Positions 1 to 64,000 of a DNA stretch of 64,000 bases are shown here, piece after piece. The stretch's first letter is position 1. Every line of letters starts with the position of its first letter. The position numbers and the translations under genes are program-made. Location of the stretch: the NCBI RefSeq assembly GCF_036227105.1, contig NZ_CP109434.1, positions 6,172,501 through 6,236,500 on the forward strand, written 5' to 3'. The notes beneath the pieces were generated by a model. That model was given only the letters and a program-made list of their open reading frames with translations, ran no database searches and had not been told where the DNA came from. The DNA is from Amycolatopsis sp. NBC_01488 (GTDB lineage Bacteria; Actinomycetota; Actinomycetes; Mycobacteriales; Pseudonocardiaceae).

Positions 1-358
1 GCACCACTTCGTCGTAGCCGACGGTGAGCGTGTGCCGCCGCTGCCGGAACAGATCGCCGGTGGCGCCCAGGTCGCGGAAGATGTCGTCGAAGATCCCGTG
101 CGTCAGCTGGCGGTAGTCCGGGGCGTTCCCGAACACCCCGCAGAACAACCCGATCAGCGAGTTGACCATCTGCCCGCCGAGCACCGGCAGCGCGTCGACG
201 AGCACGACGTCGCGGCCGAGCCGGACCGATTCGATCGCTGCGGACAACCCGGCGATGCCGGCGCCCACGACGCAGACGTCGGCGGTGACCTGGTGGGCGC
301 CGGTGCCGGCGGGCTTGCGGACGGTGTGGACCTTCAGCTCGGTGAGGGGGTGCGGCAT
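1..358 (-). CDS. FAD-dependent oxidoreductase, N-terminal part (runs off left edge)
   Basis: Only about 119 N-terminal residues lie inside the window, starting from ATG at 358. A Rossmann dinucleotide-binding motif (VGAGIAGLSAA, about residues 31-41) ends with an acidic residue in LVDA. It is followed by GGQMVNSLIGLFCGVFG, as in the FAD_oxidored family (PF12831-like) of flavin-dependent dehydrogenases. The substrate cannot be told from the fragment. The gene lies 77 bp downstream of the LysR gene in the same orientation, so co-transcription with it, or control by it, is plausible. The family assignment is fairly safe and the function is open. Confidence 0.7.
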   Translation of the reverse strand, partial: MPHPLTELKVHTVRKPAGTGAHQVTADVCVVGAGIAGLSAAIESVRLGRDVVLVDALPVLGGQMVNSLIGLFCGVFGNAPDYRQLTHGIFDDIFRDLGATGDLFRQRRHTLTVGYDEVV

Positions 359-435
359 GGCTCACACGCTAGGTCGCGCTCCCGGGCCCCCGGAAATAGA
401 GAATCGCGCTGCGGAAGTATCAGCTCGGGTTATAC

Positions 436-1380
436 CTAGAGGTCCCGCGCGAGGTCGGTCAGCACGGTGCGGAGCCATCGGTGGGCCGGGTCGCCGTCGT
501 AGCCGGCGTGCCACCAGAACCGTTCGACGATCGGTTCCGGATCACCGGGACACGGCAGGACCCGCAGGCCGAGCCGGCCGGCGACGCGCGTCGCAAGGCG
601 TTCCTGCAGCAGCGCGACGCGGTCGGTGCCCGCGACGAAATGGGGCACGGCCTGATAGCTCTCGACGCGGACCCGGATGCGCGGCTGGATGCCGAAGAGC
701 GCGAGCTGGCGGCCCATCGGAGCGGCGGGCGGGAACCCGCGATCCGGCTGGAACGGCGCGACCCACGGCAGCGCGGCGAGCTGCTCGAGGCTGAGCTCGT
801 CGCCCCGCACCGGCGAGTTCGCCGCGTCGACGACGCAGACCCAGCGGTCGGTGAACAACGCGACCGAGCGCACGTCGGGCAGCTCGAACCGGCTGACCGG
901 GGGCGCGACCATCCCGTCGATCAGCCGGATCGTGTCGGTGATGTCGCTGGCGAACGCCTCCCGGACCAGCCGGACGTGCAGCTGGACGTCCGGCGCCCGC
1001 GCCGCGAGCAGCGCGGACAGCCGCGAACCCAGTACCTCGATCGTGTAGTCCGCCATGACCAGCGTGAACTCGCGGGCGGACGCGCCGGGGTCGAAGTCGT
1101 GGCCGGTGCCGAAGAGCCGCTCCGCGCCGGTGCACACCGCCTCGACCTGGTCGGCCAGCTGCGTTGCCAGCGCGGACAGCACGTAGCCGTTCCCGGACCG
1201 CACCAGCAATTCGTCGCCGAAGTGCCGGCGCAACCGCGCGAGCGCGGCACTCGCCGCGGGCTGCGACACCCCGAGCCGGGCCGCCGCCCGGGTGACGTTC
1301 CGCTCCCGGAGCAGCTCTCGCAGGACCACCAGCAGGTTGAGGTCCAGGTTCGCCAGGTGAACGGCGGAGTGCCTCGCCAC
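436..1380 (-). CDS. LysR-family transcriptional regulator
   Basis: 314 residues with the usual LysR layout. A winged helix-turn-helix lies near residues 8-65 (LNLLVVLRELLRERNVTRAA, then LGVSQPAASAALARLRRHFG), followed by a periplasmic-binding-protein-like effector domain. The reading frame stays open far upstream, but I chose GTG 1380 because LysR similarity begins immediately after it (VARHSAVHLANLDLN) and the total length then matches the family. It precedes the partial FAD oxidoreductase on the same strand, which may be its target. The effector-binding half resembles NodD/LinR-type regulators of aromatic catabolism in general character only. Confidence 0.85.
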   Translation of the reverse strand: MARHSAVHLANLDLNLLVVLRELLRERNVTRAAARLGVSQPAASAALARLRRHFGDELLVRSGNGYVLSALATQLADQVEAVCTGAERLFGTGHDFDPGASAREFTLVMADYTIEVLGSRLSALLAARAPDVQLHVRLVREAFASDITDTIRLIDGMVAPPVSRFELPDVRSVALFTDRWVCVVDAANSPVRGDELSLEQLAALPWVAPFQPDRGFPPAAPMGRQLALFGIQPRIRVRVESYQAVPHFVAGTDRVALLQERLATRVAGRLGLRVLPCPGDPEPIVERFWWHAGYDGDPAHRWLRTVLTDLARDL

Positions 1381-1431
1381 GGTGGGACTATAAACCAGAC
1401 TGACACCCTTCGCAGCGACTGCCCGGGGAGA

Positions 1432-1750
1432 ATGACCGGCATGACCGTGACAGGACGCCCGGAACTCGTCGCCCTCGACGCGACGGACATCGCGGCGCTC
1501 GCCGCCTTCTACGCCGACCTGACCGGCTGGCGCACCGTCTGAGACGTGGACGGCCCAATCACCCTGCGTGCTGATGACGGGCAAGAGATCGCCTTCCACC
1601 AGGTTGCCGAGCACATTCCGCCACAATGGCCAGGTCAGGAGCGCCCCAGCAAGCCCACCTCGACGTCATCGTCGACAACCCCGGCCACCCGGCGGCGCCG
1701 CACAACCCAGCGGGGCGTCCAGCCCGGCGGCAGGCTGCCGGTGGCCGGAC
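1432..1750 (+). pseudogene. Broken VOC (glyoxalase-fold) family gene
   Basis: Translation from ATG 1432 or 1441 gives the start of a VOC protein (LVALDATDIAALAAFYADLTGW) but meets an in-frame TGA at 1540-1542. The same frame then continues with typical VOC sequence (ITLRADDGQEIAFHQVAEHI, then PPQWPGQERP). A one-base loss near 1645 moves the rest into another frame (PQQAHLDVIVDNP), after which similarity decays. The stop plus the frameshift make a functional product unlikely. GGGGAG at 1425-1430 would serve ATG 1441. The gene is divergent from the LysR gene. Confidence 0.7.
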
Positions 1751-1826
1751 GCGGCGGCATCGCAGGATTGCGCGAGGGGCGCGATGGTGCGAGCCTGGCC
1801 AGAACACTCTACGCATCGGACACGAC

Positions 1827-3068
1827 ATGGAATTGCTGACGCCCTGGGACGGTTCGAGGGTCGGGTTGGATCAGGATGAAATGCGTCGGCACAATCGCGG
1901 TGCTTTTCTTCGCCTTGTGCACCTGAGCGGCGAAATCTCGCGGGCTGACCTCGCGAGACGGATGAACCTCAATCGAAGCACGATCAAGACGCTGACGGCG
2001 GAACTGAGCGCGGCGGGCCTGGTCCGGGAAGTGTCGCAGACGGACAACCGTCACCAGGGCCGCCCGTCGCTCATTGTGCGGCCGGAGACTCAGCGATTCC
2101 ACGTATTGGCGTTCGACGTCGCGGTGGACCGGTTGGTCGCCGCCCGGATCGGGCTCGGCGGTGTCATCCTGGACCGCAAGGTCGCTTTCCGGCGCCGGTC
2201 CGGAGTCGATCTCGACTATGTGGTCACGACGCTCGCGGAGCTCGGCCGCCAGTTGGCCGAGGCGGCGCCGTCGACGTCGACTTGCGTGGGACTGGGGGCC
2301 TCGTACTGCGGAATGATCCGTCCCGACGACGGAACCGTCCGTTTCGGTCCCGACCTCGGATGGGTTGATCAGGCGTTCGGCGCCGAACTGGCACGCCGGC
2401 TTGGGTTGGGCCTGCGGGTGCCGGTGGGAAACGAGGCGCATCTCGGAGCGCTCGCGGAGCACCTTCGCGGGGCCGGGGCGGGGGTGCAGAACCTCGTCTA
2501 CCTGCACGGCGACGTCGGCGTCGGTGGTGGGATCATCGTCGGCGGCACGGTGCTGGACGGCGACGCGGGGTACGGCTGCGAGCTGGGCCACATGGTCGTC
2601 AACCCGCACGGCGGGCGGCCTTGTGGCTGCGGCTCCAGCGGGTGCCTGGAGGCGGAAGCCGGTGAGCGGGCCTTGCTGGACGCCGCGCGCCGACCGGCGG
2701 AGGTCTTCGGGCGTGACGCCGTGCGGGCGGTGGCCGACGACGCGGCCGCGGGCGATGCCGACGCGCGAGACGCGCTCGATTACGTGGGGGATTGGCTGGG
2801 CATCGGCGTGGCGAATCTCATCAATCTCTTCAATCCCGCCGTGGTCGTCTTCGGCGGAATGTTGCGGGACGTGTACGCCGGTGTATTGCCGCGAGTACGC
2901 AGTCGCGTCGCACGCAATGTGCTGCCGGTGGCGAAGGAAAAAGCGCGCCTGAGCGTGTCAGCTCTTGGGGACGACACCACCCTGATCGGCGCCGGCGAGC
3001 TCGGATTCTCGCGGCTGCTGCGCGATCCATTGAGGGACACATCGCGGATTTCGCCGGCGGCTTGGTGA
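1827..3068 (+). CDS. ROK-family transcriptional regulator (NagC/XylR type)
   Basis: 413 residues. The N-terminus has the conserved ROK-repressor opening (MRRHNRGAFLRLVHLSGEIS) and a winged helix-turn-helix (ADLARRMNLNRSTIKTLTAE). The rest is a ROK sugar-kinase-like domain with the ELGHMVVNPHGGRPCGCG region and the zinc-binding CxCGxxGCxE motif (CGCGSSGCLE) near residues 265-275. Proteins of this type usually repress sugar uptake genes and respond to a sugar or sugar phosphate. No sugar transporter is adjacent, so the target is unknown. ATG 1827 was chosen over earlier in-frame starts because upstream sequence belongs to the broken VOC gene. Confidence 0.88.
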   Translation: MELLTPWDGSRVGLDQDEMRRHNRGAFLRLVHLSGEISRADLARRMNLNRSTIKTLTAELSAAGLVREVSQTDNRHQGRPSLIVRPETQRFHVLAFDVAVDRLVAARIGLGGVILDRKVAFRRRSGVDLDYVVTTLAELGRQLAEAAPSTSTCVGLGASYCGMIRPDDGTVRFGPDLGWVDQAFGAELARRLGLGLRVPVGNEAHLGALAEHLRGAGAGVQNLVYLHGDVGVGGGIIVGGTVLDGDAGYGCELGHMVVNPHGGRPCGCGSSGCLEAEAGERALLDAARRPAEVFGRDAVRAVADDAAAGDADARDALDYVGDWLGIGVANLINLFNPAVVVFGGMLRDVYAGVLPRVRSRVARNVLPVAKEKARLSVSALGDDTTLIGAGELGFSRLLRDPLRDTSRISPAAW

Positions 3069-3383
3069 TCCGGCCGGGCGTGTCACTCGGGAGCGAACGA
3101 CATGCGCGACGCGCGGCGGCCTGGCTCGCGATACCTGCCGCGAACAACGCCTCCGCCGGACCGACCGTGAGGCGGTGCGGAGCAGTCCGAGCCGGCTCGG
3201 GTCGTGGCCGGCCGGCCGGTCGGCGACCTGCCAGGCCAGGGTGGACGGTCGGCGAGGGCAGCGATCCGGCTGGGCAGGGCACCGGCCCCCGACCCTGCGA
3301 GGCCGCCCCGGACGTCGACCGCTCTCTTCTGCCGTTGACCGTGCACTACTGATCGTGGATCGCGTACCTGAGCCAGTACAAGC

Positions 3384-3790
3384 TCAGAGCTCGTGGCGTG
3401 GCGGCCAGATGACGATGGTGGTTCCGCGGCCCGTGGTGTCGGCGACGCTGATGGCCCCGCGGTGAGCGGTGACGGTCTCTCGCGCGATGGCGAGGCCGAG
3501 ACCGCTCGTCCCGCTCGCACGGTCCCGACTGCCGTCGAGGCGACGAACCGATCGAAGACCCGGTCACGGGCCTCGGCCGGGATGCCCGGGCCGTCGTCGG
3601 CGATTTCGAGGACCGCGCGCTCGACGGTGCCTGCCGTTCTGATGTGGACAGTCGCCTCCGCGTGCCAGGAGGCACCTGCGGTACCTGCGAGACCGCCGTC
3701 CTGTCCGGGAAGCCGGATCACCGTGACTCGGTCCTCACCGACGACGAGCGGGAGGCCGGCGACACGATGACGATCTGCGTGTCCCGCTCG
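3384..3790 (-). pseudogene. Remnant of a sensor histidine kinase (ATPase end)
   Basis: The minus strand encodes part of an HATPase_c domain. One frame reads [20 protein letters not shown] and FDRFVA. After a frameshift near 3520 the second frame reads [20 protein letters not shown] and ends TIVIWPPRHEL-stop at 3384. The G1 (DDGPGIP) and G2 (GLGLAI) boxes are present, while the N box and the whole sensor and dimerisation part are missing. No response regulator is next to it. It is a decayed fragment of a two-component sensor. Confidence 0.65.
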
Positions 3791-3837
3791 TGCTCGCCCC
3801 GTCTTGTCCTCGATCTCTGACCACGCAGGAGACACCC

Positions 3838-4092
3838 ATGCCCGCCCCCACAGGAAACAGGGCGGTCCCCGTGCTCGACGTCGACCTGTTCGCCGACACC
3901 AACCTCGTGGATCCGTATCCCATGCACGAGGACCTACGCGAGTCCGGCGCCGTGGTCTACCTCGAGCGCTACCGGGTTTGGGCCATGGCTCGGCACGCGG
4001 AGGTGTATGCCGCGCTGACCGACTACGAGACATTCTGCTCCAGCGTCGGGGGGCGGATTCGTTCTCGGAGTGCGCTGTCAGCACCAGCGTGA
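3838..4092 (+). pseudogene. Cytochrome P450, N-terminal stump
   Basis: From ATG 3838 (AGGAGA just upstream) the product reads like the first ~75 residues of a bacterial P450: VPVLDVDLFADTNLVDPYP, MHEDLRESGAVVYLERY, then MARHAEVYAALTDYETFCSS. After VGG the sequence stops resembling a P450 and terminates at 4092. The I-helix, ExxR and heme-cysteine parts are absent. The stump lies 70 bp left of the IS701-type element, but the break is before the element, so the insertion alone does not explain the truncation. Confidence 0.65.
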
Positions 4093-4165
4093 ACCACGTC
4101 GTCACAACATTTCAGCGGCGACACGCAACTGGTGCGCTGGTCCGCTTCGTCCGTCGCGGCTCTAA

Positions 4166-4180
4166 TACGGCAGCCGCAGT
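4166..4180. repeat. Left terminal inverted repeat of the IS701-type element
   Basis: TACGGCAGCCGCAGT, preceded directly by the CTAA target duplicate at 4162-4165. Its exact complement is at the right end. Confidence 0.88.
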
Positions 4181-4337
4181 CTGGGATGTTTGTCGCGTTG
4201 TCGCTGGTAGTGGCCGTGGCGGGCGCGGGTTTGGTGGCGTCGTCGCCACAGTGACCAGTGATCGGTGTGTTCTGGTGGGTGGACGGGGTCGGTGCCGGTG
4301 GCCAAGAGTCGTCTGATTTCATTGCAGGATAAGGGAA

Positions 4338-5519
4338 TTAACTGTTCTGCAGTGTCGGAGGTGCCCCCTTTTCGATGCGGGACCGTTCATCGTGGGCGGT
4401 GGTGGCGAGGAACGCGGCGGCGAGCATGGACAGGGTGATGTGCCGGTACCACGCCTGGTATTTGCGGACCTGGTAGTGGTCCAAGCCGGTCTCGTTCTTG
4501 GCGAACTGGAACGTTTCCTCCACCGCCCAACGGGATCCGGCGACCCGGACGAGCTCGGCAACGGGGACGGGGTAGGTGGAGTGGCAGATGTAGTAGGCCA
4601 GCTCGGTGGGTTTGCTGATCGAGCGGCGAACCAGCAGCTGATGCCCGCCGGTGGTGGCGGGGTCGAGCAGCAGCCAGTCGTAGAGCCGGTGTCCTTTGCT
4701 GCCGATCCCGGCGGAGAGGCGTTGCCAGCCCTTGCGCGGTGCCGCAGCGGCGAGCTCGTCAGCCCGCAACGTCCCGGCCGGGGTGCCGAAGCGGTGATCA
4801 CACGAGATGGCCATGACGTAGTTCAGTCCGGCCTGTTCGCACCAGCTGCGCAGTCCGGGGTTGTCGCCGTAGGCCTCGTCGGCGGTGAACCACTCGAGGT
4901 CGGAGCCGGTGTCGAGCAGCCGTTCCAGCATCCGCTGGGCGAGCTGGGGTTTGGTCGCGAACGTCACGGTGTCGGCGATCCCGGCCTCACGGCAGCGCTC
5001 GGGATCCTCGGTCCACGACTTGGGCAGGTAGAGTTCTCGGTCGATCAACGCGCGTCCCTTGACCGAGACGTAGGTCAGGAACACGCCGAGCTGGCAGTTC
5101 TCGATCCGTCCGGCGGTGCCGGAATACTGCCGCTGCACTCCGGCGGATTTGGTGCCCTTCTTCAGGAATCCGGTCTCGTCGGCCACTGCGACCCCACTGC
5201 GGTCGCCGAGGTGGGTCAGCACATGGCCGCGCAGATCGTCGCGGACCGCGTCGGCGTCCCAGCGGTAGAAGTTCAGCAACCGTTGCATACCGTCGGGGCA
5301 CAGGTCGCCGGCCTGCTCAGCGATCGTCCACGAGTTCTTCCGCTCCGCCTTCGACAGCAGCCCCAGCACATACATCCGGGCCCGCCGCCGTGAGTCCGCC
5401 TGCGCGAAACGCCCCGCGACCAGCGCGAACACGTCATCGAACCCGGCCTGCCACCGAGCCAGACGATCATCAACTACAGTTCTCGACGCGGCCACCGCGT
5501 CTTCTTCGAGATCCAACAC
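4338..5519 (-). CDS. IS701-family transposase
   Basis: 393 residues, full length for the family (DDE_5 superfamily). Landmarks are VAVADETGFLKKGTKSAGVQ with the first catalytic Asp, GRIENCQLGVFLTYVSVKG, DLEWFTADEAYGDNPGLRSW with the second Asp, and SRWAVEETFQFAKNETGLDH with the catalytic Glu. No frameshift is seen, so the protein should be active. It is encoded inside the 1429-bp element described here. Confidence 0.93.
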   Translation of the reverse strand: MLDLEEDAVAASRTVVDDRLARWQAGFDDVFALVAGRFAQADSRRRARMYVLGLLSKAERKNSWTIAEQAGDLCPDGMQRLLNFYRWDADAVRDDLRGHVLTHLGDRSGVAVADETGFLKKGTKSAGVQRQYSGTAGRIENCQLGVFLTYVSVKGRALIDRELYLPKSWTEDPERCREAGIADTVTFATKPQLAQRMLERLLDTGSDLEWFTADEAYGDNPGLRSWCEQAGLNYVMAISCDHRFGTPAGTLRADELAAAAPRKGWQRLSAGIGSKGHRLYDWLLLDPATTGGHQLLVRRSISKPTELAYYICHSTYPVPVAELVRVAGSRWAVEETFQFAKNETGLDHYQVRKYQAWYRHITLSMLAAAFLATTAHDERSRIEKGAPPTLQNS

Positions 5520-5579
5520 ACCTTGAAGTCGATCACGCGGTGGCCGCCTTCATGACCACGACACGCCGCCAGGTCACAC

Positions 5580-5594
5580 ACTGCGGCTGCCGTA
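5580..5594. repeat. Right terminal inverted repeat of the IS701-type element
   Basis: ACTGCGGCTGCCGTA, the reverse complement of the left end, followed directly by the second CTAA copy at 5595-5598. Confidence 0.88.
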
Positions 5595-5646
5595 CTAAGG
5601 GGTTCGGTCGGGGAGTCCGTTGGATCTGAAATGTTACCAATCGATG

Positions 5647-5662
5647 CTTCAGTGCACTGAAG
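5647..5662. promoter_or_regulatory. 16-bp palindrome upstream of the propeller-like fragment
   Basis: CTTCAGTGCACTGAAG is a perfect palindrome about 65 bp before the start of the next open frame, in a noticeably AT-richer stretch (5625-5720). It has the size of a dimeric repressor operator. No regulator gene is adjacent, and the downstream gene is itself truncated, so this may be a relic control site. Confidence 0.35.
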
Positions 5663-5727
5663 TGATGGCTGACGCTTTTCTGTAGAAAGATGAAGTTTTG
5701 CCCTGTTGCTCGCTGTCACACTAACGG

Positions 5728-6435
5728 GTGATAGTGGTGAGGATCTTGGTGCGTCTAGCTTTCCCTTTGCCGCTCATTCCGCAGCGGCCGCCTTCTGCGC
5801 TGGCCGCTGTTCCGAAGCCCGTGGATTTCGGGGCGGACGCGGCGAAATCGACGGACCTCGCGATCGACGGGTGGGGCGACGCCCAGGGCTACCACCTCGA
5901 CGTCGGGCGGGAAAAGTCCGGATTCGCCTGGCAGGAAGCCGCCCTGATCAGCCCCGAAGGCGTCGACGACTCATCGTGGATCGGGTACCAGTGCCTCTCC
6001 GGGGACGGACGCTTCGCGGCGGTGGCGGTGCTGCCGGCGTCGGTAGTCAACCGGCAAGCGGCTCGTGACCATGGCGCGCTCGCCTACTCCGTGGACTTGG
6101 CGAGCGGCCTGGTGCGCCCACTCGCCACCGGCGTCGGGCTGAAGTACTTCTCGCCGGGCTGCGGCACCGGCGACGAGGCCGTGTTCAGCCTGGACACCGG
6201 CGTCAACGACCAGAACACACAACTGCTGAGCGCGAACTTGGCAACCGGCAAAATCGACGCCGCCATCACGACGTCCGGACAGGTCACGTCCGCGGTGCCG
6301 ACGGCGAGCAGGATCGTCGGCGCCGCCGGCCCGCGGCTGGTGTCCGTCTCCGGTAACGGAAAGTCCGTGGTCGTGGCAACGGAGAGCGGCGACGTCTACG
6401 ACCTGCGCCCGGCTGCCGACGGGGGAGTGAACTTC
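5728..6435 (+). pseudogene. N-terminal part of a secreted beta-propeller-like protein, truncated
   Basis: GTG 5728 opens about 236 residues with a possible secretion signal (hydrophobic start, SALAAVPKP). Then come repeated blade-like segments such as FAVEG-type DLAIDGWGDAQGYHLDVG, YQCLSGDGRFAAVAVLPAS and FSPGCGTGDEAVFSLDTG. The style matches the start of large secreted actinobacterial proteins with propeller or golvesin-like domains, which is a tentative identification. Homologous-looking sequence stops near 6435, where it runs out of frame into another gene's fragment, so the bulk of the protein is lost. Confidence 0.45.
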
Positions 6436-6439
6436 CTCC

Positions 6440-6766
6440 CTCGCCGGCCGCACGCTCACGATCGGGGACGCGCGGGCGGAGCTGGTGAGCCTGGAGGTGT
6501 GGTCGACTCAGCTCGTCCTGAATCTCGCGCACGTCGACGTCGAACCACGCCGGGTGCGGGAGCGCTTCGGAGCCCACTGGCGCGGATGGGACGACGCGGG
6601 AACCCAGTACCAGGGCGGCCGCAGCAGCGGCGGCGGGTCACATTCGTTGTACACCGAGCGGCGGGTGTTCGAGCCCGGCCCACCGGAGGAAGCACGGGTC
6701 GCCACGCTGGTTCTCGAGTCCGGGGACGACCGGGCCACGGTCCCGATCGAGCTGCCCGCGGAGTGA
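6440..6766 (+). pseudogene. C-terminal part of an uncharacterised protein, lacking its start
   Basis: The frame reading LAGRTLTIGDARAELVSLEV, WSTQLVLNLAHVDVEPRR and ending DDRATVPIELPAE-stop has strong coding character, but no plausible start before the junction at ~6436. The first usable start (6485) would cut into the domain. I do not recognise the family. The abrupt change of frame from the propeller-like fragment points to a deletion that joined two unrelated genes. Confidence 0.4.
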
Positions 6767-6767
6767 C

Positions 6768-6882
6768 GCGACCGGCCGGCGGCGCGCAGTCGATGACCAC
6801 GATCCGGCCGCCCGGGCGGAGCAGCCGGCCGACGTGCGCGAGGTAGCCGGCCGCGTCCGGGGCGAGCTCGCGGGGTCAGCAC
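6768..6882 (-). pseudogene. Short methyltransferase remnant
   Basis: The minus strand reads LAPDAAGYLAHVGRLLRPGG followed by RIVVIDCAPPAGR. This is the typical post-motif segment of a class I SAM-dependent methyltransferase (LRPGG...vIdc). Only about 38 codons survive, between the end of the previous fragment and the promoter of the next gene. Confidence 0.35.
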
Positions 6883-6941
6883 GCAACTCCGTTCGTTCGA
6901 CGGTGCACGTCCGAGTGGTCTGCGCGTTAGGATCCGCCTCC

Positions 6942-8012
6942 ATGATCGAGGACGACGCACCAGCCGATCCGGTCGCCTGCCGCCGCCCGGCCTACCTGAA
7001 GGACCTGGCCGGCGGCGTGGATCGGTTCTTCGAGCCTCGCCGCACCAGCTGTCCGTGGTGTGACTCTGATGCACTTCGTGGCCGGTTGCGCACGACCGAC
7101 TTGCTGCAGCACAAGCCGGGCCGGTTCGTGCTCGACGAATGCCGGGAGTGCGGGCACGTCTTTCAGAACCCCCGGCTGAATCCGGCCGGGCTCGAGTTCT
7201 ACTACCGGGACTGCTATGACGGGCTCGGCGAAAAGAACATGACGGGGATGTTCGAAGGCAACCGGGCGGGTTATCGCTCCCGGGTCGAGCTGGTCCGGGA
7301 CATCGGCGCATCGGGTGAGTGGCTCGACGTCGGCATGGGGCACGGACATTTCTGCAAGGAAGCCGCCGCGGTGCTGCCGGGTGTCGAGTTCGACGGTCTC
7401 GATCTCGGCGACGGGGTGGAGCTGGCGCGTCGGCAGGGCTGGATCCGTACCGGCTATCGGGGCTTGTTCGTGGACTTGGCCGAGGATCTCGCCGGGCGCT
7501 ACGACGTGGTCAGCATGTACCACTACCTGGAACACACCGCGGAACCCAAGCGAGAGCTGGCGGCGGCGATGGCGGTGTTGCGGCCTGGTGGGCTGCTGGC
7601 GATCGAGCTGCCCGATCCGGAATGTCGCTGGGCGAAGATGCTCGGCCGGTGGTGGATGCCGTGGCTGCAACCCCAGCATCTGAACCTGATGCCGATCGGC
7701 AACCTCCGTGCGGAGCTGGCGAGCCGCGGATTCACGGTGGTCGCCGAGCAACGTGCCGAGCCCCATGCTGCGATCGACGTGCTGGCCGCGTCGATCATGG
7801 CGGTCAACGCCCTGACCATCGCCGGGGAGGATCTTCCGTGGCGGGACGCTCCGCCAACGCGGTGGCGGCGGATCCTGCGCAGGGCCACGTTCGTCGTGTG
7901 CGTGCCGCTGTTCGTACTGGCCGCGGCGGTGGACCGGGTCAGCGCACCGTTCGGCCGGCAGCGCGGGTGGTCCAACGCGTATCGGGTGGTGGCTCGCCGG
8001 GATGCCGCATAG
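6942..8012 (+). CDS. Zinc-ribbon class I SAM-dependent methyltransferase
   Basis: 356 residues from ATG 6942. The N-terminus holds a four-cysteine knuckle (CPWC near residue 37 and CREC near residue 67). A Methyltransf_23-type domain follows, with SAM motif I WLDVGMGHGHFCKEA (about 130-145) and MYHYLEHTAEP plus LRPGGLLAIELPDPE. A hydrophobic segment near the C-terminus (FVVCVPLFVLAAAVDRV) suggests membrane association. Such enzymes often modify sugar or polyketide moieties, but the neighbours give no hint of the substrate. Earlier in-frame codons exist, but ATG 6942 starts where the protein becomes compositionally normal. Confidence 0.8.
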   Translation: MIEDDAPADPVACRRPAYLKDLAGGVDRFFEPRRTSCPWCDSDALRGRLRTTDLLQHKPGRFVLDECRECGHVFQNPRLNPAGLEFYYRDCYDGLGEKNMTGMFEGNRAGYRSRVELVRDIGASGEWLDVGMGHGHFCKEAAAVLPGVEFDGLDLGDGVELARRQGWIRTGYRGLFVDLAEDLAGRYDVVSMYHYLEHTAEPKRELAAAMAVLRPGGLLAIELPDPECRWAKMLGRWWMPWLQPQHLNLMPIGNLRAELASRGFTVVAEQRAEPHAAIDVLAASIMAVNALTIAGEDLPWRDAPPTRWRRILRRATFVVCVPLFVLAAAVDRVSAPFGRQRGWSNAYRVVARRDAA

Positions 8013-8300
8013 CCCGCCCCTTTTCGATTGTCGACGCGTGAAGCTACGATCCTGGCCGGGTCTTCCCGCTGGTGAACCCGATCGACAACCAGGACCACCT
8101 CGTTTCACTGGGCGCCGTTCCCCACCTACGGCCCCAGCCTCGTCGACCTGCGACACCGGCCTCGATCCGACGATACCCCCGTTGTTGACCACCTCGTCGA
8201 GGTGGCCAAAGGGACCGTCGATCCACTTCACCGCCTCAGCGGACGCTGCCCACGGCGGTGACGTCGAGGACTTCCGGGTTGGTCGTCGCCGGGCACGCCA
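8013..8300. other. Non-coding gap with a possible SDR scrap
   Basis: No complete gene. On the minus strand around 8157-8206 the phrase HLDEVVNNGGIVGSRP resembles the NNAG region of a short-chain dehydrogenase, too little to name a gene. The rest shows no recognisable coding sequence. Confidence 0.3.
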
Positions 8301-8708
8301 CTACTTCTTCGCGGCGGCGACCTTCTTGCGCGGTGCGCGTTTGCGGGCCGGGGCCGGTTCGGCGGCTTGTCGCTGGGCTTCCTCGTACGCGCTGACGATT
8401 TCGGAAGACAGCCGGCCTCGTTCGGAGACCTCGTAGCCGGTCTCACTCGCCCAGGCCCGGATCGCGCGGGACCGTTCGCGGTCAGCCGAGTTGACTGTCG
8501 TTGACTGGCCGGTCGCGACGCGCATTTTGCGGCCGCCGGTCTTGCGGCCCGCGGCGATGAAGCGGGCGAGTTCCCCGCGCAGAGCGGCGGCGTTGTCGTC
8601 GGACAGGTCGATCTCGTAGCTGACGCCGTCGAGGCCGAACGGGATAGTGTGGGCGGCGGCACTGCCATCGAGGTCGTCCAGCATCTCGACAAGTACTTTT
8701 TGCGCCAT
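8301..8708 (-). CDS. lsr2: Lsr2 nucleoid-associated protein
   Basis: 135 residues. The start MAQKVLVEMLDDLDGS and the oligomerisation region (DGVSYEIDLSDDNAAALRGE) are typical of Lsr2, the actinobacterial H-NS analogue that coats AT-rich DNA and silences acquired genes. The C-terminal DNA-binding part carries RAWASETGYEVSERGRLSSE with the RGR minor-groove hook. It ends in an extra Lys/Arg-rich tail (RKRAPRKKVAAAKK). GGAG precedes ATG 8708. Genomes of this group often carry several lsr2 copies, and its position among debris suggests an accessory paralogue. Confidence 0.92.
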   Translation of the reverse strand: MAQKVLVEMLDDLDGSAAAHTIPFGLDGVSYEIDLSDDNAAALRGELARFIAAGRKTGGRKMRVATGQSTTVNSADRERSRAIRAWASETGYEVSERGRLSSEIVSAYEEAQRQAAEPAPARKRAPRKKVAAAKK

Positions 8709-8782
8709 GTAAATTCTCCAGTAGGTTGACCGTGTGCCCTTGATTATTGGCGCACGATGTATGGGAACGATAGATATCATAC

Positions 8783-8796
8783 ATACCGATCGGTAT
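8783..8796. promoter_or_regulatory. Palindrome in the lsr2 upstream region
   Basis: ATACCGATCGGTAT is a 14-bp perfect palindrome 75 bp upstream of the lsr2 start, within the AT-rich stretch 8735-8830. It is a candidate operator for lsr2, possibly autoregulatory or for another dimeric regulator. No direct evidence. Confidence 0.35.
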
Positions 8797-8937
8797 TGCC
8801 GCAATTGTGATAGCGTTCAGCCCAAGACTATGATGCGCACCGGTTTGGGCCTGCGTCGTGACGATCTCGCGGCAGCGGAGCTCGAGATGACCTGTCAACA
8901 CGTCGAACGGCAAGTGGAATGTCGATGCCGCGAAAGC

Positions 8938-8974
8938 GCGTGAGGTGCACGCCGGACTTGTGTGCACCTCACGC
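8938..8974. terminator. Strong hairpin, probably a terminator
   Basis: GCGTGAGGTGCAC at 8938-8950 pairs perfectly with GTGCACCTCACGC at 8962-8974 (13-bp stem, 11-nt loop). There is no U-tract, as is common in actinobacterial terminators. No convincing gene ends here on either strand, so it may have belonged to a lost gene or to an insertion-sequence end. Confidence 0.5.
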
Positions 8975-9119
8975 AGCATGATGTCGACATGTGCTCTCTA
9001 CCGCCCATCGAGCACCGTGGTGCGGTGTGGCTCAAGAGAGGTCCGCTCAGCTCGACGTGGTGCTGCCCAGCTCGCCTAATACCAATCCCGACACGGCGAA
9101 TAGAAACAGCGTGGCACCA

Positions 9120-9175
9120 ATGATCATCGGCGTGGACCCGCACAAGGCTGCCAGGACATCGGCCGCCACCTCGCG
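9120..9175 (+). pseudogene. IS110-family transposase, first ~18 codons
   Basis: ATG 9120 begins MIIGVDPHKAARTSAATSR, the signature opening of IS110/IS1111 DEDD transposases (MIIGVDPHK). Similarity ends within about 20 codons, and the two-component kinase gene follows on the other strand. It marks a former insertion sequence, now almost wholly deleted. The rest of 8975-9194 has no recognisable gene. Confidence 0.5.
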
Positions 9176-9194
9176 CCGCAGCTGGTCGCTTGGA

Positions 9195-10358
9195 TCAGAG
9201 GGATTTCCTGGTGGCGCGCCGGGACGGTTGGCGGGTCTGGCCGAGTTGCGGTGCGGGTCCGAAGTGGACGGTGATGGTCAGGCCGCCCTGGGAGCGTGCG
9301 GTGGCGGTGAGGGTGGCGTGGTGGGCTTCGGTGACGGCGTTGACGATGGCGAGGCCGAGACCGTGGCCGCTGTGGTGGTCGTTGCGGTCGGCTGAGAGCC
9401 GCTGGAAAGGCTGGAACAGCCGCTGGAGCTGATCTTCGGGCACGACAGGTCCGCTGTTGGTGACCGTGATGGCCGCCCGAAGCCCCGAGGTTTCAGTGGT
9501 GATCCGGATGTGCCCGTCCGAATAATTGTGGCGGACGGCGTTGTCGATGAGGTTCGTGGTAAGGCTTTCGATCAGTCTTGGGTCCCCGACTGTGGCTGCG
9601 GGCGTGAGGTGCAGGGCGAGGTCGATGCCGTTCTCGGCGGCCCGGGCGCGGCGCGAGGCGAGGACTCCGGCGACGACGTCAGCGAGGTCGACCCTTTCCC
9701 AGCGCGTGACACCGCGTTCGCCGGTGGCCAAGGCGAGCAGCGAAGTGACGAGCCGTTCCTGGAGCCCGCCCAGGGCCAGCGCCTCTTGACAGGCCATGCG
9801 GAGGGTGTCGGCGTCGGCATCGGGGTCGCCGAGCGCGACTTCCAGCAGGGTCCGCAGGCCGGCCAGCGGTGTTCGCAGCTCGTGGGAGGCGTTGGCGACG
9901 AAGTGACGTTGGGCGTTGAACGATGCTTCCAGGCGCGCGAAGAGGTCGTCGAGGATGTGGCCCAGTTCGGTCAGCTCGTCGACGGGCTCACCGAGGGCGA
10001 GGCGCTGGTCGAGGTTGCCGGCGGAGATGGCCTTGGCGGTGGCGGTGATGGCCCGCAGCGGCCGGAGGAACCGGCCGGCGACGAACCAGCCGGCAGCGAC
10101 ACTGACGGGCACGAGCACGACGAGCGCAACCACAGAGCCGACGAGGAGCTGGTGCGGGCCGATTCCCTGGCCGGTCCCGGTGATCGCGGCCGGCGCCCGG
10201 GGCGCGGAGGCCGGGCCGGGCGCGGTCGACTGCATGCCGATGAAGGGCAGGGTGACGACGGCGAGGACCACGACCCCGGCCAGGTAGATGCCCGCGGCGT
10301 AGACGAGCGTGAGCCTGGCTCGCAAGGATCGGCTGGGCGCGGACTGGAGGACGGTCAT
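9195..10358 (-). CDS. Sensor histidine kinase of a two-component system
   Basis: 387 residues from ATG 10358. Two membrane segments (about 18-40 and 70-95) flank a short extracytoplasmic loop. A HAMP region follows (RFLRPLRAITATAKAISAGN), then the phospho-acceptor motif NASHELRTPLAG with His159. Next come the N box NLIDNAVRH and the G box GHGLGLAIVN. The ATG overlaps the stop of the response-regulator gene by four bases (ATGA), so the pair is translationally coupled. The short sensor loop suggests membrane or cell-envelope stress sensing. The adjacent divergent ABC exporter is the obvious target. Confidence 0.93.
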   Translation of the reverse strand: MTVLQSAPSRSLRARLTLVYAAGIYLAGVVVLAVVTLPFIGMQSTAPGPASAPRAPAAITGTGQGIGPHQLLVGSVVALVVLVPVSVAAGWFVAGRFLRPLRAITATAKAISAGNLDQRLALGEPVDELTELGHILDDLFARLEASFNAQRHFVANASHELRTPLAGLRTLLEVALGDPDADADTLRMACQEALALGGLQERLVTSLLALATGERGVTRWERVDLADVVAGVLASRRARAAENGIDLALHLTPAATVGDPRLIESLTTNLIDNAVRHNYSDGHIRITTETSGLRAAITVTNSGPVVPEDQLQRLFQPFQRLSADRNDHHSGHGLGLAIVNAVTEAHHATLTATARSQGGLTITVHFGPAPQLGQTRQPSRRATRKSL

Positions 10359-11017
10359 GGTGGTCCGATCCGATAGCCGCCTTCGCGGACTGTCTCGATC
10401 ACGGACGGGTCGCCGAGTTTGGCGTTCAGCCGGTGCACGGTGTGCTTGACCGCAGAGCTGAAGGGGTCGGCTGCCTCGTCCCAGACCTGTTCGAGGAGTT
10501 CTTCGGCGGAGATGACCCGGCCGGGCGTGGCCAGCAGGCATTCGAGGAGGGCGAACTCCTTGGGGCTGAGCTCCAGGCGGCGGCCGGCGCGGAACACGGC
10601 CCGGCGCGCCGGGTCGAGGCTGATGTCCCCGGACACCAACGTGGGCGGCAGCGGCGGGGCGGCACGGCGAGCCAGAGCACGGACGCGGGCGACCAACTCG
10701 GCAAAAGCGAATGGCTTCGGCAGGTAGTCGTCGGCGCCGAGGCCGAGGCCGCTGACCCGGTCCTCGACCGTGTCGGAGGCGGTGAGCATCAGCACGCGGG
10801 TCTCGCAGCGGTTGCCGGCCAGCTGCCGGCAGATCTCGTCGCCGTGGACACCGGGCAGATCCCGGTCGAGGATCACCACGTCGTAACGGGTGACGGCCAG
10901 CCGGTCGCAGGCGTCGGTTCCGTCCAGGGTGACATCGACGGCCATGCCTTCGCGGCGCAGCCCGGTCCCGATCGAGCGGGCCAGCACCGCGAAATCCTCG
11001 ACCACCAGGACCCTCAT
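10355..11017 (-). CDS. OmpR-family response regulator
   Basis: 220 residues. The receiver domain has VVEDFAVL, phospho-acceptor Asp51 in VVILDRDLPGVHGD, and the conserved Lys in YLPKPFAFAELVARV. The C-terminal OmpR winged helix includes LELSPKEFALLECLLATPGR and ends RLNAKLGDPSVIETVREGGY. The start ATG 11017 is chosen because the receiver fold begins there. Cognate kinase overlaps downstream. The direct repeats in the 88-bp gap to the ABC operon are probable binding sites. Confidence 0.94.
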   Translation of the reverse strand: MRVLVVEDFAVLARSIGTGLRREGMAVDVTLDGTDACDRLAVTRYDVVILDRDLPGVHGDEICRQLAGNRCETRVLMLTASDTVEDRVSGLGLGADDYLPKPFAFAELVARVRALARRAAPPLPPTLVSGDISLDPARRAVFRAGRRLELSPKEFALLECLLATPGRVISAEELLEQVWDEAADPFSSAVKHTVHRLNAKLGDPSVIETVREGGYRIGPP

Positions 11018-11051
11018 GTGCTCAACGATGCCAGAAGCGAGGTTCCAGCCA

Positions 11052-11081
11052 GGTCGCAGCGGCTGCGACCCGGCTGCGACC
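11052..11081. promoter_or_regulatory. Candidate response-regulator operator
   Basis: In the divergent gap, CGGCTGCGACC occurs twice back to back (11060-11070 and 11071-11081). The first copy is also the right arm of a 19-bp palindrome GGTCGCAGCGGCTGCGACC (11052-11070). Tandem 11-bp repeats are the usual layout of OmpR-family sites. They end 23 bp before the ABC ATP-binding gene start and begin 35 bp from the regulator start. Confidence 0.55.
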
Positions 11082-11104
11082 GAGTGCTGCGTACAACCTC
11101 CGGC

Positions 11105-12055
11105 ATGAGTCCATTGAGAACCGCCGGCTCCGGGATTGTCGTCGCCGGCCTGCGGAAGCGGTACGGGTCGACCCGAGCTCTCGACGGTATGTCCTTCGCC
11201 GTCCGCCCCGGGTTGGTGACCGGCTTCGTCGGCCCGAACGGCGCCGGGAAGTCCACCACGATGCGCGTGATCCTCGGCCTCGCCGCGGTCGAAGCGGGCA
11301 CCGCGCTGATCGAGGGGAAGCCCTACCGCGGCCTGCGGCACCCGCTTCGCCACGTCGGTTCCCTGCTGGACGCGGCGGCGCCGCACCCCGGCCGGAGCGC
11401 TCGCAACCACCTGCTCTGGATGGCGCATTCCCAAGGCTTGGCGCCGCGGCGGGTGGACGAGGTGCTCGAGCAGGTCGGCCTGGCCTCGGTGGCGCGGCGC
11501 AAGGCGGGCGGCTACTCGCTGGGCATGCGGCAGCGGCTCGGCGTCGCCGCGGCCCTGCTGGGCGACCCGCCGATCGTCCTGCTCGACGAGCCGTTCAACG
11601 GCATGGACCCGGACGGCATCATCTGGATGCGCGGGTTCCTGCGGTCCCTGGCCGCCGAGGGCCGGGCCGTCCTGGTGTCCAGCCATCTGATGAGCGAGGT
11701 GCAGGACACGGCCGATCATCTCGTCGTGGCCGGGCGCGGCCGGGCCATCGCCGACACCGGCGTGGCCGAGCTGATCGCGGCAGCGTCCAAGAACCGGGTG
11801 GCCCTGCGGACCACGGCCCGGCCGGACGCCACGAGCGTGCTCGCGCGGGCCGGCGCCACCACAACGGCCACCGGCCCGGACACCCTGATCGTCTCCGGGT
11901 TGTCCCCGGACCGCGTCGTGACGCTGCTCAACGAAACCGGGGTCCCGTTCTCCGAGGTTTCAGCACACCGCGCCACGCTGGAGGGCGCCTACCTGGAACT
12001 CACCCGCGACGCGATCGAGTTCCGCGCCATGGCACCCGCGGAGGTGCCACGGTGA
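11105..12055 (+). CDS. ABC transporter ATP-binding protein
   Basis: 316 residues. Walker A is GPNGAGKST (43-51), the signature YSLGMRQRL is near 137 and Walker B is PIVLLDEPF near 157, followed by the switch His in VSSHLMSEV. The C-terminal extension after about residue 230 is typical of drug or lantibiotic-resistance exporters (BcrA/CcmA type). The gene overlaps the first permease by GTGA. Energises the two ABC-2 permeases encoded next. Likely induced by the divergent two-component system. Confidence 0.93.
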   Translation: MSPLRTAGSGIVVAGLRKRYGSTRALDGMSFAVRPGLVTGFVGPNGAGKSTTMRVILGLAAVEAGTALIEGKPYRGLRHPLRHVGSLLDAAAPHPGRSARNHLLWMAHSQGLAPRRVDEVLEQVGLASVARRKAGGYSLGMRQRLGVAAALLGDPPIVLLDEPFNGMDPDGIIWMRGFLRSLAAEGRAVLVSSHLMSEVQDTADHLVVAGRGRAIADTGVAELIAAASKNRVALRTTARPDATSVLARAGATTTATGPDTLIVSGLSPDRVVTLLNETGVPFSEVSAHRATLEGAYLELTRDAIEFRAMAPAEVPR

Positions 12056-13530
12056 CTCCCTTTCTCCTGTTGCTGCGTGCGGAGTGGACCAAATTCCGGA
12101 CCGTCCGAGGCTGGACCGTCGGCCTGGTGGCCGCGGCCCTGATGGTGGTGCTGGTCGCGCTGCTCGCCGGCATCAGCAGCGATCAGCACGGCTCACCACC
12201 GGTTCCGATCGGACCGGGTGGTGAGCCGGTCACCGACAGCTTCTACTTCGTGCACCAGCCGCTGACCGGAAACGGCAGCATCACCGTCTCCGTTTCCGCG
12301 CTCGACGTGCGCATCGCACCCGGCCTCGAACCCGGCACCGTGCCGTGGGCGAAAGCCGGCCTCCTCGTCAAGGACGGCGCCCGCCCCGGATCGCCCTACG
12401 CGGCGATCATGGTCACCGGCAGCCACGGCGTGCGGATGCAGGACAACTACGTCAACGACACAGCAGGTATCTCCGGCGCGGTCTCCACCGCATCACCCCG
12501 TTGGCTGCGGCTGGACCGCTCCGGCGACATGATCACCGGCTCCGAATCCGCCGACGGCATCCGCTGGACCACGGTGGGTACCGTGCACCTGGCCGGGCTC
12601 GGAACGACCGTGCAAGCCGGGCTGTTCGTCGCCTCTCCGGAAGCCGTTCAGGGCCTCGGCACGGTTCCCACTGTCGCTACAGCCGTCTTCGGGAACTTGC
12701 GTACCGCGGGCGGGCAGCTCGGCGACCGGTGGACCGGTGACCAGATCGGGCCCGAATCCTCCAGCTTCTCCGGTTATCCGCGGCACACCTCAGGAGCGTT
12801 CACCCAGTCCGGCGGCAGTGTCACCGTGACCGGCGCCGGCGACATCGCGCCCGCCGTCCGGGCATCGCTGGGCACCGCCGGGACCGTCGCGGATCTCCTC
12901 ACCGGCACGTTCCCCGCGCTGATCGCGGTCATCGCCGTGGGAGCACTGTTCATCACCACCGAATACCGGAACGACCTGATCCACGTGACCCTGGCCGCCG
13001 CCCCGAGCCGGAGCCGGGTACTGGCGGCCAAGGCGATCGTCCTGGGCGCGGTCACCTTCGTCGCGGGACTGGCGGGGGCGGCCGTCGCGATTCCTCTGGG
13101 TGAGCACCTCGCGCGGGCCAACGGCGTGTACCTGTTCCCGATCACGTTCCCGACCCAGCTGCGGATCGAGCTCGGGACCGCGGCGCTGCTCGCCACCGCC
13201 GCGATCCTGGCGCTCGCCGCCGGCACCGCGTTCCGGCGCAGTGCCGGAGCGGTCACCACCGTCACGATGGTCATCGTGCTGCCCTACCTGCTGGTCGCGC
13301 AGATCCCGTTCATCCCCGCCGCGGTGATGGACTGGCTGACCCGGCTGACGCCCGCCGCGGCCTTCTCGGTCCAGCAAACGCTGACGCGATACCACCAGGT
13401 CGCCAGCATCTACACGCCTTACAACGGCTACTACCCGCTGCCGCCGTGGGTCGGGTTCGCCGTCCTGGCCGGCTACGCGACGGTGGCCCTGGCCGCGGCG
13501 GCCGTCCTGCTCCACCGGAGGGACGCATGA
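12052..13530 (+). CDS. ABC-2 type permease with a large extracytoplasmic domain
   Basis: 492 residues. One membrane segment near the N-terminus (WTVGLVAAALMVVLVALLAG) is followed by about 250 extracytoplasmic residues, before the usual ABC-2 block of five or so segments (from FPALIAVIAVGALFITTEYR). The insert has a beta-sandwich, lectin-like look (SALDVRIAPG, WAKAGLLVKDGA, WLRLDRSGDMITGSESADG), like DUF1349/concanavalin-type domains. It may bind the substrate or the envelope. Translational coupling on both sides (GTGA, ATGA). Confidence 0.85.
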   Translation: MTPFLLLLRAEWTKFRTVRGWTVGLVAAALMVVLVALLAGISSDQHGSPPVPIGPGGEPVTDSFYFVHQPLTGNGSITVSVSALDVRIAPGLEPGTVPWAKAGLLVKDGARPGSPYAAIMVTGSHGVRMQDNYVNDTAGISGAVSTASPRWLRLDRSGDMITGSESADGIRWTTVGTVHLAGLGTTVQAGLFVASPEAVQGLGTVPTVATAVFGNLRTAGGQLGDRWTGDQIGPESSSFSGYPRHTSGAFTQSGGSVTVTGAGDIAPAVRASLGTAGTVADLLTGTFPALIAVIAVGALFITTEYRNDLIHVTLAAAPSRSRVLAAKAIVLGAVTFVAGLAGAAVAIPLGEHLARANGVYLFPITFPTQLRIELGTAALLATAAILALAAGTAFRRSAGAVTTVTMVIVLPYLLVAQIPFIPAAVMDWLTRLTPAAAFSVQQTLTRYHQVASIYTPYNGYYPLPPWVGFAVLAGYATVALAAAAVLLHRRDA

Positions 13531-14303
13531 GACTGGCCCTGCACGCGGAATGGACGAAGATCCGCACCCTCGCCGGCCCCCGCTGGCTGCTGCTGGGCGC
13601 CATCGCCGCGACCGTAGCCCTGAGTGCCGGGGTCACCTCGATCATGACCTGCGACGCCACCGGTTGCGGCCACGACACGACCAAGCTCAGCCTCACCGGC
13701 GTTCAGCTGGGCCAGGCACCGGTCGTCGTCCTGGCCGTGCTGGTGATCAGCAGCGAATACGACTCTGGCCTGATCCGCACCACCCTGACGGCGACCCCGT
13801 ACCGGACCACCGTCCTCGCGGCCAAGTCCCTCGCCCTCACCGGCGTCGTGGCCGCGGCCGGGACCGTCGCGGTTCTCGGGTCGCTGCTGGCCGGGCGGCT
13901 CATCCTGCCCGGCCGCGGCTTCACGGCCGCCCACGGCCACCCAGTGTTGTCCCTGGCCGACGGGCCGACCCTGCGCGCGACCGCCGGATCGGTCCTCTAC
14001 CTGGTCCTGATCGCCCTGCTCAGCCTCGGCATCGCCACCGGCGTGCGCGATGCCGCCGCCGGCATCGGCACCATCCTGGGCCTGCTCTACCTGGTACCGA
14101 TCCTCGCGCCGGTGATCAACGACCCGGACTGGCAACGCATCCTCGAGCAAATCGGGCCGATGAGCGCCGGGCTCGCCGTCCAAGCCACCACCGACCTCGA
14201 CAGCCTGCCCATCGCGCCCTGGCCGGGCCTCGGCGTCCTCGCCACCTGGACCACTGCCGCCCTGCTGGCCGGTGCCCTGCTGCTGCAGCTGCGTGATGCC
14301 TGA
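13527..14303 (+). CDS. ABC-2 type permease, second subunit
   Basis: 258 residues, with about six hydrophobic segments and the ABC-2 hallmark VISSEYDSGLIRTTLTATP after the second. It lacks the large insert of its neighbour. The start ATG 13527 overlaps the preceding stop (ATGA), so the three genes form one coupled operon. The start of the protein, LHAEWTKIRTLAG, mirrors RAEWTKFRTVRG of the first permease, which suggests an ancient duplication. Confidence 0.9.
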   Translation: MRLALHAEWTKIRTLAGPRWLLLGAIAATVALSAGVTSIMTCDATGCGHDTTKLSLTGVQLGQAPVVVLAVLVISSEYDSGLIRTTLTATPYRTTVLAAKSLALTGVVAAAGTVAVLGSLLAGRLILPGRGFTAAHGHPVLSLADGPTLRATAGSVLYLVLIALLSLGIATGVRDAAAGIGTILGLLYLVPILAPVINDPDWQRILEQIGPMSAGLAVQATTDLDSLPIAPWPGLGVLATWTTAALLAGALLLQLRDA

Positions 14304-14574
14304 TGATCCAGCTCATCGGGGTGAACAAGCGCGCCCTCGTCGTGCACGACATCGACATCGACGTCGACACCGTGGCCGGCGCGCCGCTGGTGGTCCGCGG
14401 CATGTGCAGGTGGCTACGGCTGCCCTGTGGCGACCTCGTGACTGATCCCCAGGCAGTCCTCGTCGTCCCACGTTCGCCGCTCAGCCTGGCGCACGTCGCA
14501 GATTCCCGGCATCCGCAATTCGGCATGGGCGGATGTCCGCACATCACGGACCGCTCGCCTGGCATGCTTTGCGG
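14304..14574. other. Gap without a recognised gene
   Basis: A short frame from ATG 14303 (MIQLIGVNKRALVVHDIDID) overlaps the permease stop. It has coding-like third positions for about 40 codons but no recognisable family, and then decays. It could be the stump of a deleted fourth operon gene. Confidence 0.3.
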
Positions 14575-14997
14575 GTGCTTACGGATCAGCAGATCGATGA
14601 GGCGTTGCGGGCCGTTCCGCGCAAGAAGGTTCCGTTCGAGGGCGCGTGGACCAAGGCGCCTTATCCGGAGCGCTCCCACGACGGCCGGATTTTCGCGGTG
14701 CTGGTCGACGACCCGGAGGTCGAGGCGCTGGTGGTCGACCGTGCGACCGGCGAGGTGCTCGTCCTGGACGGCTCGGTTGCCCTGGTCAACCGGTCCTTGG
14801 GTCAGTTCGCCAAGTCTGCCACGGCGTATGTGGCCGCGCGTAAGCGGGCGAAATCCATCGACGAGGACGACGACGAGGCCCTCGAAGCCAACGGCGAAGA
14901 GGCATTGATGGCTATCCGCGCAATCGACGCGGACGCCGTCGCGGACGAGAACCAGTTCTGGGCCGTCGCCGCCGAGGAACTCGGCTACGGCATCTGA
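14575..14997 (+). CDS. SUKH-4-like immunity protein
   Basis: About 140 residues from GTG 14575 (ATG 14533 is an alternative start that adds 14 residues). Segments such as PYPERSHDGRIFAVLVDDPE, ALVVDRATGEVLVLDGSVAL and LVNRSLGQFAKSATAYVAAR match the general pattern of SUKH-4 immunity proteins, which neutralise secreted polymorphic toxins. A run of acidic residues (SIDEDDDEALE) follows the core. No toxin gene is nearby, so this is an orphan immunity gene. The family call is by eye and moderate. Confidence 0.55.
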   Translation: MLTDQQIDEALRAVPRKKVPFEGAWTKAPYPERSHDGRIFAVLVDDPEVEALVVDRATGEVLVLDGSVALVNRSLGQFAKSATAYVAARKRAKSIDEDDDEALEANGEEALMAIRAIDADAVADENQFWAVAAEELGYGI

Positions 14998-15007
14998 GAC
15001 CTGCGCG

Positions 15008-15042
15008 CGTCAGGATGGGCACCCAGGACGGCCATCCTGACG
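15008..15042. terminator. Bidirectional hairpin between convergent genes
   Basis: CGTCAGGATGG (15008-15018) pairs perfectly with CCATCCTGACG (15032-15042), 13-nt loop. It sits 10 bp after the SUKH-like stop, in the gap between that gene and the convergent AraC gene. The rest of the gap to 15196 shows nothing else. Confidence 0.65.
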
Positions 15043-15196
15043 GGGGTTCAGGTGGTCGCGGTTACCCGACGGGCACGGGACGATCCGGGCTACTTGGCCG
15101 GACGTTGCGCCCTGTATGCGGCAGAAGAGGACGTTCTGTAGTCCGCGATTGTGCGTGGCCGGTGGCGCTGGCCGTCATGTGACAGGCCTTGGTGGG

Positions 15197-16099
15197 TCAT
15201 GGCAGCACGGTCGGCGTGCGTGGTGTGTGCGCGTCGCGGCTGGGCGGCACGCCGAACATGCGCCGGTATTCGCGGCTGAACTGTGAGGGGCTGTCGTAGC
15301 CGACCGCGTAGCCGGCGCCGGTGACGTCTCCCGGTTCGACGAGTAGTCGTGCCCTCGCCTCGTGCAGACGGATCTGTTTCTGGAACTGGATCGGGGTCAT
15401 CGAGGTGACCGCGCGGAAGTGACGGTGGAACGAGGTCACGCTCATCGTGGCCAGCGCCGCGAGTTCCTCGACGCGCAGCGTCTTGTCATAGTGGCCGCGG
15501 ATCCATCGGATCGCGCGGGCCAGCTGCGTGAGTCGGCTGTCGGCCAACCCGATCTGCCGTACGGTCGCGCCCTGGGGGCCGGTCACGAGCCGCCAGAGGA
15601 TCTCGCGCTCGGTGCCGGCCGCCAGGGCGGCGGCGTCCCCGGGCGCGTCGAGGAGGCCCAGCAGCCGGGCGATCGCGTCGAGCAGGGCCGGCGACGCGTC
15701 GCTGACCGCGATCCCGGCCGGCGCGGCGTCGACCGCACCCGGCCGGCCGGTGGCCGCCAGTGCCGTGTCGATCAGCAGGGAAGCGATCTTGTCCGGGCGC
15801 AGCTCGAGCACGAAGGCGAGGAGCGGCTTCTCGGCGCTGGCCCGTGCGATGTGCCCCACCAGCGGCAGTGCCACCGACACCAGGAGGAACTGCCCCGGAC
15901 CGTAGGTGAAGGTGCGGCCGTTCAGAGCCGTTTCCTTGACGCCTTGAACGATGACCCCGAGCGTCGGCTCGACGGCGCTGCCCAACGGCTCGGTGGTCGT
16001 CGACGCGCGGAGGACCGAAACGCCGGGCAGCGCCGTGCGGGTCACGCCCTCGCCGGCATGGCGGGTGATCGACGCCTTCAGGCGAGCCAGCTCGTCCAT
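15197..16099 (-). CDS. AraC-family regulator with AraC_N domain
   Basis: 300 residues. The N-terminal sensor domain matches the AraC_N type (EPTLGVIVQGVKETALNGRT, FTYGPGQFLLVSVALPLVG). The C-terminal pair of helix-turn-helices includes LRVEELAALATMSVTSFHRH, FRAVTSMTPIQFQKQIRLHE and AGYAVGYDSPSQFSREYRRM. It is divergent from an aldo/keto reductase, an arrangement often seen when the regulator activates the reductase in response to an aldehyde or alcohol. Confidence 0.92.
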   Translation of the reverse strand: MDELARLKASITRHAGEGVTRTALPGVSVLRASTTTEPLGSAVEPTLGVIVQGVKETALNGRTFTYGPGQFLLVSVALPLVGHIARASAEKPLLAFVLELRPDKIASLLIDTALAATGRPGAVDAAPAGIAVSDASPALLDAIARLLGLLDAPGDAAALAAGTEREILWRLVTGPQGATVRQIGLADSRLTQLARAIRWIRGHYDKTLRVEELAALATMSVTSFHRHFRAVTSMTPIQFQKQIRLHEARARLLVEPGDVTGAGYAVGYDSPSQFSREYRRMFGVPPSRDAHTPRTPTVLP

Positions 16100-16140
16100 C
16101 TCCCCAGTGAATCACGGTGGAGCTCGACGACTGCCACGGT

Positions 16141-16172
16141 TGGCAGGATCGTGCAAGACTCTGGCAGTATCG
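16141..16172. promoter_or_regulatory. Phased direct repeat, probable AraC binding site
   Basis: TGGCAGGATCG (16141-16151) and TGGCAGTATCG (16162-16172) differ by one base and start exactly 21 bp apart, two helical turns, as expected for an AraC/XylS-type dimer. They lie in the 104-bp divergent gap, 32 bp before the aldo/keto reductase start. Confidence 0.6.
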
Positions 16173-16203
16173 ACCTAGCACCTGGAGAGTGTGCCCTGGT
16201 GTC

Positions 16204-17298
16204 ATGAAAGCCATGACCTCCCTCGATTCCTACCTCACCATCGGCCGCTCTGGCCTGCGTGTCAGCCCGCTCTCGCTGGGCACCATGACCTTCGGCGAAG
16301 ACGACGGTTGGGGCGCGAGTCCCGAAACCGCTGAGGCGATCCTCGCCGAGTACCTCGACCACGGTGGCAACGTCGTCGACACCGCCAACACCTACACCAA
16401 CGGCCACTCCGAGAAGATCGTCGGCGACTTCTTCGCGGCCCGGCACGGCCTGCGTGAACGCGTCGTGCTCAGCACGAAGTTCTTCGCCAACCTTCATCCC
16501 GGTGACCCCAACGGCGGCGGCGCCGGCCGCAAGGCACTCATCGGGCAGCTCGAAGAGTCATTGCGGCGCCTTCAGACCGACTACATCGACCTCTACTGGC
16601 TGCACGGCTGGGATCGCCGCGCCCCGATCGAGGAGACTCTGCGAGCGATGGACGACCTGGTCGCCGCCGGCAAGGTCCGCTATGTCGGCTTCTGCAACCT
16701 CCCGGCGTGGGTCGCCGCGCAGAGCCAGACGATCGCCCACTTCCGTGGCTGGGCGCCGCTCACCGCGCTCCAGTTCGAGTACTCGCTGCTGGAACGCACG
16801 CCCGAAGGTGAGCTCCTGCCGATGGCCGAGGCGTTCGACATGGGCGTTCTACCGTGGAGCCCCCTGCGCGGCGGCCTGCTGTCAGGCAAGTACGTCCGCG
16901 ACGCCGCCACCCCCGCCGACAGCCTGCGGGCCGCTCGCCTGAGCCGGCCGACCCAGCGGGACTGGGGCGTCATCGACGCGGTCGCGCGGATCGCGGCCGC
17001 GATCGGCGTCAGCTCGGCGGAGGTCGCGCTCGCGTGGGTACGCGGCCGCCAGGCGGTCACCTCGACGCTCATCGGCGTACGAACTCCCCAGCAGCTACGC
17101 GTCAACCTCTCCTCGCTGGCGATCGCATTGACCCCCGAGCAACTCGCCGCCCTCGACGAGCCCTCGACTCCATCCCTCGGCTTCCCCGCCGCCATCAACG
17201 CCGGACCGGGGCCAATGCTCGGCTTCGGCGGTACAACAGTGGACGGCGTCGAGCTTCCGGTGTGGCCGATGCTGCTCTCCAGCCCAGCCCGCTACTGA
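16204..17298 (+). CDS. Aldo/keto reductase
   Basis: 364 residues. The TIM-barrel AKR family is clear: GTMTFGEDDGWGAS, the catalytic Asp and Tyr in VVDTANTYTNGHSEK, the Lys in VVLSTKFF and the His in YWLHGWDRRAP. The NADPH-binding end has STLIGVRTPQQLRVNLSSL. It reduces aldehydes or ketones with NADPH. ATG 16213 is an alternative start three codons in. Divergent from, and probably controlled by, the AraC gene. Confidence 0.9.
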   Translation: MKAMTSLDSYLTIGRSGLRVSPLSLGTMTFGEDDGWGASPETAEAILAEYLDHGGNVVDTANTYTNGHSEKIVGDFFAARHGLRERVVLSTKFFANLHPGDPNGGGAGRKALIGQLEESLRRLQTDYIDLYWLHGWDRRAPIEETLRAMDDLVAAGKVRYVGFCNLPAWVAAQSQTIAHFRGWAPLTALQFEYSLLERTPEGELLPMAEAFDMGVLPWSPLRGGLLSGKYVRDAATPADSLRAARLSRPTQRDWGVIDAVARIAAAIGVSSAEVALAWVRGRQAVTSTLIGVRTPQQLRVNLSSLAIALTPEQLAALDEPSTPSLGFPAAINAGPGPMLGFGGTTVDGVELPVWPMLLSSPARY

Positions 17299-17953
17299 AT
17301 CCGCCCCAGCAAAAGGGAACTCACGATCGCCAACCCCGTTGCGGACCAGACCATCCTCTATTCGGCATGAGCGTGCGTGGTGACGAACGACTGATCAGCG
17401 GCTACTTAAGACCGGGCGGCAGGATTGGGTCCGGCCAGACTGCCATGACTGCACTCTTTCCTGACTGACTCAGTCAGTCAAGTATTCGGCCCTCGACTCG
17501 ACCGGCAGGCTTGCCTGCTCGCCATGAGCGGCTGCGTCCCCGGCTCCACCCGTCGGCCGTCCGCCGTGGTTGCCGCGTGCCGGCGGCGGCCTGCTGGCCT
17601 TCGAGGGTCTTCTCGCCGATCTAGTCGCGGTCGAGCTGAGCGGCGACGACCCGCACGGGGAAGAGCATGAAGCCCCATGCCGTGCAGGTCGGAGATCCCT
17701 GTCAGTGGCCCGGTGACCAGTTACAGCTGCACTCCGCCGCTTTGGAGCGGGCGGAGAGGACCATCAGGTCCGCGGCGTTGCGGGCGAGGTGTTCATCTCG
17801 TGCACGGCCCGGATCCTCGGCTGGTCCGCCGCAGCGGTCCTGATCTCGTGATCGAGGGTGAGGGCCTGCAGGACCTCGTCTTCGATGTGCCGTCCGGCGC
17901 CGCACATCGAGTCGACGCCCCGGCCGATACGGAACGTGGCGCGGGAGGGACGG
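17299..17953. other. 655-bp gap with no recognisable gene
   Basis: Both strands were read. Only scattered short frames occur, without family resemblance, several interrupted by stops. The single clear feature is the 19-bp palindrome at 17462-17480. The region looks like decayed coding DNA. Confidence 0.5.
17462..17480. promoter_or_regulatory. Orphan 19-bp palindromic operator
   Basis: TGACTGACTCAGTCAGTCA is a perfect palindrome about one central C. It is of the kind bound by TetR-family repressors controlling genes with an overlapping promoter. Neither flank holds an intact TetR or target gene, so it is probably a relic of a deleted divergent pair. Confidence 0.45.
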
Positions 17954-18736
17954 GTGAGCGAGACTGCTTCGATGGTTTCCGAATACGCCCAGAGCGACCA
18001 ATTCCGCGGTGCTCGTATCCACCTGTGCGACCTGGCGGGCCTCGAGATCCGCGATTGCGAGGTGAACGGTCTGAAGATCGTCGACTGCTACGGCAGCGAC
18101 GTCTACCTCGGTGGCTACTTCGAGCGTGTCGTCGTCAACGACGTCGACGTGACCGCCTACGTCGAGGCCGAGCTCGACCGCCGGCACCCCGCCCGGACGC
18201 TGGCACGGGAAGCGGCTTCTCCCGAGGACTACCGGGCTGCTTGGGACGCCATCGAGACCCTGTGGCGCGCAACGCTCGACCGGGCGAGGCTGTTGCCCGC
18301 GTCCACACTGCACGAGCAGGTCGACCGCGAGTGGTCGTTCGTCGAGACACAACGGCATCTGCTGTTCGCCTGCGATGCGTGGCTCGGCAACGCCGTGCTC
18401 GAGGAGGAAGCGCCCTACCACCCGCTGGGCTTCCCCGCCGGGGGAACGCCGTCCGATGAGGCGGCGAAGCTCGGCCTCACCCTCGAAGCCACCCCGACGC
18501 TCGAGGAGGTGCTCGCGCCGCGGCTCGCCCGCATGGCCGCGATGCGGTGTGTCGTCGACGGGCTCACCGCGGCCGAACTCGACCGGGTATGCGGCCGCAA
18601 ACCAGCGGACATGTACCCCGAGCAGGAGTACGTCGTGCGCCGCTGCCTCAAGGTGGTGCTGAAGGAAGAAGCCGAGCACCACCGTTACGCGGTGCGCGAC
18701 CTCGCGGTGCTCGAGGCAGGTGTGTCTGAACCGTAG
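17954..18736 (+). CDS. DinB-family (DinB_2) protein, putative mycothiol-dependent enzyme
   Basis: 260 residues from GTG 17954, chosen for the strong GGGAGGG five bases upstream. The N-terminal ~75 residues (FRGARIHLCDLAGLEIRDCE, NGLKIVDCYGSDVYLGG) resemble pentapeptide-like strands. The rest is a DinB four-helix bundle (DEQV-type VDREWSFVETQRHLLFACDA, with candidate metal-binding His residues in QRH and EAEHHRYAVRD). Related proteins use mycothiol or bacillithiol for conjugation or isomerisation. The substrate is unknown. Confidence 0.8.
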   Translation: MSETASMVSEYAQSDQFRGARIHLCDLAGLEIRDCEVNGLKIVDCYGSDVYLGGYFERVVVNDVDVTAYVEAELDRRHPARTLAREAASPEDYRAAWDAIETLWRATLDRARLLPASTLHEQVDREWSFVETQRHLLFACDAWLGNAVLEEEAPYHPLGFPAGGTPSDEAAKLGLTLEATPTLEEVLAPRLARMAAMRCVVDGLTAAELDRVCGRKPADMYPEQEYVVRRCLKVVLKEEAEHHRYAVRDLAVLEAGVSEP

Positions 18737-18893
18737 TAGTCGCCGAGCGGTTTGCTCGGCCAAGTGCCGACGCGGGAGCGGACGCTTACGTCCGTGCTGG
18801 GCGGCGCGTGTGTCTCGCTGCGCGGTCAGCGGCAGAAGACGGCATGCCCATCGACCCGGCCCGGCGGAACTCGACCCCGCGGGCCGGGCTGCA

Positions 18894-19442
18894 TCAGCTT
18901 CCCGGCGGCGTGCGCACGTGTCGGTGCCCGCTGGCCGGGAAGGCTGGCGGTGCGGGCGGTAACACGTCGTGGAGGACGTAGTCGCACTTCTCCGCCACGC
19001 GACAGGAAGCCCGGTTGTCCTCCGCGTGCAGCAAGTCAAGGCGGGTCAGCCGGGTGAGATGCTGGGTGTGCAGTGCCCACCGCGACGTGGTCTCGAGGGC
19101 ACGGGCGGCGATGCCGCGTCCCCGGACGTGGGCAGCCGTCCAGTAGCCGACCTCGGCCACACCGGCGGTCCCGACCTTCACCACCATGTGGCCGAAGGGT
19201 GCGTGGTCGTCGTCATCGGCCACCACCGCGAAACTGAACCGTGTTGCGGAGTTCCAGCCGGCGGCCTGTGCGTCCAGCCACCGCCGGGCATCGGCTTCGT
19301 CGGCCAGGGAGGTGGCCAGCCACTGGCGCAGCAGCGGATCGCGATGCGCCGCGATCAGCGCCGGTAAATCGTCCAGTCGCCATGGGCGCAGCCGCAGGGC
19401 GGCTGCCGACTCGGTCTGCGGCACGGACAGGATGATCGTCAC
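18894..19442 (-). CDS. GNAT-family N-acetyltransferase
   Basis: 182 residues from GTG 19442. RimJ/RimL-type layout: LRLRPWRLDDLPALIAAHRD at the N-terminus, GHMVVKV...GVAEVGYWTAAHVRGRGIAA as the acetyl-CoA-binding motif A, and HAEDNRASCRVAEKCDYVLH near the end. It acetylates an amino group on a protein or small molecule. It stands alone between DinB and a decayed region. Confidence 0.85.
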   Translation of the reverse strand: MTIILSVPQTESAAALRLRPWRLDDLPALIAAHRDPLLRQWLATSLADEADARRWLDAQAAGWNSATRFSFAVVADDDDHAPFGHMVVKVGTAGVAEVGYWTAAHVRGRGIAARALETTSRWALHTQHLTRLTRLDLLHAEDNRASCRVAEKCDYVLHDVLPPAPPAFPASGHRHVRTPPGS

Positions 19443-19795
19443 GGTCTCATTCTGCGCTGCCGGGGCGCCCAGCCTGGATCACGATCGACCTGACGCCACC
19501 CACGCACGGCGTGAGCACGCCACATCCCCCCAGCTACCGCCGCGACCGCGCCAAACGTGCGCCAATCGCTAATTGCGCGCCGCTAGAAGTTACAGTCGGT
19601 GTAGGTTCTCAATTTCTGCGACCAATCTCGATGATCTTGGCTAGCAATTGGCAAATTTGGCATCCCATTGAGATTGATCATCGCTGGGCCATTCGAGTGG
19701 GGCGCTGCGACGCGCCGGGCCTCGCCGGGCCACGAGGAGGTGATGCCGTGTAGTCCTTGGACGTCCGGCGGCTCACCTGCGGCAGGAGCAACGCG
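19443..19795. other. Gap with a low-GC patch and a 20-bp repeat
   Basis: No gene found. The stretch 19560-19690 is clearly AT-richer than its surroundings. TCGCTGGGCCATTCGAGTGG at 19681-19700 recurs exactly at 40782-40801, also in debris. Confidence 0.5.
19681..19700. repeat. 20-bp exact repeat, copy 1
   Basis: TCGCTGGGCCATTCGAGTGG, identical to 40782-40801 on the same strand. Flanks are unrelated. It could be the end of a lost mobile element or a shared short coding motif. Confidence 0.6.
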
Positions 19796-20287
19796 ATGGC
19801 CACGTCGAACGATCGTACGGTGTCGGTGCATGTCCGGCTTCCCGACAGGGCATCGGAGCTGGCGTCGAGCTGGCTTGACGTGGACGTGCAGGTCTTGCGG
19901 CGGCTGCACCATGGCACACTTTTCGTTCCTGCAAAGGGCAACGACACTACTCGGGTAGTTTCTGGAGTGCCACCGAAAACGGCCTTGTTCTGTACGAGTC
20001 GCGGCTGGAGTTGTCGCGGCTGTTGTTCGCTGACTTCGACGCGTTGGTGCGCGGCATCGTGGCGCAGCGGTTCCTCCTGGAGAGGGAAATCGGCCAGTGC
20101 ACCCGACGGCATGTCCCAGACTTCCTGCTGCTGACCAACTCCACGCCGATCGTTGTCGATGTGAAGCCGTGCCATCGGGTCACCGCTCAGACCGTCGCTC
20201 CCGTCCTCGCGTGGACCCGGCGTGCGGTGGAGTCGCGCGGCTGGCGCTACGAGGTGTGGACGGAGCCGCCCCCTGTCGAGCTGGCGA
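19796..20287 (+). pseudogene. TnsA-like endonuclease, frameshifted and truncated
   Basis: ATG 19796 has AGGAG upstream. The first frame gives MATSNDRTVSVHVRLPDRAS and ends its similarity at KGNDTTRVVS. A one-base deletion near 19965 moves the rest into another frame: SATENGLVLYESRLELSRLL, FADFDALVRGIVAQRF, then RRHVPDFLLLTNSTPIVVDV and KP. The E...PDF...VDVK pattern matches the TnsA N-terminal nuclease (restriction-endonuclease fold) found in Tn7-like and actinobacterial integrative elements. It breaks off at ~20287, joined to an SDR fragment. No TnsB/TnsC homologue is present. Confidence 0.55.
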
Positions 20288-20289
20288 AC

Positions 20290-20592
20290 GTGCGAACTCC
20301 GGCCGGCCGGTGTGCGGGTCACGGTCATGCTGCCCGGCAACGTCGACACACCGATCATCGACCGGTTCGGCCTGGACCGAACCCGCCTCCCGATCCGCCA
20401 CTCCCGGTGGCCGCCGCGATCCGGCAGACCGTCCACGCCCTGCACGCCGGGCGCCCCACGATCGTGCCCGACCGGCGCCTGCGCACCCTCTCCCGGCTCA
20501 CGCCCCGCGGGATGTCCATCAGGATGAACGGCCGCATGCTCGGCCAAGCCGCCGCCAATCTGGCCGCACGCCAGGCAGACACACCAGCCTGA
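20290..20592 (+). pseudogene. C-terminal fragment of a short-chain dehydrogenase
   Basis: AGVRVTVMLPGNVDTPIIDR, FGLDRTRLP, then after a frameshift near 20395 PVAAAIRQTVHALHAGRPTI and LTPRGMSIRMNGRMLGQAAA. This is the C-terminal third of an SDR (PG.v.T motif and substrate loop). The catalytic YxxxK and the Rossmann motif are missing. It is fused directly to the TnsA-like stump. Confidence 0.5.
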
Positions 20593-21015
20593 CCGGATCC
20601 GGCCGGCCGGCCGGCAGCCCGAATTGCTACCACCGGTGCGCGCCGCCCCTGGCCGACACCACATCCATTCCGGTGCGCACCGAAGGGGGCGCCATCACCG
20701 AGTCCGCGGCACTGGCGCGACGCCCAACCGTCCGCTGCGATCGACGACGAACGGGAACGGGCTGAACAGCGTCCTGGCGTACGGAAACGCAAGCTCTCGC
20801 ATCGGGTCCTGCAGGGGCTACCTGCCCGGCCACTGGAGCCGAGATCCGCTCGACCGAGGCGAGGTGCTCCGCAAGGGCCCCGGGCACAGCGCGCCCACCG
20901 GCTGGCACGACGAAAGATGACCGAGGCAGAGCTGGGTCCGCCACCGCCGCCGAACCCGACGTGCGCGTCGAAGGTGACGAAACTTCCTTGCTGACTCCGG
21001 CGGCGGGCGAGTTGC
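20593..21015. other. Gap without recognisable genes
   Basis: Reading all frames gives only short, family-less peptides. Probably decayed coding DNA continuing the debris to its left. Confidence 0.45.
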
Positions 21016-21393
21016 TCACGCAGGTGGCCGCGGCGAGGGAGCGGGCGCCCCGCTGTCACCGATGCTTCTTGATGGCGTCAGGTCGACGATCAGGTCGAGC
21101 AAGCCGGGAAAGCGTGTGTCGAACTCGTCGCGCCGCAGCCGGACGAAGGTCCCGTTGCCCGCGTTGCGCTGCCGGATCAGTCCTGCTTCCCGAAGGATTC
21201 GCCAGTGGTAGGTCCGGGTGGACTTCGCGACCGGTAGTGCGAAGGAGCCACACGCGCGCTCGCCGCTGATGTCGAGCCCGTCGCCGCGTGCCAGGTCGAT
21301 GATGATCCCGCGGCGCAGCGGATCCGCGAGCGCGGACAGCACCGTGCCCAGGTCGACGTCCGTGATCGCCGGGGACGGGAGTTCGCTGGTCAT
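21016..21393 (-). CDS. ArsR/SmtB-family transcriptional regulator
   Basis: 125 residues with ATG 21393 and a strong GGAGGGG site. The winged helix is visible as VLSALADPLRRGIIIDLARG, ALPVAKSTRTYHWRILREAG and LIRQRNAGNGTFVRLRRDEF. No metal-binding CxC is seen in the recognition helix (an ELACG-type ACGSF is present with one Cys), so it may respond to an organic ligand. Divergent from the haloacid dehalogenase, which it probably represses. Confidence 0.88.
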   Translation of the reverse strand: MTSELPSPAITDVDLGTVLSALADPLRRGIIIDLARGDGLDISGERACGSFALPVAKSTRTYHWRILREAGLIRQRNAGNGTFVRLRRDEFDTRFPGLLDLIVDLTPSRSIGDSGAPAPSPRPPA

Positions 21394-21408
21394 TCACCCC
21401 TCCTGGAC

Positions 21409-21442
21409 AAGGTACGACGCTTATCGTACCTTGCAGGTACGA
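21409..21442. promoter_or_regulatory. Candidate ArsR operator
   Basis: AAGGTACG (21409-21416) and CGTACCTT (21425-21432) form an inverted repeat with an 8-bp spacer. A third GGTACGA half-site is at 21436-21442. They fill the 63-bp gap between the divergent ArsR and dehalogenase genes. Confidence 0.6.
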
Positions 21443-21456
21443 GATTCTTCGAACCT

Positions 21457-22143
21457 ATGAGGGTGTCCATGCTGTGTGTCTTCGACATCAACGAAACCCT
21501 GCTCGACCTCGCGCCGCTGGACGACGTGTTCGTCGAGCTGACCGGCTCGCCGAACGCCCGGCGCGAATGGTTCGACCTGGTCATCCACACTGCGCTGACG
21601 GTCACCGCCAGCGGCGGTTACCGGGACTTCGCCGAGATCGCCGGGGCATGCGCGGCCAGTCTCGCCTCCCGTTACGGCAGGCAGATGACCGACGAGCAAC
21701 GGGGTCTGGTCGGGACGACGCTGCGATCGCTACCGGCTCACCCGGATGTGCCCGACGCGCTCGTCCGTCTTCGGGCAGCGGGCCTGCGGCTCGTGGCGCT
21801 GGGCAACTCGCCGCTGGCGACCATCGAACGGCAGCTTGAGCATGCGGGGCTGGCAGGCAGCTTCGACCGGATCTTCTCGGCCGAACAGGTGGGTGCCTTG
21901 AAACCGGCCGCCGCGCCCTACCGTCAGGTCGTCGACGCCTATGGGATCGACCCGGCCGAGGCGGTCATGATCGCTGTCCACGGCTGGGACATCGCCGGGG
22001 CCGGCGCCGCCGGATTGACCACCGCGTTCCTCGCTCGGCCCGGTCACTATCAGCTTCCCGGCTCGCCGCCGGCCACTCTCGTGGCAGCCGATCTCGGCGA
22101 ACTCGCCGACATCGTCATCGGCTTGGCCGCCAAGGCTGGGTGA
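21457..22143 (+). CDS. Haloacid dehalogenase type II (HAD superfamily)
   Basis: 228 residues. HAD motif I is FDINETLLD, here with Asn at the second acidic position as in many L-2-haloacid dehalogenases. Motif II is LVALGNSPL, the Lys is in GALKPAAAPYRQV, and motif IV is VMIAVHGWDIAGAGAAGL. The family hydrolyses L-2-haloalkanoic acids through an aspartyl ester, but assignments in this branch are uncertain and a phosphatase role is possible. ATG 21469 (MLCVFDINE) is an alternative start. Confidence 0.82.
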   Translation: MRVSMLCVFDINETLLDLAPLDDVFVELTGSPNARREWFDLVIHTALTVTASGGYRDFAEIAGACAASLASRYGRQMTDEQRGLVGTTLRSLPAHPDVPDALVRLRAAGLRLVALGNSPLATIERQLEHAGLAGSFDRIFSAEQVGALKPAAAPYRQVVDAYGIDPAEAVMIAVHGWDIAGAGAAGLTTAFLARPGHYQLPGSPPATLVAADLGELADIVIGLAAKAG

Positions 22144-22170
22144 AGGAGAACGGGGCAGCCGGCACGGAGG

Positions 22171-23406
22171 TCATCCGACACCGCCTCGCCGGGTACCCGC
22201 TCGGCCGCCGAGCCTGAGGAAGTTCCGTTCCGCTTCCGTCGGCGCCAGGTTTGCCGCGCGTTCGAAGGCGGCCATCGCGTCTTCGGTGCGGCCGAGGCGT
22301 TGGAGCAGGTCGGCTCGGGTGGCGTGGAACGGGTGGTAGCTGTCCAGGTTCAGGGCGTCCACAAGGGACAGTGCGGCGGCGGGGCCGTGCACTTCGGCGA
22401 TGGCGACGGCGCGGTTGAGTGCGACGACCGGGGTGGGGGCGAGGGTGAGCAGGTGGTCGTAGAGGGTGATGATCTGGGGCCAGTCGGTCTGGTCGGCGGT
22501 GATGGCGTCGGCGTGCACGGCGTTGATGGCCGCTTGGAGCTGGTAGGTGCCCGGTCGGTTGTGGTGCAGGCACCAGCGGAGGATCGCTTGGCCTTCCTCG
22601 ATCAATGCTCGGTCCCATCGGCTGCGGTCCTGCTCGCTCAGCACCACGAGGGAGCCGTCCGGTCGGGTTCGCGCTGGCCGGCGGGAGTCGCTGAGCAGTA
22701 CCAGCGCCAGCAAGCCCGCCACTTCCGGCTCGCCGGGCATGGCCGCGGCGAGGATCCGGGCCAGGCGGATCGCCTCGTGGCACAAGCCTGGTCCGGCGGG
22801 GCCGTCGGCTCCGGCGGTGTAGAGCAGGTAGATGACGGCCAGCACCGGCGGTAGCCGGGTGGGCAGCTCGTGCTCTTCCGGCACGCGGTACGGGATCCTG
22901 GCGGCCTTGATCTTGCGTTTGGCGCGCGCGAGACGTTGTGCCATCGCCAGCGTGCTCACCAGGAATGACCGCGCGATCTCCTCGATCGGGAGGCCGCCGA
23001 GCAGCTGGAGGGTGAGCGCGATCTGTGCGTCGGGGGACAGCGCCGGGTGACAGCAGGTGAAGATGAGGCCAAGCCGGTCGTCTTCCACGGCCACCGGCTC
23101 TCGGGGTATGGGGGAGATCTCGGCGCCGGGTGACAGTGCTGCGGCTTCGCCGAGGAGCTCCCGGCCGCGCGTCTCGCGGCGGAGGCGGTCGATGGCGTGG
23201 TTGCGGGCGGTGGTGGTGATCCAGCCGCCGGGGTTGGGTGGCAACCCGTCGGCGGGCCACTTGCGCAGGGCGGTGGCGAACGCCTCCTGGACCGCGTCTT
23301 CGGCGAGATCGATGTCGCCGAAGACGCGGATCAGGGTGGCCACCGACCGGCCGGACTCCGCGCGGAAGATTCGGCCGACCGCGTTATCGTCGAGCTCGCC
23401 GTGCAC
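22171..23406 (-). CDS. ECF42-like RNA polymerase sigma factor with C-terminal extension
   Basis: 411 residues from GTG 23406. Sigma region 2 is seen as RIFRAESGRSVATLIRVFGD, DLAEDAVQEAFATALRKWP and NPGGWITTTARNHAIDRLRR. Region 4 is IALTLQLLGGLPIEEIARSF. Beyond residue 180 lies a long extension with repeated helices (VPEEHELPTRLPPVLAVIYL, then TPVVALNRAVAIAEVHGPAA), characteristic of ECF42. These factors lack a classical anti-sigma and are encoded beside DGPF/YCII proteins, as here, where the partner ends five bases upstream. Confidence 0.92.
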   Translation of the reverse strand: MHGELDDNAVGRIFRAESGRSVATLIRVFGDIDLAEDAVQEAFATALRKWPADGLPPNPGGWITTTARNHAIDRLRRETRGRELLGEAAALSPGAEISPIPREPVAVEDDRLGLIFTCCHPALSPDAQIALTLQLLGGLPIEEIARSFLVSTLAMAQRLARAKRKIKAARIPYRVPEEHELPTRLPPVLAVIYLLYTAGADGPAGPGLCHEAIRLARILAAAMPGEPEVAGLLALVLLSDSRRPARTRPDGSLVVLSEQDRSRWDRALIEEGQAILRWCLHHNRPGTYQLQAAINAVHADAITADQTDWPQIITLYDHLLTLAPTPVVALNRAVAIAEVHGPAAALSLVDALNLDSYHPFHATRADLLQRLGRTEDAMAAFERAANLAPTEAERNFLRLGGRAGTRRGGVG

Positions 23407-23411
23407 GTGGC

Positions 23412-23774
23412 TCAGGCTCCGGGTTCCTTCGCGAACGGGCGAACCTCGATCGGTGCGCCGACGATCGCGGTGACCTTGGAAGCCCAGCCGAGGGCGGCGT
23501 CGAGGTCTTCGGCTTCGATGACGTAGAAGCCGCCGAGGTGTTCCTTCGCTTCCACGAAGGGCCCGTCGGTGGTCAGCACGGCGCCGCCGGACATCCGCAC
23601 GACGGTGGAGGTGTCCGGCTCGTGCAGCCGCCCGCCGAACACCCACGCCCCGGCTGACTTCAACTCCGCCTCAAGAGCCATCACCTGGGTGTAGGTCTGC
23701 CGCATCTGCTCTTCGGTCATCGGGGCGCGGACCTCGCCCTCGACGCTGTGGGCGGACAACAGGTATTGGGTCAT
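23412..23774 (-). CDS. YCII/DGPF-domain protein, partner of the ECF sigma factor
   Basis: 120 residues from ATG 23774. The fold and the hallmark TTDGPFVEAKEHLGGFYVIE (DGPF motif) define this family, encoded with ECF42 sigma factors in many actinobacteria. The role in signalling is not settled. The five-base gap to the sigma factor GTG implies co-translation. The earlier in-frame codons are ignored because MTQYLLSAHS is the common family start. Confidence 0.92.
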   Translation of the reverse strand: MTQYLLSAHSVEGEVRAPMTEEQMRQTYTQVMALEAELKSAGAWVFGGRLHEPDTSTVVRMSGGAVLTTDGPFVEAKEHLGGFYVIEAEDLDAALGWASKVTAIVGAPIEVRPFAKEPGA

Positions 23775-23994
23775 GGGTGGTGCCTCTCCGTGCCGGGCGG
23801 GCCCGTCCCGCCTCTCACCTCGACTACGAACGGGCCCCGCCCAGAGTGACACGTCGCCGTAAGAAGGGCGAAATGTCCGTCCGGCGCGTTGTTCGCGGCA
23901 GGTCCGCCGCGGGTGCGCAGCCGGCCTCTACGCCGGACAATGCCGTCGTGGCCGCGGCGCGCCGCGGCCGGACCTCGGCGCGGAAAGGACCACC

Positions 23995-24324
23995 ATGGCC
24001 TACGACGAAAACCTGGCGAACCGGGTCCGTGACCTGCTCGACGGTGAGCCTGGACTGGCCGAGAAGAAGATGTTCGGCGGGCTCGCGTTCCTGCTCAGCG
24101 GCAACATGGCCGTCGGGGTGACCGGGGACGCGCTGATGGTCCGGCTGCCCGCCGACGAAAGCGACGACGCGCTGGCCGAGCCTGGCGCGCGGCCGTTCGA
24201 CATGACCGGGCGCCCGATGAAAGGCTGGCTCCTGGTCGATCCACCCGGTCACCGCAAGGCCGGGGATCTCCGCCGCTGGGTCGGCCGGGGCACCACGTTC
24301 GCCCGCACCTTGCCGCCCAAGTAG
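23995..24324 (+). CDS. TfoX N-terminal-domain protein
   Basis: 109 residues with AAAGGA before ATG 23995. KKMFGGLAFLLSGNMAVGVT and LMVRLPADESDDALAEPGAR are typical of the TfoX_N family, small proteins named after the competence regulator TfoX but without a known role in actinobacteria. Monocistronic, between the DGPF/sigma pair and the SRPBCC genes. Confidence 0.88.
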   Translation: MAYDENLANRVRDLLDGEPGLAEKKMFGGLAFLLSGNMAVGVTGDALMVRLPADESDDALAEPGARPFDMTGRPMKGWLLVDPPGHRKAGDLRRWVGRGTTFARTLPPK

Positions 24325-24327
24325 CGC

Positions 24328-24759
24328 TCAGATGTTCGGATCGGGGCCGGGGTCCCCGCCGGTCGCGCGGACGGCGAGGCGGTCGAGGTACATCGTCCAG
24401 CCCTTGCCGTGGTGCTCGCGCTGCTCGTCGCCGGGCAAGCCGTGGTGGCGCAGCACCACCAGGGTCCCGCCGTCGACGGGCTCGAGGGTCACCACGACGC
24501 GGGTGGAGCCAGGGGCGACGGCGTGGTCGTGGGTCCAGCCCCAGGTGAACACGATCCGGCGCGGCGGGTCGATCTCGACGAACTCGCCCACTGCCGCTAC
24601 GCCGCCGCGCATGCCCACCCGGTAGCCGCCCCCGGGCACGGGCTCCAGCATTGCGGTTCCGCCCATCCACTGCGTGTAACGCGCCGGGTCGGTGAAGTAG
24701 GGGAAGACCGTCTCAGGCGGTGCCTCGATGTGCACGGTCACTTCGAGAGCTTCGATCAC
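24328..24759 (-). CDS. SRPBCC (AHSA1-like) protein
   Basis: 143 residues from GTG 24759, which overlaps the ArsR stop (GTGA). VTVHIEAPPETVFPYFTDPA, RYTQWMG and IVFTWGWTHDHAVAPGSTRV show the START/Bet v1-like AHSA1 fold with a hydrophobic cavity. ArsR plus AHSA1 pairs are common in actinobacteria. The ligand is unknown. Probably co-transcribed with the ArsR gene. Confidence 0.88.
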   Translation of the reverse strand: MIEALEVTVHIEAPPETVFPYFTDPARYTQWMGGTAMLEPVPGGGYRVGMRGGVAAVGEFVEIDPPRRIVFTWGWTHDHAVAPGSTRVVVTLEPVDGGTLVVLRHHGLPGDEQREHHGKGWTMYLDRLAVRATGGDPGPDPNI

Positions 24760-25067
24760 GGCTCGGCCTTCCTGTGTTGGTCGGCCTCGACGACGTCCTT
24801 GAGCCGGTCGAGGCTGCGCCGCCAATGGTCCTCCACGACGGCGCGCAGCGGGCCGAGCGCGGCCTGGTCGGCGCGGTAGATCCGGCTGTTGCCCACGCGG
24901 CGTTCGGTGACGAACCCGGCGGTCTTGAGCACGGTCAGGTGCTGGCTGATCGCGGACCACGAGACGTCGAACTGTGCGGCGATGTCGCCCGCGGTCAGCT
25001 CGCGGTCCCAGACGAGCTCGAGGATGCGCAGCCGACGCGGGGCGGCAATCACCTGCAACGGCTCCAT
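24756..25067 (-). CDS. ArsR-family transcriptional regulator
   Basis: 103 residues. The winged helix reads APRRLRILELVWDRELTAGD, IAAQFDVSWSAISQHLTVLK and FVTERRVGNSRIYRADQAAL. It has no metal-binding cysteines, so it is likely to sense a small molecule or act through its AHSA1 partner. First gene of a two-gene unit, divergent from another SRPBCC gene. Confidence 0.9.
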   Translation of the reverse strand: MEPLQVIAAPRRLRILELVWDRELTAGDIAAQFDVSWSAISQHLTVLKTAGFVTERRVGNSRIYRADQAALGPLRAVVEDHWRRSLDRLKDVVEADQHRKAEP

Positions 25068-25114
25068 GTCGGCACCTCCTGACCGAGCTTGACAGTAGTG
25101 TAGCTCAGACTTAA

Positions 25115-25130
25115 TTTAGACCCGTCTAAA
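25115..25130. promoter_or_regulatory. Candidate ArsR operator in the divergent gap
   Basis: TTTAGACCCGTCTAAA is a perfect 7+2+7 palindrome in an AT-rich patch. It lies 48 bp from the ArsR start and 25 bp from the divergent SRPBCC start, well placed to repress both. Confidence 0.6.
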
Positions 25131-25155
25131 ATAGATTTCCCTGGTTGGAGGCCTC

Positions 25156-25587
25156 GTGAGCATCACTTTGGCCGTCGATGTCGACGGCGACCCGCAGCGG
25201 GTCTTCGAGATCCTGACGACGACCGAAGGCCAGCGCGCGTTCTGGACCGCGGACTGCGACGTCTCGGCCGGCCGGGCCAGGTTCGGCTTCGCGCAGGCCC
25301 CCGTCGATCTCGAAGTCGACGTGACGAGCGAGCCGGGCAAGCTCGTCCGGATGCGCGTCACCAGTGGTTTCCCGTACTGGGAGGGCTCGACCTGGGAGTG
25401 GGAGCTGGGTCCGGCGACCAGAGCCGAGTCGGGCACCGGCGTGCTGTTCCGGCACTACGGGTTCGGCGACGGATACCCGGAGATCGACCTCGGGCACACC
25501 GCGCAGACCTGGGCGCTGATCATGCAGCGGCTGGCCGAGTACGTCGCCGACGGCACGCCGCGGCCGTTCTTTGCCGAGGCCGCCTGA
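25156..25587 (+). CDS. SRPBCC-family protein
   Basis: 143 residues from GTG 25156. The AHSA1-type fold is seen in DVDGDPQRVFEILTTTEGQR, AFWTADCDVSAGRARFGFAQ and VLFRHYGFGDGYPEIDLGHT. It is shorter on motifs than its divergent neighbour but the same family. The operator between them implies shared control by the ArsR protein. Confidence 0.82.
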   Translation: MSITLAVDVDGDPQRVFEILTTTEGQRAFWTADCDVSAGRARFGFAQAPVDLEVDVTSEPGKLVRMRVTSGFPYWEGSTWEWELGPATRAESGTGVLFRHYGFGDGYPEIDLGHTAQTWALIMQRLAEYVADGTPRPFFAEAA

Positions 25588-25588
25588 G

Positions 25589-25774
25589 GTGGCGGTCGAC
25601 GTCCGGCCGACGGTGCTGGTGCGACGTCCGCGCGGCGAGGTCGCCGCGTTCGTGTTCGACCCGGCCAACGTCTGGAAGACCGAACACTCAGGGCTGCTTC
25701 ACCAGGACGGTGCGGTCGATCGAGAAGGTTGCCTGACGGCTGTCGACGTCCGAAGTGGACTATGCGATACCTGA
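25589..25774 (+). pseudogene. Truncated SRPBCC-type gene
   Basis: GTG 25589 overlaps the end of the previous gene and reads VAVDVRPTVLVRRPRGEVAA, FVFDPANVWKT, the first strand and helix of a polyketide cyclase/SRPBCC protein. Similarity ends after about 35 codons and the frame stops at 25774. Confidence 0.45.
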
Positions 25775-26288
25775 ACTCACATGCACGCCCGAGGTTCCGA
25801 CCCTGGTTTGGTACCCCGACGCACCCGGGCCGAGCCTGCTTTCTGGCTCGGCAGGTCTCCGCCGTCAGCTGCTCGTTCGTTGTACTGCGCAATACTTGGC
25901 ACGTTTGCGGCGCGGATTTATTGAAGACGGTGGCGGGTCCGTCGGCCCTGGCCTTCGCTGCCCGAGTACTCGCTGCCGATCGCGAGGTCGAGGCTTCAGC
26001 GCAGGATGCCGACAGTCTTGGGGAATCGGTTGCCATCCTCGTGTTGACGAGGTGGATCGTGTCGGCGCAGTCCGCCTGGTCGGCCGACGCGTGGGGAACT
26101 CCGGTGGTCGAATGGGTCGGGAGAACGCGGCAACGGGGCACCAAGTGAACTCGAGCCCCTGCCTGCTCGGGCGGCTCGCCGGAGTTGCTTGGACCCGGTG
26201 CGCTCGATGATGAGCCCGGGCACGCGTGTGACCTCGGGGCGGCGGGTCCTGTGTGGTCATCACCTTGCCGCCGGAAGGTGTCCGGGTG
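25775..26288. other. 514-bp gap, no recognised gene
   Basis: A plus-strand frame through 25729-26148 is open but its peptide has no family resemblance, and codon use is unlike the neighbours. Minus-strand frames are no better. Probably degraded DNA following the truncated SRPBCC gene. Confidence 0.45.
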
Positions 26289-26780
26289 TCAGGCCCAGAT
26301 CGCCTCGGGTGAGGTGCCGGCCGGCGGTTCGCCGCCTGCTTCGGCGAACGCGGCGAGCACGTCCACCAGGCCCTGCCGGGCGTCGTCGGGCATCTTGGCG
26401 ACGATCTTGGCGATCTCCTTGCGGCGGCGCGTGGTGACCTGACGCACCAAGCGGGCGCCTTCCTTGGTCAGCTGGAGCACGATCTCGCGCCGCGAGTTGG
26501 GGCTGTTCTGCCGCTCGACCGTGCCGACCGCGACCAACCGGTCGACCATCCGGCTGGCCGTGGACGGGGTCACGCCCAGGTACTCGGCCAGCGCCGCGTG
26601 CTTGAGCGCGCCACGGCTCTGCAGGATCACCAGCAGCCGGAACTGCGGCAGGGTGATGGTGTCGCCGGCGGCCGCGATCGAGCGGGCCGAGACGGCGACG
26701 AGCAGTCGCGAGGCGGTCAGGACGGCGTCGGTGACCGCGTCGATGTCCGTGGCATCGAACTGGACGGTTGGGCGAGGCAT
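26289..26780 (-). CDS. MarR-family transcriptional regulator
   Basis: 163 residues from ATG 26780 (a GTG two codons earlier is possible). The winged helix is LPQFRLLVILQSRGALKHAA, LAEYLGVTPSTASRMVDRL, with the wing NSPNSRREIVLQLTKEGARL. Divergent from a TetR gene across a 196-bp gap. The target is unknown. Confidence 0.9.
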   Translation of the reverse strand: MPRPTVQFDATDIDAVTDAVLTASRLLVAVSARSIAAAGDTITLPQFRLLVILQSRGALKHAALAEYLGVTPSTASRMVDRLVAVGTVERQNSPNSRREIVLQLTKEGARLVRQVTTRRRKEIAKIVAKMPDDARQGLVDVLAAFAEAGGEPPAGTSPEAIWA

Positions 26781-26976
26781 GTCCACCAGTGTGCCGCACC
26801 GAACGGTGGTTCATCCGCCGAGTCGAGTGCATCCCCGCCCGGCTGGTTTCTCGCGGGCGCGATCACCAAATATTCGTCTAGGAAACAGTTGGCCTTGCGA
26901 AGGCTTTCCGATGGGGTCTAAGTTGGTCGTTGTCCGAGTAGGGCAGTCGTACAGGTCGATCGTTCTGGAGAGTGAC

Positions 26977-27549
26977 GTGTCGGAATCCCCGGCCGCTGCG
27001 CGTGGCCAGGAGGTGCGCCGCCGACTACTGGCGGCCGCGGTGGAACTGATCCCGGAGCGCGGCTGGACCGCAGTGAGCACCCGGGTGCTGGCCGAACGCG
27101 CCGGAGTGACGCCGAGCGTCGTGCACTATCACTTCCCGTCGCTGTCGGCGCTGCTTCGGGACGCGGTGGTGGTCGCGATGCGGGAGGTTCTCGCGGTCGC
27201 GGACCCGGCACTCTCCTCGGCGCGATCGCCGGGGGAACTGGTCGACACACTCCTGGGTTCGGTCGAGCAGTACACCGGCGCGGATCCCCTGTCGCTGCTG
27301 TTCATCGAAGCCGCCCTCGCTGCGGCACGTGACGAAACGCTGCGGGCGGGGATGGGCGAGGTGGTAGCCGGGTTCCAGCAGCGCCTCACCCGGGCGCTGG
27401 ACGAGCACGGCGTTCCGGCGGCCGAGGCGACCGCGGCGGTGCTCGCCGCGGCGGTCGACGGCTTGCTGCTGCACCGCTCCCTGGCGCCGGCGCCCGACGT
27501 CGAGGCGCTGACGGTCGTGCTCCACCGGCTTGTCGACCAGGACCGATGA
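26977..27549 (+). CDS. TetR-family transcriptional regulator
   Basis: 190 residues from GTG 26977. The N-terminal helix-turn-helix is RLLAAAVELIPERGWTAVST, RVLAERAGVTPSVVHYHFPS. It ends eleven bases before the ATG of the FAD monooxygenase, so the three genes TetR, monooxygenase and nitroreductase form one transcription unit that this protein probably represses. Confidence 0.88.
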   Translation: MSESPAAARGQEVRRRLLAAAVELIPERGWTAVSTRVLAERAGVTPSVVHYHFPSLSALLRDAVVVAMREVLAVADPALSSARSPGELVDTLLGSVEQYTGADPLSLLFIEAALAAARDETLRAGMGEVVAGFQQRLTRALDEHGVPAAEATAAVLAAAVDGLLLHRSLAPAPDVEALTVVLHRLVDQDR

Positions 27550-27560
27550 AGGAGGACGGG

Positions 27561-29099
27561 ATGAAGGCAGTCATCTGCGGTGCCGGTGTAGCGGGTCTGG
27601 CCGTGGCCGGCCGGCTGGCGGCGACAGGGTGCGATGTGGTGGTCGTCGAGCGTTCACCGGGCCCGCGCGAACAGGGTTACATGATCGACTTCTTCGACAC
27701 CGGGTACGAGGCGGCGGAGGCGATGGGTCTCCTGCCCGCCTTGCGGGAGGTCGCCTATTCCATCGAGGAGGCGACGCTGGTCGACGCGCGGGGACGCCGG
27801 CGGGCGGGTGTCGACTACGACCAGTTCGCCCGCGCGGTGGACGGAAGGTTGATGAGTCTCCTGCGGCCCGATCTCGAACGGGTGCTGCGCGAGGCGCTGC
27901 CGCCTGAGGTCGACCGGCGGTTCGGCACCGGTCCGGTGGACGTCGCGGACACCGGTGACGGGGTGCGGGTGACGCTCGCCGACGGCGAAGTGGTGGACGC
28001 GGACGTGCTGGTGGGGGCCGACGGGATCCACTCGGCGGTCCGGCGGCTCGTATTCGGCGAGGAGTCCCGTTTTCTGCGCTACCTCGGGTTCCACACGGCC
28101 GCGTTCCTGTTCGACGCCCCGGAGATCCACGCGGCGACCAGGGGCCGGTTCTGCCTGACCGACACCACGGGCCGGCAGATGGGGTTCTACGGATTGCGGG
28201 ACGGGCGGGTCGCCGTCTACGCCGTGCACCGCACCTCCGACCCACGGCTGCCCGACGACATCCCGGCAGAACTGCGACGCATCTATGGTTCGCTGGACTG
28301 GGTGGTGCCCGACGCCCTGGACCGCTGCCCGCCCGGCGAGGACATCTACTACGACCAGCTCGCCCAGGTCGAGCTGCCGTCCTGGAGCAAAGGCCGGGTC
28401 GTGCTGCTCGGCGACGCCTGCTATGCGGTTTCCCTGTTGGCCGGCCAAGGCGCGTCACTCGCGGTCGCCGGCGCCTACGTCCTGGCCGAACAGCTGCGGC
28501 GCGCGCCGTCGGTGGCTGAGGCGTTCGCCGGTTACGAGCGGCTGTGGCGTCCGGTAGCGGAGGAGAAGCAGCGGGCCGGCCGGGCTGGTGCCCGCTGGTT
28601 CCTGCCGGAGAGCCGGTTCCAGCTCGCGGTCCGGCGCGCCGCCCTCCGGCTTGCGCGGCTGCCGGTGGCCGACCGGTTCCTGGCGGGGGCCGTCGTGGGC
28701 AAGTCGAGCGGCGTGATCACCACGATGAGGCAGGCCGCGGCCGAGCTTCCAGCTGTGTCGAGGAAAGCGGGGAAAGGTGACCGGGGTGCGCGCCACCAGG
28801 ATGAATTCCCTGCTGCGGTGGGTCTTCCGGGTGCCGGTGAAACTGTACGAGCGGGACCTCGGCCGGCTGCTGGGCGGCCGGTTCCTGTGCCTGACGCACG
28901 TCGGGCGCCGATCGGGACGCCGGTACCGGACGGTGCTCGAGGTGGTCGGCTGCGATGGGGAGACGGAGGAGGTCTTCGTCGTCGCCGGCCTCGGGGCGTC
29001 ATCGGACTGGTATCGCAACATCCAGGCGTCGCCGGCGGCCGAGGTCGTCGTCGGACGACGGCGGTTCGTCCCCGAGCACCGGATCCTGGGTGGGGATGA
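27561..29099 (+). CDS. FAD-dependent monooxygenase with an abnormal 3' end
   Basis: The start ATG 27561 follows GGAGG. The N-terminal GAGVAGLAVAGRLAATGCDV is the FAD dinucleotide-binding fold, DGIHSAVRR lies mid-protein, and GRVVLLGDACYAVSLLAGQG is the second FAD motif of PHBH-type aromatic hydroxylases. Normal similarity ends near 28775 (MRQAAAELPAVSRKAGKG). From there the frame continues for over 100 proline/arginine-rich codons inside the next gene. A stop at 28778-28780 in another frame would give the usual GTGA overlap with that gene, so a one- or two-base indel near the 3' end is likely. Confidence 0.8.
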   Translation: MKAVICGAGVAGLAVAGRLAATGCDVVVVERSPGPREQGYMIDFFDTGYEAAEAMGLLPALREVAYSIEEATLVDARGRRRAGVDYDQFARAVDGRLMSLLRPDLERVLREALPPEVDRRFGTGPVDVADTGDGVRVTLADGEVVDADVLVGADGIHSAVRRLVFGEESRFLRYLGFHTAAFLFDAPEIHAATRGRFCLTDTTGRQMGFYGLRDGRVAVYAVHRTSDPRLPDDIPAELRRIYGSLDWVVPDALDRCPPGEDIYYDQLAQVELPSWSKGRVVLLGDACYAVSLLAGQGASLAVAGAYVLAEQLRRAPSVAEAFAGYERLWRPVAEEKQRAGRAGARWFLPESRFQLAVRRAALRLARLPVADRFLAGAVVGKSSGVITTMRQAAAELPAVSRKAGKGDRGARHQDEFPAAVGLPGAGETVRAGPRPAAGRPVPVPDARRAPIGTPVPDGARGGRLRWGDGGGLRRRRPRGVIGLVSQHPGVAGGRGRRRTTAVRPRAPDPGWG

Positions 29100-29280
29100 G
29101 GCCGTCCGGGTGCTCGCCGGTTACGAGCGGCGCAACCGGTTCCTGGTCCCGGTGATCCGCCCGGTGCTCGGCAAACTGCTCGGCTGGCGCTACGACGGCA
29201 GCGACGCGGCCCGGCACCGGATGGTCCGGCAGCTCCCGATCGTCGGGTTTCGCCCGGCGGCAACCGGAAAAGTCGGATAG
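28777..29280 (+). CDS. Deazaflavin (F420)-dependent nitroreductase family protein
   Basis: 167 residues from GTG 28777 (ATG 28801 is possible). DDN-type split-barrel fold: FLCLTHVGRRSGRRYRTVLE, EEVFVVAGLGASSDWYRNIQ and RFVPEHRILGGDEAVRVLAG. Family members bind F420 and reduce quinones or nitro compounds. It follows the FAD monooxygenase and TetR gene and may act on the same aromatic or quinone substrate. Confidence 0.85.
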   Translation: MTGVRATRMNSLLRWVFRVPVKLYERDLGRLLGGRFLCLTHVGRRSGRRYRTVLEVVGCDGETEEVFVVAGLGASSDWYRNIQASPAAEVVVGRRRFVPEHRILGGDEAVRVLAGYERRNRFLVPVIRPVLGKLLGWRYDGSDAARHRMVRQLPIVGFRPAATGKVG

Positions 29281-29443
29281 CTGGTCTTCGGCGGAATTGC
29301 GTGATCTCACGAGTCTGGTGTCGTCGTGTGCGCGGGCCGACATCGGACGGCCATCCCGCGGTCATCGTGCAGCATCAGGAAACAGTTCGACTGAGCGAGT
29401 GATCGTCCGATCGCCGCAGTTGATGCCTTCCGGAGGAGTACCA

Positions 29444-30295
29444 GTGCCGATTCCCGTGTCCGAAGCTTTTAGCGTCCAAGCGCAAACCGCGCAGAGCAAG
29501 ATCGGTGAGTTGCGCAGGCCCGGCCGGTATCTGGTGAGCTCGGCGCTGGCCGGCGCGTACATCGGGATCGCGGTCGTGTTGCTGCTGGCCGTGACGGGCC
29601 CGTTGAACGCGGCGCAGTCACCGTGGACCAAGCTGGTGCAGGGCCTGGTCTTCGGCATCGCCCTGACGGCCGTGGTGTTCGCCGGGGCGGAGCTGTCGAC
29701 CGGGAACATGATGACGATGGTGCAGGGCGTGTTCGCCCGCCGCCGGGGCGCGGGGGCCGGATTGGCCGTGATCGCCGGGTCGTTCGTGGGCAACCTGGTG
29801 GGCTCGGTGGTGTTCGCGTGGCTGGTCCACGAGAGCGGTATTCTGCAGGCCGGGGCGACTCCCGGGCACGCGGCACCGGCGGCGGCGCTGCTCGCGGCGA
29901 CGGTCAAGGCGAAGGCCGCCGAGTCCGGTGCGATGCTGTTCTTCCGCGGGGTGCTGTGCAACTTCCTGGTCTGTCTGGCGGTGTGGATGGCGACCCGGAC
30001 CAAGTCGGACGGTGCGAAGCTGGCGCTGATCTTCTGGTGTCTGCTCGCCTTCATCGGCTCCGGGTTCGAGCACGTCGTGGCCAACATGACGGTGTTCTCC
30101 CTGGGCCTGTTCGAAGGTGTGCCGAATGCGACCTTCGGTGCCTTCGCGCTCAACCTGGTGCTGGTCGGGCTGGGCAACCTGGTCGGTGGCGGAGTGCTCG
30201 TCGGCGCCGGGTACGGCTTCCTTGGCCGGACCCGCCGGGCCGACGCCGCCGCGTCGGCCGAGCCTGCGGAGGTACTCGAGCCGGCTTCGGCCTAG
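29444..30295 (+). CDS. Formate/nitrite transporter (FNT) family channel
   Basis: 283 residues from GTG 29444 with GGAGGA upstream. About six membrane segments, with the FNT landmarks FAGAELSTGNMMTM, RGVLCNFLVCLAVWMATRTK and GFEHVVANMTVFSLGLFEG. Nitrite (NirC-like) or formate transport is likely; the ion cannot be told. An IS5-type element sits exactly at the stop codon. The last TA of the gene is the duplicated target and the final G comes from the element, so the protein is unchanged. Confidence 0.9.
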   Translation: MPIPVSEAFSVQAQTAQSKIGELRRPGRYLVSSALAGAYIGIAVVLLLAVTGPLNAAQSPWTKLVQGLVFGIALTAVVFAGAELSTGNMMTMVQGVFARRRGAGAGLAVIAGSFVGNLVGSVVFAWLVHESGILQAGATPGHAAPAAALLAATVKAKAAESGAMLFFRGVLCNFLVCLAVWMATRTKSDGAKLALIFWCLLAFIGSGFEHVVANMTVFSLGLFEGVPNATFGAFALNLVLVGLGNLVGGGVLVGAGYGFLGRTRRADAAASAEPAEVLEPASA

Positions 30296-30369
30296 AGCCT
30301 GTTTTGATGTGCTGACCAGCGGAGCTTGTGGTCGGCGTTGTGGGGTGTGGCGTGTCTTGGGTGAGATAG

Positions 30370-30428
30370 ACGAGGTCTCCGGTAGACCGATCAACGACCA
30401 AGCTGATCAAGTACACCGGAGACCTCGT
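30370..30428 (+). promoter_or_regulatory. Hairpin that hides the transposase start codon
   Basis: ACGAGGTCTCCGGT (30370-30383) and ACCGGAGACCTCGT (30415-30428) are perfect 14-bp inverted repeats. The 3' arm covers the GTG start at 30427. A transcript entering from outside would fold and mask the start, while one starting inside the loop would not, a known way for insertion sequences to avoid impinging transcription. Confidence 0.5.
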
Positions 30429-31329
30429 GCCCAGCCTAGCGGCGACGGGGCGAGCCGATCTGACCGACGCGCAGTGGGCGATTCTGGAACCGCTGCTGCC
30501 TGTCGGCAAGAAGCCCGGCCGCCCGCCACTGTGGAGTAAACGCCAGCTTTTGGACGGTATCCGCTGGCGGGTTCGTGTCGGTTCGCCGTGGCGTGACGTC
30601 CCACCTGTGTATGGCTGCTGGCAAACCGTCTATGGCTTGTTCCGGCGCTGGCAGCGCGCTGGTGTGTGGGCGTTGATCTTGGCGGCGTTGCAGACTCGGG
30701 CCGACGCCGCCGGGTTGGTCACCTGGGAGGTGAGCGTGGATTCCACGATCAACCGGGCGCACCAGCATGCCGCAGGCGCCCGCATCGAGGGCGACCTGCA
30801 GAAAGAACCGCCAGGCGGTATCGGCGAGCCCGAACCGGCCGACCACGCGCTGGGCCGGTCGCGGGGAGGCTGGACGACCAAGCTGCATCTGGCCACCGAG
30901 CAAGGCCAGAAACCACTGTCGTTGCTGGTGACCGCCGGTCAACGTGGTGATTCACCGCAGTTCGAGGCGGTGCTGGCCAGGGTCCGGGTCGCCCGGGTTG
31001 GTGGTGGGCGAGCCCGGACCCGGCCGGATCGTGTCCTGGCGGACAAGGCCTACAGTTCCCGCGCCAACCGGGCCTATCTGCGGCGGCGCGGGATCGCGTG
31101 CACGATTCCCCAGCCCTCTGATCAAGTCCGGCATCGCCGCAACCGCGGCCGGGCCGGTGGGCGGCCACCAGCATTCGACCCAGAGATCTACAAGCAACGG
31201 CACGCGGTCGAGTGCGGCATCAACCGGCTCAAACGCAACCGAGGCGTCGCCACACGGTTCGACAAACTCGCGGTTCGCTACGAGGCGACCGTGCACATCG
31301 CGGCGATCAACGAGTGGCTACGACATTGA
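30427..31329 (+). CDS. IS5-family transposase
   Basis: 300 residues in a single frame. N-terminal DUF4096-like part ([20 protein letters not shown] and [20 protein letters not shown]). The DDE catalytic part has [17 protein letters not shown] (first Asp), [20 protein letters not shown] (second Asp) and [20 protein letters not shown] (Glu). It looks complete and active. Confidence 0.93.
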
Positions 31330-31341
31330 AACAGGCTCTAG

Positions 31342-31756
31342 TCTGCCGGCCAGGTCAACCGCGACGGGGTTCGCACGGGCCACGTTGAGTGCCGGACGCG
31401 GTGCCGGCTCACGGAGCAGAGCAGCATCCCCGTCACGGCGCCGGCGTGCCCGTCCGCGTGGTGGATCGCCGAAGGCGTGGGCCGACTCTGGTCACGGTGG
31501 CTTCGAACGGGCGGCGTGCCGTTTCGGCCCAGTCGACGTCTTCGTAGATGACCGGGTGATCGAAGTTGCCGGGAGTCTCCCAGCCGGTGACGGTCGTGAC
31601 ATGCGAAGGACTTCGATGCTGCGGCGGCCGTTGCGGTGAGCCGGGGCACTCAGCTGTCGGTTCTCCCGCTAAGTGTTGCGTACTGCAATGGTGTCTACAG
31701 GAAACGATATGCCGGTCGGCTGCCGGTCCCGGACCGGCAGCCGCTCGGGCGATGTG
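31342..31756. other. Debris right of the IS5-type element
   Basis: No complete gene. The minus strand around 31440-31600 reads TTVTGWETPGNFDHPVIYED then VDWAETARRPFEATVTRVG, with good coding character but no known family to me. It is the tail end of an unidentified gene. Confidence 0.35.
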
Positions 31757-31972
31757 AGCGCGGTGAAAGCCTTCGCCTCGGCGCTGACCATCGGGTCCGG
31801 TGGCTCGGTCGGACGGGAAGGCCCGATCGTGCAGATCGGCTCGGCGCTCGGTTCGACGCTGGGGCGGGTGATGACCGGCTTGCCGGTCCTGGCCGGCGAA
31901 CACCAGATGACCGGGTGGATCACCCACCAGTCGGTGCTGTCCGCGCTCGCCCCGGCCCGTGCGAGCCGATGA
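31757..31972 (+). pseudogene. CLC-type chloride channel with a large internal deletion
   Basis: AVKAFASALTIGSGGSVGRE, then GPIVQIGSALGSTLGRV, contains the CLC selectivity motif GREGP. It continues in frame directly into GEHQMTGWITHQSVLSALAP, which belongs to the C-terminal CBS-domain region hundreds of residues away in intact proteins. Most membrane helices are gone, so the product cannot be a channel. Confidence 0.6.
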
Positions 31973-32246
31973 CCGATGCTGGGCGATGCGGTGAAGGCCA
32001 CCGCCCCGCCGCCGGGGTCGTCGGCATGCTGCTGAGTGCGGCTGTGGGGACTCGCCCTCTTCGCCGAGGTCATCCTGGTCTTCAACCCATGAGCGAACCG
32101 CCCCCGTTCCTCCCGGCACCTCGGACGCGGGCCGCCGCGAGAAGGATTCCGGGTCGCCGCCGGGGCGCCGGCCCGGCGGCGCGGTTTACCGTTGTCACGC
32201 GCCGCGCCGCACTGCTGATCTGGCCCGGAGCCGGGCAAGATTCACT
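31973..32246. other. Gap without recognised gene
   Basis: All frames give short peptides without family features. Continuation of the debris left of the lipoprotein gene. Confidence 0.4.
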
Positions 32247-32912
32247 TCAGAGTGCCGGGACCGGCAGACTCGCGTAGTCGACGTCGCCGGTCTTCTCGAG
32301 CAGTTCGATGTGGGTCTTGATGTAGTCGCCCGCTACTCCGGCGAACGGCCGGACCAGGGTGTTGCGGGTGTCGGCCCGGACTGTCGAGACGAGGATCAGG
32401 GCTTGGGCGTGGGCCGTCCGGAGCGTGTTCACGTAGTCGCGGTCGAAGACGTCGCCGGTCTCCGTCTGCATCCGGGTGATGCCGACCTGCATGTCGGGGC
32501 TCGGCTGGCCGGGGATGGGCAGGTTCATCCTGGTGCTGATGTCCTTGTCCCGGGTTTCCAGGTCCTTGTGCTGCTCGATGATCACGCGGGCGGCCTCGCG
32601 GACGGCCGGGTTCGCCGAGCGCTCCTGTGCCCAGATCGACGTGGTGATTTCGCGGAGGCTGGTCTGCTCGACCAAGCTGAGCAGCTTCCGGTCGACCGGA
32701 CTCAGCGCTCCGAACGGTGTCTCCGACAGGGTCCCTTCGTCCGCGGCCGCGTCGGAGCGAGAGGCCGGTGCCGTCGAATTGGATCCCGGCTGTCCTTGAA
32801 GCACGCCCGGGTTCGCGGCCGGCTGTGCGTTTGGCGGCGCGCACGCTGCGAGCCCGAGTGTCAGCGAGGCGAACAGCGCGGTCGTCACCCGGCGGAGCTT
32901 TCGGTCGGTCAT
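32247..32912 (-). CDS. DUF4142 lipoprotein
   Basis: 221 residues from ATG 32912. A signal peptide with lipobox LTLGLAAC puts the mature protein on the outer face of the membrane. The body is the DUF4142 helical (ferritin-like) domain: LSPVDRKLLSLVEQTSLREI, VREAARVIIEQHKDLETRDK and DYVNTLRTAHAQALILVSTV. Function unknown; family members appear in stress-related settings. It stands alone amid debris. Confidence 0.85.
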   Translation of the reverse strand: MTDRKLRRVTTALFASLTLGLAACAPPNAQPAANPGVLQGQPGSNSTAPASRSDAAADEGTLSETPFGALSPVDRKLLSLVEQTSLREITTSIWAQERSANPAVREAARVIIEQHKDLETRDKDISTRMNLPIPGQPSPDMQVGITRMQTETGDVFDRDYVNTLRTAHAQALILVSTVRADTRNTLVRPFAGVAGDYIKTHIELLEKTGDVDYASLPVPAL

Positions 32913-33228
32913 CTTCAGCCTCCTGGAAGGGGAACAGGCCACCCACCCGCCGCCTGGCGGCGGCTCCCACTGGGACATACGCGGGAACGAGACTGTCGGT
33001 TCATCCAAATCGGTGCCGGACAAGCAAGTTGTATCAGACAACACTTTCCTGGTGCTCGGGGACGTACCGCTCGCGGCCGTCCACAGCTCGGATTGCGTCG
33101 CGCTCGCCGAGCGGCCTGCCTCTCCACCGCTGCAGGCGTCTTCGACTGGAGCGTAAGGGCGTGCCTGGTTCAGTTGTCCGTCTTGGCGGCGCGCCAGCGG
33201 TCGATGACGGCGGGGAGTTCGCGCATCA

Positions 33229-33790
33229 TGTATGGCATGGACGTCGCCATCGAGCTCGACCACCTCACCAAGACCGTAGACGAATGCCTGTCCTTCCTGG
33301 CCCACCTGCGTGGTGGTGTGCCCCGGGCCCGGATCGTCGCGCTCGCCGACCATCGCGCGAGACGCAGGGGATGAAGCCGGCATCCTGCGGGTCGTCGAGA
33401 GAGCCAGCGACGGCGCACGGCAACTGCTGGTCGCCGACGCGGCCCGCGCACTGGCCACGCCTGGCGTCCGCGCCCGCACTGAGCACGCGCTGCGGAAGTT
33501 CCTCCCGCTGCTGCACTCGAACCCGCGGAACGTCAAGAAGTTCCTGAACATGTATAGCGTGCTCCGGGCCGTGCGGATCCTGGAGAACAACACGGTGCCC
33601 TCCGACTCCCTCGCGCTGTGGACGATCGTCAGGGTTCGGTGGTCGGCGATGGCCGACGCCTTGGAAGCTGATCCTGATGCGGTGCGCGGCATCGTGGAGC
33701 CGCTCTGGGCATCCGAATGCTTCAGTCGGGAGCTCAAAGAGCTCGCGTCCGACCCGCACTCGCCAAGTCCGATGGCGGCCGGTTGTCGGC
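33229..33790 (+). pseudogene. C-terminal remnant of a KAP-family P-loop NTPase
   Basis: From about 33374 one frame reads RVVERASDGARQLLVADAAR, ALRKFLPLLHSNPRNVKKFL and NMYSVLRAVRILENNTVPSD, then ALWTIVRVRWSAMADALEAD. This is the region of KAP NTPases following the ATPase core. A separate frame from 33238 (MDVAIELDHLTKTVDECLSF) has coding character and may be an upstream piece shifted by one base. Walker motifs are missing. KAP proteins are often linked to phage defence or to mobile elements. Confidence 0.4.
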
Positions 33791-33851
33791 CGACCCGGCC
33801 TGGACGTATGCGTACAAACTGGACGGTTACCGCGCCTGCATGGCCCGCACG
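33755..33851 (+). pseudogene. ATP-dependent DNA ligase scrap (motif I)
   Basis: The peptide LAKSDGGRLSADPAWTYAYK followed by LDGYRACM resembles the segment around the adenylated lysine (motif KLDGYR) of LigC/LigD-type ligases. Only about 30 codons remain. The next 140 bp encode an unidentified C-terminal fragment (VPEVLKRIGDGSLDPYPMLS) ending at 33994. Confidence 0.35.
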
Positions 33852-34041
33852 TGCCCGAAGTGCTGAAGCGCATCGGGGACGGATCCCTGGACCCGTACCC
33901 GATGCTGTCCGGCCCGCTGGACTACGGCGACGTGGTCGAGGTGCTGCTGAACCCACCGCCGGGCAAGCCGGTCTTCACGCGAAGCGGGCGGTGAAACCCT
34001 GCGGCTGCAGCCATTGACGCTCGCGCCTCAGTGTGCTCTAG

Positions 34042-34074
34042 TGATGTAACTAGTTACTGAAACTAGTTACATCA
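34042..34074. promoter_or_regulatory. Nested palindromes upstream of the DAO oxidase operon
   Basis: TGATGTAACTAG (34042-34053) and CTAGTTACATCA (34063-34074) are perfect inverted repeats. The left part also contains the self-complementary GTAACTAGTTAC (34047-34058). The array ends 21 bp before the GTG of the oxidase and looks like an operator for a TetR/GntR-type dimer. The operon's LacI protein usually prefers sites with a central CG, so another regulator may act here. Confidence 0.5.
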
Positions 34075-34095
34075 GACAAAACGGAGGTAGCCGGC

Positions 34096-35193
34096 GTGGT
34101 GCAGCAAGTGGTGGTGATCGGTGCCGGGGTGTACGGCGCCGCGGTCGCTTCGGAGCTGGCGCGGCGCGGGGCCGGGGTGACCGTGGTCGACTCCGGCGCA
34201 CCCGCGGGCGGCACCTCGGGGGCGACGTTCTCGTGGACCAACTCCAACGGCAAGGAGCCGCGGCCCTACCACGACCTCAGCGTCGCGGCGATGGAAGCGC
34301 ACCGGAAGCTCGCCGCCGCGGCCGGCGGCGACTGGTACCACGAGACCGGCAACCTGGAGTGGGCCGCGGACGAGGCGGAGCTCGAACAGCTGCGCCGGAA
34401 GGTCGACTCGGTCACCGGGTACGGCTACGGCGCACGCTGGCTCACCCGCGGCGAAGCACTGCGACTCGAGCCGGACATCGACCCGGACGGGCTGCCCGCC
34501 GACGGGATCGCGTACTTCCCGGACGAGGGCTGGATCGAGCCGGCCCGGATGATCGGGTACCTGCTGGCCGCGTCCGGGGCCGAACGCGTCTGGAACGACG
34601 CCGTCACGCAGATCGACGTCTCCGGTGACCGGGTGCGTGCCGTCCGGCTGGCCTCCGGGCGGGAGCTGCCCGCCGACGCCGTCGTGAACTGCGCCGGACC
34701 GGAGGCGGCCGACATCGCCGCGCTGGCCGGGCTGGCGCTGCCCATGCGCAACACCCGGGGTGTGCTGATCTACACCTCCCCGGTGGCGGTCGCGGTCGGC
34801 CGGGTGATCCACGCGCCGCACGTGCACCTGCGGCCCGACGGCGCGGGCCGGCTCCTGCTGCACACGCACGAGGTGGACGGCGCGGCGCACGTCTCGGACT
34901 CGGGGGAGATGAGCGTCGACCCCGCCGCCGTGGACGAGGTCGTCACCGCGGGGCGCGCGCTGTACCCGGGTCTCCACGCCGCGAGCGTGGAGAGCGTCCG
35001 CGTGGGCGTCCGGCCCATCCCCGGTGACGGCCTGCCGGTGCTGGGCCGGGCGGCCCGGCTGCCGAACTTCCACTTCGCCGTCTCGCACAGCGGCGCGACG
35101 CTCAGCGTGCACGTCGGCGCGCTCGTCGCTGCCGAGGTGCTCGGCGAAGACCATTCCGCCGAACTGGCCGCGTTCCGGTTCGAACGCTTCTGA
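34096..35193 (+). CDS. FAD-dependent oxidoreductase of the D-amino-acid-oxidase (DAO) family
   Basis: 365 residues from GTG 34096. The start VVVIGAGVYGAAVASELARR is the FAD-binding GxGxxG fold. VDSGAPAGGTSGATFSWTNS follows, and the C-terminus has VRPIPGDGLPVLGRAARLPN, FAVSHSGATLSVHVGALVA. DAO enzymes oxidise amines or amino acids (glycine, sarcosine, proline, opines). Followed after eleven bases by an amidohydrolase gene, so a cyclic or N-substituted amine substrate is plausible. Confidence 0.88.
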   Translation: MVQQVVVIGAGVYGAAVASELARRGAGVTVVDSGAPAGGTSGATFSWTNSNGKEPRPYHDLSVAAMEAHRKLAAAAGGDWYHETGNLEWAADEAELEQLRRKVDSVTGYGYGARWLTRGEALRLEPDIDPDGLPADGIAYFPDEGWIEPARMIGYLLAASGAERVWNDAVTQIDVSGDRVRAVRLASGRELPADAVVNCAGPEAADIAALAGLALPMRNTRGVLIYTSPVAVAVGRVIHAPHVHLRPDGAGRLLLHTHEVDGAAHVSDSGEMSVDPAAVDEVVTAGRALYPGLHAASVESVRVGVRPIPGDGLPVLGRAARLPNFHFAVSHSGATLSVHVGALVAAEVLGEDHSAELAAFRFERF

Positions 35194-35204
35194 AGGAGGA
35201 CGTC

Positions 35205-36557
35205 GTGCGCACCACGGTTCTGCACGCCTGCGACCTCGCCGACGGCACCGGTGACCCGGTCCGGCCGTCGGTCGACGTCGTGGTCGAGGGCGACACGATC
35301 CGGGAGATCGTGCCGACCCGCCCCGCCGAGGAGTACGGCCGGGTCGACGAAGTGGTCGAAGCCGCGGGCCTGCTCGCGCTGCCCGGCCTGATCAACAACC
35401 ACACCCACGGCACCGCGTACGGCCCGCTGTTCCCCAGCGGTCACGAGGCGCTGCCCGCCGCGCAGGTCCGGGCGAACCTGGACCGGCACCTGGCCGAAGG
35501 CACCACCACCGTGCTGTGCGTCGACGGATTCGTCACCGCCGACGCGGTGGCCAGGACCAACGACGACCACCCGGTGACCGTCCGGCTGGCCTCCTGCAAC
35601 ACGCCGGCCTGCCTGCACGCGGCGGCGACGGCCGACGGTGGCGGGCTCACCGACGAGAGCCGGGCGTTCACCGCGCCCCGTGCGGTCGAGGCCGGCGCGG
35701 TGGCGCTCGGCGAGATCGGTGCCGGCCACACCCTCGGCGGTGGTGGCGCGAGCTACATGTACATCCCGGCCGAGATCGCCCGGCGCACCGGCACGACCAT
35801 CACGCCCCGGCAGGCGGACGCGCTCAAGGTCGCGGTGCTGGGCAGGCACATCGCGGCGGCGTCGTTCGACCGGGACGCCCTCGAGCAGGCGCTGGCGGAC
35901 GCCGGGCTGACCGGCAAGCTGTCGGTCGACGAGGTCCGTGAGCTCGTTTCGGAGATCATCCTGCCCGCGTTCGACATCGCCCTCGACGGCCTTCGCGAGG
36001 CGGGGGAGTACGCGGCCCGCGCCGGTGTCCCGGTGCTGGTGCACAACGCGGCCGCGTCGATGACGCAGGTCGCGGCGGTCGCCCGCACCGGGGTGCCGCT
36101 GATCGCCGGGCATTCGAACCACTCCAGCTTCGAGCTGCGCGAAGCCCTGCGGCACGCCGAGCGGCTCAAGGAGCTGGGCGCGACCGTGGACGTCTCCACC
36201 CTGGACACGTTCGGCGCGCGGCGGCTGACCAGCGGGCCCGACCTGCTGTTCGCGCTGTTCGAGGCCGGGCTCGTCGACACGATCTCCACCGACTACGCCG
36301 GCGGGTTCCACGACCCGATCCTGCTGGCGATCGACCGGGCGGTCGCGGCGGGAGTGGTGACCCTGCCCGCCGCCATCGCGATGGCCACCGGCAACGTCGC
36401 CGACGCCATCCCCGGCGTGGCACCGCGGCGCGGCCGGGCCGCACCGGGCATGATCGCCGACCTGGTGCTGACCGACCCGGCGGACCTGCCGCGGGTCCGG
36501 ACCGTCATCATCGGTGGCCGGACGGTCGTGCGCGACGGCGAGTGCGTCGCGGCCTGA
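35205..36557 (+). CDS. Amidohydrolase-family enzyme
   Basis: 450 residues from GTG 35205 with GGAGGA upstream. A metal-dependent hydrolase barrel is indicated by LLALPGLINNHTHGTAYGPL (HxH), VLVHNAAASM, LIAGHSNHSSFELREALRHA and DTISTDYAGGFHD. The C-terminal beta-sandwich has GMIADLVLTDPADLPRVRTV. It resembles dihydropyrimidinase/deaminase-like amidohydrolases; the substrate is unknown. Co-operonic with the DAO oxidase. Confidence 0.85.
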   Translation: MRTTVLHACDLADGTGDPVRPSVDVVVEGDTIREIVPTRPAEEYGRVDEVVEAAGLLALPGLINNHTHGTAYGPLFPSGHEALPAAQVRANLDRHLAEGTTTVLCVDGFVTADAVARTNDDHPVTVRLASCNTPACLHAAATADGGGLTDESRAFTAPRAVEAGAVALGEIGAGHTLGGGGASYMYIPAEIARRTGTTITPRQADALKVAVLGRHIAAASFDRDALEQALADAGLTGKLSVDEVRELVSEIILPAFDIALDGLREAGEYAARAGVPVLVHNAAASMTQVAAVARTGVPLIAGHSNHSSFELREALRHAERLKELGATVDVSTLDTFGARRLTSGPDLLFALFEAGLVDTISTDYAGGFHDPILLAIDRAVAAGVVTLPAAIAMATGNVADAIPGVAPRRGRAAPGMIADLVLTDPADLPRVRTVIIGGRTVVRDGECVAA

Positions 36558-36582
36558 CGGCGCGGCGGGGAAGGGGCGCACG

Positions 36583-37563
36583 GTGAAGCGGACGACGATC
36601 GGGGACGTCGCGGCGGCGGCCGGGGTATCGGCGGCGACGGTGTCGCGGGTGCTCAACGGCGGCGCCGTCAAGGAGGACACCGCCACCCGGGTGTGGGCCG
36701 CGGCGGCCGAGCTGGACTACACACCGAACGCCCTCACGAAGAGCATCTTCGCCGGCCGGTCCAACACCATCGGCGTCATCATCGACGACCTACGCAGCCC
36801 GTTCTACCTCGACCTGATGCGCGGGATCGACGAGGTCGCCGACGCCAACGGCAGCCTGGTCATGTTCGCCAACACCTTCCACCGGTCCGGCCACGAAGCC
36901 GCCCAGGTGCAGACGATGGACGAGCAACGGGTCCGCGGGCTCGTGGTCACCACCGGCGACTCCACCGACGAGCGGACCGGGCGCATGGCCGTGGGCGGCA
37001 CCCCGTGTGTGATCGTCGCCCGGCCGGCGCCTGGGACGCAGGCCAACCTGCACTCGGTCGCCCTGGACAACGTCGCGGCGGGCCGGCTGATCGCCACGCA
37101 CGTGCTCGCCTGCGGGCACCGGTCCGTCGGCGTGGTCACCTCCGGCGGCCGGCTGTCCCAGCGCGACCGCACGGAAGGGTTGCGCCGCGGCCTCGCCGAG
37201 GCGGGTGTTCCGCTTCCCGCCGTCGGCGTGGTCTCCGTCGAGACCGACGACCACGCCGACGCCGCGCTGGCGACCCTGCTGCGGCAGCCGGTCGACGTCG
37301 TCGTGTGCCTGACCGGACGGCGGACGGTGGCGGTCCACACGGCACTCGTCGCGCGTGGACTGTCCATTCCGGACGACATCGGCTTCCTCACCATGGACGA
37401 CTTCGCCTGGGCGCCCGCCCTCGGCATCACCGTCGTCGCGCAACCCTCCTACCGCATGGGGCAGCGGGCGGCCGAGCTCATCATCGACAACCCCGGTGAG
37501 CCCGCACGGCTGACCTTCCAGCCTGAACTGCTCGCGCGCACTTCCTGCGGCGAGCGGCACTGA
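36583..37563 (+). CDS. LacI-family transcriptional regulator
   Basis: 326 residues from GTG 36583. The LacI headpiece is TTIGDVAAAAGVSAATVSRV, LNGG, followed by the hinge region and a periplasmic-binding-like domain (NTIGVIIDDLRSPFYLDLMR, VTSGGRLSQRDRTEGLRRGL, LSIPDDIGFLTMDDF). It is encoded between the amidohydrolase and the MFS transporter and presumably controls them in response to the substrate or an intermediate. Confidence 0.92.
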   Translation: MKRTTIGDVAAAAGVSAATVSRVLNGGAVKEDTATRVWAAAAELDYTPNALTKSIFAGRSNTIGVIIDDLRSPFYLDLMRGIDEVADANGSLVMFANTFHRSGHEAAQVQTMDEQRVRGLVVTTGDSTDERTGRMAVGGTPCVIVARPAPGTQANLHSVALDNVAAGRLIATHVLACGHRSVGVVTSGGRLSQRDRTEGLRRGLAEAGVPLPAVGVVSVETDDHADAALATLLRQPVDVVVCLTGRRTVAVHTALVARGLSIPDDIGFLTMDDFAWAPALGITVVAQPSYRMGQRAAELIIDNPGEPARLTFQPELLARTSCGERH

Positions 37564-37660
37564 CCCGGGACGTCCCGGACACCAACTTCGCACAGCGCGT
37601 CACCACCCACCGGCGCACGTTCCGGTGTGGTGCGCGGCCGCGCGGAAACAGGGGTCAACG

Positions 37661-38956
37661 ATGCCCACCTCCCCGACCCGCACCCCGCGGCAGCTCACCG
37701 TCCGCCTCGGCGGCGCGGCGGGTCAGGTCATCGAGTGGTACGACTTCACCATCTACGGCTACTTCGCGGTGTTCCTCGCTCCGCAGTTCTTCCCGGCGCA
37801 CAACGAGGTGGCCGGCTTGCTGGCCACGTTCGTCGGCCTACTGTCCACGTTCGTCACCCGCCCGCTCGGCGCGGTCGTGGTCGGCCACTTCGCCGACCGG
37901 CTTGGCCGGCGCCGGATCCTCGCGGTCACGATCTTCGGCGCTTCGCTTTCGGCGGCGGTGATCGGCGTCCTGCCTTCGGCGTCGTCGATCGGCGTGGCCG
38001 CGTCGGTGCTTGTCGTGCTCTGCCGGCTGACCCAGGGCATCTTCACCGGGGGCGAGGTCCCCGCGGCCGGTTCGCTCGTGCTGGAGCACGCTCCCGCCCG
38101 CCGCCGGGCCTTCTCGGCCAGCTGGGTCCAGGTGGGCGCGGCCGCGGGCAGCGTCCTGGCGTTGCTGGTGGCCACCCTGCTGTCCACTGTGCTGCCGCAC
38201 GACGCGCTGGCCGAGTGGGGCTGGCGCATCCCGTTCCTCGTCGCAGCGCCGCTGGGCGCGGTCGGCTGGTTCGTCCGGGCCCGGCTCACCGAGACTCCGG
38301 AGTTCGCCAAGCTGGCCGAGCACGGCGAGGTGGTCCGGGCACCCATCGTGGAACTGGTGACCAACCCGCGGCACCTGGGCCGGATCCTCCGGCTGCTCGG
38401 AGTGTTCCTGTGCGGCAGCTTCTTCGCGTTCTACATCTTCCTGACCTACGTGCCCACGTACCTGCTCGGCCACGCGCACCTCGGCGAGCGCGCGACCTTC
38501 GCCAGCGCGTTGATCGCGCAGTGCTTCATGATGTGCGTGATCCCGCCGGCCGGGCGGCTGGCGGACCGGATCGGCCGCCGCCCGGTGCTCTTCGCCGCCC
38601 AGATCCTGTTCGTGGTGCTCTCGGTGCCCGTGTTCCTGCTGATGGGGCTCGGGACGTTCGGGTTCGTCCTGCTGGCGCAGCTGGTCATCGTCATCCCGAT
38701 CGGCTTGCACCAGGCCGTCCAGATCCCGATCATGCTCGAGCTGCTGCCGACCCGCGTCCGGGTCAGCGGCGGCGGGCTGGCGTTCGGGATCGCCTCGGCC
38801 CTGTTCGGCGGCACGGCGCCGATCTTCGCGGTGTGGCTGGTGGGCCGCACCGGAACGGGCACCAGCGTGGCGATCGCCGTCGTGGTGGCCGCGCTGATCA
38901 GCATGGCCGCCACGGTGGCGACACCCGAGACCGGGCGCCGGGAACTGGAGGCCTGA
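37661..38956 (+). CDS. MFS transporter, metabolite:H+ symporter (MHS) type
   Basis: 431 residues with twelve predicted membrane segments. The opening GQVIEWYDFTIYGYFAVFLA and the loop motif GHFADRLGRRRILAVTI, plus LTQGIFTGGEVPAAGSLVLE, are diagnostic of the MHS family (proline/betaine, citrate, shikimate and dicarboxylate symporters). It is the likely uptake system for the substrate of the DAO oxidase and amidohydrolase. Confidence 0.9.
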   Translation: MPTSPTRTPRQLTVRLGGAAGQVIEWYDFTIYGYFAVFLAPQFFPAHNEVAGLLATFVGLLSTFVTRPLGAVVVGHFADRLGRRRILAVTIFGASLSAAVIGVLPSASSIGVAASVLVVLCRLTQGIFTGGEVPAAGSLVLEHAPARRRAFSASWVQVGAAAGSVLALLVATLLSTVLPHDALAEWGWRIPFLVAAPLGAVGWFVRARLTETPEFAKLAEHGEVVRAPIVELVTNPRHLGRILRLLGVFLCGSFFAFYIFLTYVPTYLLGHAHLGERATFASALIAQCFMMCVIPPAGRLADRIGRRPVLFAAQILFVVLSVPVFLLMGLGTFGFVLLAQLVIVIPIGLHQAVQIPIMLELLPTRVRVSGGGLAFGIASALFGGTAPIFAVWLVGRTGTGTSVAIAVVVAALISMAATVATPETGRRELEA

Positions 38957-39147
38957 GTGGACACGCACCCCCGCGACACCGTTCCGGAAGCCGGAACCAA
39001 CCGGCTGTTCGCGCGATCGCCGTGATCGACCGGGCGGGCAACAAGCTGCCGCACCGGGGCCAGAGCCGGAAGGAACCGGAACATGAGGACCGAGATTCGT
39101 CGCGGTGAGCGGGTGCTGCGGGATGTGATGGTTCGGGCAGGCGGTGT

Positions 39148-39398
39148 GGTGGGGCGCCCAGCGCGTTGCAGGCGAACCAGGCGTGCACGATCTCCGGTCC
39201 GTTAGGCAGCATCACCAGAACGGTGTCGCCCTCGGTGACCCCCAGTTCGCGCAACCCGCCGGCGAGGCGCGCGTTCGCTCGTGGAACTCCGCGTAGGTCA
39301 CGGGCGACCCGTCCCTCCACTGGAACGGGTTGTCCGGGGTGGTCGAAGCCCAATGGTCGAGTGCGTCGAGAACGGACCACGGGCGTGTGCTCGGCTCA
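39148..39398 (-). pseudogene. N-terminal fragment of an acyl-CoA synthetase (AMP-binding)
   Basis: Minus strand reads WSVLDALDHWASTTPDNPFQ, WRDGSPVTYAEFHERT, then, after a frameshift near 39262, LAGGLRELGVTEGDTVLVML, PNGPEIVHAWFACNALGA. This is the start of an AMP-dependent acyl-CoA synthetase. The P-loop, A5 and C-terminal lysine regions are missing. Confidence 0.6.
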
Positions 39399-39551
39399 CT
39401 CGCGCCGTCGGCGGCGCGGCCACCGCCGCCGACGTGGTGATAGGGGTTCCGCCCGGCCGGGTGTCGAGGACGGCAGTGGTTACGGTGTTTGTTCGGAACG
39501 GGCGAGCAAACGGTCGGTCAGTTCGAGCGTTGCCAGGTACCACCAGGCGAT

Positions 39552-40291
39552 CTGGCGGCCGTGGTGGCTGCGGGCGGCGTGCAGTGGACGGTCAACACCG
39601 CACTCGTCGGCGCGGTCATCGCCTGGACGGTGACCATCGAGCACCCGCGTCAGGTGCTCGGCAGCGCATCGGACAACCTGCTCGAGGTCGCCCAGCTCGC
39701 ACTCGGTGTGTTCGTTGCGCTGGCGCTGCTGATGATCGTCCCGACGTTCGCCTGCACCAGTGCGTCCAGCTCGACCAGTACAAGCTGGCCGCCCGTACCG
39801 ACCAGCGCACCGGGCTGCTCAACGCCATCACCTGGCACGAGCAGGCCAGGCATGCTCTGGAACGGGCCCAGGCCACGGCGGCCCGGGTTGGCCTCCTGAT
39901 GATCGATCTGGACTGGTTCAAGCGCATCAACGACAACCACGGCCATCCCGTCGGCGACGAGGTGCTCGCGAAGGTCGCCACCGTGGTCACCAAGGCGGTT
40001 CGCCAGGGTGACACTGTCGGCCGCTACGGCGGGGAAGAGTTCGCCGCCCTCCTGCCCGGCGTCGAGGAGGACGAACTCCGCGCGATCGCCGAACCCATCC
40101 GTACCCGTATCCGCGCGCTTCGCATCACCGCGCCTACCGGTGAACTCATCCCGTTGACGGTCACCGTCGGCGCTGCGCTCCATCCCGAGATTCCCGAACC
40201 CAGTCTGGATGGGCTCGTCCGAGCTGCCGACAACGCGCTTTACGCGGGCAAGCGGGCCGGTCGCGACCGGGTAGCCCTCGCCAGCTGTTGA
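39552..40291 (+). pseudogene. GGDEF diguanylate cyclase, 5'-truncated and frameshifted
   Basis: A membrane portion in one frame (TVNTALVGAVIAWTVTIEHP, SDNLLEVAQLALGVFVALAL) is followed, after a frameshift near 39750, by LDQYKLAARTDQRTGLLNAI and a complete GGDEF domain with GLLMIDLDWFKRINDNHGHP and the active-site GRYGGEEFAALLPG (GGEEF). The catalytic domain could still be made from an internal start, but the protein lacks most of its usual membrane sensor. Confidence 0.6.
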
Positions 40292-40462
40292 GGCGGCCAC
40301 AGCAGGTGTCCGCTGCGCGATTCGTCGTGTGACCTCTGGGGAGCAGTATTCGCTGGCCTGTATACACCGGCTACGCGGGCTGGAGCCAGGTGTTGACGTC
40401 TCCTGGCACCCGCAGCAGCTACGCCACGCGCGGCTCGTCCAGGCCATAGCGCAGAACGGGCA

Positions 40463-40746
40463 TCAGTGCGGCTGCATCACGTCGTAGAACGCCTGGGCGA
40501 TGGCTTTTACCCTGCCCTTGCAGGCTTGTGTGTCGTCTGCGGGCATTTTCCAGTCGGAGATTCCGATCTTGAACGTCGCGTTGCTGTCCAAGACGACCAG
40601 GTCGCACATCGTTCCCCGCGGAGCTGGCCCCCACGCCGCGCTCTCGCCCAGGTGCACCGCCGGGTCGAGCACGTAGCCGCCGGAGGAGGTGTAGACGTCG
40701 AATCCGGTGCGCTGGCGCTGCACGCTGTTCACCTCGAGATCGAGGT
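40463..40746 (-). pseudogene. C-terminal fragment of an exported protein
   Basis: The frame reads FDVYTSSGGYVLDPAVHLGE, SAAWGPAPRGTMCDLVVLDS, ISDWKMPADDTQACKGRVKA and ends QAFYDVMQPH. The two cysteines and the closing helix recall small exported lipoproteins of the DUF3558 kind, but the match is loose. No start or signal peptide is present. Confidence 0.35.
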
Positions 40747-41044
40747 GAACCGGTCCATGGAGTCCGACCGTCACCGCCCCGTCGCTGGGCCATTCGAGTG
40801 GTCGACAGTTCGCGCAGGAACGGGCGGATCGGCGAGCCGGACACGACAAGCCTGTCGAACAGCGTAGTCAGAACTGGCCGGCGTCGGCGGCTACCAGCGG
40901 AATTGGCAGAGCTCCGCTCACGATCCTCGCTGTCTCCTCCGGCGACAGCTCATTCGCGCAGGACGCGGAGATGCTGGGAGACGGCTCGGCGTCATGACGA
41001 AGACCCGGGCCAGGCCGGTGGTCGCGGCGGGTGAGCGGCAGGGG
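40747..41044. other. Gap with the second copy of a 20-bp repeat
   Basis: No gene was recognised. TCGCTGGGCCATTCGAGTGG at 40782-40801 is identical to 19681-19700. Confidence 0.45.
40782..40801. repeat. 20-bp exact repeat, copy 2
   Basis: Same strand and sequence as 19681-19700. Flanking bases differ. Confidence 0.6.
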
Positions 41045-42028
41045 TCAGGTCCGGTTTGCGATGTGCTGCGCGCCCAGCTGTGAACGCAGTGTGCTCAGGT
41101 CGCAGTACGCCCGCGGCGGCAGCCCGAAGCGGCGGCGGAACTCGTTGATGAAATGCGACGCGCTCGGGTAGCCGACCGCCCGGGACACCGACACGACGGT
41201 GCCGTTGCCCCGCACCAGCAGGTCCCGCGCCCTGGTCAGCCGCATCTCTTTGACGAACTGGTACGGCGACTTCCCGGTGGATTGCCGGAACAGCGCGGTC
41301 AGCGCCGACGGGCTCATCGCCACCTGCTCCGCCATGTCGGTGACGGTCAGCGGCTCGGCCAGGTTGTCCTGGATGAACGTGATGACCCGCGCGACCGGAT
41401 CGTGGTTCTGCTGCGCCGCGGCGATTTCCAGCAGCCGCTCGTACTGCTCGGCCTGCAGCACGCGGTAGACCATCTCCTGCAGGTACGCGGGCGCCAGGAT
41501 CCGCCGGTCCGGCCCGGTGGACAGCGCGCGCAGGAACCGGATGACCGAACTCATCAGCCCGGAGTCCAGCGCCGAGACGAACGCCTTCGACGGATCCGGC
41601 GGGCTGTCGACCAGCATTTCCGCACGCCGCTGTTCCAGCATTTCCACCGACACCCGCCGGACCACCGCGGGGTCGATCTGCAGCACGAAGGAGAGGAAGG
41701 GCTTCGTGACGGTGGCCTCGAGGATCTCGGCCTGGAAGTGCAGGTGGCTGTTCAGAACCAGGTAGTTGAACGGGTCGTACCGGTAGGGCTGCCCGTCCAC
41801 CGTCACGCACTTACGACCCTGGCTGACCACGCACAGTGACAGCGATTGGACCTCTTCCCAGCTGGGCGCGGTGGGCTCGTGGAAGCGGTAGATCGTCAGC
41901 CCCGGCCACAGCCCGGTGTTGCCACCGACCTCCGGTGCGCGTCCCGCCAGCTCGGAGATCAGGTCACCGGGCGTCATCCGATCTTCCAGCGGCGGAACGG
42001 ACCGCACCATGCCTGCCTCCGACGTCAC
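41045..42028 (-). CDS. AraC-family regulator at the 3' end of the monooxygenase operon
   Basis: 327 residues (GTG 42028; MVRSVPP at 42010 is possible). AraC_N sensor domain (WEEVQSLSLCVVSQGRKCVT, YDPFNYLVLNSHLHFQAEIL). C-terminal helix-turn-helices LTVTDMAEQVAMSPSALTAL, FRQSTGKSPYQFVKEMRLTR and AVGYPSASHFINEFRRRFGL. It is a close paralogue of the AraC protein at 50933-51886, sharing for instance YQFVKEMRL, ASHFINEFR and DPFNYLVL. Same strand as the operon, 91 bp after its last gene. Confidence 0.92.
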   Translation of the reverse strand: MTSEAGMVRSVPPLEDRMTPGDLISELAGRAPEVGGNTGLWPGLTIYRFHEPTAPSWEEVQSLSLCVVSQGRKCVTVDGQPYRYDPFNYLVLNSHLHFQAEILEATVTKPFLSFVLQIDPAVVRRVSVEMLEQRRAEMLVDSPPDPSKAFVSALDSGLMSSVIRFLRALSTGPDRRILAPAYLQEMVYRVLQAEQYERLLEIAAAQQNHDPVARVITFIQDNLAEPLTVTDMAEQVAMSPSALTALFRQSTGKSPYQFVKEMRLTRARDLLVRGNGTVVSVSRAVGYPSASHFINEFRRRFGLPPRAYCDLSTLRSQLGAQHIANRT

Positions 42029-42119
42029 GGAGCCGCCCCGACCGCACCGGCGACTCGGCCGTTTGGACCCACGAGTTTACGCTGCGCAGCCGAGCGAAGC
42101 GAGTCCTGTCCGAGCCCGC

Positions 42120-42410
42120 TCACCCGATGGTCTCGAACTCCCGCACGCTCCGCTCGGCCAGGTTCGGGATCGCTTCGCCGAGCACATGCTTCTGGAACGC
42201 GTCGGTGGCGCGGTGATCGGCGTACCCGGAGGCGTCGACGTACTTCTCGTACAGCACAAAGGTGTCCGGGTCGTCCCGGCTCACGTGCGCCTGGAACTCC
42301 AGCATCTTCTCCTCCGCCCGGTTGCCGGGCGTGACGGTTTCCAGGATCTGCCGAATCTTCTCCGCCTGCCCAGGCTTCGCGACCCAGGTGGCGATGACGA
42401 CATAAGCCAT
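42120..42410 (-). CDS. ABM-family (antibiotic biosynthesis monooxygenase-like) protein
   Basis: 96 residues from ATG 42410. A dimeric alpha/beta-barrel protein: MAYVVIATWVAKPGQAEKIR, FQAHVSRDDPDTFVLYEKYV and ATDAFQKHVLGEAIPNLAER. Family members oxidise quinols without cofactor (YgiN-like) or degrade reactive products. As the last gene of the diiron monooxygenase operon it may handle quinol- or catechol-type products. Confidence 0.85.
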   Translation of the reverse strand: MAYVVIATWVAKPGQAEKIRQILETVTPGNRAEEKMLEFQAHVSRDDPDTFVLYEKYVDASGYADHRATDAFQKHVLGEAIPNLAERSVREFETIG

Positions 42411-42436
42411 GAATCCTCCGAAGTGCTCAGAGCTGC

Positions 42437-43171
42437 TCAGAATTTGCTGAAACCGATGGCGCGCAGCTGCTCTTGGCCGGCGTCGCTGATGTCCGACGGC
42501 CGCCACGACGGGGACCAGACCCACGCCACCCGGAAGTCCGCGACGACGGCGGCGTCCTCCAGCAGCGCCGTCCGGATCTGGTCCTCCATGATCCCGGTGA
42601 GCGGGCAGGCGGGTGAGGTCAGCGTCATGGTCAGCGTGGCGACGTTGTGCTCGTCCACCGTCACGCCACGCACGAACCCCAGGTCGACGACGTTGACCCC
42701 CAGGTCGGGGTCGAGCACGTCGTAAAGCGCCTCCCGCACCGGAACCGACCGCGCGTCCGCCGGCGCACTGTCGACGACGGGTTCGTCCGCGGCCACGACG
42801 GGCGCCGGTACGGCGGCGGCTTCGTACGCGCCTGCCGGTTGCAGTTCGACACGCACGTCGGCTGTCTCGCTGCTGATCCAGTCGGCCTTGCCGTGCGCCT
42901 TCCGCCGCACCCGCACGATCGGCTCCGCGGGTGTGGCGGAACCGCCGGCCACGATCAGCTGCCCGGCAGAAAGCCCGGCTCGGCCGGCGTTCGCCAGTGC
43001 CTTGTCGAGCACCCGGGCGACCGGCTCACACGTACGACCGGGCCCGCGCCGCAGCTTCGCGACCGCGTCCACCACGCTCAGCCCACGCACGCGCGCCAGC
43101 GCCGTCCGGGCGTCGGCGGCTGTCACCCGCGTCTGGGGCGCCACCGTTTCCAGCACCGCAAGGGTCGTCAC
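42437..43171 (-). CDS. Fusion of a uL22-like domain with an MIP18/SufT-type Fe-S assembly domain
   Basis: 244 residues from GTG 43171 (GGAGGAA seven bases upstream). Residues 12-112 look like ribosomal protein uL22: TALARVRGLSVVDAVAKLRR, ARVLDKALANAGRAGLSAG and IVRVRRKAHGKADWISSETA. A low-complexity linker (113-142) follows. Residues 144-235 are an MIP18/PaaD-like (DUF59) domain: VREALYDVLDPDLGVNVVDL, GFVRG, and TSPACPLTG with its conserved Cys189. The DUF59 part suggests a role in Fe or Fe-S assembly for the oxygenase or its Rieske protein. What the L22-like part does here is unknown. It is not the housekeeping L22 gene, as no ribosomal operon is nearby. Confidence 0.75.
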   Translation of the reverse strand: MTTLAVLETVAPQTRVTAADARTALARVRGLSVVDAVAKLRRGPGRTCEPVARVLDKALANAGRAGLSAGQLIVAGGSATPAEPIVRVRRKAHGKADWISSETADVRVELQPAGAYEAAAVPAPVVAADEPVVDSAPADARSVPVREALYDVLDPDLGVNVVDLGFVRGVTVDEHNVATLTMTLTSPACPLTGIMEDQIRTALLEDAAVVADFRVAWVWSPSWRPSDISDAGQEQLRAIGFSKF

Positions 43172-43201
43172 GACAGTTCCTCCTCGGTGATCTCACCGGG
43201 C

Positions 43202-44437
43202 TCAGGCCCGGGATGCTGTCTTGGTGCGCGGCATCAGCCGTTTCAGCGGCAACGACTCGTCGGCGAGCTGCTCGGCCGTCACCTCGTGCGGTGCGAACAG
43301 CATCCGGCGGGCCGCGAGCACGTCACCGGGCCGGTTGAGCGAGATGACACCCTGAATCCGGCCGTCCACCAACGAGAACGCCGAGAAGCTGCGGTCGGCC
43401 AGGCGTCCGCGGAGCACCACCGAATCGAAGGCGCCCATGCGGCCGGTCGACTGCAGGCTGTGCTCGTACTGGTCGGACCAGAACCAGTGCGCCTCCTCGA
43501 AGGGCGTCACCTCGCCCGCCAGGTTGGCGGCGACGTTCGCGCCCTGGCGCACGGCGGTGTCGTGGTGTTCGACCCGGATCCGCGTGCCGTAACGCGGGTG
43601 GTGCTGGGCCGCGACGTCACCGGCCGCGTACACGTGCGGCGCCGACGTCCGCCCGTACTCGTCGACCGCGAGCCCGCCGTTCGCCACGGCGAGCCCGGCG
43701 TCCTGCCCCAGCTCAACGTTCGGCACTGAGCCGATACCGACCACCACCAGATCGGCCTCCACGCGGTCGCCGCGGCTGGTGGTCAGCACGAAACCGTGCC
43801 GACCGCGGTCGAGGGCCGTGACGTGCTCGCCCGGGCGGATTTCCACGCCGCGTTCGCGATGGATGTCCATCAGTACCGCGCCGATGGCCGCGCCGAGCAC
43901 CCGCGCGAGCGGAGCGGGCTCGGGCTCGAACAGGGTGACCTGGGTGCCGAGCGCGGTGGCGGACGCGGCCACCTCGCACCCGATGAACCCGGCGCCCAGG
44001 ATCGCGATCCGCCGCGCCGTCGCCAGTTCGGCACGCAGTCGTCCGGCGTCGGCGGCCGTGCGCAGGTAGTGGACACCCTCGCCGTCGAACCCGGAAAGGC
44101 GTCGCGGCCGCACACCCGTGGCCAGCACCAGGTCGTCGTAACCCAGACGCTCCCCTGTGGACAGTCCCACGCTCCGGCCGGCCACGTCGAGGGCCACGGC
44201 GCGCACGCCGAGCCGCAACTCGACGCCGTTGGCCGCGTACCAGTCCGGTGTCAACGGCCGCACCAGCTCCGGCGGCCCCGTCAGGAACTCCTTCGACAGC
44301 GGCGGCCGCTCGTACGGCGCCGCCGTCTCCTCGCCGACCAGCACGACGTCACCGTCGAAGCCCCGCTTGCGCAGGTGGGCGGCGGCCGACGCGGCCGCGA
44401 CACCGCCGCCCACGAGCACACAACGCTTGGTCGTCAT
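43202..44437 (-). CDS. Ferredoxin reductase (FAD/NAD type) of the monooxygenase
   Basis: 411 residues from ATG 44437, which overlaps the Rieske stop (ATGA). FAD site VLVGGGVAAASAAAHLRKRG, NAD site IAILGAGFIGCEVAASATAL, second FAD motif VYAAGDVAAQHHPRYG and a C-terminal reductase domain with EHHDTAVRQGANVAANLAG and WFWSDQYEHSLQSTGR. This is the dioxygenase/P450-type ferredoxin reductase (BphA4/RhuA kind), not the iron-sulfur flavoprotein (TmoF kind) usual for toluene monooxygenases. It passes electrons from NADH to the Rieske ferredoxin. Confidence 0.9.
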   Translation of the reverse strand: MTTKRCVLVGGGVAAASAAAHLRKRGFDGDVVLVGEETAAPYERPPLSKEFLTGPPELVRPLTPDWYAANGVELRLGVRAVALDVAGRSVGLSTGERLGYDDLVLATGVRPRRLSGFDGEGVHYLRTAADAGRLRAELATARRIAILGAGFIGCEVAASATALGTQVTLFEPEPAPLARVLGAAIGAVLMDIHRERGVEIRPGEHVTALDRGRHGFVLTTSRGDRVEADLVVVGIGSVPNVELGQDAGLAVANGGLAVDEYGRTSAPHVYAAGDVAAQHHPRYGTRIRVEHHDTAVRQGANVAANLAGEVTPFEEAHWFWSDQYEHSLQSTGRMGAFDSVVLRGRLADRSFSAFSLVDGRIQGVISLNRPGDVLAARRMLFAPHEVTAEQLADESLPLKRLMPRTKTASRA

Positions 44438-44760
44438 CCGACGTCCACCCGGATCGTGCCGTCCTCGTCCACCCGGCAGGGGAACGAGGTGAGCCGGCAG
44501 TTGTCCGGGTTGACCCCGGAGCCGCTGCGGGCGTCGAACACCCACAGGTGCCGGGAGCACGTGAGGGTCTCGCCGTCGAAGTCGCCCTCGTCGAGCGCCC
44601 AGGCCTGGTGCGGGCAGCGGTTCCGGTACGCCCGCACGTCGCCGTCGATGTTCATCAGCAGGACTTTCTCCCCGCCGACCTCGACGCCCGCCATCTCGCC
44701 TTCCCACAGCTCGTCGAGTTGCATGGCCTCCTGCCACTGCCCGGTCATCGCTCCGTTCAC
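44434..44760 (-). CDS. Rieske [2Fe-2S] ferredoxin of the monooxygenase (TmoC-like)
   Basis: 108 residues from GTG 44760, overlapping the beta-subunit stop (GTGA); ATG 44748 is possible. Rieske ligands are CPH at 49-51 and CSRH at 68-71 with the expected spacing (RNRCPHQAWALDEGDFDG, TLTCSRHLWVFDARSGSG). It carries electrons from the reductase to the diiron hydroxylase. Confidence 0.93.
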   Translation of the reverse strand: MNGAMTGQWQEAMQLDELWEGEMAGVEVGGEKVLLMNIDGDVRAYRNRCPHQAWALDEGDFDGETLTCSRHLWVFDARSGSGVNPDNCRLTSFPCRVDEDGTIRVDVG

Positions 44761-45788
44761 CGCGCCGCACGCATCCCTTCCGGCTCGAAGATCGGCTCGT
44801 GGAACGCCTCGCGGGCGGCCTTCGCGCCGGCGGCCACCTCGCTCGCCGGACGGCCGTGCTCCGGCCGGGTCTCGAGCAGCTCACCCAGCCCGGCCGCCGC
44901 CGCGTCCGCGATCGGCGACCAGCGGTCGATCCAGCGCCGCAGCACGTCGGCGTTCGACGGCCGCTGCTCGACGGCGAACCGCGCCAGCGCCGAACTCCAC
45001 CGGTTGCGCCGGTTGTTGTCCTCCTGCAGGAACGACAGCAGCAACCAGGACTCTTCGTCGCGGTTCTCGCGCGAGACCTCTTTGAACTGCCGCACCAGCA
45101 CGTCGTCGAACGTCGGCGCGAGCACCAGGTTCAACGCAACGAACGCCTCACCCCAGTCGTAGCTGACGAGCGCCTTCTCCACCGCGCGCCGGGCCGGCTG
45201 CCAGGCGTCGAGGTTCTCCCAGATCTGCCGCTCGGCGGTACCGGCCCTGCTGTCCGGGTGCGCGATCTGCAACTCGCGGGTCCGGTACGCGATCAGCGTG
45301 ACCCGGCGCAGGTAGTCGGCCGTGGCGAAACCCGCCGTGTTGGTCACATACGAGGTCGGGGCCAGGTAGCCGAGGTACGCCTGGATCTGCTGACAGCCGT
45401 GCAGGAGGTAGCGCGACGGCGTGAACAGCGAGGTCAGCAGCGCCAGCTGCCCGGGCGCGAGCGCGGCGTCCGAGCCCGCGTACTCTTCGAGCACGCCACC
45501 GGTCTTCGCCTCGGCTTCGGCCTGCACCGTGACGTATGTCTTGTAAGTCAACGCGTCCGGGTCGCGGAAAGCGTCCCAGTCGTCGACCTGCAACGGCGAC
45601 TTGTCGCGGTAGGTCAGGAACCACAGGTTGGCCGGCGAGGACGGGTTCTGCTCGAACGCGCCCGTGCGGTTCTTGCGCAGCGTCCAGTTCTGGGCGTGCG
45701 TGACGATCTCGTAGTCGCTCGGCATCCGGCGGATGTCGCCGAACGCGCTGAACGTCTTGCGCGGCCTTGCCTTCTTCGGCTGTGTCAT
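44757..45788 (-). CDS. Diiron monooxygenase hydroxylase beta subunit (TmoE-like)
   Basis: 343 residues. Non-catalytic ferritin-like subunit of soluble diiron monooxygenases: RKTFSAFGDIRRMPSDYEIV, NLWFLTYRDKSPLQVDDWDA and AYLGYLAPTSYVTNTAGFAT, SYDWGEAFVALNLVLAPTFD. It lacks the EXXH pairs of the alpha subunit. Overlaps the effector gene stop (ATGA) and the Rieske start. Confidence 0.92.
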   Translation of the reverse strand: MTQPKKARPRKTFSAFGDIRRMPSDYEIVTHAQNWTLRKNRTGAFEQNPSSPANLWFLTYRDKSPLQVDDWDAFRDPDALTYKTYVTVQAEAEAKTGGVLEEYAGSDAALAPGQLALLTSLFTPSRYLLHGCQQIQAYLGYLAPTSYVTNTAGFATADYLRRVTLIAYRTRELQIAHPDSRAGTAERQIWENLDAWQPARRAVEKALVSYDWGEAFVALNLVLAPTFDDVLVRQFKEVSRENRDEESWLLLSFLQEDNNRRNRWSSALARFAVEQRPSNADVLRRWIDRWSPIADAAAAGLGELLETRPEHGRPASEVAAGAKAAREAFHEPIFEPEGMRAAR

Positions 45789-46102
45789 GCCCTCACCTCT
45801 TCACCGGCCGACGCGGCCTTGCGCGCCGAGATCCGTTCCCACACGATCGAGCCGCTCGTGGTGATGGCACGCCCGGCGAAGGACGACATCATGGTTTCGA
45901 GCGAGCGGATCTCGAACTCGCTGCCGAGGTAGCGCCGCAGCGTCTCCTCGGTCAGCACCACCCGGTCCTCACCCTGGATCCGGACGTACGCACCCCGGTC
46001 GATGACTTCGATCTCCTGGTCCGGGTTGTCGTCCTCGATCGCCGCGATCACCTGCTCCACCTCGTCGCCCATGCGCAGGATCGGGCCCACTGGGTTCTTC
46101 AC
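45785..46102 (-). CDS. Effector (regulatory) protein of the monooxygenase, MmoB/DmpM family
   Basis: 105 residues. MmoB/DmpM/TmoD-type fold: NPVGPILRMGDEVEQVIAAI, EDDNPDQEIEVIDRGAYVRI, VVLTEETLRRYLGSEFEIRS. It has no cofactor; the family binds the hydroxylase and tunes oxygen activation. Overlaps both neighbours by four bases. Confidence 0.92.
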   Translation of the reverse strand: MKNPVGPILRMGDEVEQVIAAIEDDNPDQEIEVIDRGAYVRIQGEDRVVLTEETLRRYLGSEFEIRSLETMMSSFAGRAITTSGSIVWERISARKAASAGEEVRA

Positions 46103-46401
46103 CGTGCTCCCTCCTGCAGGTCGTACTCGACGCGGACGTGGTCCAGCGGCCCGATGCCCGCCTCGGCCACGGTCAGCTCCGGCGGCAGTCGCCGTCCTTT
46201 GTGGAACACGACCTTCTCCGCGTCGCGGGCCCGCACGCGCTTGCCCTCGACGTGGTGGGCGACCGCGGCCGCCACCTCCCGGATCGTGTCCGCGGTGGTG
46301 ACCGGCACCAGGATCTGCACGAAGTCGTCCGCGAAGATGGCGTTGAGCGGCACCAGCTGCGGGGCTTGGTCCTCAGGCCCCAGCTCGACGGTTCCGGCCA
46401 T
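46099..46401 (-). CDS. Hydroxylase gamma subunit, TmoB-like (ubiquitin fold)
   Basis: 100 residues. VPLNAIFADDFVQILVPVTT, VVFHKGRRLPPELTVAEAGI and GPLDHVRVEYDLQEG match toluene monooxygenase TmoB, the small ubiquitin-like third hydroxylase subunit. It follows the alpha subunit by three bases and overlaps the effector gene. Confidence 0.92.
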   Translation of the reverse strand: MAGTVELGPEDQAPQLVPLNAIFADDFVQILVPVTTADTIREVAAAVAHHVEGKRVRARDAEKVVFHKGRRLPPELTVAEAGIGPLDHVRVEYDLQEGAR

Positions 46402-46404
46402 GGC

Positions 46405-47934
46405 TCAGTCCTCCCCGTGGCCGGCGGCCAGCGCCAGGCCCGTCGCGGGACGGCCGACGTAGTCCCTGGTCCAGGCCTCGTAGTCCGGGTCGTCGCCCAT
46501 CACCTCGGGCGTGAGGCCCATGTGGGTGAGGATGCCGCCGACGTCCATCGGCTGGATCTGCCCGGCGAGGAACCGGTCGATCAGCGTCTCGTGGTTGACG
46601 TTGTCCCGGTCCTTCCACCAGATCTGGCGGCAGGCGTTGGTGCAGAAGTGGTGGGTCTTGCCGTCGTAGTCCAGCTGGTAGGTCGGGATGCGCCAGCGGC
46701 CGGACCGGGTCTGCTCGGCGTTGCAGCAGGGCAGGTTGCACATGCTGCACAGCCACGGCAGCGTCTCGGGGAGCGTGGCCTCGACGTTGTTGGCGTTGAT
46801 GTTGTCGATGATCACGTCCCACTTGTCGCCGTAGACCTGCTCCCAGTTCGGGTACTTCTCGCGCAGCCAGTCGCGCTCGTCCTTGCTGACGGCGGCCTTC
46901 GGGCGCCACCACAGCGTCGGGCGCCAGGTCCACAGGCCCATGTGCAGCCCGTGGTGCCAGGTGTCGAGGCCGCGCATGAACTCGTCCCAGAACCACGGCT
47001 TCTTCAGCCCGTAGTCCTCGATCGTGTGGACGAACTGGTCGACGATCCATTCCTCCATGAACTCCCGGTAGGACTGCTTCCGGTGTTCCAGCGGGGTGTA
47101 GTAGTCCATCGCCGGGCCGGTGAGCGCGGCGAACGCGCGGGCCGAGCCCCAGAAGTTCTTGTCGATGATCCACTGGGCGCGCACGGGGTCGTGCTCGACG
47201 AGGATCTCCATCGTGGGGCCGCCCTGCTGCGAGTGGCGGGCCTCGTCGGTCTGGATCGAGGAGATCATGTTGGCGAAGTTGACGTCGCCGGCCTCCAGCG
47301 CGTCGGCCGAGAGCGCGATGAACTGCAGGTTGGTGAACCCGGTCTCGAAGGTGAACGGCAGCGCGATCGCCAGGTCCACCACGTTCGGTGCGATCATCAT
47401 GCCGTCGAACAGGTTCCGCAGCGAGATCGGCACCCAGTTGTCCATGTGGAACGTCTTCTGGGTCCAGTCGTACTGCGGGTCCTTCTTGATGAACTCGTGC
47501 CCGAAGAACGTGGTGATCTGCGCGTGCCGCAGCTCGTCCAGCTGGCCGAAGGCGGCCATGTTGCGCCAGGCCGCGTTCAGCCCGAACCGCGCCATCTTCA
47601 GCTCGCCGAGCACGGCCGCGTACTCGACCAGCGCCACGCCGCCGAAGTGCATCTTGGTGGAGGACTTCCAGCCCTCGTCGAGGTGGTCGAACGTGGTCGA
47701 GCGCTGGAGCGCGGCCTTGACCGCGTACGCGGACTGCTCCTTGTCGCGCTGGGTCGCCACGTAGTCGGGGTAGGTGACCTTGTAGTCCTCTTCCCAGCCC
47801 AGCCAGGCTTCCCGTGGCACCTTGCCGGTTCCGCTGTGCCATTCGGGGAACACGGCTTCGTCGTCGACGTAGCTGTAGGTCCAGTCGACGTCGCGGACGA
47901 ACCCCTGCCACTCTTCCCGCTTCAGCAGCGTCAT
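46405..47934 (-). CDS. Diiron monooxygenase hydroxylase alpha subunit (TmoA-like)
   Basis: 509 residues from ATG 47934. The iron ligands fall at Glu104, Glu134/His137 (FGQLDELRHAQ), Glu197 and Glu231/His234 (IQTDEARHSQ), the same numbering as known for toluene 4-monooxygenase. Pocket positions by that numbering are V100, V103, A107, T201 and F205; T201 and F205 match toluene monooxygenases and V103 replaces the usual small residue. The C-terminal part has a cysteine cluster at 396, 399, 403, 404, 431 and 435 (LCSMCNLPCCN, HHFCTNACRQIWW), as in YHS-type metal-binding domains. It hydroxylates or epoxidises an aromatic or alkene substrate with O2. Frames running upstream into the SnoaL gene are discounted. 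Confidence 0.94.
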   Translation of the reverse strand: MTLLKREEWQGFVRDVDWTYSYVDDEAVFPEWHSGTGKVPREAWLGWEEDYKVTYPDYVATQRDKEQSAYAVKAALQRSTTFDHLDEGWKSSTKMHFGGVALVEYAAVLGELKMARFGLNAAWRNMAAFGQLDELRHAQITTFFGHEFIKKDPQYDWTQKTFHMDNWVPISLRNLFDGMMIAPNVVDLAIALPFTFETGFTNLQFIALSADALEAGDVNFANMISSIQTDEARHSQQGGPTMEILVEHDPVRAQWIIDKNFWGSARAFAALTGPAMDYYTPLEHRKQSYREFMEEWIVDQFVHTIEDYGLKKPWFWDEFMRGLDTWHHGLHMGLWTWRPTLWWRPKAAVSKDERDWLREKYPNWEQVYGDKWDVIIDNINANNVEATLPETLPWLCSMCNLPCCNAEQTRSGRWRIPTYQLDYDGKTHHFCTNACRQIWWKDRDNVNHETLIDRFLAGQIQPMDVGGILTHMGLTPEVMGDDPDYEAWTRDYVGRPATGLALAAGHGED

Positions 47935-47948
47935 CGGTGCTTCCCTTC

Positions 47949-48422
47949 TCAGTCGACTTCGAGGTGGCCGAGCTGGCGGTTGATGCCTGCCCCGTCCCAG
48001 TAGGCGGAGATCCGGTCGATGAGCCCGTCGCCATCGACGTGGAAGAGGAACAGGTGGGGCTCGCTGAACTTCTGTCCGCGAGGTTCGGCGGCACCCCAGG
48101 CGAGCTGTTGGGTGCCGCCGATGTCGCAGCGGACCACCACGTCGCCGGTGTCGTTCGCGTCGACGGTGTGGACGTCGGTGAACAGGTCGGGGAAGGAGGC
48201 GATCAGCCCAACCCAGATGGTCTTGCCGACCGTCTTCACCTTGCCGTCGCCGCGCAGCACGCGCTGCTTCCCCCACAACTCGAACGGCACGTAGAAGAAG
48301 TCGGCGTTGTCGGCGCACAGGTCGGTCATCGCGTCGACGTCGTGGCGCCGGTAGGCGTCGAAGAAGGCCGTGACCCGGCCGGCCGCTTCCCGGCTGCGGC
48401 TGCGCGGTTCGGTTGTCGTCAT
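47949..48422 (-). CDS. SnoaL-like/NTF2-fold protein
   Basis: 157 residues. VTAFFDAYRRHDVDAMTDLC, FYVPFELWGKQRV, IASFPDLFTDVHTVDANDTG and RISAYWDGAGINRQLGHLEV are typical of SnoaL-like ester-cyclase or hydrolase proteins. It is encoded between the second NTF2-like gene and the hydroxylase alpha subunit, within the operon. It may isomerise or hydrolyse the oxygenated product, or act as a binding protein. Confidence 0.85.
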   Translation of the reverse strand: MTTTEPRSRSREAAGRVTAFFDAYRRHDVDAMTDLCADNADFFYVPFELWGKQRVLRGDGKVKTVGKTIWVGLIASFPDLFTDVHTVDANDTGDVVVRCDIGGTQQLAWGAAEPRGQKFSEPHLFLFHVDGDGLIDRISAYWDGAGINRQLGHLEVD

Positions 48423-48432
48423 CGGATTCCCC

Positions 48433-48915
48433 TCACACGAGCGAGATCTGGTCGAGGCGCTTCACGGCGAGCCGCCGGTACAGCTGGTTCTGGCACCAGT
48501 ACGCGTCGACGCCGGTGATGCGGTCACCGGATACGGTGAACCGCCAGGCCTGGTCCACGTCGAGGTGCTTCTCCTGGTTGATCGCGCCGAGGTAGCCCGC
48601 CGCCTGCGTGCCCTCCACCTTCAGCTCCGCGGTGACCACGGAGCCGGTCTCGATCAGGTTCTTCACCGTCACGAGCAGGTCCGGAAACGCGGTGGCGGTC
48701 TCGGTGAGGAAGGCCCGCAGATCGGCCGGTCCGCCTTCGCGCAGCCCGGTCGGGTGGATGTCCACGCGCGCGGAATCGTCCACAACGGACAGCGCGGCTT
48801 CGACGTCAAGACTGCCGAAGGCGGTCAGGAAGGCCGACACGGTCTGCGCCGGGGTCGCTTCCGCGGCGGTCTCGGCCTGAGCTTCGGCCTGGTCCCTGCG
48901 GGTGAAGAGTTTCAT
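48433..48915 (-). CDS. Second SnoaL/NTF2-like protein
   Basis: 160 residues from ATG 48915, overlapping the DJ-1 stop (ATGA). An N-terminal charged, alanine-rich stretch precedes the NTF2-like domain: VSAFLTAFGSLDVEAALSVV, FLTETATAFPDLLVTVKNLI and HLDVDQAWRFTVSGDRITGV, with CQNQLYRRL near the end. It is distantly related to the next gene, and tandem NTF2-like genes suggest a heteromer. Role unknown. Confidence 0.83.
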   Translation of the reverse strand: MKLFTRRDQAEAQAETAAEATPAQTVSAFLTAFGSLDVEAALSVVDDSARVDIHPTGLREGGPADLRAFLTETATAFPDLLVTVKNLIETGSVVTAELKVEGTQAAGYLGAINQEKHLDVDQAWRFTVSGDRITGVDAYWCQNQLYRRLAVKRLDQISLV

Positions 48916-49931
48916 CGCTGTCCCACCGCCTTCAGCAGCGCATCGGCCGTCGCCTCGGTGGAGGCGGGGTTCTGGCCGGTGATCAGGTTCCGGTCCACGA
49001 CCACGTGGGAGACCCACGCCGACGGCCCGTCGTCGAACACCGCGCCCGCGTTCTTCAGCGCCGTGTCGACGTACCAGGGCAGGCCCAGCTTGCCCGGCAC
49101 CGTCTGGTCCTCCTCTTCGTCGGTGAAGCAGGTGAGGCGGTACCCGTCGAAGAGCCACTGCCCGTCTTCGCGTTCGGGGGCCGACAGCAGCAGCGCGGGC
49201 CCGTGGCACAGCGCGGCGATCGGGGCCTGCTTGTCGTGCAGCACCTTCAGCAGCCTTGCCACGTCGGGGTTGTCGGCGAGGTCGACCATCGGCCCGTGGC
49301 CGCCCGGGGCGAACACGGCGTCGAACTCGGCGAGCTGTGCGTCGCTCAAGCCGGCCAGCGAGGTGGGCTGCCGGAAACCCGGGATGGCGTCCAGCCTGGC
49401 CTTCCGGTCGGCGGCCAGTTGCCGGCTCGCGGCGTCCAGCTCGGCGACCGCGGCCCGGATCTCCTCCGCGGGCAGGCCGCCGTCGAGACCGTCGTCCACC
49501 ATCACGTCGGCGAGCTGCCGGTCCTGGCGCCAGGCGATCTTGGCGGCCTTGCTGACCAGTGCGTGGGCCTCGGCGGGTGAAAGCCCGCGGGCCTTGAGCC
49601 GCTCGGCGATCCGCCGCGCGGCGACCAGGCCCAGCTCGGTGTTCTGGTGCAGCGTGATCCGGATGTCGTCCGGGTCGTGGTGGAACGTGCGGGCCACGGA
49701 CGCGAAGAAGTCCTGGTCCTCTTCGGGGTAGTGGAAAAACGACTCCAGCCCGTAGGGATCCGCGAACGGCGGCTCGCCGTCGGGCGTCAGCACCACCACC
49801 TCGGCCCCGGCGTCGACGAACCGGTCGTACGGTTTGACGGCCTCTTCGGCGAAGTAGCCAGTGGTGTGCCGGCTGCCGTCGGCGAGTTCGATCTCCTTCG
49901 CACTCGAGACGAGGTAGGCGATGCGCGCCAT
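48912..49931 (-). CDS. DJ-1/PfpI-superfamily protein, long form
   Basis: 339 residues, first gene of the monooxygenase operon. The nucleophile elbow IAALCHGPALLL holds Cys242, with the conserved acidic site in YFAEEAVKPY (about residue 30) and FAPGGHGPMVDLADNPDVAR. An insertion of roughly 100 residues (about 60-190, helical, with LERLKARG-like charged segments) sets it apart from its 240-residue paralogue across the promoter. Family activities include glyoxalase, deglycase and chaperone roles. Protection against reactive carbonyls made by the oxygenase is plausible. Confidence 0.88.
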   Translation of the reverse strand: MARIAYLVSSAKEIELADGSRHTTGYFAEEAVKPYDRFVDAGAEVVVLTPDGEPPFADPYGLESFFHYPEEDQDFFASVARTFHHDPDDIRITLHQNTELGLVAARRIAERLKARGLSPAEAHALVSKAAKIAWRQDRQLADVMVDDGLDGGLPAEEIRAAVAELDAASRQLAADRKARLDAIPGFRQPTSLAGLSDAQLAEFDAVFAPGGHGPMVDLADNPDVARLLKVLHDKQAPIAALCHGPALLLSAPEREDGQWLFDGYRLTCFTDEEEDQTVPGKLGLPWYVDTALKNAGAVFDDGPSAWVSHVVVDRNLITGQNPASTEATADALLKAVGQR

Positions 49932-50003
49932 GTGACCTCCAGGTGAACGTGCGGTTTCGGTGGGCGTGCCGAAACGCTAGCCGCCGGGTGATCCCGGCCG
50001 CAT

Positions 50004-50076
50004 CGAAGATTCCTGCGGAAGATGTGCGGATTCCGGCAACCGGTGCGGGTTCCGGTCGAGGTCTGCAAGATTCGTG
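50004..50076. promoter_or_regulatory. Array of four GATTC-type elements in the divergent promoter region
   Basis: CGAAGATTCCTG (50004-50015) and TGCGGATTCCGG (50025-50036) are 21 bp apart. TGCGGGTTCCGG (50044-50055) and a weaker copy GCAAGATTCGTG (50065-50076) are again 21 bp apart. Two 21-bp-phased pairs are the layout expected for AraC/XylS dimers. They begin 73 bp upstream of the minus-strand operon and end 100 bp upstream of the plus-strand DJ-1 gene. The exact TGCGGATTCCGG recurs upstream of the right-hand AraC gene. Confidence 0.6.
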
Positions 50077-50176
50077 CACGAACCGGCTCGCAGTACGGCC
50101 GCGGCGGCTACTTTCGGGGCGGTCTTTCCGGCCGACGGCGCCGGAGTCAATCCTCATCGAGAGCGAGGTCTTCCCC

Positions 50177-50899
50177 ATGACACGCGTACTGTTCGCGGTG
50201 TCCGGCTCGGCCCACTGGACACTGGCCGACGGCACCCGGCACCCGTGCGGCTTCTGGCCCGAGGAGCTGGCGGTGCCGCACGAGATCTTCCGCGACAACG
50301 GTTTCGACCTCGTGATCGCCACCCCGGGCGCGGTGGTCCCGACGGCCGACGAGGCCGGTTTCAGCCCCGAGATGAACGGCGGCTCGGCCGAGCCGGGACA
50401 ACGGTTCCGCGCCTACCTCGAAAGCATCGCGAGCGAACTCGGCGCACCCGCCGACCTGAACGAGGCCGACCCCGCCGAGTTCGACTTCGTGTTCGTCCCG
50501 GGTGGACACGGGCCGATGGAGGACCTGGCTGCCAGCAAGGAGTTCGGCCGGCTGATCGCGGAGTTCGACGCCGCGGGCAAGCCCGTGGCCGCGGTCTGCC
50601 ACGGGCCGGCGGCGCTGCTGCCGGCGACGGGCGCCGACGGCCGGTGGCTGTTCGCGGGCCGCCGGGTGACCGGCTTCAGCAACGTCGAGGAGGGGCAGGT
50701 CGGGTTCGCCGACAAGGCACCGTGGCTGCTGGAAGATCGTCTCGTCGACGGAGGCGGACGGTTCGAGAAGAGCGCCGGCGCTTGGGAACCCCACGTGGTG
50801 GTGTGCGGAAACCTTTACACCGGACAGAACCCGGCCTCGTCGGCCCCACTGGCCGAGCGGCTCGCCGAGGCGCTGAAACCGGTCGAGACCGTCCACTGA
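50177..50899 (+). CDS. DJ-1/PfpI-superfamily protein, short form
   Basis: 240 residues from ATG 50177. ADGTRHPCGFWPEELAVPHE, FVFVPGGHGPMEDLAASKEF and VAAVCHGPAALLPATGADG with the nucleophile Cys141. The C-terminus VVVCGNLYTGQNPASSAPLA parallels VVVDRNLITGQNPASTEATA of the long paralogue. Divergent from the monooxygenase operon and probably controlled by the same AraC sites. Confidence 0.88.
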   Translation: MTRVLFAVSGSAHWTLADGTRHPCGFWPEELAVPHEIFRDNGFDLVIATPGAVVPTADEAGFSPEMNGGSAEPGQRFRAYLESIASELGAPADLNEADPAEFDFVFVPGGHGPMEDLAASKEFGRLIAEFDAAGKPVAAVCHGPAALLPATGADGRWLFAGRRVTGFSNVEEGQVGFADKAPWLLEDRLVDGGGRFEKSAGAWEPHVVVCGNLYTGQNPASSAPLAERLAEALKPVETVH

Positions 50900-50902
50900 G
50901 CC

Positions 50903-50936
50903 GTGACGGGGGTGCCCGCGGGGTCACCCCCGTCAC
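50903..50936. terminator. Bidirectional hairpin between DJ-1 and AraC genes
   Basis: GTGACGGGGGTG (50903-50914) pairs perfectly with CACCCCCGTCAC (50925-50936), 10-nt loop, four bases after the DJ-1 stop. The 3' arm overlaps the stop codon of the convergent AraC gene. Confidence 0.7.
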
Positions 50937-51886
50937 CCGTTCCGGACGTCGAACTCCTCGCGAAGCGCGCGAAGATCGGAATACGCGCGCGGGGTCGCCC
51001 CGAATCGCGCGCGGAACTCGTTGATGAAATGCGACGCGCTCGCGTAGCCGACCGCCTTCGACACCTGCGTGACACTCAGCCTTCCTTCGATCAACAAGTC
51101 GCGCGCGCGGTGGAGCCGCATCTCCTTCACGAACTGGTACGGCGATTTCCCCGTCACCTCACGGAAGAGGTGCGAAAACGCCGATGGGCTGAGCGAAACC
51201 CGTTCCGCCAGGTCGCTCACCGTCAGCGGCTCGGACATGTTGTCCTGCACGTAGGAGACGACCTCGCTCACCGGGTTGCGCGCCACCTCCGACGCCGCGA
51301 TCTCCAGCAGCCGCGAGTACTGCTCGGCTTGCAGGATCCGGTACACCATCTCGGCCAGGTAGATCGGCGCCAGCACCCGGCGGTCCGCGCCGGTGCCCGT
51401 CGCGCGGAGAAACCGCAGGGTGGCCGACATCAGCGTGCAGTCCAGCGGGGTGACGAACGCCCGCTCGGACTGGTTGTGGGCCACCCGGTCGAACGTGGTG
51501 GCCCGCCGGTCGAGGACGTCGGCCGACACCCGCCGCACCAGCGCGGGGTCCACCTGCAGCACCAGCGAAAGAAACGGCCTGGCCGGCGTGGCTTCGAGAA
51601 TCTCCGCGGTGAAGTGCTGGCGGTCGCTCAGCACCAGGTAGTTGAACGGGTCGTACGCGTGTGCGCGCCCGTCGGCGACCACGCACTTGCGCCCCTGCGC
51701 GATGATGCACAGCGACAGGGACCGCACCTCTTCCCACTGCGGGGCGACGGGCCGGGTGTAGCGGTAGAAGGTCAGGCCCGGCCAGCCACCGGGGTTGCCA
51801 CCGAGTGCGGGCGCGCGGTCCGCGATTTCGGCGAGCAGGTCACCTGCCGTGTGGCGTTCTTCGAGGGGCCGGAGCATGTCCGTCAC
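50933..51886 (-). CDS. AraC-family regulator, right end of the monooxygenase locus
   Basis: 317 residues from GTG 51886, chosen for GGGAGG eight bases upstream. AraC_N domain (WEEVRSLSLCIIAQGRKCVV, YDPFNYLVLSDRQHFTAEIL) and C-terminal helix-turn-helices LTVSDLAERVSLSPSAFSHL, FREVTGKSPYQFVKEMRLHR and AVGYASASHFINEFRARFGA. Paralogous to 41045-42028. The matching phased repeats in its own promoter and in the operon promoter make it the best candidate for the activator. Confidence 0.92.
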   Translation of the reverse strand: MTDMLRPLEERHTAGDLLAEIADRAPALGGNPGGWPGLTFYRYTRPVAPQWEEVRSLSLCIIAQGRKCVVADGRAHAYDPFNYLVLSDRQHFTAEILEATPARPFLSLVLQVDPALVRRVSADVLDRRATTFDRVAHNQSERAFVTPLDCTLMSATLRFLRATGTGADRRVLAPIYLAEMVYRILQAEQYSRLLEIAASEVARNPVSEVVSYVQDNMSEPLTVSDLAERVSLSPSAFSHLFREVTGKSPYQFVKEMRLHRARDLLIEGRLSVTQVSKAVGYASASHFINEFRARFGATPRAYSDLRALREEFDVRNG

Positions 51887-51959
51887 GTCGTTCGCCTCCC
51901 GTCCGTGGACCCTCGTCGGCCCAGAGCTCCACGGTAGGCCGCAGCCGATCCCGCGGGAC

Positions 51960-51992
51960 TGCGGATTCCGGGCGGCTATCTGTGGATTCGCG
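51960..51992. promoter_or_regulatory. Phased AraC-type repeat upstream of the AraC gene
   Basis: TGCGGATTCCGG (51960-51971) and TGTGGATTCGCG (51981-51992) start 21 bp apart. The proximal copy starts 74 bp upstream of the GTG, almost the same distance as in the operon promoter (73 bp). Likely autoregulation. Confidence 0.55.
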
Positions 51993-52974
51993 TGCGGCCT
52001 GCTCGGCGGGCCGGTGAACGCGCGGGTCGTCACCACGTTCGGCGCGCTGCCCGCTCTGTCGGCCGAGCTGCCGCGCTGCACGACGCCGAGGACCCGGCGC
52101 ACGTCGAGGACTACTGGAGCCCCCCGGACCGAGACTCCAGAGCAGGCTGTTGACCGCTCCCAGAGCGGAAGTACCCGCTCAGGTCGACTTCGACGGCGCG
52201 CGTCTCGACGACCAACTCCGCTCAAGAAGCAAAGGAGACACCACGACACCAAGTTGTAAGATCATCTGGTTCGGCGGCGCGGCCGTCTAACACTAAGTGG
52301 CCGACCTAGTTCGGACGCGATCAACATTTTCGTCTCCATCCGACCGCAAGGCCCTTGCTCCGCGACGACGCCCAGGGACTGCGACCTGCGGCTCAACTCG
52401 CGTGCGAAGGTCGGCGTCGTCGGATGACCTCTTCCGCGTCAGGGAAGTGGGCCACGTGGCTGGACCAGGTCAAACGCGTAGCCGCGCAGGTCGTGCGCTC
52501 TCGTTCCTTCCCGAAGGGGCGGCTTCAGCGTCATTAGTTCAGGGCGCCGTCGCCGGACGATCGCCAGGCAAATTTGGTGCTGCCAGTGCAACGCATGCTC
52601 GTAACCGCCGATCAGGTGTCGGGCGGGCTGGCGGTGACTCGACTGCGTTAACCCGAGAGTGCTTGGGTGGACCCCAATTCGGGAGACAAGCCCCGGCCGC
52701 ACGGCCTGGGCTTGTTGAGTTCGGGCTGCTGATCCGAGTCGACGTGCTGCTGACGATGGAGCGTCGGACGCGGAGGAGCGCGCGGTGTGCAGGGCGGACC
52801 GGGTCGAGTCTTTGGGATGGCGCCACCTAGACTGTCCCGCCTCTGAGCGGTCGGTTTCTGCCGGTACGTTGGCCGTCGAGGGCAGTTTCCGGCTCGACGG
52901 CCAGGGTGGGCAGGCATGATGAGCGCGCCGACCTGCGGGCCGCCGGTCGAGGAACGCACCCTGAAGTCGACCGG
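51993..52974. other. About 1-kb gap without a recognisable gene
   Basis: Open frames on both strands give peptides without family resemblance. A minus-strand frame at 52439-52702 (HLIGGYEHALHWQHQI, TRAHDLRGYAFDLVQP) has mixed coding character and no identity I can assign. GC content falls between 52240 and 52340. It looks like decayed DNA. Confidence 0.45.
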
Positions 52975-53406
52975 GACGAGTCCGAAGTGGACGATTACGT
53001 CGCAGACCCGTTGTGCGGGTTCGATCCGGTGAACACGAAGGCGATGTTCGCGGGCGCCCGCTGGCTCGCCGACCCGGCCGCGGTCTCCCGGATGCACCCG
53101 GATCTGCCGATGTACCTGGCGGTGGGGGATCAGGACCCGGTGAACGGCAACCTCGCGTTGTTCGACGTGCTCGTGCAGCGGTACCGGGACGCGGGGATCA
53201 AGGACCTGACGGTACGGGTGTACCCGGGCGCCCGGCACGAGATCCTCAACGAGACGAACCGCGCCGAGATCGTCGCGGAAATGCTGGCGTGGGCCGAAAA
53301 GATCTCGCTGTACAGGCCCGCGCGCCGCTCGCGGAGCGTAGCCCGCCCAGATGCTCGCGGCAGTCGGAGGCGAGCAACCCGCTGGGCACGCCGACGTAAG
53401 TCATAG
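52975..53406 (+). pseudogene. Alpha/beta hydrolase (lysophospholipase type), C-terminal part only
   Basis: The frame reads DDYVADPLCGFDPVNTKAMF, ADPAAVSRMHPDLPMYLAVG, DQDPVNGNLALFDVLVQRYR and TVRVYPGARHEILNETNRAE. It includes the catalytic Asp (GDQDPV) and His (ARHEILNE) of an S33/monoacylglycerol-lipase-like hydrolase. The GxSxG nucleophile half is missing. The C-terminus continues in an unusual arginine-rich tail before the stop. Confidence 0.6.
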
Positions 53407-53504
53407 CGAGCGCGCCCCCGCCCGTGGACCAGCATCGTGAGAGCGGTCAGATGCAGGCCCGGGTGCGCCTCGGGGCACCGCCGGACAGCTGGGACGAACC
53501 GAGC

Positions 53505-54437
53505 TCACCGGGTGCGGCGGGCCGTGGGCACGGGGTGCACGGGATCGCCGGCGATGACGGAGTTCTCGATGGTGCCCAGCCCGGTCACCTCCATGGTCAC
53601 GGTGTCGCCGATCGCCAGCGGCGGGGGTACGCGCTCGCCGCCGTTGCGGCCCCACAGTTCGACGAGGCAGCCGCTCCCGCAGGTGCCGGAGCCGACGAGG
53701 TCAGAGGCGCGCACTTCGGTGCCGCGGCTGGCGTAAGCGACCATCTCCGGGAACGACCACGCCGAGTTGGCCAGCGAGTCCTTGCCGATGGAGGTGCCGT
53801 TGACCGACACCGACATGGTCAGGTCGAACCGGTCGCCTTGGCGGTAGGGCTCGAGCTCGTCCGGGGTCACCAGGTAGGGCCCGAGCGTGGAGGCGGTGTC
53901 CTTGCCCTTGGCCGGGCCGAGGCCGATGCGCATTTCGTGGATCTGCAGGTCGCGCGCCGACCAGTCGTTGAAGATGCTGTAGCCGGCGATGTGCCCTTCC
54001 GCTTCTTCGACGCGCAGGTTGCGGCCGCCGGTGCCGATGATGGCGGCGACTTCGAGTTCGAAGTCGAAGACGGTGCAGCCTGGTGGCATCGGCACCGGGT
54101 CGGCCGGGCCGATCAGCGCGTACGGGTTGGTGAAGTAGAACGTGGGGATCTCGTACCACTCCGGGACGACCGCCGGGTCGCGGCTGCCCTTGAACGAGCC
54201 TTCGACGTGCTGCTCGAACGTGATGAAGTCGCGGATGGACCCGGCCTGGACGGGAGGCAGGAGCCGTTGCCCGGCGAGCGCGACGGGCGCAGCGCACCGG
54301 CGCACGACCTCGTCTTCGCCGGGGCGGGCGGCCAGCAGTTCGAACAGGTCGGTGCCGGGCGGGAGCGGGTGCAGCAGGTCGTCGTGCACGAGCGCTTGCC
54401 GGTACCGGCCGTCGATCTGCAGTGCGGCGAACTTCAT
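53505..54437 (-). CDS. Fumarylacetoacetate hydrolase (FAH) family protein
   Basis: 310 residues from ATG 54437, overlapping the cyclase stop (ATGA). FAH landmarks are GSIRDFITFEQHVEGSFKGS, VFDFELEVAAIIGTGGRNLR, GYSIFNDWSARDLQIHEM and GSGTCGSGCLVELWGRNGGE. The metal ligands are the acidic residues of the FELE segment. It cleaves or decarboxylates beta-diketo acids at the end of aromatic degradation routes. It is the last gene of the MFS-cyclase-FAH operon. Confidence 0.9.
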   Translation of the reverse strand: MKFAALQIDGRYRQALVHDDLLHPLPPGTDLFELLAARPGEDEVVRRCAAPVALAGQRLLPPVQAGSIRDFITFEQHVEGSFKGSRDPAVVPEWYEIPTFYFTNPYALIGPADPVPMPPGCTVFDFELEVAAIIGTGGRNLRVEEAEGHIAGYSIFNDWSARDLQIHEMRIGLGPAKGKDTASTLGPYLVTPDELEPYRQGDRFDLTMSVSVNGTSIGKDSLANSAWSFPEMVAYASRGTEVRASDLVGSGTCGSGCLVELWGRNGGERVPPPLAIGDTVTMEVTGLGTIENSVIAGDPVHPVPTARRTR

Positions 54438-55234
54438 GCGTTCTCCTCGTGGTGCGAAGGGGTGTCGTCGATGATGGCCACGGCCCTGGTCCAGCCGGCG
54501 GAGGCGGCGTGGATCTTGTGGGGGAAGCAGGAGATCCGGAACCCGCTGGCGGGCAACGCTTCCAGGTTGTGCAGCTTTTCGAGGTGGCAGTAGCCGATCT
54601 CCCGGCCTGCCTGGTGGCCTTCCCAGATGATCGAGCCGTCGCCGGTTTCGGCGAACCGGCGGGCGGTGTGGACGAACGGCGCGTCCCAGCTCCATGCGTC
54701 GGTCCCGGTGACCCGGACGCCTTGGCGGAGCAGGTGCAGCGTGGCGTCGCGGCCCATGCCGCAGCCCCGGGCGAGGTAGTCGCCCTCGCCGTAGCGCGTC
54801 CCGGCGGCCGTGTTGACGACGACGATCTCGAGGGGGCTGAGCGTGTGCCCGATCCGCTTGAGTTCGAGGTCGATGTCGTCGGGTGTCACGACGTAGCCGT
54901 CGGGCAGCGCCCGGAAGTCGAGCTTCACGCCGGGCTGGAAGCACCATTCCAGCGGTACTTCGTCGATGGTGATGGCCCGCTGTCCATTGTCCATTGTGGA
55001 CGCGTAGTGGTACGGCGCGTCCAGGTGGGTGCCGCAGTGGGTGGTCAGCTGGATCCGCTCGATGGCCCAGCCCTCGCCGTCGGGCAGGACGTCGGGGCCC
55101 GCGCCGGGGAAGTGGGCGAGCATGCCGTCGACGGTGTCGCGGTGGCTGAGGTACTCGATCTGCGGGCGCGACCCGGGTGGGTCGGAGGCGATGCCGTCCC
55201 GCAGCGCGACGGAGATGTCGACGAACGTGGGCAT
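54434..55234 (-). CDS. Cyclase-family (kynurenine formamidase-like) hydrolase
   Basis: 266 residues from ATG 55234. The metal site motif THCGTHLDAPYHY (HxGTHxDxPxH) is diagnostic of the family (PF04199). Other parts are FVDISVALRDGIASDPPGSR and ARGCGMGRDATLHLLRQGVR, GTDAWSWDAPF. Probably a manganese- or zinc-dependent hydrolase of a cyclic amide or lactone-like intermediate that feeds the FAH enzyme. Confidence 0.9.
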   Translation of the reverse strand: MPTFVDISVALRDGIASDPPGSRPQIEYLSHRDTVDGMLAHFPGAGPDVLPDGEGWAIERIQLTTHCGTHLDAPYHYASTMDNGQRAITIDEVPLEWCFQPGVKLDFRALPDGYVVTPDDIDLELKRIGHTLSPLEIVVVNTAAGTRYGEGDYLARGCGMGRDATLHLLRQGVRVTGTDAWSWDAPFVHTARRFAETGDGSIIWEGHQAGREIGYCHLEKLHNLEALPASGFRISCFPHKIHAASAGWTRAVAIIDDTPSHHEENA

Positions 55235-55251
55235 GGGGTTCTCCCGGGGTC

Positions 55252-56440
55252 TCAGGTGGCCAGCGCGGGGACCGGAGCCGCGCTGCGCAGATTGGGCAGG
55301 AAGGTCATGACGACCGCCGCGCAGAGGATGATCCCGGCGCACACGAGCAGGCCGGTGCCGAGCCCGGCGCCGGTCGCCAGCGCGCCCAGTGCCAAAGGCG
55401 CCAAGGCGGACACGCCGCGCCCGACGTTGAAGCAGAACCCGGCGCCGGTCGCCCGGACCCGGGTCGGGAACAGTTCGCCCAGGTAGGCGCCGAAGATCCC
55501 GCTGAAGGCGGCGAAGAACGCGAACAGCGGGCCCAGCCAGAGCAGCGCCGTGCGGTCGGCGGCGACCACGTACAGCGGTAGCGTGAGCCCCACGCCGGCC
55601 AGGGACAGGAGCAGCGCGTACTTGCGGCCGATCCGATCGGCGATCAGGCCGAAGACGTTGTAGCCGACGAACATCCCCAGGTTCAGGACGGTCATGAACA
55701 GGGCGACGGTCGCGGCGGGGATGCCGCGGTCGGTGTGCAGGAAGGTCGGCAGCCAGGTGGAGCCGCCCCACCAGCCGAACAGGGCCAGCGCGGCCACCGC
55801 GGTGCCGAGGAGGGTTTGCCGCCGCAGCGCGGGGGGAGAAGATCTCCGCGATCTTCACCGGAGTGCTCTTCTGCTCGGCCCATTCCGCCGACTCGGTGAA
55901 GAACAGGCCGACGATCAGCATCGGTACCACCACGCCGGCGCCGGCCAGGAAGAACAGCAGGCGCCAGTCCGGCAGCAGCGCGCCGGCCAGCAGCGCCGCG
56001 ATCGCCCCGCCGATCGGGAACGAGCTCAGCACGAAGGCGACCGCCCGGCCGCGCTGGGCCGCGGGCCACGTCTCGACCACGTACGTCGAGACGGCGCCCC
56101 AGACCCCGCCGAGTCCCAGTCCCGCGGCGAAGCGCAGCAGCAGGAAGACCGCGAAGTTCGGCACCAGCGGGAGCGCCGCGGTGAAAACGCCGAACACCGC
56201 GAGCGAGAGCAGCAGCGCCCGTTTGCGGCCGTGGTTGTCGGCCAGCCAGCCGACGGTCACGCTGCTCACCCCGATGCCGAGCAGTGTCGCGGTCGCGAGC
56301 AAGCCGCCCTGGGCCGCGGTGAGCCCGAACGTCGCGCGGATGTCCGGCAGCGCGTAGGACAGCAGCAGGATCTCGAGCGCGTCGAACATGTAGGCCACGA
56401 ACGCCCCGGCGAGCACGACCCCTCTGATGGAAGTCCTCAT
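55252..56440 (-). pseudogene. MFS transporter split by a frameshift in a G6 run
   Basis: From ATG 56440 the frame reads VLAGAFVAYMFDALEILLLS, TVGWLADNHGRKRALLLSLA and so on, through six membrane segments to KIAEIFSP. There the run of six G on the plus strand (55831-55836) puts the rest out of frame. With five, the protein continues ALRRQTLLGTAVAALALFGW, WGGSTWLPTFLHTDRG and six more segments to 55252. About 395 residues would be restored. AAHS-like aromatic-acid permease in style. May be a true mutation, a sequencing error or slippage. Confidence 0.75.
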
Positions 56441-56487
56441 AACGGACCAGTCCCTTCGGTGAACTTCTTCGTCCCCGTTGGCGACTG

Positions 56488-56505
56488 ACTGTACGTACGT
56501 ACAGT
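56488..56505. promoter_or_regulatory. 18-bp palindromic TetR operator
   Basis: ACTGTACGTACGTACAGT is a perfect palindrome in the 102-bp gap between the MFS-cyclase-FAH operon and the divergent TetR gene. It lies 48 bp from the MFS start and 37 bp from the TetR start. Confidence 0.7.
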
Positions 56506-56542
56506 AGGATGGGGCAAGAGCGGGTTTCGGCGATCGGTAAGG

Positions 56543-57154
56543 ATGTGCCCGGTGACGAGTGACGGCGGACGCCGTGCGGCGATCCTGCGAGCGGCCGAAA
56601 AGGTGTTCGCGCGAGAAGGCTACGACGGGGCGACGATGCGTCAGATCGCCGCGGAGGCGGACGCCAAGCTCTCCCTGGTGGTCTACCACTTCACCTCGAA
56701 GCTCGGCCTCTACGTGGCGATCTTCGAGAACCGGCAGTACGTCAACGAGGAGCGGCTCGCCCGCCTCGCAGCGATTCCGGACCTGCGTGCCGAGGACGCG
56801 GTGGAGCAGATCGTGCACGCCTTCGCCGACCCCGTGCTGGCCCTGCACGACGACCCGGACGACATCTGGTTCGCCCGGCTCGTGATGCGCGAGGCCTCCG
56901 ACCCCTCGAGTCAGGAGCGGCCGGTCATCGCGGAGTTGTTCGACCCGATGGCACGCGAGTTCATCAAGGCCCTACGCGCAGCGCTGCCCGGCAAGCCGGA
57001 CGGCTTCCACCACTGGGCCTACCTGTTCGCCGTGGGCGCGCTGACCAAGTCTTCCTACGAAGTCAGGGTGAGCAACCTGACCGACAAGCCCTTGATCGAC
57101 CGGAAGCAGGACATCCTGCGCTCGTTCATCGTCGCCGCCCTGCGCTACGGCTGA
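56543..57154 (+). CDS. TetR-family regulator of the FAH operon
   Basis: 203 residues from ATG 56543 (GTG 56552 is possible). Helix-turn-helix AAILRAAEKVFAREGYDGAT, MRQIAAEADAKLSLVVYHFT, with a C-terminal TetR_C-type domain (FARLVMREASDPSSQERPVI). Divergent from the operon across the palindrome and likely its repressor. Confidence 0.9.
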   Translation: MCPVTSDGGRRAAILRAAEKVFAREGYDGATMRQIAAEADAKLSLVVYHFTSKLGLYVAIFENRQYVNEERLARLAAIPDLRAEDAVEQIVHAFADPVLALHDDPDDIWFARLVMREASDPSSQERPVIAELFDPMAREFIKALRAALPGKPDGFHHWAYLFAVGALTKSSYEVRVSNLTDKPLIDRKQDILRSFIVAALRYG

Positions 57155-57163
57155 GCTACCGCC

Positions 57164-57331
57164 TCAAGGCGTCACGAGGGGAGCGCGGTGCAGCGCTTCG
57201 CGCATCGTCTCTTCGGATTCGAAGCTGATCTGGACGATCGCGTCGATCGGCGGTTCGTAGGCCGGCCCGTAGACGTTCTTCAGGAAATACCGGAAGTCCT
57301 CGGTCGTCACGGTCGATTTCTTCCGGACCAC
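57164..57331 (-). pseudogene. EthD-like domain remnant
   Basis: The 55-codon frame reads VVRKKSTVTTEDFRYFLKNV, YGPAYEPPIDAIVQISFESE and ETMREALHRAPLVTP-stop. It resembles the end of an EthD/DUF1330-like dimeric alpha/beta-barrel protein. The N-terminal strand is missing. A tiny intact protein is possible but less likely. Confidence 0.45.
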
Positions 57332-57339
57332 CCCGGCTG

Positions 57340-57359
57340 ACGGAAACCAACGTTTTCGT
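57340..57359. promoter_or_regulatory. Imperfect TetR operator next to the regulator start
   Basis: ACGGAAACCAACGTTTTCGT matches the perfect palindrome at 58441-58460 at 17 of 20 positions and ends 13 bp before the TetR ATG. Probable autoregulatory site. Confidence 0.6.
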
Positions 57360-57372
57360 TTAGACTGGGCGA

Positions 57373-57981
57373 ATGCCCCGCCTGAGCGAAGAACTCCGGG
57401 AGGAGCGCCGCCGGCACATCCTGGTCAGCGCTTGGAGCTGCTTCTCCCGCAACGGTTTTCACGTGACCTCGATGGACGACATCATCGCGGCGACCGGAAT
57501 GTCCTCGAGCGCGGTCTACCGGTACTTCCGCAGCAAGGACGAGCTCATCGACGCCGCGGCCGACGAGGCGCTCGTGCTCGTCCGGGACATGTTCGACCGG
57601 CTGCTGGAGCGGCGTCCGACGCCGACGCCGGCGGAGGTCATCGAGGCGATGCTGGTGGGGGTCGCCTCGCGGACGGCCAATTCCGACTACGACCTGACCC
57701 GGATCGCGATCCAGGCCTGGGGCGAGGCGCTGCGCCGCCCGGCGCACGGGGAACGTACCCGGTCGTTCTATCTGAGTGTGCAGCAGAAACTCGCCGAGTT
57801 GTCCGCTCGGTGGCGAGCGGAAGGCGTCGTGCCGGAGGGGACGGACGACGCGCAGCTCGCGACCGTCCTGATGAGCTTGATGCCGGGGATCCTGGTCGGG
57901 CACAACCTGGTGGCGGAGGTGTCCGCGGATCACCTGATCGGTGGGTTGGCTTCGCTAGGGGTGGCACTGGCGAAAGGCTGA
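57373..57981 (+). CDS. TetR-family regulator of the nitroreductase-SDR set
   Basis: 202 residues. RRRHILVSAWSCFSRNGFHV, TSMDDIIAATGMSSSAVYRY and FRSKDELIDAAADEALVLV form the DNA-binding part. Similar 20-bp sites lie before this gene and before the nitroreductase 460 bp downstream, so it likely represses both itself and the three enzymes that follow. Confidence 0.9.
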   Translation: MPRLSEELREERRRHILVSAWSCFSRNGFHVTSMDDIIAATGMSSSAVYRYFRSKDELIDAAADEALVLVRDMFDRLLERRPTPTPAEVIEAMLVGVASRTANSDYDLTRIAIQAWGEALRRPAHGERTRSFYLSVQQKLAELSARWRAEGVVPEGTDDAQLATVLMSLMPGILVGHNLVAEVSADHLIGGLASLGVALAKG

Positions 57982-58440
57982 ACCCGCGGGGTTCGGTCGA
58001 CGGGGGTGAGCCATCGGTCGAGCGCGGGCAGGTCGGCCACCTTCGCCGGTGCGGCCGGGAGACGGCGATCTTGCGGCTTCCGGAGAAGGGGTCCTGACGT
58101 TCGCCTTGACCGACGACCCAGACGCGGAGGTCCCGGCCGGCCTGGCGGCGTAGCCGATTGCGTCGCCAGGCCGCAGCCCGGCGTCGATGAGCCCGGCCGG
58201 CCGGGAGTGCGCGGATCCTGATCGCGGCGAGCGTGATGCCTGCGGGACCGCGGCGATCGGCGTGCGAGTGTCGGCGCCGTGGGCGCGGCGGCTTGCCACG
58301 GGAAATTCCGGGGACGCGCCGCTGTCCCGGACTCCGTCTTCGGCGGAACGGCCGGCATCGAGGGCCCTTCTCTTGACTGTTCCGGAGTCAAACGAAAACG
58401 AGCGTTGCGCTATGGCGAACCGGGCAGTAGTGTCCTGGTT
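57982..58440. other. Gap without a clear gene
   Basis: GC-rich frames on both strands lack family features. A half-site ACGAAAACG at 58391-58399 repeats one arm of the TetR operator. Confidence 0.4.
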
Positions 58441-58460
58441 ACGAAAACGTACGTTTTCGT
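58441..58460. promoter_or_regulatory. 20-bp perfect TetR operator
   Basis: ACGAAAACGTACGTTTTCGT is perfectly palindromic and lies 47 bp before the nitroreductase start. Related copy at 57340-57359 and half-site at 58391-58399. Confidence 0.7.
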
Positions 58461-58507
58461 TTGTGCTGTACGGGCTGATCGGGGCCGGTGCCGACAGGAG
58501 GGCTTCA

Positions 58508-58936
58508 GTGGAGTTCAAGACAGTCAACCCGCAGGTGATCGAGCAGTTCCGCGGTGGCGGTGAGATCGTGGCCGCGCCCGGCGTCGGCCGGGAGAACCAC
58601 ATCCTGCTGACCACGGTCGGCCGCAAGAGCGGTCGCGAGCGGACGACCCCGGTGAAGGTGTTCCTCAAGCAGGACGACCGGGTGATCGTGGTGGCGGGCA
58701 ACGGCGGCCGGGCGTCGAATCCGGCCTGGTACCTCAACCTGGTGGCCGAACCGCGGGTGCGGATCGAAGACGCCCAGGGATCCTACGTCGCCGTGGCGAC
58801 GGTGCTCAGCGGGGACGAGCGGGACGATCTGTGGGGTGTGATCCAGGAGCAGAACCCCGGCCTGGTGGGTTATCTGGCCGGTGCCGGCCGTGAAATCCCC
58901 ATCGTCGCCTTCACCGGGGAAGGGGCGTCGAAATGA
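58508..58936 (+). CDS. Deazaflavin (F420)-dependent nitroreductase family protein
   Basis: 142 residues from GTG 58508 with AGGAGG upstream. DDN split-barrel: MEFKTVNPQVIEQFRGGGEI-like start, ENHILLTTVGRKSGRERTTP, VKVFLKQDDRVIVVAGNGGR and NPAWYLNLVAEPRVRIEDAQ. Probably an F420H2-dependent quinone or nitro reductase. Overlaps the SDR start (ATGA). Confidence 0.9.
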   Translation: MEFKTVNPQVIEQFRGGGEIVAAPGVGRENHILLTTVGRKSGRERTTPVKVFLKQDDRVIVVAGNGGRASNPAWYLNLVAEPRVRIEDAQGSYVAVATVLSGDERDDLWGVIQEQNPGLVGYLAGAGREIPIVAFTGEGASK

Positions 58937-59670
58937 CCGGAAAAGTCGTTTTGATCACCGGGGGAGGGTCCGGCATCGGCCAGGCTGCCGCGGACCTGTT
59001 CACCGAGCGCGGCTGGCGGGTGATGATCGGCGGCCGGCGCGAGGCCCCGCTCGCCGAAGCCGCCGCGCACAACGGGGCCAACTACTTCGTCGGTGATATT
59101 TCCGAGCCGGGGCAGGCGAAAGCACTGGTCGAACGCACCATCGCGGTCTTCGGGCGGCTGGACGCCGTCGTCAACAACGCAGGATTGCTCGCCGTCGCGA
59201 CCCTCGAGGACGCCGATCCCGACGACGTCGCCGGGTTGTTCCGGACCAATGTGCTCGCGCCGACCCAGCTGGTGCGCGCCGCGCTCCCGTATCTCAAGGC
59301 GGCAGGCGGATCCGTCGTCAACGTCACCAGTGCCGTCGCACAACGCCCACACGGTAAGGGGGCGGCGTTCTACGGTGCGTCCAAGGCCGCTCTCGACTAC
59401 TTGTCGAAATCCTGGGCCGCCGAATTGGCGGGAGACAAGATCCGCGTCAACGCCGTCGCGCCCGGCCCGACCGACACGCCCATCCAGAACAACGCCGGGT
59501 CGCCGGAGGGTGTGGCGCTGAGCAAGAAGATCCAGGCCGAGCGGCTCCCGCTGAAGCGGATGGGCGAGCCGGGCGAAGTGGCGCGCTGGATCTATCTGCT
59601 GGCCGAGCCGGCGTCGAACTGGGTGACCGGACAGATCGTCGCGGTGGACGGCGGAATGGCCGTAGCGTGA
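58933..59670 (+). CDS. Short-chain dehydrogenase/reductase (SDR)
   Basis: 245 residues. Classical SDR: VVLITGGGSGIGQAAADLFT, NNAG in LDAVVNNAGLLAVATLEDAD, catalytic Ser and YxxxK in VNVTSAVAQRPHGKGAAFYG and ASKAALDYL, and the cofactor end GQIVAVDGGMAVA. NAD(P)-dependent oxidation or reduction of an alcohol or ketone. Coupled to the nitroreductase gene. Confidence 0.93.
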   Translation: MTGKVVLITGGGSGIGQAAADLFTERGWRVMIGGRREAPLAEAAAHNGANYFVGDISEPGQAKALVERTIAVFGRLDAVVNNAGLLAVATLEDADPDDVAGLFRTNVLAPTQLVRAALPYLKAAGGSVVNVTSAVAQRPHGKGAAFYGASKAALDYLSKSWAAELAGDKIRVNAVAPGPTDTPIQNNAGSPEGVALSKKIQAERLPLKRMGEPGEVARWIYLLAEPASNWVTGQIVAVDGGMAVA

Positions 59671-59722
59671 CGCGTTTTCTCGGTAATACCAAGGAAAATC
59701 ACTATCAAGGGGTGGATTCGAA

Positions 59723-60811
59723 ATGCGTATTCTCATTATCGGCGGCGGTTTGACGGGGTTGGCTCTGGCGAACGGGCTTCGCCACTACGGGGTGGACCCG
59801 GTGGTGGTCGAGCAGGCGCCGATCATCACCGAAGCGGGCTGGGCGATCGGGCTGAGCCCACGCCATCTCGCGGCGTTGGACCGGCTCGGCGTCACCGACC
59901 GCACCGCCTGGCCCGCTTACCAGGCCAAGCGGTACCTGATGTTCGACGCCAAGGCGGGACTGCTCGACGGGATCGTGACGGAGGCTCCGCTCATGTTCAG
60001 CCGGTCGGCGCTGCAGCTGGCTTTGCTGGACGGGGTTTCCGACCTGGTGCGAACCGGCGTCCGGCCCAGCGACCTGAACGACCACGGTGACCGCGTCGAC
60101 GTCGAATTCGACAACGGCACCAGCGGGACCTTCGACGCGGTCATCGGCACCGACGGTATCCACTCGTGGACCCGCCACCACGTGTTCGGCGGACCGGAAG
60201 CCACCTACACCGGAACCTCGGTGGTGCGGTTCCAGGCGCCGTCTCCGGACTCCTCGCTGTCGGTGGCGGCGATGGCCGCGGGCGGGGACGACGCGACCAT
60301 CGCGTATTTCCTGGTGGACGGCGGGAAGAAGATGCACGGCATCGTGTTCCTGCACGGCGAGGAGGGCAACCGGGCCGAACTCACCCCCGCGGAACTGGCG
60401 ACGCTGTTCCCCGAGCTGCCCGGTCCGTTGAGCCTGCTGACCGAGGTGATGCGCACCAACCCGGAGAGCTACTTCACCGGGATCAACCAGGCCGTGGTGG
60501 ACACCTGGGCCCGCAACCGGGTCGCGCTCGCGGGCGATGCCGCGCACGCCATGTCCCCGGTGCTGGGGCAGGGCGCGGGCGCCGGGTTCGAGGACGCCGC
60601 GATGCTGGCGGAGCTGCTGACCACGCCGGGGATGGCCGTGGCGACCGCGCTCGCCAGTTTCGAACGGATGCGCAAGCCGGAGGCGCAGGCGCTGCAGCGG
60701 CTTTCCTACGAGACCAGCCGGATGATGACCACGACGTCGGCCCCGAGCGTGATCTACGCCCAGCGCGGGAACATGCCCGGCGGGGTCCAACCGCGTCCGA
60801 CGACAAGGTGA
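59723..60811 (+). CDS. FAD-dependent monooxygenase (aromatic hydroxylase type)
   Basis: 362 residues. ILIIGGGLTGLALANGLRHY is the FAD fold. DAVIGTDGIHSWTRHHVFGG (the DG motif) and NRVALAGDAAHAMSPVLGQG, AGAGFEDAAMLAELL (the GD motif) place it in the PHBH/TetX-like group. It lies 52 bp after the SDR and probably acts with it and the nitroreductase on an aromatic or polyketide-like compound under TetR control. Confidence 0.9.
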   Translation: MRILIIGGGLTGLALANGLRHYGVDPVVVEQAPIITEAGWAIGLSPRHLAALDRLGVTDRTAWPAYQAKRYLMFDAKAGLLDGIVTEAPLMFSRSALQLALLDGVSDLVRTGVRPSDLNDHGDRVDVEFDNGTSGTFDAVIGTDGIHSWTRHHVFGGPEATYTGTSVVRFQAPSPDSSLSVAAMAAGGDDATIAYFLVDGGKKMHGIVFLHGEEGNRAELTPAELATLFPELPGPLSLLTEVMRTNPESYFTGINQAVVDTWARNRVALAGDAAHAMSPVLGQGAGAGFEDAAMLAELLTTPGMAVATALASFERMRKPEAQALQRLSYETSRMMTTTSAPSVIYAQRGNMPGGVQPRPTTR

Positions 60812-61024
60812 ACTGGCCACCGCGAGCGTTGTGGCTCGCGGTGCCCGGCTTGGTCACGGCAAGGTTACCGGTGCGCTCCGGGGATCCCAGCAGGTCAGGC
60901 TGTTCCGAGAAGAACTCGACGTACCTCTTGCGGGAACTAATCATGCATGTTTAATATATCGACTATGCCCGTTCGGGGGTCGGGTCCAACGTCGGGCCGA
61001 ACCCGTCCGGAGAAGGTGGCAACC
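60812..61024. promoter_or_regulatory. Upstream region of the ABC importer
   Basis: An AT-rich patch (TTTAATATATCGAC near 60950) sits about 70 bp before the importer start and is the likeliest promoter area. No palindrome of note. An in-frame open stretch from 60947 is not used because the signal peptide begins at 61025. Confidence 0.35.
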
Positions 61025-62542
61025 ATGAAGTCTCGCCGCACCGCCGCGGTCGTAGTCGCCGTATCAGCACTGACAGCCGCCGGATGCACGGCGGCAGGGG
61101 AGGCGTCGAACCCGAGTGGGGGCGGCGGGTCGCTCACCGTCCTGGTGGCCGCCGACGGCGGGCAGAACTACGACCCGCAGACGAACGCCGCCCCGTCCAG
61201 CGGCGAGTTCATGATGCCGGTGTTCGACACCCTGCTGAAGGAAGACGCCCAGGGCGCTCTGTCGGCGGGGCTGGCCACCGCCTGGAAGTACTCCCCGGAC
61301 GGCACCACGCTCACCCTGACCCTGCGTGGCGGGGTGACGTTCCAGGACAGAACTCCCTTCGACGCCGCCGCGGTCAAGAGCAACATCGAGCGGGGCAAGA
61401 CCAACCCGAAGTCGGTGATCGGCGGCCAGCTGGGTGCCATCGGCTCGGTCGACGTCCCGGATCCGGCCACGGTCGTGCTGCACCTGAAGTCGGCCGCCGG
61501 TTCGCTGCTCGGCTTCTTCGCCGGCCCCGCCGGGATGATGGGCAGCCCCAAGGCCTGGCCGAACGCGAACTACGCAACTCATCCGGTCGGGACCGGGCCC
61601 TGGCAGGTGTCGGACAGCTCCCAGCCGGGCAGCGACATGGTCTACACGGCGTACCAGGGCTACTGGAACCCGTCGGTGCAGAAGGTGCCGACCATCCACG
61701 TCCGCGTCGGTGCCGAGTCGACCTTCGTCCCGGGCCTGACCGGGCAGAGCGTCCAGGCCGTGATGCTGACCGGCGCGCCCACCGACGGCAAGACGCTGTC
61801 CGCGGCGGGCCTGCCCGTCGCCGACTCCGGCCTCAGCTACCTGCATCTGTTGTACCTCAACAAGTCCGGGGTGTTCGCCGACCCGAAGGTCCGTGAGGCC
61901 GTCTCGCTGGCCGTCGACCGCAAGACGATCTGCGACTCGCTGCTGGGCGGCGCGTGCACTGTCACCGCGCAGCCGGTGCAACCGAAGTCGTGGGCCTACG
62001 ACTCCGCACTGGCCGCGCCGACGCCGGACGTCAACCGGGCCAAGGCGCTGCTCGCCGAGGCCGGGCATCCCGGCGGGATCTCTTTCACCGCAGTGGTCTC
62101 CTCCGCCGGGACCCAGCTGCAGACCGAGCTCACGGCCATCCAGCAGATGCTGGCCAAGGCGGGTATCACGATGACCATCTCCCCGATGCCGGTCGCGCAG
62201 CTGCTCCCGACCCTCGACGCTGGTAAAGCGCAGGCGTACTACTCGGTGAACACCGGCGGGGCCGACCCGGCCATCCCACTGGCGACGATGTCCGCGCCCG
62301 CCTACAACCCGGGCGGCTACCACGACCCGGCCCTGACGAGCGCACTGGCCGCCGCCGACGCGGCCACCACCCCAGCGGCCCGGGCCACGGCTTACCAAAA
62401 GGTATCCGCGGCCTACCAGGACTCGGCGTTCAACGTGGTGATCCTGAACCAGAACCTGCAGTACGCCACGGCCAAGGGCGTCTCCGGGGTCAGCGCGCGC
62501 GACCCGCTCGTGCTGGACACCAGCGCGGCGAGCGTGTCATGA
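61025..62542 (+). CDS. Peptide/nickel-type ABC importer, substrate-binding lipoprotein
   Basis: 505 residues from ATG 61025. Lipoprotein signal peptide with lipobox LTAAGC. SBP_bac_5 (cluster C) features: YSPDGTTLTLTLRGGVTFQD, THPVGTGPWQVSDSSQPGSD, FADPKVREAVSLAVDRKTIC and RAKALLAEAGHPGG. It captures a peptide, opine or similar solute outside the cell for the two permeases that follow. Confidence 0.92.
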   Translation: MKSRRTAAVVVAVSALTAAGCTAAGEASNPSGGGGSLTVLVAADGGQNYDPQTNAAPSSGEFMMPVFDTLLKEDAQGALSAGLATAWKYSPDGTTLTLTLRGGVTFQDRTPFDAAAVKSNIERGKTNPKSVIGGQLGAIGSVDVPDPATVVLHLKSAAGSLLGFFAGPAGMMGSPKAWPNANYATHPVGTGPWQVSDSSQPGSDMVYTAYQGYWNPSVQKVPTIHVRVGAESTFVPGLTGQSVQAVMLTGAPTDGKTLSAAGLPVADSGLSYLHLLYLNKSGVFADPKVREAVSLAVDRKTICDSLLGGACTVTAQPVQPKSWAYDSALAAPTPDVNRAKALLAEAGHPGGISFTAVVSSAGTQLQTELTAIQQMLAKAGITMTISPMPVAQLLPTLDAGKAQAYYSVNTGGADPAIPLATMSAPAYNPGGYHDPALTSALAAADAATTPAARATAYQKVSAAYQDSAFNVVILNQNLQYATAKGVSGVSARDPLVLDTSAASVS

Positions 62543-62589
62543 ACGCGGTCGCGCTGGTGACCGGGGCCTCCTGCGGGAGGCACCCATGG
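62539..62589 (+). pseudogene. Possible SDR start fragment between importer genes
   Basis: ATG 62539 overlaps the preceding stop (ATGA) and reads MNAVALVTGASCGRHPW before stopping. The first eleven residues are the standard SDR opening (VALVTGAS). Either an SDR gene once stood here and was deleted, or the similarity is chance. Confidence 0.3.
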
Positions 62590-63530
62590 TGAAGATGATC
62601 GGCCGCCGGGTCGCCATCGCGGTGCCGCTGCTGTTCGTCGTCAGCTTCCTGGTGTTCGCCCTGACCGCGGTGTCACCGACCGATCCGGCGCGAGCCATCC
62701 TCGGGGAAGGTGCGACGCCGGACTCGGTCGCCCGGCTGCGTCACCAGCTCGGCCTCGACCAGCCGACCCTGCAGCGATACGGGCACTGGCTGGCGCAGCT
62801 GTTCCACGGCGACCTCGGTCAATCGTGGTACGGCAACGTCCCGGTCACCACGAAGATCGCCCAGGGGCTGCCGGTCACGGCGGCGCTGGTGCTGGCGTCC
62901 CTGGTGGTCACCGCGGCGTTCGCCGTGCCGCTCGGCCTGTACGCCGGGATGCGGCCCGGTGGCCGCGTGGACCGGGTCGCCGGTGCGGCCGCGGGGTTCC
63001 TGCTTGCCATGCCGGAGTTCTGGGTCGCCCTGCTGCTGGTGCTGATCCTCAGCCAGAAGCTGCACCTGCTGCCCGGCACCGGCACCACGGTGATCACCGC
63101 GGACGTCTGGCGGGACAGCCAGTTCCTGGCCATCCCGGTGATCGCGATCAGCCTGCCCCAGATCTGCGCGCTGTACCGGCAGACCAGGGCGTCGGCGGCG
63201 ACCGTGGCGCGGCAGGACTACGTGCGGACCGCGCGCGCCGGGGGCATCGGCGAGGGCGAACTGCTCCGGACGCGGGTGGCCAAGAACGCGCTCGTGCCCT
63301 CGGTGACTCTGCTGGGCCTGCAGCTCGGCCGGATGATCGGCATCGCGGCGGTGGTCGAGTCGGTCTACGGCATGCAGGGCATCGGCTCGATGGCGGTGCA
63401 GGCCGCGCTGAGCTCCGATCTGCCGACCGTGCTCGGCATCGTGCTGGTCACCGCGGGCGTGGTGATGGCGGCCAATCTGCTGGCCGACGTCGCCTGCCAC
63501 TACCTGGCTCCGAAGGCGAGGAAAGCATGA
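62586..63530 (+). CDS. ABC importer permease (DppB/OppB type)
   Basis: 314 residues from ATG 62586 with GGGAGG upstream. Six membrane segments. The N-terminal DppB pattern is RVAIAVPLLFVVSFLVFALT. Conserved features include DPARAILGEGATPDSVARLR, LGLDQP, the EAA-type cytoplasmic loop DYVRTARAGGIGEGELLRTR and the end GMQGIGSMAVQAALSSDLPT. Overlaps the next permease by ATGA. Confidence 0.93.
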   Translation: MVKMIGRRVAIAVPLLFVVSFLVFALTAVSPTDPARAILGEGATPDSVARLRHQLGLDQPTLQRYGHWLAQLFHGDLGQSWYGNVPVTTKIAQGLPVTAALVLASLVVTAAFAVPLGLYAGMRPGGRVDRVAGAAAGFLLAMPEFWVALLLVLILSQKLHLLPGTGTTVITADVWRDSQFLAIPVIAISLPQICALYRQTRASAATVARQDYVRTARAGGIGEGELLRTRVAKNALVPSVTLLGLQLGRMIGIAAVVESVYGMQGIGSMAVQAALSSDLPTVLGIVLVTAGVVMAANLLADVACHYLAPKARKA

Positions 63531-64000
63531 TCGACAACGCAGTCGGTCCGTCCGCCCTGGTGACGACGTCGACGCCGGCCGGCGCCTGGCGCGCCTTCGG
63601 GCGCCATCGGCTGGCCGCGACCGCCCTGGTGGTGTTCGCCGTGGTCGTGCTGGCCGCGCTGCTGTCGACGGTGCTGCCGCTGCCCGATCCGAACGCCCAG
63701 GTCCTGCTCGATCGCCTGCAAGCACCGAGTCCCCACCACCTGCTGGGCACCGACGAGCTGGGGCGCGACCAGCTGGCGCGCCTGCTGTCGGCTACCCGGA
63801 TCTCGCTGTGGGCGGCGCTGCAGGCCACGGTGGTCGGCGTCGTCCTGGGTGTGCCGGTGGGTCTGCTCACCGGCACCGTCGGCGGGCGGCTGGACGCCGT
63901 GCTCAGCCGGGCGTTCGACGCGATCCAGAGCATCCCCGCGCTGATCCTGGCCATCGCCGTCGTGGCGGTGCTGGGCCGCCAGCTGACCCCGGCGATGATT
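63527..64000 (+). CDS. ABC importer permease (DppC/OppC type), runs off right edge
   Basis: The first 158 residues lie inside the window. Cytoplasmic start, then membrane segment LVVFAVVVLAALLSTVLPLP, the OppC motif HHLLGTDELGRDQLARLLSA and VGVVLGVPVGLLTGTVGGRL, FDAIQSIPALILAIAVVAVL. Partner of the DppB-like permease. ATP-binding genes would be expected further right. Confidence 0.92.
   Translation, partial: MIDNAVGPSALVTTSTPAGAWRAFGRHRLAATALVVFAVVVLAALLSTVLPLPDPNAQVLLDRLQAPSPHHLLGTDELGRDQLARLLSATRISLWAALQATVVGVVLGVPVGLLTGTVGGRLDAVLSRAFDAIQSIPALILAIAVVAVLGRQLTPAMI

Follow-up and report, generated by a model that had tools for sequence, protein, structure and literature searches.

An L22-like protein fused to a DUF59 domain, a candidate accessory factor for one clade of diiron oxygenases of the toluene-4-monooxygenase type

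Introduction

To our knowledge, the way in which multicomponent diiron oxygenases gain their iron cofactors in the cell is poorly understood. The toluene-4-monooxygenase-type soluble diiron monooxygenases (SDIMOs) share alpha, TmoB, MmoB, beta, Rieske and reductase components with the operon described here, which, compared with other loci of this type, adds genes for a DJ-1-like protein, two SnoaL-like proteins and an L22-like/DUF59 protein.

PaaD is a DUF59 protein that is likewise encoded with a multicomponent diiron oxygenase, the phenylacetyl-CoA epoxidase PaaABCE; one study describes it as indispensable for PaaABCE in vivo but not in vitro, suggests that it might help iron into PaaE or PaaA, and lists it as of unknown function (PMC4498308). 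Similarly, according to another report, the SufT protein of Mycobacterium tuberculosis is needed for Fe-S maturation, and its reactive DUF59 cysteine mediates protein contacts (PMC9045647). A figure legend also marks an "iron-sulfur cluster assembly protein" in SDIMO clusters of gas-seep genomes (PMC9213486); these operons are likened to ours by that label, and the passage concerned makes no mention of an L22-like protein.

Among the literature matches listed, mostly titles and the starts of abstracts with few subscription journals, we found no description of an L22/DUF59 pair or of an L22-like protein in a monooxygenase operon. Overproduction of a "ribosomal protein L22" in R. ruber is mentioned in passing in PMC11985408, where either L22 could be meant, and PMC4988695 was a false lead. 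A DUF59 accessory protein of a diiron oxygenase is a known kind of factor. The ribosomal-protein part is unexpected, and makes the protein a clear example of a uL22 paralogue that bacteria have outside the ribosome and a real re-use of a ribosomal protein. It also links DUF59 to a second part whose fold is well known, which is a handle for finding the client and its contact surface. The single annotated fusion that we saw bears the name "iron-sulfur cluster assembly protein", and the stand-alone form may receive the pipeline label "50S ribosomal protein L22", hiding its link to the oxygenase.

Results and Discussion

The operon and the fusion gene

Here, we analysed a window of 64,000 nucleotides from Amycolatopsis sp. 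NBC_01488. The operon on its minus strand runs in the order DJ-1-like, two SnoaL-like, alpha, TmoB, MmoB, beta, Rieske, reductase, fusion, ABM and AraC:

48912..49931, minus strand: DJ-1/PfpI-type protein (GAT1), opening the conserved block of genes (profile search)
48433..48915, minus strand: SnoaL/NTF2-like protein a (start set by eye from the ORF; searches used 48433-48870)
47949..48422, minus strand: SnoaL/NTF2-like protein b (profile search)
46405..47934, minus strand: diiron hydroxylase alpha subunit, TmoA-like, 509 aa (Phenol_Hydrox, 3.9e-71)
46099..46401, minus strand: TmoB-like subunit (TmoB, 2.9e-34)
45785..46102, minus strand: effector protein of the MmoB/DmpM family (6.9e-29)
44757..45788, minus strand: diiron hydroxylase beta subunit, TmoE-like (Phenol_Hydrox, 3.2e-64)
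44434..44760, minus strand: Rieske [2Fe-2S] ferredoxin (1.8e-18)
43202..44437, minus strand: FAD-dependent ferredoxin reductase (Pyr_redox_2 and Reductase_C)
42437..43171, minus strand: L22-like and DUF59/MIP18 fusion, 244 aa, GTG start, stop included
42120..42410, minus strand: ABM-family small protein, directly after the fusion (PF03992, 1.7e-13)
41045..42028, minus strand: AraC-type regulator (profile search)

The fusion had earlier been placed in an oxygenase context and, indeed, toluene-4-monooxygenase-type subunit genes scoring over the Pfam cut-offs lie in the same operon. By these profile matches the operon has the full predicted subunit set of a toluene-4-monooxygenase-type SDIMO, the substrate class being likewise a prediction. 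The ABM-family gene is present at many, not all, of the relatives' loci. The DJ-1/PfpI protein (48912-49931) has an extra stretch weakly matching the C-terminus of adenylosuccinate lyase (4.1e-5, below the cut-off), and a promoter and terminator scan gave nothing useful.

GAGGAGGA precedes the GTG start of the fusion ORF (42437-43171), which has no internal stops and is divided as follows:

42830..43171, minus strand: uL22-like domain, residues 1-114 (Pfam Ribosomal_L22; fold of a relative; model of the fusion)
43028..43030, minus strand: Cys48 codon (alignment of L22-like with ribosomal L22)
42863..42922, minus strand: counterpart of the uL22 beta-hairpin, residues 84-103, motif RVRRxAHGxAxWI(S/T)(S/T)xT (entropy and invariant columns)
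42749..42829, minus strand: variable linker, residues 115-141 (alignment; model confidence low at 121-137)
42440..42748, minus strand: DUF59/MIP18 domain, residues 142-244 (Pfam FeS_assembly_P; phmmer to 5ird; Foldseek to 3lno)
42605..42607, minus strand: codon of Cys189, the conserved DUF59 cysteine (TSPACPLT; alignment)

The earlier note had described the first ~110 residues as uL22-like, joined by a linker to a DUF59/MIP18 domain with its conserved cysteine, and this description holds. Ribosomal_L22 (PF00237) matches residues 13-110 (E 8.9e-15, 55.2 bits, cut-off 28) and FeS_assembly_P/DUF59 (PF01883) matches residues 145-204 (E 3.2e-15, 56.6 bits, cut-off 23.5); since both scores exceed the Pfam cut-offs, neither match is due to chance. 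The three phrases quoted as typical of uL22 are all present in the ORF, and four relatives score 61.3, 63.4, 44.0 and 54.3 bits against PF00237. The suggested check of the fold gave the same answer, as the predicted model of a stand-alone L22-like relative (pLDDT 93) has the uL22 fold with its long beta-hairpin and the model of the fusion agrees with it. The DUF59 part of the latter model matches 3lno in Foldseek, and C189 is kept in 23/23 aligned fused proteins. In its own genome, a single 9.5-Mb contig, the only full-length match to the fusion is itself; the other matches are a DUF59 gene (54%), the ordinary rplV (36%), whose neighbours were called ribosomal by eye from the DNA, and a weak one covering part of the DUF59 domain.

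The DUF59 domain and its relatives

Among solved structures, the one closest in sequence to the DUF59 domain is 5ird (phmmer, 8.1e-31), the actinobacterial SufT Rv1466 of M. tuberculosis, which has the same cysteine motif. We infer that the reactive cysteine of SufT is the one corresponding to C189. The SufT equivalog TIGR02945 (SUF_assoc) gave the DUF59 part 63.4 of the 143.4 bits of its cut-off. Nineteen genomic rows, named SufT-like by similarity, make up a separate clade (support 100) with the operon DUF59 domains outside it, and the window's genome also has a SufT-like copy, at 53% identity. Three further rows labelled as genomic group with the operon type in this tree, namely L013 (identical to L069), L015 (identical to L170) and L020. 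The fusion differs from PaaD in that it has an L22 part, none being described for PaaD in the excerpts available, and in that its scores lie far below the cut-offs of the PaaD equivalogs (74.1 of 180 and 37.3 of 108.15 bits).

Distribution of the pair and its link to one hydroxylase clade

Genome contigs were scanned with one hairpin motif, [IV][VIT]R[VI]RR[KQL]AHG, so that L22-like genes with an altered hairpin are missed unless they adjoin another, as the second Amycolatopsis rubida copy does. Out of 53 matching stretches, 34 encode relatives, and in 33 of these 34 loci, some of them partial at contig ends, the L22-like gene lies 3' of the same set of oxygenase genes. The remaining locus (L079) holds a truncated fragment with no Pfam match and no operon. 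The hosts are Amycolatopsis, Pseudonocardia, Actinomycetospora, Streptomyces, Nocardia, Rhodococcus, Gordonia, Arthrobacter, Bordetella genomosp. 12 and MAGs, one of which bears the label "proteobacterium", and the operon is also found on a Rhodococcus koreensis plasmid. In Rhodococcus koreensis (L034:13108-15991), glyA and a succinate-semialdehyde dehydrogenase gene follow the operon, a possible hint at the pathway. In one MAG operon (L058:1354-1686), the Rieske gene is followed directly by the L22-like gene, with no reductase match between them.

L22 paralogues were also sought in other settings. PF00237 matched in 376 of the 394 genomes of the class sample, with two matches in 6; outside the window's genome, each second match is an ordinary duplicate or a fragment, the pair in G650 being judged ordinary from equal score alone. 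Six of the 397 genomes of the order sample passed E 1e-22, and the removal of 4 cases of ordinary rplV leaves 2/397, including the window's genome.

A search for the fusion across genomes had been proposed, and it was found well beyond the window: the 34 loci hold 35 L22-like genes, of which 22 are fused and 10 stand alone with a DUF59 gene next in line. The other 3, namely L068, L072 and the fragment L079, lack a DUF59 gene immediately downstream. An origin of the fusion by a frameshift artefact was rejected on the 22/35 fused genes and on the unfused forms, which are clean separate ORFs. In the genome of L072 (G080), an operon-type DUF59 gene lies ~10 kb away on the opposite strand (L170:13446-14363), with the L22-like gene still in its place in the operon, so the adjacency of the two is not obligatory.

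A search of the family's 297 genomes for TmoA-like proteins, with E 1e-100 as the limit, gave 32 matches in 26 genomes. The L22-like gene is present with 14/14 hydroxylase alpha subunits of at least 73% identity; among the 18 less similar or broken matches, 11 loci were examined, including the broken L121, and none (0/11) has the L22-like and DUF59 genes. One locus, L110, has the DJ-1-like, SnoaL-like and oxygenase genes, with no L22-like gene after the reductase and no DUF59. The contrast of 14/14 with 0/11, together with L110, makes it probable that the enzyme type came first and that one of its clades then acquired the pair. The L22-like/DUF59 pair stays with one hydroxylase clade.

The trees agree with this picture. 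In the L22 tree (98 rows, with long branches and few columns), a branch of support 100 splits 37 L22-like rows from 61 rplV rows, and 25 fused rows form one group (support 95) with the 12 unfused rows outside. In the TmoA tree (39 rows), 22 fused rows form one group (99), beyond which the 9 unfused rows make up two groups. The 8 operons that lack the pair lie outside all of these, except that the tree does not separate L110 from one of the unfused groups. As judged from the phylogenies, the fusion thus joins a uL22 paralogue outside the rplV clade to a DUF59 protein distinct from the SufT-like copies. The frequent occurrence of the two domains as separate neighbouring genes provides an evolutionary path, and the branching order indicates that they were joined first as neighbours and later as a fusion. 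The rows of Bordetella genomosp. 12 and of the MAG labelled "proteobacterium" (L057 and L064) nest within actinobacterial rows in both the L22-like and TmoA trees, which suggests horizontal transfer.

A candidate accessory factor for the oxygenase

The hairpin (residues 84-103) has a mean entropy of 0.76 bits against 1.61 in the rest of the domain (37 L22-like rows); out of 80 windows of 20, only two score lower, and both overlap the hairpin. The hairpin of ribosomal L22 is also the more conserved part (0.22 versus 0.72 bits), so this conservation is not by itself proof of a new use. Several residues are new and nearly invariant in the L22-like domains: Arg90 (37/37), His93 (36/37) and Trp98 (37/37). 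A conserved hairpin with new invariant residues points to a constraint that was kept and a surface that was changed. In addition, position 48 is Cys in 36/37 L22-like domains and Ser in 31/32 ribosomal L22s. The sole other residue among the 37 is the Tyr of Gordonia hydrophobica (L063:9974-10723), and Cys48 may therefore not be essential.

The DUF59 relatives SufT and PaaD are tied to iron cofactors, and for this reason we propose a PaaD-like maturation or repair factor. With moderate confidence, the fusion may be regarded as an accessory factor dedicated to a single clade of diiron oxygenases of the toluene-4-monooxygenase type, acting in maturation or maintenance in the manner of PaaD. The L22-like and DUF59 parts would act together on an operon product. 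The DUF59 domain, via Cys189, would help to insert or repair the iron cofactor of that protein, as is thought for PaaD, the client being either the Rieske [2Fe-2S] ferredoxin or the diiron hydroxylase. The L22-like domain would be the partner-recognition part, its hairpin with His93 and Trp98 touching the hydroxylase or the ferredoxin and not rRNA, and Cys48 may take part in the metal hand-over or in a redox step. A more specific version is offered tentatively, and may rather be wrong than right: the exit-tunnel hairpin of uL22, re-tooled (RVRRxAHGxAxWI and the Cys), probes an oxygenase subunit while DUF59 loads or repairs the iron cofactor, the pair having moved between Actinomycetota and Pseudomonadota with the oxygenase.

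The accessory-factor reading draws on the Pfam and fold matches, the 33/34 loci in one type of operon, the 14/14 versus 0/11 distribution, the trees, the hairpin and Cys189. Against it stand the lack of a new metal-site cluster in the oxygenase proteins, the absence of the pair at L110, the non-adjacent genes of G080 and the Tyr48 of L063. Regarding the first of these, 31-36 positive and 10 negative subunits were compared per protein (only 2 negatives for TmoB), and no new clade-specific Cys/His cluster was found in TmoA, Rieske, TmoE, MmoB or TmoB. A single His of TmoE (H31) is clade-biased, and His248 and His284 of TmoA are fixed in the L22-positive clade and found in 4/10 and 3/10 of the others. 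The hydroxylase C-terminal Cys set (C396, C399, C431 and C435) is present at each position in 31/31 L22-positive proteins and in 10, 5, 5 and 5 of 10 negative ones. As this comparison gave only a fuller conservation of some Cys and His residues, we rejected the idea that the factor is needed because of a metal site particular to the clade.

Apart from that C-terminal Cys set, the metal sites are the same in L22-positive and L22-negative hydroxylases, and the hairpin is the best-conserved stretch, as expected of an interface. Both observations would suit a structural or regulatory subunit sitting on the hydroxylase or ferredoxin, with no metal delivery and with DUF59 docking or sensing redox state through its Cys. 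This explanation appears unlikely to us, as SufT and PaaD are linked to iron cofactors in the parts of the reports available and C189 is kept in all 23 fused proteins.

Comparison with ribosomal L22

In the ribosome, the hairpin of uL22 forms part of the wall of the exit tunnel and touches rRNA. The L22-like domain has fold and homology in common with ribosomal protein uL22 (rplV), and its five best PDB sequence matches are actinobacterial uL22s. It differs from rplV in forming a separate clade, in the loss of basic and signature residues, in the new Cys48, His93 and Trp98 and in its location in a catabolic operon. The reference set consisted of 32 ribosomal L22s, namely those of the window's genome and of E. 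coli and the 30 best-scoring of the class sample, and is not a random draw. Sixteen positions are K/R in at least 90% of this set; across the 37 L22-like domains, 4 of them remain basic in no less than 97%, and 10 are basic in less than half, 6 of these in less than 10%. R15, R53, R87 and R89 are basic in at least 97% of the L22-like domains and K/R in at least 94% of the ribosomal ones. The second hairpin strand of the L22-like domains is without Arg95, Lys98, Arg99 and His102 (E. coli numbering), and the mean net charge is +1.9 versus +8.9 for ribosomal L22, over stretches that differ somewhat in length. Moreover, an ordinary rplV is found in 29/29 genomes hosting the 33 operon loci, all in the rplV clade.

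The retained fold, the four basic residues and the new, invariant R90 would be compatible with a domain that still binds RNA, either on the ribosome close to its exit tunnel or in the mRNA of the operon, and couples cofactor insertion or expression to translation of the oxygenase. The low charge, the residues lost from the second hairpin strand and the rplV of every host genome argue against such coupling, which we consider quite improbable. The earlier note had named RNA binding and an assembly scaffold as possible roles. A scaffold would fit better, because 4/16 conserved basic positions are kept and 6/16 are basic in less than 10% of the domains, and RNA binding is disfavoured by this residue content.

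Replacement of ribosomal L22 under some condition, favoured only by the fold and family match, is very improbable given the lost signature residues, the 41.5 of 73.65 bits against the rplV equivalog TIGR01044 (53.3, 44.4 and 47.6 in three relatives), the catabolic operon in 33/34 loci and the DUF59 fusion. A ribosomal role was rejected as the main reading on the missed equivalog cut-off, the lost signature residues and the presence of rplV in every host.

Selection and degraded copies

The dN/dS of the L22 part is 0.18-0.50 in 8/9 pairs; the ninth pair has zero amino-acid changes and almost no silent changes. The stretch that follows the L22 part (the linker, or the C-terminal tail of unfused forms) is looser, at 0.34-1.17 in 7 defined pairs. 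These ratios indicate that the L22 part is under purifying selection. They also make an accidental passenger with no function, which the degraded extra copy L035 and the fragment L079 might suggest, scarcely credible, as do the invariant residues across two phyla and the retention over many genera.

Finally, two loci have duplicated or decaying copies. G146 has a decayed second operon end (L035:6656-10085), with TmoE and the reductase in pieces and a frame break in the DUF59 part. In Amycolatopsis rubida (L059:8877-10747), one operon has unfused L22-like and DUF59 genes, a C-terminal piece of the reductase and a fused L22-DUF59 gene whose product has lost the invariant hairpin motif, a double arrangement that is possibly a recombination scar.
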